Positions 1 through 29,019 of a stretch of DNA of 29,019 nt are shown one piece after another. A model generated the notes under the pieces. It made no database searches. It had not been told where the DNA came from and saw only the letters and a list, made by a program, of their open reading frames with translations. The stretch is from a virus, in IMG/VR virus record IMGVR_UViG_3300046804_003818, positions 1 to 29,019 of that record; one strand, 5' to 3'. Numbering within the stretch: the stretch's first letter is position 1; each line of letters starts with the position of its first letter. The translations under genes and the position numbers were made by a program.

Positions 1-245
1 TCATCAATAACAAGAGCACTCGACTCAGTAACATTGACAGTTGTATTGTCTTTAAAAGTAATTTTAACTTTACCATTTTTAGTCTCTACCTTGTCGTTCA
101 TTTCAACGGTAGTTCCTTTGGTTACTGTGATTGTGTCTTTACCTCTTTTAATTATGGCAGTGCCAGCCAGTTCTGTAACTGAGCCAATTTCGGCCTGTAC
201 TGAACCAGCCAGCAATAATGAGGCTATAAAGAGGGCTAGTCTCAT
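1..245 (-). CDS. FecR-domain secreted protein, 3' part missing (cut by window edge)
   Basis: Only the first 81 codons are inside the window; the gene runs off the left edge. The ATG at 245 has a good ribosome site (AAGGAG, 8 bases upstream). Residues 1-16 form a signal peptide (MRLALFIASLLLAGSVQA). After it comes a beta-rich stretch with the FecR-like pattern 'G.A.I.RG...I.V..G' followed by 'V.T..GKVKITFKDNTTV.V'. In other bacteria such domains occur in periplasmic sensor or surface proteins. It lies 11 bases downstream of the curlin-like gene and is the last visible member of the curli-like operon, so a role in envelope or fibre assembly is likely but inferred. The fold call rests on motif pattern only. 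Confidence 0.6.
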   Translation of the reverse strand, partial: MRLALFIASLLLAGSVQAEIGSVTELAGTAIIKRGKDTITVTKGTTVEMNDKVETKNGKVKITFKDNTTVNVTESSALVID

Positions 246-256
246 TGGACTACTCC

Positions 257-1102
257 TTAGTTTTTCTGTGTTATGTTAAAACTGCCTCCAGAGGCCACAC
301 TCTTAAGATTAAGAACGTTGTCGATAGTTCCAGTCTGTGCTATTGTAAATTTTGTGCCAGTGCCGGTTTGATCAACCCAGATACTGCTGCCATTAGCACC
401 AGTACTAGCTTGATTAATATTAAACACATTATCATCGCCAGAGACTTTGATAGTTTGTGTATGCTTGTTGCCATTAATGTCCATGAAGAATGCATTGCCA
501 TTTCCAGTTACATCAATAGCTGTACTAATGTCGTTACCAGTTCCACGATATTGCATGTGGTTACTGTCGCCAGTAAATTTAACATTCATGTCTAGTTTAT
601 TACAGCCAGATAAAGCTGTGCCAGTGCTGGTAGTTCCGTAACCACAGGCAATGTCTGCTGTATTACTATTACCAATTTGTTGAATAGTTACAGTGGCTCC
701 GTTGGCGCCAGCATCATTTTTAACTGCTAGCCCAATACGATTGTTATTACCATTTTGTACTGTTGTAATAACTTGATTGTCGCCACGTAAATATACAGGT
801 GTGTTTAGTGTCCATGCATTGGTTCCTGTACCAGAACTGTTAGGTACACTGGTAACCACAGGTGTTCCCGATGCTGAGCCGGCTGCGTTACCACTACCAT
901 TTTGTGTCATATTAACTGTTGGTGTGGCACCACTTTGGTCAATAAACACACGGTTAGTTGTAGCACTGCCTAGTGCTGTAACTGCATTTGGGCTGACCGT
1001 GGCCATAGTTGGTATTGTTGGCTGATCCGGCGCGACAACAGCAGTTTGTGCAAATGCACTAAATGCTGTCATCATCATTACTGCTAATAGAGTCTTTTTC
1101 AT
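257..1102 (-). CDS. curlin-like (CsgA/CsgB-type) secreted repeat protein
   Basis: 281 residues with signal peptide 1-18 (cleavage after AFA). The mature protein is rich in G, N, T, S and Q and carries degenerate repeats of the curlin pattern (beta strand, Q.G..N, beta strand): about residues 63-74 (MTQNGSGNAA), 112-124 (VQNGNNNRIG), 138-151 (IQQIGNSNTADI), 196-231, 241-256 (VDQTGTGTKFTIAQ) and 274-280. Curlin subunits form amyloid fibres outside the cell. Length is about twice E. coli CsgA, and C153/C167 bracket a loop between repeats. The gene lies directly downstream of csgG, which encodes the exporter for such subunits, and has SD AAGGAG. Other Gly/Asn-rich beta-solenoid secreted proteins are possible, but context favours curlin. 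Confidence 0.7.
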   Translation of the reverse strand: MKKTLLAVMMMTAFSAFAQTAVVAPDQPTIPTMATVSPNAVTALGSATTNRVFIDQSGATPTVNMTQNGSGNAAGSASGTPVVTSVPNSSGTGTNAWTLNTPVYLRGDNQVITTVQNGNNNRIGLAVKNDAGANGATVTIQQIGNSNTADIACGYGTTSTGTALSGCNKLDMNVKFTGDSNHMQYRGTGNDISTAIDVTGNGNAFFMDINGNKHTQTIKVSGDDNVFNINQASTGANGSSIWVDQTGTGTKFTIAQTGTIDNVLNLKSVASGGSFNITQKN

Positions 1103-1135
1103 AATTATTATTGCTCCTTGACGTTACATTCCGTC

Positions 1136-2104
1136 TTATTTTACTGCGGCTTTGCCGGTCCCGGCTTCACCGCTGATTTCTGCAGGGACTGCCCCCGCAC
1201 TTGATTTTTTGTCTCCTCCAACAGTTTGTCCGTCATCGGACTGTTTCTGTGGTGCGGGAGATGCTGTGGGGGTTCTTTGGCTTGGCGTTTGTGTCTGAAC
1301 CAACTCATTTGTTGCTCCTTTGTATTTCCATAGACCTAACTGATTACCCTGCTTAACTAACTCCATTACGCCCTGCTCTATTGCTGAACGTAGCGCATAG
1401 TTTCCAGGTTCGTTAAAAGTTTGGCTTGCATCAAATTCAAATGCCTGTGTTGCCTGATTATAAAATCTTAGTGCTGTGGTACCGTCTGCTGTGCTTAATA
1501 GATTCTTTTCTATTGTGACAGAAGTTAGCACTTCGCCTGTTTGTACACTAACTAGTCTTAGACTAATTACCACTACATCCTGTGTATACTGAGTATATGG
1601 TCCTATGCCCAATACACGGAAGCCTGTTCCACCTGTTAGGGTATTTGAATTATAATCAATAATACCGCCTTCTAAGATAATCCCTGCTAAAGTGAGTGGA
1701 GGTAGCATCTTAGCATTTACGCCGTCATAGATCTCACGTGTCTGTTTAATCATTTGACGTTCTTTTAGGAGGTTATCTAGACCTACACGTTCTACTACAG
1801 TAAACCATTGACGGTTACCTGCTTCTTGTAGACTCTTAATTAAATATGCCTCGGCACCTTGTGTAACTGCGGTTGAGAACAAGCTCAATGTGTTACTAGG
1901 TTTACGCTGTCCAGTCATGTCCTTAAAACCATATACTGCAATAGGAATTGGAGGACCTTCTGGTGCTGGTAATTTTCCTAATCCTTTTAAAATAGTATCG
2001 CTTACTTTAGGTTGATCTTTAATTTCAACATTGCCAAGAGGACGAACTGTTGAACAGCCAACTAGAGCAGCTACGCATAAACTAATAATTGATAATCTTA
2101 ACAT
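1136..2104 (-). CDS. csgG: CsgG curli secretion channel lipoprotein
   Basis: CsgG forms a nonameric pore in the outer membrane that exports curli subunits. The 322-residue protein has a lipobox (LVGC, lipidated C17) and the conserved CsgG body: 'IPIAVYGFKDMTGQRK' (about 52-67), 'WFTVVERVGLDNLLKERQ' with 'IIEAG'-type core following, 'GFRVLGIGPYTQYTQD' forming the pore loops, and 'VSVQTGEVLTSVTIEK'. E. coli CsgG is 277 residues; the excess here is a C-terminal low-complexity tail from about residue 262 rich in Q, P, S, K and A. It lies between csgF (10 bases upstream) and the curlin-like gene. CsgG/CsgF genes are known from some marine phages, so a phage copy is not unprecedented. Confidence 0.93.
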   Translation of the reverse strand: MLRLSIISLCVAALVGCSTVRPLGNVEIKDQPKVSDTILKGLGKLPAPEGPPIPIAVYGFKDMTGQRKPSNTLSLFSTAVTQGAEAYLIKSLQEAGNRQWFTVVERVGLDNLLKERQMIKQTREIYDGVNAKMLPPLTLAGIILEGGIIDYNSNTLTGGTGFRVLGIGPYTQYTQDVVVISLRLVSVQTGEVLTSVTIEKNLLSTADGTTALRFYNQATQAFEFDASQTFNEPGNYALRSAIEQGVMELVKQGNQLGLWKYKGATNELVQTQTPSQRTPTASPAPQKQSDDGQTVGGDKKSSAGAVPAEISGEAGTGKAAVK

Positions 2105-2113
2105 GTCTGCTCC

Positions 2114-2596
2114 TTAAAATCCAAAACTAGCAATAGGAACCGTTACTACTGTTTTAGTTCCTTTTGCATCTACTACTGTTAATGTCACTGCATTATTAGT
2201 TTTTACCCAGGTCACAGTGTTACCGTCTAAACTAAAAACTCCTGTTGTAGGATTTATACAACCAGGAATAGCTGCTCCGTCTGCACCTTGGCATTTATTC
2301 TGAAATAAATTGTTGCTTAACTGTGTAGCCAACTGTGCGTATACTTGACTACTAAACAAGTTCATAAAACGTGCCATTGGCGTATTGTTAGCGGCAGCTT
2401 CAGCAGCGGCAATATCTGCTTTCTTCTGTGCTTCGATTGCGTCCTTACGACTTTTTTCAATTTGATCGATAGTAAGGACGTGACTACTCCAACCTTGTCC
2501 ACTAAAGGCTGGATTTTTAAATTGTTGAACAAGTTCTGCTCGTGATGTTCCTGCCAGTAATAACATCATACTGGCTACTACTAAAGTTCTCTTCAT
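2114..2596 (-). CDS. csgF: CsgF-like curli assembly factor
   Basis: 160 residues with signal peptide 1-20. Mature residues begin ELVQQFKNPAFSG, matching the CsgF N-terminus ('F.NP.F.G') that plugs into the CsgG pore and couples secretion to nucleation. A Lys/Ala-rich helix follows (about 49-70) and then a beta-rich C-terminus; E. coli CsgF is 138 residues. The insertion with two cysteines (about 102-113, KCQGADGAAIPGC) is not something I recall from E. coli CsgF. SD AAGGAG precedes the ATG, and csgG follows after 9 bases. A TTAAATA box lies 27 bases upstream (2623-2629), so the csg genes may have their own phage-type promoter. Confidence 0.85.
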   Translation of the reverse strand: MKRTLVVASMMLLLAGTSRAELVQQFKNPAFSGQGWSSHVLTIDQIEKSRKDAIEAQKKADIAAAEAAANNTPMARFMNLFSSQVYAQLATQLSNNLFQNKCQGADGAAIPGCINPTTGVFSLDGNTVTWVKTNNAVTLTVVDAKGTKTVVTVPIASFGF

Positions 2597-2642
2597 GGTC
2601 GCTCCTTGAGAGTTTGCTTTAGTATTTAAGCAGATTTAAGGA

Positions 2643-3023
2643 TTATAATAACAGCAGATATGCAGTCATGGCAATATAGCATATTTGATGTGCTAATTGG
2701 TCTTGACCAAATTGATTCCAAAACAAAGGTTTTGTGTTGTCTTTACAACCGTACTTAACTTTTATAAAATCTATAATGTAATGCAGTATACCTTCAACTA
2801 AACCTATGATTAACATAGATAGACCATTTAAAGGCATAATAACAAAGTTAAAAAACATCAAGGCTGCGTAAGTAGCAACCACATGTTCGCAACTATGGCT
2901 AATGCCAACAGGGTGCAGCCAAACACCCTTTTTAACAGTTTGCATGTACGTTTGAATTACAAAGTCTGCGTACCAGTGTTTGACTTGTAGTAAGACTAAA
3001 AGTGCTAGTATTTCCATGTGCAT
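2643..3023 (-). CDS. DUF3307-family membrane protein
   Basis: 126 residues, mostly hydrophobic, with about four membrane segments. The pattern 'LL.QVKHWYADFVIQT', 'KG.WLHPVGISHSCEH', 'EGILHYIIDFIK' and 'FGQDQLAHQ' is characteristic of DUF3307 proteins, which keep several His and Asp residues in or near the membrane; function unknown. It is the first gene of the csg group, separated from csgF by 46 bases. TATAAATA (3024-3031 as complement) directly abuts the first ATG, so if that box is a promoter the second ATG (3017) may be the real start on a leaderless message. No Shine-Dalgarno sequence is visible for either start. Confidence 0.7.
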   Translation of the reverse strand: MHMEILALLVLLQVKHWYADFVIQTYMQTVKKGVWLHPVGISHSCEHVVATYAALMFFNFVIMPLNGLSMLIIGLVEGILHYIIDFIKVKYGCKDNTKPLFWNQFGQDQLAHQICYIAMTAYLLLL

Positions 3024-3031
3024 TATTTATA
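3024..3031 (-). promoter_or_regulatory. TATAAATA box abutting the DUF3307 start
   Basis: Exact T4 late-promoter octamer TATAAATA on the minus strand, directly adjacent to the first ATG. Transcription would begin inside or at the second ATG. Confidence 0.45.
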
Positions 3032-3054
3032 CACAGAAAATTCCTATAGTAGAA

Positions 3055-4713
3055 TTATATTGCAGTATTTTCTGGTTCTGCGCCCATTTGACTGCCTATT
3101 TGAGCAGGTTCTTGCTGCATTTTAGCTTTAGTTGTCATTTTAGCTGGCTTTTGATCAGCTGGCCCTAATGGTTTTATAGGAGTCATAGGTTTAGTTTGCA
3201 CTGGTCGAGCTGTCGGCTGTGCAAGAACCGGTTTTGGCTGCTGCTGAGCAACTTTTGGTTGTTTAGCCTTAATAATACCTTGTCTATTTTTAATATTATT
3301 AACGTCGGCTAGGTCTTTAAGTAATGACTTAATTTCAACAATGTTTCTAATTGCACTACCTGTTTGCTTATATGAACGTAATTGAACAAATTCTTGCTCG
3401 CCAGGTCCACTAATTTCTCTAGCAAGGTCTGTTTTAGGAATACCTACAACCTTAATTGTAGTGGCTCCTGCTAGTCTAGGCATTAGATCATATTCTTGTA
3501 GTGCTTCAAATAACTCTGGTCCAATCTTCAACTCAGTGTATGCTTTTTTAGCACTAGGGCTTAGATAAACAATAATAACATCTTCACCTAGAGTAGCATG
3601 GTGTTTAATAGAATCATAAATTTGTTTAACAAAGTTATATTCTTTATAAGTGCTATCACCGCCTAGCGTACTACTCAGTGCTGTAAAAATATGCTTGTAT
3701 GCTTTTGGAAGAGCTTTGGTGTAGATGATGTCACCGACCTGTTTAAAAGTACCTTGAGGGAAGTCTTTTGCAAAAGAACTAGGTAAACCAAACCCAACTG
3801 TACTCTTAAAGAATTCTTCTAAGTTTTCAAATGCATGTCCGCTAACCTGACCAATTTGAGGGATAGTCTTTGATTTTAGGCTTAGTAGTCTTTCACGTTT
3901 TTTATCAATAGTAATAAACAAGTCTGCTTTAGTGCTAGTTTGCTTTTCTGCACTACCGCCTTCGCTTTCTACAATAATTTCGTTGCTACGTTTGTCGTTA
4001 ACAACTCGGCTGACTGCTGTACTAACAGTTTCAGCTGTATTCACATAGTTGGCCGCATCGTCGTATGCCTTAAATATTTCTTCGTTGCCTGGATATTCTT
4101 GCAATGCTTTAGCATCTGCAAAGCTCATTTCTAATGCTTTAAAATCTCCAGCATTAAGACTCATTGTAAATCTAAGATTATCTATACCTGCTTTAGTTTG
4201 CATAGCATAAGGTATAAGAGGTTTCTTTTGGCCTTTTATTGATACTGGTGCTGACTGTGCTTTAAGAGATTTTAAAATTTTAACAATGGCTGGGGTATCA
4301 ATTTCTTTATCAGGGTTTTTAAACTTTGCAGTTACAGCAGCACCCATAATGCCTTCAACAACGTTGCCTAAATTCCAAAACTTAGCAATTTCTTCGACGC
4401 CGCCTTTGTTTTTAATTTTATCAGACTTGTGTATTTGTGCTAGACTAAATTGTCTTCCGTCAGTAGCTGTTAACTTAACATTCTTCAATCTAGCAATTTC
4501 CGCTGGCTTTGCTAGTTTACTTCCGTCCCAAATAGCTGCGAGAGCATTGTACACTTGATTTTTATTTTTTAATTGTACTGTAGATCCGTCAACTAGCTCT
4601 AAAGGCTCGTTTTTGTCAATAAGACTCAATAAGTTTTGCCAGTAATGATTATTTTTACTGTCAAAATCGCTTAGTTTAAGGCCGGCTTCTGATAAAAAAT
4701 GGTGTGCTCGCAT
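3055..4713 (-). CDS. large phage protein of unknown function, possible PD-(D/E)XK-like core
   Basis: I do not recognise this 552-residue protein. The N-terminus MRAHHFLSEAG resembles starts common in T4-like phage proteins from aquatic hosts. Residues about 105-135 hold 'GGVEEIAKFWNLGNVVEG' and 'GAAVTAKF'; residues 261-290 read 'TKADLFITIDKKRERLLSLK' then 'SKTIPQIGQVSG'. An acid, a strand and then S-L-K spaced this way resembles a restriction-nuclease-like core in which the second acid is replaced by Ser; this is a weak inference. The tail from about 483 is a Q/P/K-rich low-complexity linker. The start is preceded by CTAAATATTAAACTATG, whose TAA is the stop codon of the bilin reductase gene. 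The gene ends 30 bases before the DUF3307 gene. Confidence 0.75.
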   Translation of the reverse strand: MRAHHFLSEAGLKLSDFDSKNNHYWQNLLSLIDKNEPLELVDGSTVQLKNKNQVYNALAAIWDGSKLAKPAEIARLKNVKLTATDGRQFSLAQIHKSDKIKNKGGVEEIAKFWNLGNVVEGIMGAAVTAKFKNPDKEIDTPAIVKILKSLKAQSAPVSIKGQKKPLIPYAMQTKAGIDNLRFTMSLNAGDFKALEMSFADAKALQEYPGNEEIFKAYDDAANYVNTAETVSTAVSRVVNDKRSNEIIVESEGGSAEKQTSTKADLFITIDKKRERLLSLKSKTIPQIGQVSGHAFENLEEFFKSTVGFGLPSSFAKDFPQGTFKQVGDIIYTKALPKAYKHIFTALSSTLGGDSTYKEYNFVKQIYDSIKHHATLGEDVIIVYLSPSAKKAYTELKIGPELFEALQEYDLMPRLAGATTIKVVGIPKTDLAREISGPGEQEFVQLRSYKQTGSAIRNIVEIKSLLKDLADVNNIKNRQGIIKAKQPKVAQQQPKPVLAQPTARPVQTKPMTPIKPLGPADQKPAKMTTKAKMQQEPAQIGSQMGAEPENTAI

Positions 4714-4729
4714 AGTTTAATATTTAGCG
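4711..4729 (-). promoter_or_regulatory. compact stop/late-box/start element before the 552-residue gene
   Basis: Minus strand: CTAAATA (complement of 4721-4727) contains the bilin reductase stop TAA, followed by TTAAACTATG with the next start. 17 of 19 positions match the element at 14920-14938 before the 464-residue membrane protein gene. Confidence 0.45.
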
Positions 4730-5407
4730 TATTTCTGGGAACAAACAATCCTGTATAAAAACACGCACATCTTCTTCATCAAGCCCTAAACTAGCCATAA
4801 CTTTTGGTGTATGCGGATTTTGCTTTTGATTTAGGCAGTAAAAGTTTTGTCTTTCTGTAGAATTAGGAACAGTGTTATTTGTTTCCCCTACAGTTTCTAA
4901 ATAATGATTTACCAGTATGTGTGCTAAACTTGAAATTTGTGACAATTCTTCATCGTCCTGCACATTGCCTGCTGCTATCATATTAGTGCTAAAAATACGT
5001 TTTGCCCAATCTGGTAATTCACGCTTTTTAATCCACTCGTAACGACTAACTTCATCTCCAAAGTAGTCTAGCATAGGATGTTGTTTAGCTACAGGACTGT
5101 AGTCAATAAAACAGCCAGTAATTTTGTTTTTACCAGCTATTACGTCAAACCCAAATATAGGCGCAGGATTGTGTATATGCGGGAAAATGCAACAGTGCAT
5201 CATCCACAGTCCTTTTTTCTCCCTTGCATCCACAACGTCCACATGCGCCCGTCTGTACAGTCCTGAAGACCATACACGGTTAACCCATCCAGGCTGGTTA
5301 AACCGTTCCATGCCCAACTCAAAAATTTCTTGACCGGTTTCATTAAACTTATTTTCTAATAATTTTTGAATTTGAATAAGTTCGTTCCAGACCTTACTCT
5401 CCGTCAT
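4724..5407 (-). CDS. pcyX: ferredoxin-dependent bilin reductase, PcyX/PcyA type
   Basis: These enzymes reduce biliverdin IXalpha with ferredoxin electrons. The 227 residues follow the PcyA layout: 'YRRAHVDVVD' (51-60), 'LWMMHCCIFPH' (67-77), 'PIFGFDVIAGKNK' (83-95), 'IDYSPV' (101-106) and the C-terminal helix ending DCLFPEIR. H71 and D88 match PcyA catalytic His88 and Asp105; H55 matches His74. At the Glu76 position, used by PcyA for 18-vinyl reduction, there is D57. Phage PcyX enzymes from uncultured marine viruses are PcyA-like in sequence yet make phycoerythrobilin, so phycoerythrobilin is the likeliest product (inferred). The ATG overlaps the end of the heme oxygenase gene by 14 bases, so the two are probably translationally coupled. 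It is the last gene of clpS-ho-pcyX. Confidence 0.85.
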   Translation of the reverse strand: MTESKVWNELIQIQKLLENKFNETGQEIFELGMERFNQPGWVNRVWSSGLYRRAHVDVVDAREKKGLWMMHCCIFPHIHNPAPIFGFDVIAGKNKITGCFIDYSPVAKQHPMLDYFGDEVSRYEWIKKRELPDWAKRIFSTNMIAAGNVQDDEELSQISSLAHILVNHYLETVGETNNTVPNSTERQNFYCLNQKQNPHTPKVMASLGLDEEDVRVFIQDCLFPEIR

Positions 5408-5939
5408 ATAGGTCTTTCATCATCTTAATAGCATATTCAAATGCTACACGAGCTTCGGGTCCTAGATCGTCAGTTAACTCTTGACGAATCTGTGCTTTTA
5501 AGTAATCTTCATTGTCAAAATGATAAAACTTTCCAGAACTAATGTGTGCAACTTGTCTTGCAATAATTTGACCGCCATACAAATCGCCCATATGTCGACA
5601 ATATAAGTGAGCTCTAATTAATTGCTTACGCTCAGGATCATTACCTAGTTTATGCAAATATGCTTGATACTCTAATGTTGCAGGGGTTAGATAATAATAG
5701 TCACCGTCATCTAATTCTAGAAAGTCTGCATGGATAGCACGTAGCCTAGGCAATAGCTGTAGATTTGCAAAAAACCCTTGACGCTTACAGTACCACTCAA
5801 TTGGGTCATAAATGGCTAATAAATTGTACAGATAATTTCTGTAATCTTTTTTTTCAATTTTGCCGCTTAACAATAGCTGGGCAAATTTTGTAGTTTCTGC
5901 TTCGTGATGCAGATCTTGTGTAATTTCTCGTAGACTCAT
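5394..5939 (-). CDS. hemO: heme oxygenase (biliverdin-forming)
   Basis: Opens heme to biliverdin, CO and iron, supplying substrate to the neighbouring reductase. The 181-residue protein has the proximal-helix motif LHHEAE (H11 as heme ligand; the family pattern is H..AE) and the distal-helix motif RHMGDLYGGQ (115-124; GDL.GG is the family signature), plus the 'F...L' N-terminal helix. It ends shortly after the last core helix, without the C-terminal extension of eukaryotic enzymes, as usual for cyanobacterial and phage forms. The ATGA at 5936-5939 is shared with the clpS stop codon, and the 3' end overlaps pcyX by 14 bases. The three genes form one translationally coupled unit. The presence of reductant-dependent partners (ferredoxin) in this phage cannot be judged from the window. 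Confidence 0.93.
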   Translation of the reverse strand: MSLREITQDLHHEAETTKFAQLLLSGKIEKKDYRNYLYNLLAIYDPIEWYCKRQGFFANLQLLPRLRAIHADFLELDDGDYYYLTPATLEYQAYLHKLGNDPERKQLIRAHLYCRHMGDLYGGQIIARQVAHISSGKFYHFDNEDYLKAQIRQELTDDLGPEARVAFEYAIKMMKDLYDGE

Positions 5940-6238
5940 TCTTCTTCCATTTTAATTTGTAGTGGGAAGCCGTTTTGTCTAGCAAGGTTAGTAGTTTCAA
6001 CAGCTTTAATTTCTGCAATTTCGAAACTGTATACACCGGCAATTCCACTGCCAGTATTATGTATCTCCATTGTGATTTCTTTAGCAGTTTCTTGGCTATG
6101 TTTAAAAACTTCTGTCAACGCACCTACTACAAATTCCATTGGTGTGTGATCGTCGTTTAAAAATATTACTTTCCAACGTTTTGGTTCTTCAATTTTTTGT
6201 TTAATCTTTTCGTCTAGTTGAACGTCTGTAGTACCCAT
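5936..6238 (-). CDS. clpS: ClpS, adaptor for N-degron substrates of ClpAP
   Basis: ClpS binds proteins with destabilising N-terminal residues and hands them to the ClpA unfoldase. Taking the ATG at 6238 gives 100 residues; GGAG sits 6 bases upstream, which fixes this start over the TTG at 6250. The substrate pocket is complete: N28-D29-D30 in 'VIFLNDDHTPMEFVV' and H60 in 'EIHNTG' (E. coli N34, D35, D36 and H66 region), followed by 'GIAGVYSFEIAEIKA'. The ClpA-contacting N-terminal tail is normal in length. It heads the clpS-ho-pcyX operon with its own consensus promoter (6284-6312) and a leader hairpin. Whether it redirects host ClpAP for the phage's benefit is inference. Confidence 0.93.
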   Translation of the reverse strand: MGTTDVQLDEKIKQKIEEPKRWKVIFLNDDHTPMEFVVGALTEVFKHSQETAKEITMEIHNTGSGIAGVYSFEIAEIKAVETTNLARQNGFPLQIKMEEE

Positions 6239-6262
6239 GATATTCTCCAAAAGTTAGTAAGT

Positions 6263-6282
6263 GGGGGAAGTTTCCTTCCCCC
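6263..6282 (-). promoter_or_regulatory. perfect hairpin in the clpS leader
   Basis: Eight-base-pair stem GGGGGAAG / CTTCCCCC closed by a GAAA tetraloop (minus strand), between the clpS promoter and its SD. No U-run follows, so it is more likely a 5'-end stabiliser or translation modulator than a terminator. It would lie at or within a few bases of the predicted transcript start. Confidence 0.6.
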
Positions 6283-6283
6283 T

Positions 6284-6312
6284 ATTATATTACTTAACCT
6301 CTACAATGTCAA
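6284..6312 (-). promoter_or_regulatory. consensus sigma70 promoter for clpS-ho-pcyX
   Basis: On the minus strand TTGACA (6307-6312), a 17-base spacer and TATAAT (6284-6289), all matching consensus. The -35 box and spacer lie in the last codons of hsp20. It would start transcription about 40 bases upstream of the clpS ATG, making the bilin/ClpS unit an early, host-polymerase-read operon independent of hsp20. Confidence 0.8.
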
Positions 6313-6736
6313 TTACCCTGGCTTTCTTTTCTTCGGGAATAACATATTCAAGATTGATAGTTAGTATGCCATCTTTAATTTCGGCACCCTTGACTACCAT
6401 GTGTTCGGCCAATTGCCAACTGCGTTCAAAGTCTCTGCTACTCAAACCTCTATGTAAGTATTGGCGAGTAGAAGATTCATTTGGTGTTTCGCTAGAACCT
6501 CGAACAGTCAACATGTCCTGTTCAATTTCTACAGCGATTTCGTGCTTTTTAAATCCAGCCACTGCAATTTCTATTACATAGTGTGTGTCATCAGTCTTGA
6601 CAACATTGTGTGGGGGATAGTTTGTAGTCAATTGATTTGCAAAACGTGCTTCGAATCCATCGAACAGTCTGTCAAATCCTACTAGTGCTCTATTTAGAGC
6701 CTGCGTATCAAAACGAGTCATAGTTCCATTATTCAT
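6290..6736 (-). CDS. hsp20: small heat shock protein Hsp20/IbpA type
   Basis: ATP-independent holdase that keeps unfolding proteins soluble for DnaK and GroEL. 148 residues: a short N-terminal arm with 'FDRLFDGF' typical of IbpA/B, then an alpha-crystallin domain (about 40-140) with 'YVIEIAVAGFKKHEI', 'MLTVRG', 'YLHRGLSSRDFERSW' and 'GILTINL', and a C-terminal I-D-I anchor motif. Hsp20 genes are common in T4-like cyanophages, where a virion-assembly role is suspected. SD AAGGAGA precedes the ATG. Its leader contains a hairpin and an 18-base sequence identical to the dnaK leader. It is downstream of groEL, separated by 96 bases holding an ATAAATA box. Confidence 0.95.
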   Translation of the reverse strand: MNNGTMTRFDTQALNRALVGFDRLFDGFEARFANQLTTNYPPHNVVKTDDTHYVIEIAVAGFKKHEIAVEIEQDMLTVRGSSETPNESSTRQYLHRGLSSRDFERSWQLAEHMVVKGAEIKDGILTINLEYVIPEEKKARVIDIVEVK

Positions 6737-6741
6737 AATTT

Positions 6742-6794
6742 TCTCCTTAATTAAGCAAGAATAGTGTATGCGGCCTCACCCGAGCACCGCATAC
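6742..6794 (-). promoter_or_regulatory. hsp20 leader: hairpin plus conserved 18-mer
   Basis: Minus strand order: stem GTATGCGG (complement of 6787-6794) / CCGCATAC (complement of 6766-6773) with a loop that can add a CTC/GAG pair, then CTTGCTTAATTAAGGAGA (complement of 6742-6759), which includes the SD. The same 18 bases occur before dnaK and a close variant before groES. Confidence 0.55.
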
Positions 6795-6795
6795 T

Positions 6796-6802
6796 TATTT
6801 AT
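6796..6802 (-). promoter_or_regulatory. ATAAATA box, candidate phage late promoter for hsp20
   Basis: ATAAATA on the minus strand, 60 bases upstream of the hsp20 ATG and 30 bases downstream of the groEL stop. It fits the T4-type late promoter box (TATAAATA) at six of the last seven positions or better. AT-rich background makes a single hit weak evidence. Confidence 0.4.
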
Positions 6803-6832
6803 TTTACAATGTCTGTGTGTTTAAGTCAAATA

Positions 6833-8464
<1,632 letters not shown>

Positions 8465-8752
8465 TTATTCGACAATAGCTAGAACATCATCTTCTTTAAG
8501 AACAATGTGTTCTACATCGTTAACTTTAACAGTCTGTCCGGCATACTTTGTATACAGTACAGTATCCCCTTCTTTAATAGACAAAGGTAATACTTTACCA
8601 TCTTCTGTAACTTTGCCTTTGCCTACAGCAAGTACTTTACCTTGTTGTGGTTTTTCCTGTGCATTATCAGGAATAAAGATACCGGCTTTAGTTACAGTTT
8701 CACTGTCTAAAGGTTTAATAATGATTCTATCATGTAATGGTTTTAATTGCAT
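8465..8752 (-). CDS. groES: GroES co-chaperonin (Cpn10)
   Basis: 95-residue heptameric lid of GroEL. Starts [16 protein letters not shown], with the mobile loop at about 17-35 carrying the hydrophobic tripeptide I-F-I (family I-V-L or I-V-I) that docks on GroEL, followed by [17 protein letters not shown] and the roof region '[21 protein letters not shown]'. It is an ordinary bacterial GroES by length and sequence, unlike the large T4 gp31. A bacterial-type GroES together with a dedicated GroEL means the phage supplies the whole chamber. The leader has a GC hairpin and a variant of the chaperone leader sequence. Confidence 0.96.
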
Positions 8753-8757
8753 TTTAA

Positions 8758-8805
8758 TCTCCTTTTAAAGCAAGAAAAATTGGGGGCCTTTTAGAGCACC
8801 CCCTT
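8758..8805 (-). terminator. hairpin between dnaK and groES (weak terminator and groES leader)
   Basis: Minus strand GGGGG (complement of 8799-8803), 12-base loop, CCCCC (complement of 8782-8786), then AATTTTTC. It could attenuate dnaK transcription. It is followed by CTTGCTTTAAAAGGAGA (complement of 8758-8774), a near copy of the dnaK/hsp20 leader 18-mer, which ends in the groES SD. Confidence 0.5.
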
Positions 8806-8813
8806 AAAGATGC

Positions 8814-10682
8814 TTAGGTAGCCTCTGTTACCTCAGCATCAACTATACCGTCAGCTTTGTCCTTTTCTTTAGCCTCTTTGGCTTTACGAACAGGTTCAGT
8901 TGCGGCTAGTAAATCGCTCAATGTTTGAGTGACTTTATCCTTATCGTTGGCATTGGCAGCTTCTTGGAAGTTCTTGATAGCTTCTTCAATCTTATCTTTT
9001 TCTTCCTGGCTTAGTTTGCTTTCAACTTCGCTTAGGTCCTTACGGATAGAATGTATCTGTGCTTCTGCCATATTGCGAGTTTCAATTTCTTCGCGTTTCT
9101 TTTTATCGTCTTCAGCATTAGCTTCGGCTTCTTTGACCATACGATCAATTTCTTCACTGCTAAGTCCGCTATCACTTTTGATAGTGATCTTGTTTTCTTT
9201 GCCAGTATTTTTATCCTTAGCACTGACATGCATAATGCCATTAGCGTCAATGTCAAGGGTAACTTCAATTTGTGGAGTTCCACGTGGAGCAGGATTAATA
9301 CCTTCTAGGTTAAATTCACCTAATAGTTTATTATATTGTACTAGCTCACGCTCGCCTTGGAAGACTTTAATAGTCACAGCTGGCTGGTTGTCGTCGGCAG
9401 TTGAAAATATTTGTTGTGCTTTAGTTGGGATAGTTGTATTCTTTTGAATTAACTTGGCCATAATGCCGCCCATAGTTTCGATGCCAAGGCTTAACGGTGT
9501 AACGTCTAACAGTAAAACATCATTACGGTCACCTGCTAGAACAGCACCCTGAACTGCGGCACCTGCAGCCACTGCTTCGTCAGGGTTAACATCTTTGCGT
9601 GGTGCTTTGCCAAACAGTTTTTCAACTATTTCTTGTACCTTGGGCATACGTGTCATGCCACCAACTAAGATAACTTCGTCAATGTCTCCAGCAGTCACAC
9701 CTGCGTCTTTCATTGCTGTCTTGCAAGGCTCAATTGACCGCTGAATTAATTCATCCACTAGGTTTTCTAATTTAGCACGAGTTAATTTAATGTTCATGTG
9801 CTTAGGACCTGTAGCATCAGCAGTTACGTAAGGTAAGTTAACATCAGTTTGAGCACTGCTTGACAATTCAATCTTGGCCTTTTCAGCGGCTTCTTTTAGA
9901 CGTTGTAGTGCTAGAACATCTTTGGTAAGATCAACGCCAGTGTCTTTCTTGAACTCATCAATCAAGTAGTCCATAATACGCTGGTCAAAGTCTTCACCGC
10001 CGAGGAATGTATCACCGTTAGTAGACAACACTTCAATTTGCTTGTCGCCGTCAACATTGGCAATTTCAATAATGCTAACGTCAAATGTACCACCACCTAA
10101 GTCGTACACAGCAATTTTACGATCCTGTTTGTCAGCTTTATCAACACCGTAGGCTAATGCGGCTGCGGTAGGTTCGTTGATAATACGCAGTACTTCTAAA
10201 CCAGCAATTTGTCCAGCGTCTTTAGTAGCTTGACGTTGTTGATCGTTAAAGTAAGCAGGAACTGTAATAACTGCTTTGGTAACTTCTGTGCCCAAGTAGT
10301 CTTCAGCAGTCTTTTTCATCTTACGTAGCACTTCTGCTGAAATTTGTGGGGGTGCTAGTTCTTTTTCATTTGCACGTACCCATGCATCGCCGTTTTTAGA
10401 TTCCATAATCTCATATGGCATTAGGTCAATGTCTTTTTGTACAGCCTGTTCTTTAAACTTGCGTCCAATTAAACGCTTGGCTGCATAGATAGTGTTTTTG
10501 GGGTTTGTAACAGCTTGTCGTTTTGCTGAAGCGCCAACGAGGATCTCATCATTAGCATAGGCAACAATACTAGGTGTAGTACGAGCACCTTCGCTATTTT
10601 CAATTATTTTGGGAGTTCCGTTTTCGATGACTGCAACGCAGCTATTGGTAGTACCTAAATCGATACCGATGACTTTGCTCAT
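8814..10682 (-). CDS. dnaK: DnaK (Hsp70) chaperone
   Basis: Complete Hsp70, 622 residues (E. coli 638). ATPase domain: phosphate loops [13 protein letters not shown] (5-17) and '[14 protein letters not shown]', adenosine loop '[13 protein letters not shown]'. The interdomain linker region '[19 protein letters not shown]' leads to a peptide-binding domain ('NTTIPTK', '[15 protein letters not shown]') and a helical lid with an acidic end, [12 protein letters not shown]. No DnaJ or GrpE gene is in the window, so it presumably uses host co-chaperones (inferred). Strong bacterial character. Its leader carries an ATAAATA box, a 10-base-pair hairpin and the 18-mer shared with hsp20, with SD AAGGAGA. 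Confidence 0.97.
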
Positions 10683-10687
10683 TGTTA

Positions 10688-10768
10688 TCTCCTTAATTAA
10701 GCAAGATTTAGTTTTTGGGCCCCGTGCCCGATTGTAAAACCCGAAGCGTTTTACAATTTTTATTTATC
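10688..10768 (-). promoter_or_regulatory. dnaK leader: GATAAATA box, 10-bp hairpin, conserved 18-mer
   Basis: Minus strand order: GATAAATA (complement of 10761-10768); perfect stem ATTGTAAAAC / GTTTTACAAT (10748-10757 with 10731-10740) whose loop contains CTTCGG, the ultra-stable UUCG type common in T4 intergenic hairpins; a small GGGC/GCCC stem (10717-10729); then CTTGCTTAATTAAGGAGA (complement of 10688-10705) with the SD. Confidence 0.55.
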
Positions 10769-10776
10769 TCGCAGAT

Positions 10777-11358
10777 TTAGCGATTGTTAGCAAGTGGGCG
10801 GAAATATTCGCCGTCGGTAGAACTAGCAGTGCGTAGTTTTTGAAATATATTTTGAACACCCACAGCCTGGTTCCACGCATCCTCTAACGCATGGTGTTTT
10901 AATACAGGGGGACGCTTAGGATCAATGCCAATGTCAAAAAGTGTGCGTGTACAACGAACCTGCCAAAAACTCCACGGAACGGCTTTATTAATTTTCTTAA
11001 AAATGTGTTCGCAAATCACCACGTCAAAGGCAGCACCGTGACTCCATACACGTTTAGCACCCCAACAAAATTTATAAAGTTGATTCATTGCATCAACAAT
11101 ATCAATTCTGCCATCGGGGCTAAATGCTTCCTCTTGGGCTTCTTTACTTTGGTTTGCCCACCAGGCAATAGTGTCGTCGCTAGTAACTAAACCAATACGG
11201 TCGCAACTATCAAGATCTACTTTTACATAGAATTTTTCACAAGTTGGGTCGTTAAAATCATCACCAAAGGGGTCAAATTTAACAGCGCCAATTGTTAGGA
11301 CGGCAGCATCAGGCGATGTTGCCAGTGTTTCAAGGTCAATCATTATATCTGTAAGCAT
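10777..11358 (-). CDS. dexA: DEDDh 3'-5' exonuclease, T4 DexA-like
   Basis: 193-residue RNase H-fold exonuclease. Catalytic residues visible: D8 and E10 (MIDLETL), D112 (HGAAFDVVI) and H155...D160 (HHALEDA), i.e. the DEDDh set. The 'DTIAWWANQS' and 'VWSHGAAFD' blocks match the DexA/Rv2179c-like branch, whose members act on DNA or RNA 3' ends; T4 DexA degrades DNA. The preferred substrate cannot be told from sequence. It has a perfect sigma70 promoter whose -10 box ends only 6 bases before the ATG, so the message is probably leaderless. It lies upstream of dnaK and divergent from the terC riboswitch. Confidence 0.85.
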   Translation of the reverse strand: MLTDIMIDLETLATSPDAAVLTIGAVKFDPFGDDFNDPTCEKFYVKVDLDSCDRIGLVTSDDTIAWWANQSKEAQEEAFSPDGRIDIVDAMNQLYKFCWGAKRVWSHGAAFDVVICEHIFKKINKAVPWSFWQVRCTRTLFDIGIDPKRPPVLKHHALEDAWNQAVGVQNIFQKLRTASSTDGEYFRPLANNR

Positions 11359-11364
11359 TGTGCA

Positions 11365-11393
11365 ATTATAACACCAGTATAATGCAATGTCAA
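11365..11393 (-). promoter_or_regulatory. consensus sigma70 promoter, leaderless start of dexA-like gene
   Basis: Minus strand TTGACA (11388-11393), 17-base spacer, TATAAT (11365-11370), then 6 bases and ATG. The usual start point 6-8 bases past the -10 box falls on the AUG. No SD exists in the gap. Confidence 0.8.
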
Positions 11394-11407
11394 CATATTT
11401 GACAATG

Positions 11408-11414
11408 CTAAATA
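11408..11414 (+). promoter_or_regulatory. CTAAATA box upstream of the terC riboswitch
   Basis: CTAAATA on the plus strand, 5 bases before the first riboswitch stem. This is the same box seen before nrdA and the tail gene. A TATAAT on the plus strand at 11378-11383 is an alternative -10 without a clear -35. Confidence 0.4.
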
Positions 11415-11418
11415 AAAA

Positions 11419-11516
11419 TGTGGGGAGTAGCCCCCTGGTGCAATGCCAGGCACACTAATCGTCAGCACGACGAAAGTCCGGTTAGTGCGGGAAGTTTGGT
11501 TCTGGGCAAGACCATA
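11419..11516 (+). ncRNA. yybP-ykoY (Mn2+-sensing) riboswitch
   Basis: The RNA carries both signature loops of this class: GGGGAGUAGC (11422-11431) after the first strand of the closing stem and GGGCAAGACC (11504-11513) before its second strand. The closing stem UGUGG (11419-11423) pairs with CCAUA (11512-11516). Inside are hairpins CCTGG/CCAGG (11434-11438, 11446-11450) and CACTAA/TTAGTG (11453-11458, 11482-11487). The class binds Mn2+ where the two loops dock and usually turns on Mn exporters of the TerC/Alx, MntP or UPF0016 families. Here terC starts 17 bases after the closing stem, with AAGGA between, so control of translation start is plausible; I see no intrinsic terminator. Confidence 0.87.
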
Positions 11517-11533
11517 AATCTTAAGGAAAAATT

Positions 11534-12208
11534 ATGGATATCATATCCCTTGAATTCTTATGGGCACTCTTGGCCATCATTTTAATCGATGTAGTGCTAG
11601 GAGGAGAGAATGCCCTTGTTATAGCAATGGCTGCTAAACAACTACCCGAACACCTGCGTAAACGTGCTATGGTTTGGGGTACATTTGGTGCAGTAGCAGT
11701 TCGATTTGTCTGTGTAGCCGCGCTGACTTATCTGCTAATGATCCCAGGACTGCGGCTAGTAGGAGGTGCGTTACTAATTTGGATAGCATGGAAACTTACA
11801 GCAGGAAGCAATGATCATAAAGATATAAAAGCTGCCACTACATTTTGGGGTGCAATGGGTACTATAGTAATGGCAGACGCTGTCATGGGCTTAGACAATG
11901 CACTAGGTATTGCGGGTGCGGCTGGAGGCAACTGGATTTTGATCATTGCAGGATTATTAATCAGTGTTCCTATTATACTTTTTGGAAGTACTATAGTTTC
12001 ACGTATACTTGATAAATATCCTAGCGCAGTTTACATAGGTGCATTTGTACTGTACTATGTAGCAGGTAATATGATTATGCATGAGCCTTTTATCGATGAG
12101 TGGAATGATCCATTACACGATATTCTTGAAAAATCATTACCGTTTATTGCAGCAGTATTATTAACTGCTAAACAATATTACCGTTTTGAAATAAGGAAAA
12201 AGAAATGA
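11534..12208 (+). CDS. terC: TerC/YjbE-family integral membrane metal transporter
   Basis: 224 residues, about seven membrane helices. Both family metal motifs are visible: 'GGENALVIAMAAKQLP' (23-38) and 'MADAVMGLDNALGIAGAAGG' (about 112-131), each with an acidic residue next to Asn inside a helix. TerC/Alx/YjbE proteins export Mn2+ or help load secreted enzymes with Mn, and are named for tellurite resistance. The Mn riboswitch immediately upstream supports Mn as the relevant metal. SD AAGGA, 6-7 bases before the ATG. The start codon of the next small gene overlaps its stop (ATGA). It is the only large gene on the plus strand, hence an insertion relative to the surrounding gene order (inferred). 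Confidence 0.93.
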   Translation: MDIISLEFLWALLAIILIDVVLGGENALVIAMAAKQLPEHLRKRAMVWGTFGAVAVRFVCVAALTYLLMIPGLRLVGGALLIWIAWKLTAGSNDHKDIKAATTFWGAMGTIVMADAVMGLDNALGIAGAAGGNWILIIAGLLISVPIILFGSTIVSRILDKYPSAVYIGAFVLYYVAGNMIMHEPFIDEWNDPLHDILEKSLPFIAAVLLTAKQYYRFEIRKKK

Positions 12209-12375
12209 AGCCAGTTCTAATACAAACACTACACAGACACAATCAAAAGAAAAAACCTAAGAATTTAGAAACGGTTGAAATAGATCCTAGTCACGGAGGA
12301 CCGCGCGATCGAGCAGGATTCATTATCCTGCTCATTATTATAATGAGTATAATAATAGCAACGGTAATGAGTTAG
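12205..12375 (+). CDS. 56-residue single-pass membrane protein of unknown function
   Basis: The ATG overlaps the terC stop (ATGA), so it is probably translated by coupling with terC. The first 33 residues are basic and polar (HRHNQKKKPKN); residues 37-55 form one hydrophobic segment (FIILLIIIMSIIIATVM). I know no family for it. A perfect inverted repeat (GAGCAGGAT / ATCCTGCTC, 12311-12333) lies inside the coding sequence. A terminator follows 5 bases after the stop codon, so terC and this gene form a two-gene riboswitch-controlled unit. Being small, basic and membrane-bound, it could be an accessory subunit of TerC, which is inference. Confidence 0.65.
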   Translation: MKPVLIQTLHRHNQKKKPKNLETVEIDPSHGGPRDRAGFIILLIIIMSIIIATVMS

Positions 12376-12380
12376 TAATA

Positions 12381-12404
12381 AGCCCCGAAAGGGGCTATTT
12401 TTTT
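12381..12404 (+). terminator. rho-independent terminator of the terC unit
   Basis: Stem AGCCCC / GGGGCT with a GAAA tetraloop, followed by ATTTTTTT. Good bacterial-type terminator on the plus strand. Confidence 0.85.
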
Positions 12405-12415
12405 GGATGTAAAAA

Positions 12416-12589
12416 ATGGAAACACACAAACGAACACTAGTAAGAGCCGCAAGCTGGCGCATAACAGCAACTCTAGTTACTGCTTATTTTACAGGCATTA
12501 GTGGAGCAATTTTAATTAACGTATGGATGACCATAGTGCATTACATACACGAACGACTATGGTTAAAAATCAATTGGGGTAAAGAATAA
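12416..12589 (+). CDS. DUF2061-family small membrane protein
   Basis: 57 residues. The pattern 'KRTLVRAASWRITATLVT', 'TGISGAILIN' and 'HYIHERLWLKINWGKE' matches DUF2061 (R..K..SWR..A...T ... G......... YY.HER.W..I.WG), small two-helix membrane proteins of unknown function common in bacteria and some phages. It starts 12 bases after the terC-unit terminator, with only a weak SD-like GGA, so its expression must come from read-through or an unseen promoter. Its last 20 bases overlap the 3' end of the convergent minus-strand gene. Confidence 0.75.
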   Translation: METHKRTLVRAASWRITATLVTAYFTGISGAILINVWMTIVHYIHERLWLKINWGKE

Positions 12590-12821
12590 GTTTCTTTATA
12601 TCTTTTTGTTTGACAAAGATTATTTCGTAAACCTTGTCTTGATGTTTGATAGGTAAATCTAGAAAGATGCTAACTCTAGGTCCTTCTAGTTCACTTATCA
12701 TATTATCATTGCCAACTGTTCCTATAAATGGAATTTTATTCCATTGACCAAAAACTCTATCGCCGATGTGCCAAACAGCTTTTGGTCGATTAGCAGCAAA
12801 GTATTCTGCTAAGTTACCCAT
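12570..12821 (-). CDS. conserved small phage protein, unknown function
   Basis: 83 residues, no family recognised. Contains 'AVWHIGDRVFGQWNKIPFIG' followed by 'DNMISELEGPRVSIFLDLP', a pattern of short beta strands that could form a small SH3-like barrel; this is a guess. Its ATG shares one base with the bS21 stop codon (TAATG), so it is translationally coupled to rpsU. Its 3' end converges on and overlaps the plus-strand DUF2061 gene. Confidence 0.7.
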   Translation of the reverse strand: MGNLAEYFAANRPKAVWHIGDRVFGQWNKIPFIGTVGNDNMISELEGPRVSIFLDLPIKHQDKVYEIIFVKQKDIKKLILYPN

Positions 12822-13057
12822 TAGTACATCTTTTTAGGTAGTTGTTCTTTTTCTAATTTCTTTTGATAACGAGCTTTGGCAGCACTGGCTTTACGTTTAC
12901 GAGCAGTAGTTGGTTTTTCGTAAAACTCTTTCTTTTGTAAAGTTTTTAACGTACCAGCTTCTTCAACTTTATTTTTAAATCGGCGTAGAGCACGATTAAT
13001 ATCTTCGCCTTCTTTTAAAACTACGCCAGTTCCTTTAATTGTTTGTCTCATTGTCAT
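12821..13057 (-). CDS. rpsU: ribosomal protein bS21
   Basis: 78 residues (bacterial bS21 about 71). 'INRALRRFKNKVEEAGTL' and 'KKEFYEKPTTARKRKASAA' match bS21 (ALRRFKR..E.AG.L ... REFYEKPT..RKR...A), followed by the basic C-terminus. bS21 sits at the anti-SD end of 16S rRNA and is exchangeable, and phage copies are known from aquatic phages, where they may bias ribosomes to phage messages. The starts at 13057 and 13051 (ATGACAATG) are both possible. The gene overlaps the upstream gene by 23 bases and the downstream one by 1. Confidence 0.93.
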   Translation of the reverse strand: MTMRQTIKGTGVVLKEGEDINRALRRFKNKVEEAGTLKTLQKKEFYEKPTTARKRKASAAKARYQKKLEKEQLPKKMY

Positions 13058-13463
13058 CTTCTTGATCTTCCTCGTCAGTGTCTTCTTTATTAAGAACTTC
13101 TAAAATCCAGTCTAAATTATATATCCTATTTCTACTGATCAACTGCCACGGAGTGATTTCATCTGTAGTTAGATAATGCGTGTTTGGTTGTGCTAACAAA
13201 AAGCTAACAAAGTTTTTGGTAATTGCATCACAATTGTCAATATCAATAATAATATTATCAACTTGCTGACTAACGCTTAACATCCATTCAATATTAGTTT
13301 CATCAGTATCATAAATGAATACATTCAAATCTTCGTCGCTTTGACTTAGTATCTGCTGGAATTGCATCTTAACTTTGGTACTTGGTTTGATTAACAAATA
13401 AGCCGGATTAAGATTAAACAGTTTATCAGGTGGCGTAATTAAATTAATTTTTCCTAAACTCAT
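13035..13463 (-). CDS. conserved phage protein with acidic tail, unknown function
   Basis: 142 residues. Begins MSLGKINLITPPDKLFNLNP, has a mixed alpha/beta body ('VDNIIIDIDNCDAITKNFVS', 'HYLTTDEITPW') and ends in a run dominated by Asp, Glu and Asn (about 127-142). No catalytic motif recognised. The upstream region has no clear SD. It overlaps rpsU by 23 bases, suggesting an ancient fixed gene pair in this phage group. Acidic tails of this sort often contact nucleic-acid-binding or basic proteins; here that is only a suggestion. Confidence 0.75.
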   Translation of the reverse strand: MSLGKINLITPPDKLFNLNPAYLLIKPSTKVKMQFQQILSQSDEDLNVFIYDTDETNIEWMLSVSQQVDNIIIDIDNCDAITKNFVSFLLAQPNTHYLTTDEITPWQLISRNRIYNLDWILEVLNKEDTDEEDQEDDNETNN

Positions 13464-13527
13464 AATTTTTTACTTTGAATTCTTTGCCAAATAGATTTTT
13501 CACTTTGCTCACTATTTTGAACGTAGG

Positions 13528-14922
13528 TTACTCTTTGGTCTTCTTGATCTGTTGATCCTGTTCTTTGATTATGTAGCTGCTCTTTTTTTTTGATTCCTCT
13601 GCTTTTTGTGCATCGAGCTCTTCTACAGTTTCCCACGGTAATTGTTCGATTAGTCCCGCTTCATAAAGTGTTTCTTGACGTTTAATAGTATCGTCAGGAT
13701 TTTCAGATTTCCATTGTTTTTTAGCAGCCTTTAATCCTTCGTCTAATATTTCTTCAGCTGTTTGTTCTTCGTGTAGTTTATGTATAATATCTAACTTACG
13801 CTCGATATTTTTTACGGCAGCATCGTCTGCTTCTTCTGCTTCTTCTGCTTTGGCAACCAACGGTGAACCAAACATCCAACCTTCTGGATATTTAAATCCT
13901 TGTTTTAGGTAAGGGTGTGTATCTGGATGATGTGTCTTTGGTTCTTCTACAGGCTCTTCATATTCAATGCGATCGGCAGGATGTTCACCGGGATCATCAA
14001 ACTGAGCAGACTTTGGAGTGATTTCCTCGTAAGTTGGAAAAGGCCAAATAGCTTCTTTTTCAATTTCTTGTTTTTCTTCTTCTGTTGGTTTTTCGCCAAC
14101 ATCAGCAACATACGGGTCAGGAGTAGTTTCTGCTTCCTCTCGAACTTTACGGAAATATTGGAAACTATATTGGCTGGCTAACAATAGTATAACGGCCAAC
14201 GGATCAAATACAATAACTATGACAATAATAACCCAACGAACAGCACGTTCTAACAGATTAGTATCTGGGTTGTCTCCGTAGATCAATGCGGCAATGTATT
14301 TGATTGGACCTACTTCAGCTTCTACCTTACGTACCTCTGCGGCAATTGGTGCCCGCTCTTCATTAAGGCTAGCAATTGTTTTCTGTTCGGCGGCGATTTC
14401 CGCTTGTAAACGACTACGTTCTTTAGCCTGGCTTCGACGTATCGCAACTGCTTTATCGGCACCTTTTTCATCGTTACTGCGGCCCATGATTTGGTCCACA
14501 GCTTCATCCATTTGTTTAAGTGCTTTGCGGTTAGCATCTATATTGTCCTTTGCGGTTTTTATCTTTTCGTCATAGATTGATATCTTGCTTTGAGCATCAC
14601 CACTAACCAATGTTTGATCCATGTGTGCCTTTGACAGGTAGCCAAAGATTCCCATAGAGGTAATGACCATAAGAATAGTCACTGCTACAAGGAGGTATGC
14701 TTTGATAAAACGTGGTGCAATAAACCAGTTTTGTTTAAGCCATACGGTTGCCACTAGCTTACTTAATTCTAACACAATACCCATAATAGCAATAGGTATT
14801 ACCGCGGCGGCAAATATGCTAATTAAACCTGCTACGGAGTAGTAAACTGCAACAGCACTAATTGACAGACCGCTTAATAACGTAAGCCAGGCGATAAATT
14901 TATCAGCCAATGTTATTTTCAT
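13528..14922 (-). CDS. large membrane protein with coiled coil (DUF4407-like layout)
   Basis: 464 residues. Membrane segments at about 9-30, 32-53 and 74-96, a charged coiled coil at about 110-205 (many K/E/A/Q with 'RLQAEIAAEQKTIASLNEER'), a fourth membrane segment at 229-251, then a 210-residue soluble, highly acidic tail rich in E, P and K. That arrangement resembles DUF4407 proteins. The coiled coil would lie on one side of the membrane and the acidic tail on the opposite or same side depending on topology. Function unknown; candidates are host-envelope remodelling or a membrane anchor for phage assembly. The ATG is preceded by GATAAATATTAATCTATG, which contains the stop codon of the upstream gene. 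Confidence 0.8.
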   Translation of the reverse strand: MKITLADKFIAWLTLLSGLSISAVAVYYSVAGLISIFAAAVIPIAIMGIVLELSKLVATVWLKQNWFIAPRFIKAYLLVAVTILMVITSMGIFGYLSKAHMDQTLVSGDAQSKISIYDEKIKTAKDNIDANRKALKQMDEAVDQIMGRSNDEKGADKAVAIRRSQAKERSRLQAEIAAEQKTIASLNEERAPIAAEVRKVEAEVGPIKYIAALIYGDNPDTNLLERAVRWVIIVIVIVFDPLAVILLLASQYSFQYFRKVREEAETTPDPYVADVGEKPTEEEKQEIEKEAIWPFPTYEEITPKSAQFDDPGEHPADRIEYEEPVEEPKTHHPDTHPYLKQGFKYPEGWMFGSPLVAKAEEAEEADDAAVKNIERKLDIIHKLHEEQTAEEILDEGLKAAKKQWKSENPDDTIKRQETLYEAGLIEQLPWETVEELDAQKAEESKKKSSYIIKEQDQQIKKTKE

Positions 14923-14938
14923 AGATTAATATTTATCG
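14920..14938 (-). promoter_or_regulatory. compact stop/late-box/start element before the 464-residue membrane protein gene
   Basis: Minus strand: GATAAATA (complement of 14930-14937), the stop TAA of the surface-antigen-like gene, then the ATG, all within 19 bases. Near duplicate of 4711-4729. Confidence 0.45.
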
Positions 14939-15348
14939 ATGAAATTCCATGTATTTCTAGTATTATTATAACAGGCTGTGTCTTCGTACGTACGCATTTG
15001 ATCGCCAAATCTAGCCCACGAGTATACCCGACGACACGGTCCACTATTGCTAGGCCATGTATAGATGATACGAGCCTTGCCATGGCTACCAGTGCGCTCG
15101 TTGAACCATTCTACTAGTTCGCCATTTTCAAGATTGTTCAGTGCATGGTATACTGCCTGTGTATGATAGGCAGTATCTTGCTTATTCATCCTAGTTTCTA
15201 GTATTTTTCCTATAAGCCATGCAGAACCTAAAGCACTTTCTCCAGAGTTTGGACTAGGTCTAGGAAACTCCCAGCTTTGTGCCCAACTATTGGTACAGGC
15301 TAGGATGAGGCACAATTTCATAAGTGCCATCGTATTTTTGACAGGCAT
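14926..15348 (-). CDS. secreted surface-antigen-like protein
   Basis: 140 residues from the ATG at 15348, chosen because AAAGGAG lies 6 bases upstream; an in-frame ATG at 15405 has no such site. Residues 1-23 are a signal peptide (MALMKLCLILACTNSWA|Q core). The mature part has 'AVYHALNNLENGELVEWFN', 'GKARIIYTWPSNSGPCRRVY' and 'EDTACYNNTRNTWNFIDKY', the layout of the C-terminal domain of 17-kDa surface antigens (W..G..G.V.P ... G..CR ... AC...G.W), with two cysteines that may bond. It overlaps the upstream lipoprotein gene by 62 bases. Likely periplasmic or outer-membrane; role in infection unknown. Confidence 0.7.
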   Translation of the reverse strand: MPVKNTMALMKLCLILACTNSWAQSWEFPRPSPNSGESALGSAWLIGKILETRMNKQDTAYHTQAVYHALNNLENGELVEWFNERTGSHGKARIIYTWPSNSGPCRRVYSWARFGDQMRTYEDTACYNNTRNTWNFIDKY

Positions 15349-15652
15349 AGCCTCTCCTTTCTTGGACGCGACCTTTGAGGTTGATAAGATATTTGTATTC
15401 GCCACAATCTTTGGCTATTCCAGATTGGGCATGAAAAAGTCTTTCGACTCTATTATCATTACACTTCATTACCTCAAAGGTCTTTTCTACACGATTGCCA
15501 TTTTCCATTATAACAACTGTTTCTGTTTTAAGATCGCAGAATTGATTGTTAGCAACGGGCTTATAAGTACTCGAGCACCCTGCAAGAGCAATCACAATAA
15601 ACAGTATTGCAATAACTATCCAAAGATAGTTTTTTACAGTGTACGGATGCAT
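15287..15652 (-). CDS. lipoprotein of unknown function
   Basis: 121 residues. Hydrophobic segment 9-24 ending in a lipobox ALAGC, so C26 (or the adjacent position) is lipidated. The mature part has five further cysteines in 'FCDLKTETVVIMENGNRVE', 'EVMKCNDN', 'AKDCGEYKYL' and 'GYACQKYDG', probably disulphide-bonded in the periplasm. The 'ETVVIMENGNRVEKTFEV.KC' stretch resembles small secreted proteins paired with surface-antigen genes, but I cannot name a family. Start shares one base with the LPP20-like stop (TAATG). A spanin-like function was considered; there is no Pro-rich linker to support it. Confidence 0.7.
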   Translation of the reverse strand: MHPYTVKNYLWIVIAILFIVIALAGCSSTYKPVANNQFCDLKTETVVIMENGNRVEKTFEVMKCNDNRVERLFHAQSGIAKDCGEYKYLINLKGRVQERRGYACQKYDGTYEIVPHPSLYQ

Positions 15653-16248
15653 TATTGTCTAGCCTGGTCAAGAACTTCCTTAGCAGTATCTTCTAAACTC
15701 TTACCTGCTACACGACCTTGAAGTTTGATCTGTTTGTTTTGATCATAAGTAGATGCCAGTGTTTTAACATCTTGCTGACTGATCTTTAACATGACAAATG
15801 CACGATAGTTATTAAGTTCAGGATTGTAAATGATCATTTTCTTTTCTACGCCATAAGTACGAAGAACAGATTCTGCAATCAAATTAACAATAACATCCTG
15901 TGCGGCGCCAGAACCAACTGGATTGCTAGGAGGTCCCTTTTCATCATACTTAATAGTAGTTCGATTATTCATTTCGCCATTTACACGATCTGCAATTTTA
16001 GCTTTGGCTTTTAATGTAGCTTTTTTAAGCGCCATTTCCATAGACGGGCTAACGTCCTCAGCTACTGCATAGTACATGCCAGCTCGATCCCACGGCTTAT
16101 ACCATTTTGTGGTTTCGCTACCGGTATCAGCGTGTTCGAGATACCAAGTAGGTACAGTTTTTTCCTGCACATTTTCTGTCTTAAGTGTACTCATTCCTGA
16201 GCAACCGGCAAGAACAGTAACAGCCGTAGCAATAATAAGTTTTTTCAT
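15652..16248 (-). CDS. LPP20-family lipoprotein
   Basis: 198 residues. Signal peptide with lipobox LAGC (C16). The mature domain has 'VPTWYL', 'GMYYAVAEDVSPSMEMALKKA', 'KAKAKIADRVNGEM', 'LIAESVLRTYGVEKKMI' and 'YRAFVMLKIS', which match LPP20-type lipoproteins (signature A..D...A...A...A...L...). In bacteria these are outer-membrane lipoproteins of poorly known function. The ATG overlaps the upstream 42-residue gene (ATGA). It starts a run of three genes for envelope proteins overlapping by 1-62 bases, so these are made together. Confidence 0.82.
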   Translation of the reverse strand: MKKLIIATAVTVLAGCSGMSTLKTENVQEKTVPTWYLEHADTGSETTKWYKPWDRAGMYYAVAEDVSPSMEMALKKATLKAKAKIADRVNGEMNNRTTIKYDEKGPPSNPVGSGAAQDVIVNLIAESVLRTYGVEKKMIIYNPELNNYRAFVMLKISQQDVKTLASTYDQNKQIKLQGRVAGKSLEDTAKEVLDQARQ

Positions 16249-16373
16249 TTTGCAGCCTCCCTTGAAATTTCTTGAATTTTGTTAACTCCGGAATCAGCAA
16301 CTCGAGCCATACCGGTAAATCCAATTGTAGCTACAATAATGCCTAGGATAAATGCAATGATGTGTGAGATCAT
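16245..16373 (-). CDS. 42-residue single-pass membrane protein
   Basis: Short ORF with ATG at 16373, stop overlapping the LPP20-like ATG (ATGA). It encodes a membrane helix (residues 3-21, HIIAFILGIIVATIGFTGM) and a polar C-terminal helix (RVADSGVNKIQEIS). The stop/start overlap and hydrophobic segment argue that it is real; no family known. SD AAAGG is 8 bases upstream. It is the first gene after the 16398-16435 terminator. Confidence 0.6.
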   Translation of the reverse strand: MISHIIAFILGIIVATIGFTGMARVADSGVNKIQEISREAAK

Positions 16374-16397
16374 TTTATGCCTTTCTGTGTGTGTTGA

Positions 16398-16435
16398 TAA
16401 AAAAGCCTCTACAGTATTAGTTTACTATAGAGGCT
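16398..16435 (-). terminator. rho-independent terminator after the SleB / 109-residue gene pair
   Basis: Minus strand stem of 13 pairs with one mismatch: complement of 16423-16435 with complement of 16404-16416, six-base loop, then a run of T (complement of 16398-16403). It lies 23 bases after the stop of the 109-residue gene. Confidence 0.8.
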
Positions 16436-16447
16436 ATAAAATGTCAA
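16419..16447 (-). promoter_or_regulatory. possible sigma70 promoter nested in the terminator
   Basis: Minus strand TTGACA (16442-16447), 17-base spacer, TAAACT (16419-16424; 4 of 6 -10 matches). The -10 box is in the loop and distal arm of the terminator hairpin, so the same DNA would end one transcript and start the next, for the 42-residue/LPP20 unit. Confidence 0.45.
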
Positions 16448-16457
16448 GTGCTTTTGG

Positions 16458-16787
16458 TTACTTAAAAATGATTAAGGCACATAACATAGCTTGGACAAAG
16501 AATCCAAAACCAATAGTGATAATGTTCAGCAAATCTTTGGCAATGACTGAACGCACAAAGAAAAAGAACAAACCTAACCACATAAGTCCAACCATATCAA
16601 CTGGTGGTAGTTTTTCAGTTAAGCCTGTAAGGACAGCGACCAGTGTAGGAATAGTGGCTAAATGTACCAGGATAACAGCGACCCATCCAAGTGTTTCAGC
16701 ACTAAGGTGTCCAATATTTTCTTTCAAACTGTCCATCATGCGACGAATGTTAACCAAATTACGAAGTGTGCTAATACTCATGTTCAT
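16458..16787 (-). CDS. three-helix membrane protein, candidate holin
   Basis: 109 residues. A basic amphipathic N-terminus (1-22) is followed by three membrane segments at about 32-55, 64-80 and 87-108 ('FFFFVRSVIAKDLL' between the last two). I recognise no family. It starts 10 bases downstream of the SleB-type hydrolase gene in the same operon, which is the usual place for a holin; size and topology fit class I holins. SD AAAGGA. No direct evidence of lysis function exists in sequence. A terminator follows. Confidence 0.6.
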   Translation of the reverse strand: MNMSISTLRNLVNIRRMMDSLKENIGHLSAETLGWVAVILVHLATIPTLVAVLTGLTEKLPPVDMVGLMWLGLFFFFVRSVIAKDLLNIITIGFGFFVQAMLCALIIFK

Positions 16788-16796
16788 ATCAATCCT

Positions 16797-17327
16797 TTAT
16801 CTATAAAAAACGTGACCACCGATGACTGCAACCTTTTCTCTATCCCATTTTGGATTTATATGCTTGGCATGAAAGTACAAAGCCTTTTCAAGACTAGGCA
16901 ATCTAAATCCTTCAAGTAGGACCTGTTTGGCTACAATTTCACTTTCTCTGTATGCGGCTGCATACTTTGGAGGTACTCTAGCCGGACCTTCACAATACCA
17001 ACTGAATTGGCAAAGTACCTTGTCATAGACAACATTCTTTTGATAAATTACACGACAAATATCGCTAGGGAATTTTCCACTTTGAGTTCTATTAATTACA
17101 ACTTGGGCAACTGCGACTTTGCCCTCAAATGGTTCACCCCCTGCTTCGTAGTAGATATTACGAGCCAGGCAATCTAATTGTTTGTTACGCACTTCGGCAG
17201 TAACGGCACTCATTTTTAGAGTGATCTCTTTATTTGGATCGAGTTTGTACATTACTACTTTGTAGCCAATCCAGCCTACCAAGGCCAGTCCAACAGCTAC
17301 TAATAGTAACTTAATAAATCGTATCAT
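16797..17327 (-). CDS. SleB-type cell wall hydrolase with N-terminal membrane anchor
   Basis: 176 residues: one membrane segment at about 6-27 then an exposed catalytic domain beginning 'CLARNIYYEAGGEPFEGKVA' (53-72), with the catalytic-region Glu (EAGGE), 'VAQVVINRTQSGKFPSDIC', 'CQFSWYCEG' and 'ALYFHAKHINPKWDR'. SleB/CwlJ-family enzymes (hydrolase_2) cleave peptidoglycan and occur as phage endolysins. The uncleaved anchor could make it a signal-anchor-release type enzyme held in the inner membrane until depolarised (inferred). SD AGGAGA; leader has a TGCCAA/TTGGCA hairpin and a GTAAATA box (17368-17374). Paired with a candidate holin. Confidence 0.85.
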   Translation of the reverse strand: MIRFIKLLLVAVGLALVGWIGYKVVMYKLDPNKEITLKMSAVTAEVRNKQLDCLARNIYYEAGGEPFEGKVAVAQVVINRTQSGKFPSDICRVIYQKNVVYDKVLCQFSWYCEGPARVPPKYAAAYRESEIVAKQVLLEGFRLPSLEKALYFHAKHINPKWDREKVAVIGGHVFYR

Positions 17328-17381
17328 TATTTTCTCCTATTCGGATGCCAATTTCACTTGGCAGTTTTATTTACATCTGTA

Positions 17382-17777
17382 TTATCTACGCATTTTAGCA
17401 ATGTCCTGCGCTTCTTCATCACTAAAGATAGGCACAGCGTTACTCTTATGCATAGTACCGATTCCTTTAATTTTAGTCCCAGTGTAGACTTTAGGCGGTG
17501 CCTTAGTGGCAGTACCCATATCTAAACCTCCGTTGAGACTAGGGATACGTGGTTCGTCTGCACCTCTGTACATTGGCCTAGAGGGCTTCCAAACTTCAGC
17601 TTCAAGGGCTCTACGCTTGCGTTTTTCATCTGCTTCGAGTCCCCATCGTTTTTGTAATTCCTTCCAACTTTCGTCTAGCTCTCTGGCTTTTTTAGCATGT
17701 TCGGCTGAACGGAATTTCTGTTTGCCTTTTTTCTTACCTGTAGTAGATAACCACGGGCCTTCTAAATGCATACTCAT
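17382..17777 (-). CDS. conserved phage protein, basic and helical, unknown function
   Basis: 131 residues. N-terminal half very basic ('STTGKKKGKQKFRSAEHAKK') then a predicted helix rich in K/E/R (about 30-66), and a Pro/Gly-rich C-terminal half ending in a charged helix ('FSDEEAQDIAKMRR'). No family recognised; similar short proteins are common in T4-like phages of aquatic bacteria by my memory. The first ATG is one base from a GTAAATA box (GTAAATAAATG). The second ATG, two codons on (17771), is equally plausible. A sigma70-like promoter lies further upstream (17793-17822). Confidence 0.7.
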   Translation of the reverse strand: MSMHLEGPWLSTTGKKKGKQKFRSAEHAKKARELDESWKELQKRWGLEADEKRKRRALEAEVWKPSRPMYRGADEPRIPSLNGGLDMGTATKAPPKVYTGTKIKGIGTMHKSNAVPIFSDEEAQDIAKMRR

Positions 17778-17792
17778 TTATTTACACCAAAA

Positions 17793-17822
17793 GTTATACA
17801 CATATAACTATTATAGTGTCAA
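17793..17822 (-). promoter_or_regulatory. sigma70-like promoter upstream of the 131-residue gene
   Basis: Minus strand TTGACA (17817-17822), 18-base spacer, TATAAC (17793-17798). A GTAAATA box (17779-17785) lies between it and the ATG, so the gene may have an early and a late start. Confidence 0.5.
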
Positions 17823-17835
17823 ATGAGTTATTTGT

Positions 17836-18171
17836 CTAGTCGTTTGGTAAAGTTCTAGAAACCGTTTCTAACATCTCGTCCCAATCCATTTGGCTAAGAC
17901 GTTCTCCAAGTTCTAGCACACAATCTTCGGCTTTTTCGTAGTCTTCTATGCCTAATAATTCGTAAATTTCTTGACGGCTAACATTTTCTGAACGCATGTG
18001 GCATACCCACAACACTGTAACAAAAGCCAATCCAAATATTTTTTCCTGGCTCCAAATTCCATTGGTTTCACACCATTCTATTGTTCGATTAAGATAATAA
18101 TCTATGTCTTCAACTCTATTTTCCAACTGTGCTATCCAATATTGTGTATCTTCTCTGCTCCAATATTTCAT
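17836..18171 (-). CDS. conserved protein of unknown function downstream of iscA
   Basis: 111 residues, mainly helical. Contains 'WIAQLENRVEDIDYYLNRTI', 'WVCHMRSENVSRQEIYELLG' and acidic 'EDYEKAEDCVLELGERLS'. Three cysteines (34, 56 and 87 region) are present but no CxxC. Its ATG overlaps the iscA stop (ATGA), so it is coupled to iscU-iscA translation and may be an accessory protein for that system. No family recognised. Confidence 0.65.
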   Translation of the reverse strand: MKYWSREDTQYWIAQLENRVEDIDYYLNRTIEWCETNGIWSQEKIFGLAFVTVLWVCHMRSENVSRQEIYELLGIEDYEKAEDCVLELGERLSQMDWDEMLETVSRTLPND

Positions 18172-18488
18172 ACCCTAAAACTTTCACCGCAACCACATCG
18201 GTCACGCTCATTTGGATTGCGGAACTCAAATCCTTCATTAAGGCCATTCCTTACCCAATCCATTTCAAGTCCAGTTATGTAGGCTGTACTTTTGGCATCT
18301 ACATATACATGAACACCCTGCGATTCAAAAATACAATCTCCTTCAAATATTTTATCTACATACTCAAGAACATAGGCAAGTCCCGAGCATCCAGTAGTTT
18401 TAACTCCTATCCGAATACCTAGGCCCTTGCCTCTTTTTTGTAGTTGTTGTTTGATCTTTCCTGCTGCCGCCTCAGTTAACGAGATCAT
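18168..18488 (-). CDS. iscA: A-type Fe-S carrier, IscA/ErpA/SufA family
   Basis: 106 residues. The three ligand cysteines are in place: C34 (TTGCSG) and C98/C100 (RCGCGESF), giving the family C-x63-C-x-C pattern. It starts MISLTEAAAGKIKQQL as usual. These proteins receive Fe-S clusters or iron and pass them on to apoproteins. It overlaps iscU by 17 bases. Recipients in this phage could include the host ferredoxin needed by the bilin reductase, or ribonucleotide reductase maintenance; inference only. Virus-encoded A-type carriers are known in some aquatic phages. Confidence 0.93.
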   Translation of the reverse strand: MISLTEAAAGKIKQQLQKRGKGLGIRIGVKTTGCSGLAYVLEYVDKIFEGDCIFESQGVHVYVDAKSTAYITGLEMDWVRNGLNEGFEFRNPNERDRCGCGESFRV

Positions 18489-18861
18489 GCTTTTTCTTAT
18501 AATCTTCTATAGCAGCTTTAATTGCATCTTCAGCAAGGATTGAACAATGTATCTTTACCGGCGGAAGAGCAAGTTCTTCAGCAATCTGTGTGTTTTTAAT
18601 TGTACCCGCTTCTTCCAGCGTCTTACCTTTGACCCATTCTGTGACCAAACTACTGCTCGCAATAGCACTACCACAACCATAAGTTTTAAAGCGAGCATCT
18701 TCAATAATTCCTTCTTTAGTCACCTTTATTTGTAATTTCATTACATCACCGCAGGCAGGTGCTCCTACCATACCTGTACCTACGGATTCATCACTCTTGT
18801 CAAAACTACCAACATTGCGAGGATTCTCGTAGTGATCGATAACCTGACTTGAATATGCCAT
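18472..18861 (-). CDS. iscU: IscU Fe-S cluster scaffold
   Basis: 129 residues, aligning without gaps to E. coli IscU over the ligands: C37 (PACGD), D39, C63 (YGCGSA), H105 and C106 (IHCSIL). The HscA-recognition motif LPPVK occupies 99-103. So it looks like a working scaffold on which the host desulfurase IscS assembles clusters. No iscS, hscA or fdx is in the window; the phage DnaK might stand in for HscA or the host supplies it (inferred). SD AAGAGG 7-12 bases upstream; the gene starts 4 bases after the His-rich protein's stop codon. Confidence 0.94.
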   Translation of the reverse strand: MAYSSQVIDHYENPRNVGSFDKSDESVGTGMVGAPACGDVMKLQIKVTKEGIIEDARFKTYGCGSAIASSSLVTEWVKGKTLEEAGTIKNTQIAEELALPPVKIHCSILAEDAIKAAIEDYKKKHDLVN

Positions 18862-18865
18862 TAGT

Positions 18866-19168
18866 TTATCCTCTTACTAAGACTTCTGTTTCAACACCAT
18901 TGATGATCATTACCTGCTTAGTATAAACGACCCCGTCGATGATAACTTGATTAGGTTGCAACACCACGGTTGGTTGTTGAACAACCACAGGAGCAGGACG
19001 AGTTGCAGCATAAACTACCGCTCCACCAATTACAGCAGGAACGACCCAACCATAATTAGGATGCCAATGTCTATGATGATGACCAAAATGTCTTGGTCCA
19101 TAATGCCCATGTTGAGCAAATGCAACCGAACTTAGACTTAATAATAAAACGGCTAAAATCTTTTTCAT
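18866..19168 (-). CDS. secreted His-rich protein, possible metal binder
   Basis: 100 residues from the ATG at 19168, chosen because GGGGG lies 8 bases upstream; a far upstream ATG gives an unlikely N-terminus. Signal peptide MKKILAVLLLSLSSVAFA. The mature N-terminus has eight His in 17 residues (HGHYGPRHFGHHHRHWH), followed by a hydrophobic Gly/Ala segment (about 46-59) and a beta-rich end (QVIIDGVVYTKQVMIINGVE). The His cluster could bind Fe, Zn, Cu or Mn in the periplasm. Its place just before iscU suggests a link to metals, but no transport motif is seen. A CTAAATA box lies at 19195-19201. Confidence 0.75.
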   Translation of the reverse strand: MKKILAVLLLSLSSVAFAQHGHYGPRHFGHHHRHWHPNYGWVVPAVIGGAVVYAATRPAPVVVQQPTVVLQPNQVIIDGVVYTKQVMIINGVETEVLVRG

Positions 19169-19217
19169 AATATACCCCCTGTAAGTATATAACGTATTTA
19201 GCCTAGTTTTCGTTGAC

Positions 19218-19412
19218 TTACTTTGCCTCTTTACGAGCGTTCTTAACTGCGGTAACATCGTTACGAACTTCTTTGCAAAGTTTAGCTAGTTCTTGTAAGT
19301 GCTTGCGTACACGAGTACCTGCGGCGCCAACTTCTTTATCGTAGAACTTTTCAAAGTCGCCTTCCATGGCTTCTACGATTTTTGTGAATTCTTGAAATTT
19401 ATTTGCTGACAT
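19218..19412 (-). CDS. histone H1-like Hc1-family DNA-binding protein
   Basis: 64 residues from the ATG at 19412 (SD AAAGGAG 8 bases upstream). The sequence 'FTKIVEAMEGDFEKFYDKEV' then 'GAAGTRVRKHLQELAKLCKE' and 'VRNDVTAVKNARKEAK' matches the N-terminal helical domain of Hc1 histone-like proteins (D..KFY.K...AAGTR.RK.....L), which condense DNA in Chlamydia and occur in Bacteroidetes. The basic repeat tail of Chlamydia Hc1 is missing, so it is a minimal form. It could coat phage or host DNA; function in phage is not known to me. It lies between membrane and His-rich protein genes. Confidence 0.72.
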   Translation of the reverse strand: MSANKFQEFTKIVEAMEGDFEKFYDKEVGAAGTRVRKHLQELAKLCKEVRNDVTAVKNARKEAK

Positions 19413-19437
19413 AATTGTCTCCTTTGTTATATAGTTA

Positions 19438-19629
19438 TTACCAGTGATGTATTGCGTTGGCAATAATGACACAACAGGTAATCACATGAATTATAACCCA
19501 AAACGTTTTAAGAAATAAAGCGATTCGAGCTTCTCTAAGTGTTAATATTGGTACGTCTGGACGATCGTGATCATCTTTGCCCATTAAATGTCCAGTGGCT
19601 CTAGCCCAAATGCGTTCAAAACTGTTCAT
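19438..19629 (-). CDS. small membrane protein, unknown function
   Basis: 63 residues. Starts MNSFERIWARATGHLMGKDD, ends with one or two membrane segments (about 38-59, LFLKTFWVIIHVITCCVIIAN). The ATG overlaps the nucleotidase stop by 14 bases, so translation is coupled. The sequence resembles short proteins next to nucleotidase genes in other T4-like phages as I remember them, without known function. Confidence 0.65.
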   Translation of the reverse strand: MNSFERIWARATGHLMGKDDHDRPDVPILTLREARIALFLKTFWVIIHVITCCVIIANAIHHW

Positions 19630-20110
19630 TGAGTGTAGTCTCTAACCACTGTTTACATTCCGGCCACTCTTTATACAAATGAGCGCGGCCGCCTTGTCTA
19701 TTCCATTCTTCATTGTTGCTACGACGATCGTCAATTAAGATATCGCCCGGTGTGCAACGTTGCCACTTGTCATGACTGTAAGGTCCAAAGAATACAGGAA
19801 TGCCAGGAAAGTGTAACTGTGCCCATATAACTTTATCATAGAAGGCCCACGGTACATCGTTGTTATGTGGAACTGCTGTTAAAAAATATAAACCGCAGTC
19901 ATGTTTTTTGGCATAGGCTTTACACCAATCAACTAATTCGTGTGCGCCTTCTTTAAGCGGAAGGTCTTGATACAATCGTTGATTGTCTGTTAACTTACGC
20001 CATTCTTTTTCTGGAACCATTTCTCCTTGATTCCAATGAAGTTTTAAGTATGATCTTGCATAGCCCATGAAATCGGCTACGACATCATCCATGTCGATGT
20101 AAATGTTCAT
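19616..20110 (-). CDS. 5'(3')-deoxyribonucleotidase (HAD superfamily)
   Basis: 164 residues. HAD motif I is 'YIDMDDVVADF' (D6 nucleophile, D8 acid/base), with the Thr of motif II in 'LYFLTAVPHNN' and 'GDILIDDRRSNNEEW' giving the Mg-binding acids. It would dephosphorylate deoxyribonucleoside monophosphates; in phages this family adjusts dNTP pools together with ribonucleotide reductase, here encoded 900 bases downstream. A near-consensus promoter ends 6 bases before the ATG, so its message may be leaderless. Confidence 0.85.
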   Translation of the reverse strand: MNIYIDMDDVVADFMGYARSYLKLHWNQGEMVPEKEWRKLTDNQRLYQDLPLKEGAHELVDWCKAYAKKHDCGLYFLTAVPHNNDVPWAFYDKVIWAQLHFPGIPVFFGPYSHDKWQRCTPGDILIDDRRSNNEEWNRQGGRAHLYKEWPECKQWLETTLNEQF

Positions 20111-20116
20111 TAAATT

Positions 20117-20145
20117 ATTTTAATATAAGAAAATGTGTTTGTCAA
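20117..20145 (-). promoter_or_regulatory. near-consensus sigma70 promoter, leaderless start of nucleotidase gene
   Basis: Minus strand TTGACA (20140-20145), 17-base spacer, TAAAAT (20117-20122), 6 bases, ATG. The -35 sits at the 3' end of the PAAR gene. No SD between. Confidence 0.72.
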
Positions 20146-20441
20146 CTATTTGCAAACACATTTGGACTTCCGGCAGTAATAGCACCGCCGTCGGTGCTGT
20201 CACCTACTCTAGCTATTGGTTTGCCGTTAACAAACACATTTCCAGAACCTACATTAATTGCTGCTGTATGTGTTACCGAACAATCTTTACCTGTAAGTCT
20301 ATGAACAACGGTTGGATCACCTTGACGTTCTACACCAAGGTTATTGGCAAAAACATCACCAGAAGGACCGGTCACAGTTGTTGTTGCATCACATCCATGA
20401 CCGGTTGTTGTAGGATCACCGTTTCTTGCTACTGGTGGCAT
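20142..20441 (-). CDS. PAAR-motif tail spike tip protein
   Basis: 99 residues. 'PPVARNGDPTTTGHGC' is the PAAR signature, and a second half 'GKPIARVGDSTDGG' with paired His/Cys (C17, C54, H58 region) would bind the metal that sharpens the spike tip, as in T4 gp5.4 and type VI secretion PAAR proteins. Its size fits the phage tip, with no fused toxin. A TTAAATA box (20446-20452) overlaps the stop of the upstream gene and lies 5 bases before the ATG, so it may be made late and from a nearly leaderless message. Confidence 0.9.
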   Translation of the reverse strand: MPPVARNGDPTTTGHGCDATTTVTGPSGDVFANNLGVERQGDPTVVHRLTGKDCSVTHTAAINVGSGNVFVNGKPIARVGDSTDGGAITAGSPNVFANS

Positions 20442-20448
20442 ATTGTAT

Positions 20449-20739
20449 TTAAACTAATTTAATTCCTGTAGTAGACTCGACAAACTGGTCTGCAAATTGT
20501 TTATCAGTTGCTTCACAAACTACTACAGTAGTTTTTAACAGTTTAATATCTTTGTCTGGACTTATTGTAAACAAATACGGCATTAAACCTGGACCTTTTT
20601 GACCCATTCCAATAACCATAACGTTTCTTACTTTATAATATGTAGGTGTGTCTTCTACTAGTTTTGCTACTATTTCTTCACCACTAGTCAGCTTTAGTGT
20701 AATAACTTCGCCTTCTGTTACGCCTTTATCAATTAACAT
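20449..20739 (-). CDS. small protein with possible LSm/SH3-like fold
   Basis: 96 residues. 'GEVITLKLTSGEEIVAKLVE' then 'YYKVRNVMVIGM', 'GPGLMPYLFTISPDKDIKLL' has the alternating-strand pattern of an LSm or SH3-like barrel (I.L.L.SGEE..A.L). Such small beta barrels recur in aquatic T4-like phages with no known role. It starts 9 bases after the glutaredoxin gene's stop; SD AAAGGA is present. RNA binding is possible but untested. Confidence 0.65.
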   Translation of the reverse strand: MLIDKGVTEGEVITLKLTSGEEIVAKLVEDTPTYYKVRNVMVIGMGQKGPGLMPYLFTISPDKDIKLLKTTVVVCEATDKQFADQFVESTTGIKLV

Positions 20740-20748
20740 GTTTTTCCT

Positions 20749-20997
20749 TTAAAATGTACTTTGAGGTTCCATATTGTTTTGCACATAATGTTGCAATTCA
20801 TTGAACCCGCCAATGAGTTTCCCGTCTAAGAAAATTTGTGGAACAGTACGAGCATTTGGCACTGCTTCGAGCAATTCTTCTTTAGTATACCCGTCTCCAA
20901 TTTTACGTTCTTCAAACTCAATATTCTTAGACTTTAGTAATGCCTTTGCTTGATCACAATAAGGGCAGTGATATTTACTCCATACAATTGCTTTCAT
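20749..20997 (-). CDS. grx: glutaredoxin
   Basis: 82 residues from the ATG at 20997, which has SD AAAGGA 8 bases upstream; a longer start at 21045 inside nrdB would add a non-family extension. Active site C11-P-Y-C14 (KYHCPYCDQAK), cis-Pro region 'TVPQIFLDGKLIGGFNEL'. It reduces the C-terminal cysteine pair of NrdA using glutathione; its position directly after nrdB supports that role, as in T4 nrdC. Confidence 0.94.
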   Translation of the reverse strand: MKAIVWSKYHCPYCDQAKALLKSKNIEFEERKIGDGYTKEELLEAVPNARTVPQIFLDGKLIGGFNELQHYVQNNMEPQSTF

Positions 20998-21007
20998 AAT
21001 ATTTCCT

Positions 21008-22117
21008 TTATAGTGCTGGTAATTCTTCGTAGTCAATAGCATCACTCATGACGCCAATAACATAATTAGTAGATTCGTTTTCTTGTAGTGCGGTTTGTTT
21101 CTTACTAGTGTCACTATGCTTATTAAACCACGGAATAGGTGTTGACTTTGGAGCAGGATTCCAGTATTTGATACCAATGTCTTTTAATGCGCCAACGGCT
21201 GTATAATCAACAAAATCTTTTAAGATATTGGCATTAAGGCCAATTACCGGACCTTTCTTAAACAAATAGTCAGCCCATTCTTTTTCTTCACGGATAACAT
21301 CTCTGTAAATGTTTATTACTTCTTCTTGGCATTCTTGAGCTGTTCGAGCAAAACGAGGATCCTCCTTAACTACTTGATTAATCATCCAAGCAGTCCATCC
21401 CTTATGGAGCAGTTCATCCTGTAGAATCAAACTAATAATGTTTCCGTTGCCGATAAAGATCTTGTTTTCTACCATTGCTAGACTTGTAGCAAACGATACC
21501 ATAAAGCGGAATGCTTCTAGTGCGTAACTGGCATGTAGGGCTAGGTAGATTGCTTTGATGTGTTCTTCCTCGCTGACAGCAATACCATTGTCATTTAATT
21601 CTTTACGACTGTTTAGTCTATGCAAATAATCATAGTACTTGCCAACACTACTTGCCATGTCAACAATCTCTGCTGTATCATGAATAGTGTTAAACACTTC
21701 CTTGGGCACATTATAGATGTTGCGGATGATGTGACTGTAACTACGGCTATGGATGTTGGTTTCAAAGAATGTCCAGTTATAGACCAATGCTTCAAGTTCT
21801 GGTAGGCTTACGACCGGAGTAAAGATTTGACTTGGGCCGCGGCCTTGCAGACTGTCAAGAGCAGTTTGCCTAAGCAGATTACTAGTGAAGATATGTTTAA
21901 CTGCATCTGATGCATCCTTAAAGTCTTGTGCATCTTTGGTTAAACTAATTTCTTCTGGTACCCAAAAGAAACCTCGGGCTGTCTTTTCAAAGTCTGCAAT
22001 CTTGTTGTATTTGACTTCCTCAAATCGCTGAATGGTAACTGGACCAGCTGGGTCTAAGAACATCTTACGATTTAGATAGTCTGTCTTTGTGTGTAGGTTA
22101 TATTGTTGTTTACTCAT
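21008..22117 (-). CDS. nrdB: ribonucleotide reductase class Ia small subunit
   Basis: 369 residues. Generates the tyrosyl radical used by NrdA. Visible: 'FFETNIHSRSYSHIIRN' (117-133) with metal ligands E119 and H123 and radical Y127, 'DELLHKGW' for the second half-site, and an unordered acidic C-terminus (MSDAIDYEELPAL) that docks in NrdA. E. coli NrdB has ETIH with three residues from ligand Glu to ligand His; here it is ETNIH with four, a one-residue insertion. The gene overlaps nrdA by 4 bases. Confidence 0.96.
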   Translation of the reverse strand: MSKQQYNLHTKTDYLNRKMFLDPAGPVTIQRFEEVKYNKIADFEKTARGFFWVPEEISLTKDAQDFKDASDAVKHIFTSNLLRQTALDSLQGRGPSQIFTPVVSLPELEALVYNWTFFETNIHSRSYSHIIRNIYNVPKEVFNTIHDTAEIVDMASSVGKYYDYLHRLNSRKELNDNGIAVSEEEHIKAIYLALHASYALEAFRFMVSFATSLAMVENKIFIGNGNIISLILQDELLHKGWTAWMINQVVKEDPRFARTAQECQEEVINIYRDVIREEKEWADYLFKKGPVIGLNANILKDFVDYTAVGALKDIGIKYWNPAPKSTPIPWFNKHSDTSKKQTALQENESTNYVIGVMSDAIDYEELPAL

Positions 22118-24456
22118 AATTTACAGCTTTCGCAATCATCTTCTAAAAATTCTTCTATTATTTCTCTTTCGTTGTGGAACCCATTATAGTGTACTTCGGG
22201 GGTCTTATCTTCATGCTTGGCCCCTGCTTTGTTGATGAGACTATAGTAGAAAGTCTTTAATCCCCATAGCTGTGCCTGCATTAGATTTTTAGCAATTAAT
22301 GTAGTTGGAACTTTTCTATCGGAAAAGTGTGCAGGATTATAAAAAGTATTGGTACTAATGCTTTGATCAACATAAGCAGCCAATACTGCGGCTGTCTTAA
22401 TATACCCGGCACAATCTTTTTGTTCCCACATTAATTGATACTTATTTTTTAATCTATGGTATTCTGGAACAACTTGCGTAAAAGATCCTGCCTTGCTTTC
22501 CTTTGTTGATATGAGAGACATAGGCATTTCAATACCGTTAGTGCTGTTAATAACAACGCTACTACTTTCAACAGGAGCAATAGCCATAAGGGTAGCATTT
22601 CTAACTCCATGTTCTTTCATTTCCTTACGTAGAGATTCCCAATCTAATTCTGGAGCAAAGTTGGCCAATTCATTTACGCCTTTGGCTCGCCTTTCCCACG
22701 GAAAGATGCCTCGTCCATACCAAGTTTTATCACTGTCTTTGCACTTGCCTCTTTCCTTGGCAAGTTCCACCGTGGCTTCTGTAAGGTAGAACGCTTGATG
22801 TTCCATCCAACTTTTAACTTCTGCCAAAGCATCTTTATCACCATATTTTAATCCTCGTTTGGCATGCCAGTAGGCTAAATTAGTAACACCAATGCCTAAT
22901 GGCTGAATTTCGTCGTTGCTAAGTTTACTTTGAATACTTAGGAAATCTTGGTAGTCAAGAATATTACATAGGCTGCGCTGAAGAATACGACAAGCCCTAC
23001 GCATGTCCTCAGGGTTGCGGAAACTACCCCAGTTGATTGATCCAAGAGTACATAAAGCGATACGACCATTAGCATCATCGAGACGCTTAAAAGATTTAGT
23101 AGGTAAAAGTATTTCACAGCATAAGTTTGACTGATAAATTGTATGATACTCGGGGTCAAAGGGTCCTTGATTCATAACGTTATCAATGAACACTAAGTAG
23201 ATACGACCTGTATCAGTTCTCTCCTTTAGTATACCACTTTTAAAAACTTCTTCAGCACTCATAGTCTTCTTACGTAGACCTTGTTGCTTTTCATATTTTA
23301 CATAAAGCTCTTCAAATCTTTCGGTGTTTTGATAAAAAGCTTCGTAAAGGTCAGGAACTTCATTTGGATCAAAGAATGTTATGTCTTCTTTGTTTTTAAA
23401 TCTTCTCCAGAAGAAACTACTAAGCACAACCCCATAATCCATATGACGGACTCGTGTTTCTTCAGTTCCTTGGTTGTTCTTAAGTACAATAAGGTCATCA
23501 AACTGATGATGCCAAATAGGATAGAATACAGTAGCACTTGCATTACGGATACCTCCTTGTGAACATGAGCGCAAATCACCAAACCACTTCTTTAGAAAAG
23601 GGATCATGCCGGTGTGCATTATTTCACCTCCCCTAATAGGGGATCCCAACGGGCGTAGGCGTCCAATTTCTAATCCAATGCCAGCACGTTTGCTAGCATA
23701 CTTGGCCATCATTTCTCCACTAGCGAATATACTATCGAGATCATCATCGCTGCGAATAAGAACGCAAGAACTGAATTGTTTAGTAGGAGTTCCAAGCCCA
23801 GCAAGAACAGGAGTAGCAAGAGTGAATAAGCCGTCAGACGCAGCATTGTAGTATTCCTTAATGAAACGTATACGAGCACTATTGGGTTCTTCTTTATGAA
23901 AGACTGTAGCGGCCGCTACAATATAACGAACCTGTGGTGTTTCATAAATTTCTTTGGTGCTGCGATTACGCACTAGATATTTTTCGATTAACTGTTCAAT
24001 GGCAGCATACGAATACATTTCGTCTTTTTCGTGATCTATGATCTCGTCCATTTTATTCCAGTCATCTTCCGAGTACCATTCAAGAAGTTCTGAGGTATAC
24101 AATCCTACTTCAACATTACGCTTTACTATTTCATATAACTTTGGAGGATCGTAGCTGCCATAGACGTCTTTACGTAACATACTAAGACGCTGTTTACCTG
24201 CTACGTATTGATAATTTACATGTCCAACGTCTGGGTTATGTTCAACGTCAATGAGGTCAACAATGGCACGTAGAGTTACTTCATCAATTTCTTTAGTGGT
24301 AATACCATCATAGAAGTGAGGTTGGCTTTTAATTTCAATCATTGATTGACTAACATCTGCTATTCCTCGACACACTTTTGCAATTTGATTTTGCCACTTT
24401 TCGATTGTTAGGGGTTCTTTTTTGCCGGATCTTTTAGTTACTGTGATGTTAATCAT
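22114..24456 (-). CDS. nrdA: ribonucleotide reductase class Ia large subunit
   Basis: 780 residues. N-terminal ATP-cone (1-90, 'VTKRSGKKEPLTIEKWQ') for overall dATP control. Catalytic set: C231 (FSSCVLI) and C469 (ALCTLGSINWG) as the redox pair, N444-x-C446-x-E448 (SNLCCEILLP) as radical centre, adjacent tyrosines in 'LKTFYYSLI' for radical transfer, and the C-terminal CESC pair (775-778) serviced by glutaredoxin. Length matches T4/E. coli type. CTAAATA (24489-24495) lies 33 bases upstream of the ATG. Makes dNTPs for phage replication. Confidence 0.97.
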   Translation of the reverse strand: MINITVTKRSGKKEPLTIEKWQNQIAKVCRGIADVSQSMIEIKSQPHFYDGITTKEIDEVTLRAIVDLIDVEHNPDVGHVNYQYVAGKQRLSMLRKDVYGSYDPPKLYEIVKRNVEVGLYTSELLEWYSEDDWNKMDEIIDHEKDEMYSYAAIEQLIEKYLVRNRSTKEIYETPQVRYIVAAATVFHKEEPNSARIRFIKEYYNAASDGLFTLATPVLAGLGTPTKQFSSCVLIRSDDDLDSIFASGEMMAKYASKRAGIGLEIGRLRPLGSPIRGGEIMHTGMIPFLKKWFGDLRSCSQGGIRNASATVFYPIWHHQFDDLIVLKNNQGTEETRVRHMDYGVVLSSFFWRRFKNKEDITFFDPNEVPDLYEAFYQNTERFEELYVKYEKQQGLRKKTMSAEEVFKSGILKERTDTGRIYLVFIDNVMNQGPFDPEYHTIYQSNLCCEILLPTKSFKRLDDANGRIALCTLGSINWGSFRNPEDMRRACRILQRSLCNILDYQDFLSIQSKLSNDEIQPLGIGVTNLAYWHAKRGLKYGDKDALAEVKSWMEHQAFYLTEATVELAKERGKCKDSDKTWYGRGIFPWERRAKGVNELANFAPELDWESLRKEMKEHGVRNATLMAIAPVESSSVVINSTNGIEMPMSLISTKESKAGSFTQVVPEYHRLKNKYQLMWEQKDCAGYIKTAAVLAAYVDQSISTNTFYNPAHFSDRKVPTTLIAKNLMQAQLWGLKTFYYSLINKAGAKHEDKTPEVHYNGFHNEREIIEEFLEDDCESCKL

Positions 24457-24488
24457 TTTTTTATTCTTTAAAACTGTGTAGGAAGTCG

Positions 24489-24495
24489 TATTTAG
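24489..24495 (-). promoter_or_regulatory. CTAAATA box upstream of nrdA
   Basis: Minus strand CTAAATA, 33 bases before the nrdA ATG and overlapping the 3' end (stop at 24492) of the previous gene. Same box as before the tail gene and the terC riboswitch. Confidence 0.4.
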
Positions 24496-24923
24496 TGCAA
24501 AGGCTTCATAGTATAAACCTTTTGCGGTTTCAACGACTTAGGTAATGCCCCTACGTCAATCCATTCATTTTCGACGTATCCATATACTTTATCATCTATT
24601 AACAGCAAATAATACACACATTTATTGTCTGTGTCAATAGCCACATTTATCTTTGGCTGGCAATTTTTAAAACGCTCGGTTAATTGAAGTGTATAACAAA
24701 TGCCAAGGATGATATTGAATTCACAATATTCATTTTCATCAATCAACTCCCAAGGAGTTGGCCAAGTGTCTTCATCGTATGGATTGGTATAGATTTTTAC
24801 TCGAGGTAATCGGCAAAAGAATTTTGATACAGTATTAAAAGGATCAGGATCTATTTCTAGATCCTGCCTAAGGCGATACCATAATTCAAAAAGATTTGAT
24901 TTAACCTTACTAGAAATTAGCAT
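24492..24923 (-). CDS. conserved phage protein, unknown function
   Basis: 143 residues with no recognised family. N-terminal helix 'SNLFELWYRLRQDLEI' then 'FNTVSKFFCRLPRVKIYTNP', a predicted beta-rich core, and 'KCVYYLLLIDDKVYGYVENEW' near the end. The ATG shares one base with the tail protein stop codon (TGATG), so its synthesis is tied to the tail protein. Tail-fibre chaperone or small virion component are options by position only. Confidence 0.65.
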   Translation of the reverse strand: MLISSKVKSNLFELWYRLRQDLEIDPDPFNTVSKFFCRLPRVKIYTNPYDEDTWPTPWELIDENEYCEFNIILGICYTLQLTERFKNCQPKINVAIDTDNKCVYYLLLIDDKVYGYVENEWIDVGALPKSLKPQKVYTMKPLH

Positions 24924-26572
24924 CAGCTAATAAACGAATATGAATAGGTTAATGTTCCGCTGTCAACAGCATTAGTATTGGTGTATTTGATAAGAACACA
25001 TCCGCCAGAGAGACTAGCAGTAAATCTCAATTTTTTTTCTTCTTCTGATGCTGGCAATAGTGTGCCAATGAACTCGTAATCATCTACAAATTGAACAGTA
25101 CCATGCACTTGATCAATTGCCACTGTCATTGTACCTCGTTTCATCTGAGTATAAACTGTACTAGCCCATACATAATCAATTTTAACCCCTGCATTGGTGG
25201 TATAGGGAATTCGAATAGCATCTGCACTCTGTGGTGTTGATGTACCAATTGAAACCGTATATGTCTCTTTAAAGTCTGTAGATACTTTTCCTGCTATTTC
25301 TGGTTTGTAAGCATAAGCATACTTAGTTGGGTTAGCAGGGTTAGACAAATCTAATCTACGATCAAAGTGATCACCTACAGATAAGTTACTGTTGTTGGCA
25401 AAGTTGATAACTGAATATAAGTTACCGCTAACAGTATTACCAGCACCGTTGTTACCAACGTTGGCAAAATTATTGTTGGCAGATTTGTTACCGTAGCCAT
25501 TGCTAATATTAATTGCTACACGGTCAATTACATTGAAGTAAGTGTTTTCAATGTTATTAAATCTAGGTCCATACTTTTGTCCGTTAGAGAATAAATCTGC
25601 ACCAGTACCAAAATCAATACCATATTGGCAGTAATTAAAATAACATTCAGAAAATATATTGTTTGATATGTCTTGCTTGGCGTAAACACCGTAGGCAAAA
25701 CCTTTAAAGTGGCAATTGATAAATTGACAACGTTGTGTTGTTACACCACCGCCATAGTCAAATCCAGACAGTGCATACATGCCAATACCAATACTAGTAG
25801 CAAATACTGTACTGTCGCCATAGCCTCCTGTGAATCTAAGATCTTCAAATGTACTGTCACGAACAGCATCTAATTGCATGCCTTGTACATCGGGTTCATT
25901 AGTATTAACAGTAAATCCTGTTAGAGCACAATACTTGGGTTGATTGTTATAGGTAGTAGAACCTATAACACTTCGGCTACTGGTGGTAGAAGATTCGTTG
26001 ATAAATCTAAACACTGTACCGCTACTAGCAGTAAAATTAAAAATAGTCTTTTCAGAACCGGCGCCTGTTATTCTAGCATAGCTAGGAACATAGATTGTTG
26101 AGTTAAGTTTGTAAGTGCCTGGTCCAATTAACAAATCTACTTTGCTGTCTGGCAATGCTTTTGTTGCAACATTGAGAAATAATTGATCTAACGCACGTTG
26201 CAATGCAGGACTATAATCTCCACCGTTGGCTGCTAGTTCCGAATCGCTGATAAAATCTTCTAAAGAAACACGTTCATCTAGTACTGCCTGTACCGAACGG
26301 GTCACTGGTGTATTGGCATTAGGTCCTGTTTGTATATAAGCAACATTTTTAGCGTATTGATATTGATCAACAAAATCTAATATGCTATCTTTATCTGTTA
26401 AGATCTTAGTATTACCTACAGCAGGTGCGCCTTCTGCTACAGCACCGTTGCCAATAAACAGTTCTTGTGAGTCTATAGCCCAAGCTAATTCTCCGCTGGC
26501 TAACTGCGGAATGCCAGTACTATACTTTTGTCCTCTTCGGATTTGAATGCGCGAAATTTGCACTACAGCCAT
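24923..26572 (-). CDS. tail fibre/spike protein with right-handed beta-helix
   Basis: 549 residues. Residues about 5-58 ('RIQIRRGQKY', 'LASGELAWAIDSQELFIGNG') match the N-terminal attachment repeat seen in many phage fibres and in Mtd-like proteins. From about 115 a pectate-lyase-3-like beta-helix begins: 'SPALQRALDQLFLN', 'IGPGTYKLNSTIYVP', then many Asn/Gly-rich turns ('NIENTYFN', 'NNIFSECYFNYCQYG', 'NKSANNNFANVGNN') to about 400, and a beta-sandwich-like C-terminal domain. Probably binds or cuts host surface polysaccharide; catalytic residues cannot be assigned by eye. A CTAAATA box (26593-26599) lies 21 bases upstream of the ATG. Confidence 0.85.
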   Translation of the reverse strand: MAVVQISRIQIRRGQKYSTGIPQLASGELAWAIDSQELFIGNGAVAEGAPAVGNTKILTDKDSILDFVDQYQYAKNVAYIQTGPNANTPVTRSVQAVLDERVSLEDFISDSELAANGGDYSPALQRALDQLFLNVATKALPDSKVDLLIGPGTYKLNSTIYVPSYARITGAGSEKTIFNFTASSGTVFRFINESSTTSSRSVIGSTTYNNQPKYCALTGFTVNTNEPDVQGMQLDAVRDSTFEDLRFTGGYGDSTVFATSIGIGMYALSGFDYGGGVTTQRCQFINCHFKGFAYGVYAKQDISNNIFSECYFNYCQYGIDFGTGADLFSNGQKYGPRFNNIENTYFNVIDRVAINISNGYGNKSANNNFANVGNNGAGNTVSGNLYSVINFANNSNLSVGDHFDRRLDLSNPANPTKYAYAYKPEIAGKVSTDFKETYTVSIGTSTPQSADAIRIPYTTNAGVKIDYVWASTVYTQMKRGTMTVAIDQVHGTVQFVDDYEFIGTLLPASEEEKKLRFTASLSGGCVLIKYTNTNAVDSGTLTYSYSFIS

Positions 26573-26592
26573 AAAAATATCCCCGTTTTAGA

Positions 26593-26599
26593 TATTTAG
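26593..26599 (-). promoter_or_regulatory. CTAAATA box upstream of the tail protein gene
   Basis: Minus strand CTAAATA ending 20 bases before the ATG, in the short gap after the nuclease gene. A late virion gene is where a T4-type late promoter is expected. Confidence 0.5.
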
Positions 26600-27285
26600 C
26601 TGTTTAATCTATAGTATTCGCTTACCCTATCACACCAGCGTTCTGTCCAGTAATCAAAGTCCTTAGGTTCTAGCACAAATTCTTGATACTCGTAGTCTTT
26701 GCTACACATTAAAATAACACCCTTGCGTATATTAGTTCCGTGTACTTCATTGTGTGCTAGAGCATAGGCTGTTAACTGTAAGAAGTAGTCATCAATCCAC
26801 TCACGCTTTTTAGGTTTGTTAGTCTGTTTAAAGTCTAGTATACTTTGATCGCCTTGATGTACGCCCACGCAGTCAGTAGTTCCCGCATATAGTTCTGGAA
26901 AGTATAGAGGTACTTCGCTGCCCCATACTTCATCTACAAAGGCCAAGCCGTGTGTAATAACTTTACGAGCCATTACTAGACTTTGTTGTGCATAAGGATT
27001 AGTTACGGTTTCAGGAAGTTCTTCTCCCTTGATATAACGCTCAAGGAAAGTATGCATACGTGTTCCGCGACTAGCAGCTTCAGTTACAATTTCTTGTGCC
27101 TTAGCTTCTCCAACTGCGGCTTTCCAACGGGCTAGTGCTTCTCGAGCTTCTGCTGGTTTGGTTTTATCTAAGATAGTAGTTACTGACGGAACTTTGTGAC
27201 CTTCGGGCGTAGCATAAAGTCTACGCCCAGTTGAATCATCTCTAGATAGTGGTTTGTATTGATAACGTTCGATTAATAATGCCAT
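26596..27285 (-). CDS. PD-(D/E)XK nuclease, RecB/Cas4-like
   Basis: 229 residues. Motifs of the RecB-type nuclease fold: 'ASRGTRMHTFLERYI' (His helix, about 71-85), 'YAGTTDCVG' with the metal-binding Asp, 'SILDFKQTNK' as D-x-K (D then K two residues on), and 'YFLQLTAYALAHNEV' as the QxxxY motif. Single-domain exonucleases like this are found in aquatic T4-like phages, for DNA recombination or host DNA breakdown. A perfect sigma70 promoter ends 5 bases before the ATG, so it should be expressed early from a leaderless message. Confidence 0.87.
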   Translation of the reverse strand: MALLIERYQYKPLSRDDSTGRRLYATPEGHKVPSVTTILDKTKPAEAREALARWKAAVGEAKAQEIVTEAASRGTRMHTFLERYIKGEELPETVTNPYAQQSLVMARKVITHGLAFVDEVWGSEVPLYFPELYAGTTDCVGVHQGDQSILDFKQTNKPKKREWIDDYFLQLTAYALAHNEVHGTNIRKGVILMCSKDYEYQEFVLEPKDFDYWTERWCDRVSEYYRLNS

Positions 27286-27290
27286 GATAC

Positions 27291-27319
27291 ATTATATAGT
27301 ATCTACAGCACTATGTCAA
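27291..27319 (-). promoter_or_regulatory. consensus sigma70 promoter, leaderless start of nuclease gene
   Basis: Minus strand TTGACA (27314-27319), 17-base spacer, TATAAT (27291-27296), 5 bases, ATG. The -35 box contains the TGA stop codon of the upstream frame (27316-27318). Confidence 0.8.
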
Positions 27320-27636
27320 CCTGGTTGTTGAAGTGTTTTAGCCGCAGCACGTTTGGCGCTAGGTGCCGCATTAGATTTATCTGTTGCGGTTGGTTCTGGC
27401 TTTTCTTTGGTTTTAAGTGTTATACCACGGCCGTCAAACTGTTGTACAATATTTTTTAGTTGTGGTAGTTGATCAAACTCTGCTTTGAATGTTTCGTAGT
27501 CCATTTCTGTACCACTCATGTTCTGTAGCATATTAGATATAGCTTCCCAACTAAATTGGGCAGGAACACCTTTTGAATTTGCTCTAGATTGAAGTTGTAG
27601 AAGGATGCGGATTAAGTTATCCGCATCTTCCGTTAC
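27316..27636 (-). CDS. -1-frame extension of the prohead-core-like protein (probable frameshift product)
   Basis: An open frame entered by a -1 shift at the A9 run. From the GTA at 27636 it reads VTEDADNLIRILLQLQSR, then 'GVPAQFSWEAISNML', 'MDYETFKAEFDQLPQL', 'NIVQQFDGRGITL' and a K/A/P-rich tail, 106 residues to the TGA at 27316. The first 35 codons look fully protein-like but contain no ATG, GTG or TTG, and a TAA lies 8 codons before the A run. A start at the ATG 27531 would lose this well-formed helix and has no good SD. T4-like cyanophages, as I recall, have a similar small ORF right after the prohead core gene, so here the two may be joined by frameshifting. A homopolymer sequencing error is the rival explanation. 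Confidence 0.7.
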   Translation of the reverse strand, partial: VTEDADNLIRILLQLQSRANSKGVPAQFSWEAISNMLQNMSGTEMDYETFKAEFDQLPQLKNIVQQFDGRGITLKTKEKPEPTATDKSNAAPSAKRAAAKTLQQPG

Positions 27637-27645
27637 TTTTTTTTT
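27604..27645 (-). other. candidate programmed -1 ribosomal frameshift signal
   Basis: Minus strand: nine A (27637-27645) then G, giving A AAA AAG in the zero frame, the slippery heptamer of E. coli dnaX. The zero-frame stop TAA follows at once. After an 8-base gap comes the perfect 9-pair stem GATGCGGAT / ATCCGCATC with loop AACTTA (27604-27627); three more pairs (GAA/TTC, one bulged base) bring the gap to 5. All parts needed for -1 slippage are present in the right order and spacing. No strong upstream SD-like stimulator is seen. Confidence 0.72.
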
Positions 27646-28529
27646 GGTTGACTTAGTATTGTGCCTAGTTTACGGCTATACTCGATTGATTCTCTTTTTG
27701 CACGGCCTGCGGCTTCTTCTCCGCCAGCTGCTGGTTCAGCAGCGGCAAACTGGTCAGGAGTTGGCATTTCTTCTGCACCCATCGAAGCAGATGCTGTCAT
27801 ATCAGGTGCGCCTGCTGGGCCTTCTTCACCTGTTAGGATTGCTACAGATTGTGCTAGTGTTGTACGTGTAGTTTCTAATGCTGTATATAAGTCTTCTAAT
27901 GCTGGTTTAGCTGAGCCAGCAAATTGACTGCTAATGTCTGAGCCTAATTCATCTCTTATAGAGTCTTCTAATTCTAGCATTGCTTCAGCTTTGAGCTGAG
28001 CAACATCTTCTAGCCATCCTGTTACTTTATCAACCATATCACGAGCACTCATGATTAAGGCTGCTTTTTCTTCTTCGCCTTCTGTTAGGGTTCTTTCTGA
28101 TAGGACAGAGCGTAGCACATCCATGGCCTCTTCAATACTTTCTTTCTTAGCCATCTTTGTAGCTGTTGCGTGCATTACTTCTTCGCCTTTGTCGCCATAA
28201 CGCTTTTTAAACTCGCCTGACTTTTTCTTCATGCCTTTTACATACTTTTCTTTCTTTGCTTCTTCGCCTGGGCTTAGTGTACGCTCTGAAATTGCTTGTG
28301 TAATGACATCTAGGAACATACGATCTTTTTGGTATTCGTTGCTTTCATAAACAGCATCATACTCGCGGCTGCTTTCAAATTTAACAATCTTGTCTGCAAC
28401 ACGGTCACGAGCAGCCTGTAGCTGTTCCATAGTAAACTTATCTAAGTTTAACTTATAACCAAATTTTTGAGCCATACTCTCGTTAAGAGTTGTACTGGTT
28501 TTTGGATGCGAAAGTTCTCTGATTTGCAT
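27633..28529 (-). CDS. prohead core (scaffold)-like protein, zero-frame product
   Basis: 298 residues, highly charged and helical. Contains 'NLDKFTMEQLQAARDRVADK', two copies of a short repeat ('ISERTLSPGEEAKKEK' and 'LSERTLTEGEEEKA'), the block 'YVKGMKKKSGEFKKRYGDKG' / 'EEVMHATATKMAKKE' that I remember from prohead or core proteins of T4-like marine phages, and an acidic, Ala/Gly/Pro-rich stretch (about 232-275) before the C-terminal PKKK. Scaffold proteins organise capsid assembly and are usually removed by the prohead protease. The gene ends in a probable -1 frameshift site, so a longer form of 404 residues is predicted. GATAAATA (28558-28565) lies 28 bases upstream. Confidence 0.65.
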   Translation of the reverse strand: MQIRELSHPKTSTTLNESMAQKFGYKLNLDKFTMEQLQAARDRVADKIVKFESSREYDAVYESNEYQKDRMFLDVITQAISERTLSPGEEAKKEKYVKGMKKKSGEFKKRYGDKGEEVMHATATKMAKKESIEEAMDVLRSVLSERTLTEGEEEKAALIMSARDMVDKVTGWLEDVAQLKAEAMLELEDSIRDELGSDISSQFAGSAKPALEDLYTALETTRTTLAQSVAILTGEEGPAGAPDMTASASMGAEEMPTPDQFAAAEPAAGGEEAAGRAKRESIEYSRKLGTILSQPKKK

Positions 28530-28557
28530 TTTTAGAATCCTGAAATACTGTTAAGTT

Positions 28558-28565
28558 TATTTATC
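28558..28565 (-). promoter_or_regulatory. GATAAATA box upstream of the prohead-core-like gene
   Basis: Minus strand GATAAATA, overlapping the TGA stop of the previous gene and 28 bases before the ATG; good match to T4-type late promoter boxes at a head gene. Confidence 0.5.
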
Positions 28566-28998
28566 AAAAGTGTGTTTTGAACATCTGTGAAATCTTCCCT
28601 GCACTGCGTTTGCTTTTAGCAGTAGCTATATCATATCTAGATCTCAACATGTCTTTTCTGTCTAGGTCTTTAGCTGTATCAATACGGTATTTAAAAATTT
28701 GGCTGTCACTTAGCCCAGTCCAATACTCTGTATCTAATACTTTTATTTCGTTAAATTGATGCAGTCTATTTCTATCATAGAACTTGGCTGCTAGCAAGGC
28801 TGCACTTTTAGTTCTAAAATTTTCTATAAAATCACCAGTTTTTGCATAACGTAAAAGCCAAAGACCATGTTTATTCTGTTTAATTTTATACTGTTTATAA
28901 ACTATACTTTTGTCTGGAAGTATAGCTATAGGCAACTCTTTACTAAGTTCTTCCTGTAAAAAAGTTTCTAGCTGTTTTGCTTTTTGTTTAAAGTTCAT
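28564..28998 (-). CDS. conserved phage protein, unknown function
   Basis: 144 residues from the ATG at 28998; a TTG two codons earlier (29004) is an alternative, and AAGAG is the only SD-like site. Starts MNFKQKAKQLETFLQEELS. 'YKQYKIKQNKHGLWLLRYAK' and 'NFRTKSAALLAAKFYDRNRL' are strand-rich then helical, and the C-terminal third is basic ('LDRKDMLRSRYDIATAKSKR'). No family recognised. It lies just upstream of the prohead-core-like gene, in what looks like the head-gene region; small nucleic-acid-binding protein is a guess. Confidence 0.7.
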   Translation of the reverse strand: MNFKQKAKQLETFLQEELSKELPIAILPDKSIVYKQYKIKQNKHGLWLLRYAKTGDFIENFRTKSAALLAAKFYDRNRLHQFNEIKVLDTEYWTGLSDSQIFKYRIDTAKDLDRKDMLRSRYDIATAKSKRSAGKISQMFKTHF

Positions 28999-29019
28999 TT
29001 GCAATTACTCTTGGGTTGT

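Follow-up and report, generated by a model that had tools for sequence, protein, structure and literature searches.

The closest described relatives of the regulatory locus reported here are the yybP-ykoY riboswitches (RF00080) of E. coli mntP and alx, of B. subtilis and of L. lactis. For E. coli mntP, control is translational and works by hiding the initiation signals, a principle shared by the arrangement proposed below. TerC proteins, the target of such switches, have been described both to export Mn and to help in metalating exported enzymes (PMC12096827). Riboswitches have been called rare in phages, with a glutamine type being known (PMC9004378). TerC-family proteins are also encoded in Ter operons of Pseudomonas phage Kremar, Acinetobacter phage vB_AciJM_313 and jumbo phages (PMC7824862). 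With regard to late transcription, promoters of T4 carry TATAAATA at positions -13 to -6, while those of phage Aeh1 carry CTAAATA (PMC1524935). Full-text searches of open-access papers did not bring up any Mn riboswitch described for a phage.

The DNA analyzed here, referred to as the window, is a viral stretch of 29,019 nucleotides (IMG/VR record IMGVR_UViG_3300046804_003818). Judged by its sequence, the plus-strand segment 11420-11515 can be firmly assigned to the yybP-ykoY (Mn2+) riboswitch aptamers. It lies in a gap of 175 nt, flanked by an exoribonuclease gene on the minus strand and, on the plus strand, a gene for a protein of 224 aa. With good confidence, we propose that this aptamer belongs to a phage Mn2+ riboswitch which would turn on translation of TerC late in infection; Mn binding, the start site, the direction of switching, the transport and the benefit to the phage are inferred. 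The aptamer consists of the following elements:

11420-11515, plus strand: yybP-ykoY (Mn2+) aptamer, from the predicted +1 through the last base of P1.1
11420-11423, plus strand: 5′ strand of P1.1 (GUGG), pairing with CCAU at 11512-11515
11422-11430, plus strand: L1 motif GGGGAGUAG, identical in all aptamers aligned (26 phage, 45 bacterial)
11434-11450, plus strand: P2 hairpin
11453-11487, plus strand: P3, containing L3 (UCGUCA, 11459-11464) and the GNRA-capped P3.2 (GACgaaaGUC)
11490-11503, plus strand: P4 hairpin, which many related phages lack or have in reduced form
11512-11517, plus strand: 3′ switching strand CCAUAA, common to P1.1 and the anti-start helix

Similar to the switches of E. 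coli, B. subtilis and L. lactis, the RNA retains the L1, L3 and 3′ strand residues, the P1.2/P2/P3 plan and the TerC/Alx target. A preliminary description of this DNA had claimed a complete yybP-ykoY aptamer, and this claim was borne out: the loops GGGGAGUAGC (11422-11431) and GGGCAAGACC (11504-11513) are present as quoted there, the ends pair (GUGG/CCAU), and a covariance model made from bacterial sequences only matches the region. L1 and the L3 motif RUCGUCA...CGG (11459-11464, 11479-11481) show little or no variation in either alignment. The P1.1/P1.2/P2/P3 architecture is backed by covariation, with 98% of cells being paired in 26 aligned phage aptamers and 15 of 19 base pairs varying on both sides. 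The covariation measured for these 26 sequences was 0.709, compared to 0.264 ± 0.019 in shuffles and no more than 0.127 when slid; these controls do not correct for relatedness. The fold energy of the aptamer region (z = -0.35) is uninformative by itself. The 3′ strand AAGACC closes P1.1 via two G:C pairs in all 26 phage aptamers; in L. lactis, two G:C pairs nucleate the switch helix (PMC11087558), and those same pairs are kept in every phage. In contrast to bacterial yybP-ykoY RNAs, this version is phage-borne, pairs its switching strand with the start codon, often lacks P4 and is missed by RF00080. Moreover, its P1.1 is cut to 2-4 bp, as opposed to about six covarying pairs in bacteria, and has its first base at the predicted +1 of the late transcript.

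The Rfam model, which had been suggested as a check, did not provide support, as RF00080 gave no match in the window, neither at the gathering cut-off nor at E ≤ 10. This miss is uninformative, since a clear, textbook member from Bacillota also scores below the cut-off. In Thalassobacillus, an aptamer preceding a TerC-family gene (L060, 1683-1766, minus strand) reached 33.4 bits, with the cut-off at 45, and none of 14 motif-bearing loci, bacterial or phage, passed gathering. With its positive controls failing, RF00080 was dropped as arbiter. It is a model of 177 positions, the 3′ part of which seems to be misaligned on the Thalassobacillus sequence. Scanning for a pattern of conserved residues gave more than 117 bacterial loci among the matches listed, mostly from Bacillota, and a covariance model, R1, was built from 45 diverse bacterial aptamers without any phage sequence. 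R1 produced a single match in the window (11414-11519, plus strand, 53.8 bits, E = 2.5e-12), a score above those of the experimentally supported E. coli switches mntP (36.8 bits) and alx (32.9 bits), and matched the phage loci with E-values of about 1e-8 or better. Since the search motif is common to the window and the bacterial set, the agreement is partly circular for the loops; this does not apply to the helices. Two viral loci were discarded as chance pattern matches, one without any R1 match (L034) and one scoring 17.7 bits (L038). Surveys relying on the current Rfam Mn model will undercount phage riboswitches, given that RF00080 misses the whole phage group.

Two promoters of different types are found in the gap:

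11408-11414, plus strand: CTAAATA, a late promoter element of the T4/Aeh1 type, followed after five nt by the predicted +1 (G11420)
11365-11393, minus strand: sigma70 promoter TTGACA-17-TATAAT (12/12, extended -10) of the divergent exoribonuclease gene (10777-11358, minus strand)

The prediction that the transcript starts at G11420 is based on the spacing of T4/Aeh1 late promoters (PMC1524935). Like these, the phage terC leaders carry TATAAATA or CTAAATA ending at what would be -6, and a gp55-type sigma is encoded by relatives; unlike these, the element is placed such that the transcript would start inside P1.1 of a riboswitch. TAAATA precedes the aptamer by 5-8 nt in 32/32 phage copies, compared to 2/146 distinct bacterial aptamers, and its distance to GGGGAG is 5-7 nt throughout the first scan (26 aptamers) and 6-8 nt in the six of the second. 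When the aptamer was not used, TAAATA was still the top-ranking hexamer in the 60 nt before the minus-strand genes of the window (10/17 sites, p = 1.8e-7, uncorrected for 4096 hexamers), and it again came out on top when 23 other phage loci were analyzed with the aptamer promoters masked (30/134, p = 4e-18). Four riboswitch-bearing contigs encode a late sigma factor of the gp55 family (E about 1e-25), none being visible in the window itself, a 29-kb fragment. The strict occurrence of TAAATA, its enrichment before phage genes and the presence of gp55 in relatives imply that transcription should begin right at the aptamer, and a start at the first base of P1.1 would explain why this helix is so short in phages.

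It could be argued that an ordinary promoter of the host type, located further upstream, drives the switch, that the switch is active at any stage and that TAAATA is mere background. CTAAATA is indeed short and also found within genes, and coincidence can occur, as an L. lactis-like bacterial locus (L223) has TAAATA 7 nt before its aptamer. Nevertheless, we regard this explanation as unlikely in view of the phage-to-bacteria ratio, the top rank before phage genes and the gp55-type sigma of relatives, and since only one, weak sigma70-like site (9/12) was found on the plus strand between 11300 and 11420. The L. lactis-like locus itself, which lies in a bacterial/prophage context before a P-type ATPase gene, was rejected as a large-phage copy and served as bacterial positive only. 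Taking CTAAATA as the late promoter, an early and a late promoter seem to be arranged back to back in this gap, with the sigma70 side probably being the early one.

Downstream of the aptamer, the leader contains the elements of a putative start-codon platform:

11523-11527, plus strand: Shine-Dalgarno sequence AAGGA, within the loop of the anti-start hairpin
11532-11537, plus strand: UUAUGG, including the terC start codon (11534-11536), pairing with 11512-11517

The 3′ strand of P1.1 continues as CCAUAA, the complement of UUAUGG at the terC start. CCAU followed by AUGG within 45 nt occurs in 26/26 phage aptamers from the first scan and in 8/146 bacterial ones; counting all phage copies, the fraction is 26/32. 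Neighbouring pairs of the platform vary together among phages (AA/UU, UUUUA/UAAAA, AAUAU/AUAUU), and for the three variable pairs beside CCAU/AUGG 63 of 78 cells match, compared to a mean of 41 in whole-strand shuffles. In ViennaRNA folds, which leave out tertiary docking, the predicted probability of the ligand-free AUG being unpaired was 0.17 for the window and close to zero for most other phage leaders, and the cost of folding the aptamer plus P1.1 amounted to 0.6 kcal/mol in the window, with higher values elsewhere. The identity of the aptamer, its helices, the promoter element and the complementarity and covariation of the platform were shown by sequence comparison.

In the mechanism we propose, the phage late RNA polymerase, consisting of the host core and a gp55-type sigma, would start at or near G11420 and hence right at the aptamer. 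At low Mn2+ concentrations, CCAUAA would pair with UUAUGG, so that the terC start codon is buried and translation is off. At high Mn2+ concentrations, L1 and L3 would dock around the ion and P1.1 would form, thereby taking the CCAU strand off the start codon and allowing translation of terC. TerC might then export Mn2+ or deliver it to exported proteins. Since the sensor lies within the message itself, it needs no host regulator at a time when host transcription may be off. The benefit late in infection can only be inferred; Mn might be released or become unbalanced as host regulation collapses, which the phage could sense without a host regulator. We lean slightly towards the view that these phages have reworked the Mn riboswitch into a gate with two inputs, the late sigma setting when the message exists and starting it inside P1.1, and host Mn2+ setting the access to the start codon, and that three platform designs arose in phages around one aptamer.

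With respect to these designs, six phage copies (L219-L222, L224, L225) are devoid of the CCAU/AUGG platform; in the same six, the L1 strand GGGAGU is predicted to pair with ACUCUC (or ACUCC) between Shine-Dalgarno sequence and AUG. Four leaders are 187-218 nt long (L015, L026, L031, L044), and their segments could form a relay of competing hairpins. Two of them (L026, L044) and, with less clarity, L015 have a terC start that is more distant, and pairing of the released strand would be possible with a later segment beside a hairpin covering the Shine-Dalgarno sequence. Folds with forced P1.1 show this possible relay in L026 and L044 and, again less clearly, in L015; it was not seen for L031. 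All three designs would be translational, although these are predictions only.

No terminator-like site was found on the plus strand between aptamer and terC, and an intrinsic-terminator platform was therefore rejected. The same observation speaks against the idea that a yybP-ykoY-shaped RNA acts by transcription termination, or no longer senses Mn2+ and responds to another metal or to pH. The E. coli family member alx is pH-responsive as well (PMC12096827), and there are no data on metal binding by the phage RNA. However, every invariant residue of L1, L3 and the 3′ strand is kept, and terC (PF03741) starts only 18 nt after the aptamer, in agreement with the preliminary description, which had placed the aptamer directly before a TerC/Alx-type gene. 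This makes the idea improbable. An Mn2+ riboswitch controlling phage terC, as first suggested in the preliminary description, remains the best reading in light of the R1 match, the covariation in 26 phage copies and the covarying translational platform. The coupling to a late promoter, the platform at the start codon, the third ORF and the recurrence on about 30 phage contigs go beyond that description.

Searches of IMG/VR via TerC relatives and two motif scans retrieved 32 distinct phage aptamers on about 30 metagenomic viral contigs. All of them precede TerC/Alx genes, which, where complete, encode either TerC proteins of about 190-233 aa or Alx-type proteins of 313-318 aa, and the 19 contigs checked for copy number contain one aptamer each. 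The riboswitch contigs are T4-like and up to 364 kb in length, with the Gp23 capsid protein scoring over the cut-off in five. A megablast search with positions 6000-29019 of the window yielded no close cultured phage, and a comparison of the aptamer with GenBank phages no meaningful match. That an Mn switch recurs in large T4-like phages suggests shifts in free Mn2+ during infection that are large enough to be worth measuring for a phage, and it illustrates the import of host regulation into the phage late program.

With the Ter operons of cultured phages the locus shares a TerC-family protein; these operons differ in the presence of TelA/TerF/TerD, in a TerC identity of about 31-38% and in their position on a separate tree branch. 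No aptamer was found beside any of the five cultured-phage terC genes examined, and four of the five lie in or by Ter genes or in an unannotated region. The glutamine (glnA-type) riboswitch of the methylophage Melnitz and the pelagiphage Mosig (PMC9004378) resembles the present case in being found in T4-like phages of aquatic bacteria with CsgG-like genes, but differs in ligand, RNA family and target, the latter being the tmRNA/ssrA locus. The aptamer is standard, whereas the coupling to a late promoter and the start-codon platform have, as far as could be found in the open-access literature, not been described before. The window also encodes homologs of the curli-export proteins CsgG and CsgF (PF03783, PF10614; 1136-2596, minus strand), as reported for Melnitz, and permuted/betaproteobacterial-type tmRNA genes occur in riboswitch phage contigs (L014: 8563-9031, minus strand; L025: 5059-5383, plus strand).

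The closest TerC found outside phages is that of Polynucleobacter sp. AM-26B4, which is 57% identical and has an aptamer of its own. It forms one tree group with the YjbE-type phage TerC proteins (support 100/100), with the direction of transfer being unresolved. Based on this relationship a betaproteobacterial host is plausible, yet the host is not shown. The Polynucleobacter gene might also be taken to indicate a recent, non-functional capture of host DNA, in which terC and its leader hitchhiked and regulation was lost. This appears highly improbable, as the aptamer-bearing phage clade is deep, compensatory changes have occurred among the phage copies, platform and promoter are typical of phages and rare in bacteria, and a second TerC subtype (Alx, 313-318 aa) shows the same arrangement in phages.

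The genes downstream of the riboswitch are as follows:

11534-12208, plus strand: terC, 224 aa, TerC family (PF03741)
12205-12375, plus strand: ORF of 56 aa, overlapping the terC stop, without assigned family
12381-12404, plus strand: intrinsic-terminator-like stem AGCCCCgaaaGGGGCU followed by a T run
12416-12589, plus strand: DUF2061-like membrane protein, 57 aa (E = 0.0085, below the Pfam cut-off)

The terC product matches PF03741 with E = 1.7e-43 and 148.9 bits (curated cut-off 27.8); no solved homologue was found by sequence. Of the two-gene unit with terminator described earlier, the terminator-like stem could be retraced, but the plus-strand island comprises three ORFs rather than two, the third lying after the terminator. 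In L002, L003, L004 and L014, terC and the DUF2061 gene do not have the 56-aa ORF between them; DUF2061-like homologs directly follow terC in L002, L003 and L014 and, by sequence, likewise in L004. In the latter contig, a gene for a phosphate-binding-protein-like product (PF12849; 5907-6929, minus strand) adjoins the terC/DUF2061 pair.

What TerC does once translated is less certain. The switch may be real without TerC being an Mn exporter, in that the protein supplies Mn to exported proteins, by analogy with the metalation of exported enzymes by TerC proteins of B. subtilis (PMC12096827), or aids in peroxide defense, for which one could cite that aptamer-less sister phages have terC between AhpC-type and CMD/AhpD-type genes and that in L006 a CMD gene lies upstream of the switch. 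We consider this a possibility of some weight, albeit a tentative one; metalation is not excluded, and export and metalation may be a single activity.

Regarding the gene context, members examined of the sister TerC group without aptamer have CMD/AhpD-type genes beside terC, with AhpC-type genes in addition in L008 and L012. AhpC-type peroxiredoxin and/or CMD/AhpD-type genes flank terC at L008: 4311-6183, L012: 4424-6177, L010: 5677-6192 and L006: 4371-4889, in the last case with the CMD gene just upstream of the riboswitch. These neighbors hint at a link to oxidative stress. In the TerC subgroup of the window (11534-12208; L007-L013), the first conserved motif is GGEN where AGDN is usual, an exchange of Asp for Glu by which the metal preference could be altered; the bacterial TerC proteins listed retain the Asp. 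Elsewhere in the window, a heme oxygenase gene (PF01126, 2.2e-20) adjoins one for a ferredoxin-dependent bilin reductase (PF05996, 2.2e-15; 4724-5939, minus strand), and the nearest TerC relatives of this phage are not cyanobacterial. A chaperone cluster (6290-10682, minus strand) comprises Hsp20, a GroEL-like protein and a DnaK/Hsp70 of 622 aa.

Follow-up and report, generated by a model that had tools for sequence, protein, structure and literature searches.

A strongly supported programmed -1 frameshift at the junction of two putative virion genes of T4-related jumbo phages

Known systems and the locus

Among tailed phages, frameshifting is known for tail chaperones and for a few capsid proteins. 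In gene 10 of phages T7 and T3, in Lactobacillus phage A2 and in Listeria phage PSA, a minor form of a virion protein arises by a shift close to the 3' end of its gene; it is longer at the C-terminus, and the extension stays on the capsid protein. In E. coli dnaX the shift occurs at an A_AAA_AAG heptamer, the most shift-prone of its kind in that organism (PMC5009743), followed by a short spacer and a stem-loop and preceded by a Shine-Dalgarno stimulator, which many other frameshift sites do without. The dnaX gene of Thermus thermophilus also gives two products, there by slippage on a long A run, and the long product is the unshifted one; it is the precedent for slippage of this kind during transcription (PMC5009743). 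The Gag-Pol frameshift of retroviruses and totiviruses fuses a passenger to a particle protein, with a given ratio, co-packaging and a protease site at the join, and it is considered that fusion to a capsid component ahead of later cleavage aids packaging (PMC5009743). Another route into the particle is that of the T4 proteins IPIII, IPII, IPI and Alt, which have a short N-terminal leader, the capsid targeting sequence, that is removed in the prohead by gp21, a protease that cleaves after L/I-x-E (PMC9026906).

The locus described here lies in a stretch of viral DNA of 29,019 nucleotides (IMG/VR record IMGVR_UViG_3300046804_003818), the whole of which we call the window. Its gene A ends CCA AAA AAA AAG TAA, and a second reading frame, B, leads on from the run of As in the -1 frame (Table 1). 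Comparison with relatives strongly supports a programmed -1 frameshift at this position. The heptamer, the short spacer and the downstream stem-loop recall E. coli dnaX, the layout that a preliminary description of this DNA had proposed. Unlike dnaX, in which six As stand before the G, the window has nine, and this leaves room for transcriptional slippage; here, moreover, the frameshift yields the longer product and not the shorter, the gene is a phage virion gene, and an upstream Shine-Dalgarno stimulator is not general. Slippage on a long A run to give two products is shared with T. thermophilus dnaX, although the hairpins and a preference for AAG here point to the ribosome. The likeness to Gag-Pol includes a protease site at the join, here a predicted one; the proteins are, however, unrelated, the virus is a dsDNA tailed phage that uses a bacterial ribosome, and both cleavage and packaging are predicted. 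In contrast to T7, T3, A2 and PSA, relatives encode the partner in a gene of its own, and the join bears a protease motif. Separate B genes open with a leader of the kind seen in T4 (in phage CBB, MRFSQITE/DAP, the stroke marking the predicted cut), which in the window clade is replaced by the frameshift fusion to A. Also comparable are CBB_298/CBB_299 and GAP32_293/GAP32_294 of Mimasvirus, apparently homologous neighbours in the same synteny with an exonuclease and ribonucleotide reductase, whose products occur in virions; unlike the genes of the window, they are two separate genes, each with its own start, and lack the A run.

Frameshifts in head genes of phages, like the targeting of proteins to the capsid, have precedents. 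Our search of the open-access full-text literature, most subscription papers being outside its scope, turned up neither this frameshift nor, for tailed phages, any scheme of fusion and release, and no frameshift in the head-associated genes of jumbo phages related to T4; the preliminary description, likewise, had known of none in T4-like phages.

The scheme that we propose is as follows. One message would give A (298 residues) and, in some decoding events, the fusion A-KKK-B (404 residues), the slip taking place on the A9 run at A_AAA_AAG, most likely by the ribosome, with the help in many lineages of a hairpin approximately 5 nt downstream. B would be a small virion protein, which in related phages has its own gene and a leader like a capsid targeting sequence; fusion to A would stand in for its start codon, its ribosome-binding site and that leader. 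Inside the prohead, which B would enter on A in a set ratio, B would be freed by the gp21-type protease through a cut after [L/I/V]xE, immediately past the slip site (VTE/DAD in the window). The same protease probably also cuts LTE/GEE ahead of the core of A. Taken as a whole, from frameshift through carriage into the prohead to release, we consider this scheme probable.

Table 1. Positions in the window of the features of the A-B locus and of its neighbours.
Feature	Position	Strand	Remarks
Small gene upstream of A	28564-28998	minus	syntenic in metagenomic relatives
Gene A	27633-28529	minus	298 codons; variable N-terminal part and conserved core (approximately residues 151-298)
Predicted prohead-protease site L-T-E/G	28080-28088	minus	residues 148-150, ahead of the A core
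A9 run (slip site)	27637-27645	minus	
Heptamer A_AAA_AAG	27636-27642	minus	in the reading frame of gene A
TAA stop of gene A	27633-27635	minus	frame 0
B, -1 frame extension	27316-27636	minus	106 codons and stop (27316-27318)
Predicted protease site VTE/D	27628-27636	minus	codons for V-T-E, directly behind the slip site
Stem-loop	27599-27631	minus	13 pairs, one bulge; 4-5 nt past the heptamer
First ATG in B frame	27529-27531	minus	codon 36; as a start, not conserved in other clades
PD-(D/E)XK exonuclease	26596-27285	minus	syntenic downstream neighbour; also in GAP32, CBB, Munch, XaC1 and Vibrio phage 2.275.O

The +1 frame shuts immediately. The -1 frame, as had been described, is open for the whole length of B, and ATG, GTG and TTG are absent from the 35 codons that precede its first ATG. 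A run of nine is not rare in itself, since the window holds two A or T runs of nine and two of eight, and with long runs so common conservation is the proper test; the other runs in the window (5847, 13583 and 25031) have no comparable shifted ORF. In L001, a separate IMG/VR contig that reaches past the end of the window, the A9 is identical. Neither an Rfam family nor a tRNA was found.

Other parts of the window are of interest in their own right. A host-like stress set (5394-10682) comprises ClpS, Hsp20, GroES, GroEL and DnaK and adjoins a heme oxygenase (5394-5939). At 257-2104 a CsgG-like curli secretion protein (E 1e-48) stands beside a repetitive curlin-like secreted protein that has no Pfam match, and similar ORFs recur in the relative G001. 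Two iron-sulphur assembly genes, Fe-S_biosyn (IscA-like) and NifU_N (IscU-like), lie side by side at 18168-18861.

Identity of the A and B proteins

Searches of isolate phages by tblastn with the whole of A or the whole of B gave no match, whereas the conserved core block of A alone matched the Mimasvirus jumbo phages and their relatives (GAP32, CBB, Munch and XaC1) and Vibrio phage 2.275.O. In these isolates A and B are adjacent, separate genes; the pair is followed by the same exonuclease as in the window and, in most, ribonucleotide reductase comes next. By hmmsearch with family profiles, A matched CBB_298/GAP32_293 at 5e-13 to 2e-9 and is, on these matches, homologous to that virion protein. 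The corresponding match of B to CBB_299/GAP32_294 is weak (1e-3 to 2e-2), and together with synteny it hints at homology. Both CBB proteins were detected by mass spectrometry of virions, CBB_298 with 10 peptides (35.8% coverage) and CBB_299 with 2 peptides (20% coverage; PMC5259590, Table 4). A search for a relative in the PDB by sequence found none.

The preliminary description had taken A for a prohead-core or scaffold protein, and had suggested that the two products might be scaffold forms in a fixed ratio. That A is the scaffold gp22 is ruled out, because both GAP32 and G019 (a metagenomic contig of 357 kb with the frameshift locus L309) have a different gene between the gp21-type protease and gp23, and A belongs in both to another cluster, far from the gp22 position; with this, the idea of two scaffold forms lost its support. 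The gp21-type protease (PF03420) and gp23 (PF07068) are present in G019 and in five isolates. Matches of A to the Pfam families BsuPI, NIBRIN, DUF1330 and Peptidase_M1 were weak and below the cut-offs, and were disregarded.

Two further observations concern the proteins themselves. The linker of A (residues 92-133, at 28131-28256) is exchanged between lineages: it has a KYVKGMKKKSGEFKKRYG-type motif (phrog_12788) in the window and a D-x-D-x-DGDKKEPMKKA motif in other lineages. No motif of the family is better conserved than VxxMAKRA, at the C-terminus of B (27319-27369), which reads PSAKRAAAK in the window.

Run, reading frame and slippage

Relatives were gathered by scanning IMG/VR with gene A of several lineages, one such scan alone giving 563 stretches that encode relatives of A; the usable set comprises 345 loci with 199 distinct junctions. 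It should be noted that these loci are related and partly redundant, and the p-values given below are inflated accordingly. All 165 distinct junctions with a run of 8-10 As have B in the -1 frame, and all 165 contain an in-phase A_AAA_AAG or A_AAA_AAA; the in-phase run is A9 in 147, A10 in 12 and A8 in six. An ATG occurs within 45 nt in 12 of the 165, with a Shine-Dalgarno-like match in just one. The 34 junctions that lack the run present the opposite picture: every one has an ATG for B within 45 nt, 32 have a Shine-Dalgarno-like sequence, and B stands in frame 0 (20), +1 (7) or -1 (7). The association between the run and the missing start is thus very strong (Fisher p = 4e-39, a value inflated by relatedness). 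Relatives with a clear start and Shine-Dalgarno sequence for B, which had been named as something that might speak against a frameshift, do occur, and since they are found exactly where the A run is missing they support a frameshift in the remaining junctions. Added to this is the evidence of selection. For the 34 codons with which B opens, all ahead of any ATG, pN/pS in the window clade is 0.33 in the -1 frame as opposed to 1.3-1.5 in the other frames, so that B upstream of its first ATG is under purifying selection and, as had been supposed, reads as real protein. The conserved heptamer, the start-less downstream ORF and the two products of 298 and 404 residues are all upheld by the comparison of relatives. 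At two loci (L304:3229-3306 and L338:1231-1308) the A-B junction has two A9 runs in tandem, separated by approximately 14 nt, which looks like a duplication of the slip site.

The distribution of the two layouts was mapped on a quick tree of gene A with 110 representatives. Parsimony gives six changes of layout, of which four are forced by well-supported branches, whereas shuffled labels need approximately 19 (none of 500 shuffles was as low as six). The layout has switched at least four times. Some run-bearing loci are nested in a clade with separate genes, and switching may have gone in both directions.

The hairpin that had been placed at 27604-27630, with a spacer of 5-8 nt, was found again, its extent slightly longer and its spacer 4-5 nt (Table 1). 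The 81-nt stretch that contains it folds at -19 kcal/mol (z = -5.4), and none of 200 shuffles was as good. Across the family, the mean folding z downstream of the run is -1.47, compared with -0.13 and -0.04 in control stretches (paired Wilcoxon 4e-12), and the excess persists on 50 representatives of 70% identity clusters (p 4e-4). The hairpins differ between lineages and are unrelated, with a median spacer of 5 nt; z falls below -3 in only 18% of junctions, so that many lineages are without a detectable stimulator. In the window clade pairing of the stem is kept in 89% of cells, as against 43-51% for slid controls; as for the covariation that the preliminary description had looked forward to, compensatory double changes in that stem are not above shuffles. 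A general Shine-Dalgarno-like stimulator upstream of the run was sought across the family and proved weaker than in controls overall. A few lineages (L206, L208, L213, L187, L192, L193, L196 and L147) do resemble E. coli dnaX in having a strong GGAGG or GGAG a short way ahead of the run.

It remains to consider how else the junction might be read. That the run is a homopolymer error of sequencing or assembly, the true gene being one ORF, or that B is dead in a decayed gene, is scarcely credible: homopolymers are error-prone, but the same arrangement recurs across many samples, in 165 distinct junctions, and also in two MAG contigs (one of 335 kb), which have the same run and B at -1, and B evolves under purifying selection. 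A continuous A-B ORF, the outcome that had been expected to tell against a frameshift, was found in none of the 345 loci, even though one indel in the run would create it; this excludes sequencing error and suggests that both A and A-B are needed. Alternatively, A and B might be two separate proteins without fusion, with translation of B beginning independently, at an internal or a non-canonical codon, and coupled to the stop of A. GGGAAG stands upstream of the ATG at 27531 and 34 distinct relatives do have a start of their own, but selection on B upstream of that ATG, the rarity of a nearby ATG in run-bearing junctions and the locking together of frame and run, where a fixed -1 frame would be needless, make this very unlikely. 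The least unlikely of the alternatives concerns the slip itself, with RNA polymerase adding an A on the A9 run and the A10 message being translated normally into A-B, without any slip by the ribosome. Runs of at least nine (A9 or A10) occur in 159 of 165 junctions, which is longer than a ribosomal heptamer needs and fits transcriptional slippage at least as well; where the base before the lysine codons is G, the run is nine in another phase; and there is the Thermus precedent. Against this, the enriched downstream hairpins and the 5-nt spacer are not expected to matter to the polymerase, and the six distinct junctions with only eight As still keep A_AAA_AAG. The last lysine codon of the run is, furthermore, AAG in 143 of the 165, while AAG makes up 22% of lysine codons in A, a strong preference that speaks against transcriptional slippage, although the same G also serves the -1 codon. 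On this comparison a slip by the ribosome is favoured as considerably more likely than one by the polymerase, and both may contribute.

The junction motif and the probable fate of B

In 161 of the 165 fused junctions a [LIVMF]xE motif lies within 10 residues of the slip, in 94 of them at the very first residue, whereas control windows of equal size elsewhere in B contain it in 3-12 of 165. The residue that follows (P1') is mostly A, G or S. The four junctions that lack the motif have near variants (ITQE and ITHE) or a later KKKIAE. Every one of the 34 separate Bs has the motif near its start, in leaders such as MRFSQITE/DAP or MRVSEILKE; as far as their sequences go, these leaders are similar to the capsid targeting sequence, 10 residues long, of T4 IPIII. 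P3 is V in 104 of 161 fused forms and in none of the 34 separate ones. V is outside the L/I-x-E rule of T4, and its presence in the fused forms is perhaps explained by the G of A_AAA_AAG, which opens the next codon, GTA. A similar motif, [VLI]xE/G, precedes the core of A in 189 of 211 unique sequences, with E150 invariant; G151 is invariant in the metagenomic set. The contig of the window is without head genes, and we infer the protease from its relatives.

Leaders of this type are found elsewhere too. In G001, G004 and G010 (L053-L062) several ORFs begin with capsid-targeting-like sequences, for example MRANEFLREAE and MKITEIVTES; among ORFs of related contigs such N-termini number 5 of 259, compared with 4 of 1155 at internal Met, a mild enrichment. 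The ORFs concerned may be further internal head proteins.

It could be argued that the frameshift is real and that the extension is a permanent C-terminal domain of A instead of a releasable passenger. Frameshifts in the head genes of phages usually serve this end, as in the minor capsid forms of T7/T3 or A2 (PMC5009743). We regard it as unlikely for the present family, in which B is a free virion protein in relatives and 98% of fused forms have the protease motif where A and B meet. On the preferred reading, with B as a passenger that is released, cleavage would follow packaging of the fusion and co-targeting would be the purpose of the arrangement. On balance, it would seem that a lineage of T4-related jumbo phages uses a strategy like that of Gag-Pol, in which the fusion enters the particle in a set proportion and the passenger is then released, and that it has moved repeatedly between this and a separate gene bearing a leader, the two being interchangeable routes for loading the head.

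One practical consequence is that, in hundreds of viral contigs, B will escape gene callers. More generally, the family amounts to a natural experiment, in which the same two proteins are made either through a frameshift or from separate genes, with repeated switches between the two. With it one can test whether selection for frameshifting is driven by a fixed ratio together with joint delivery to the prohead.
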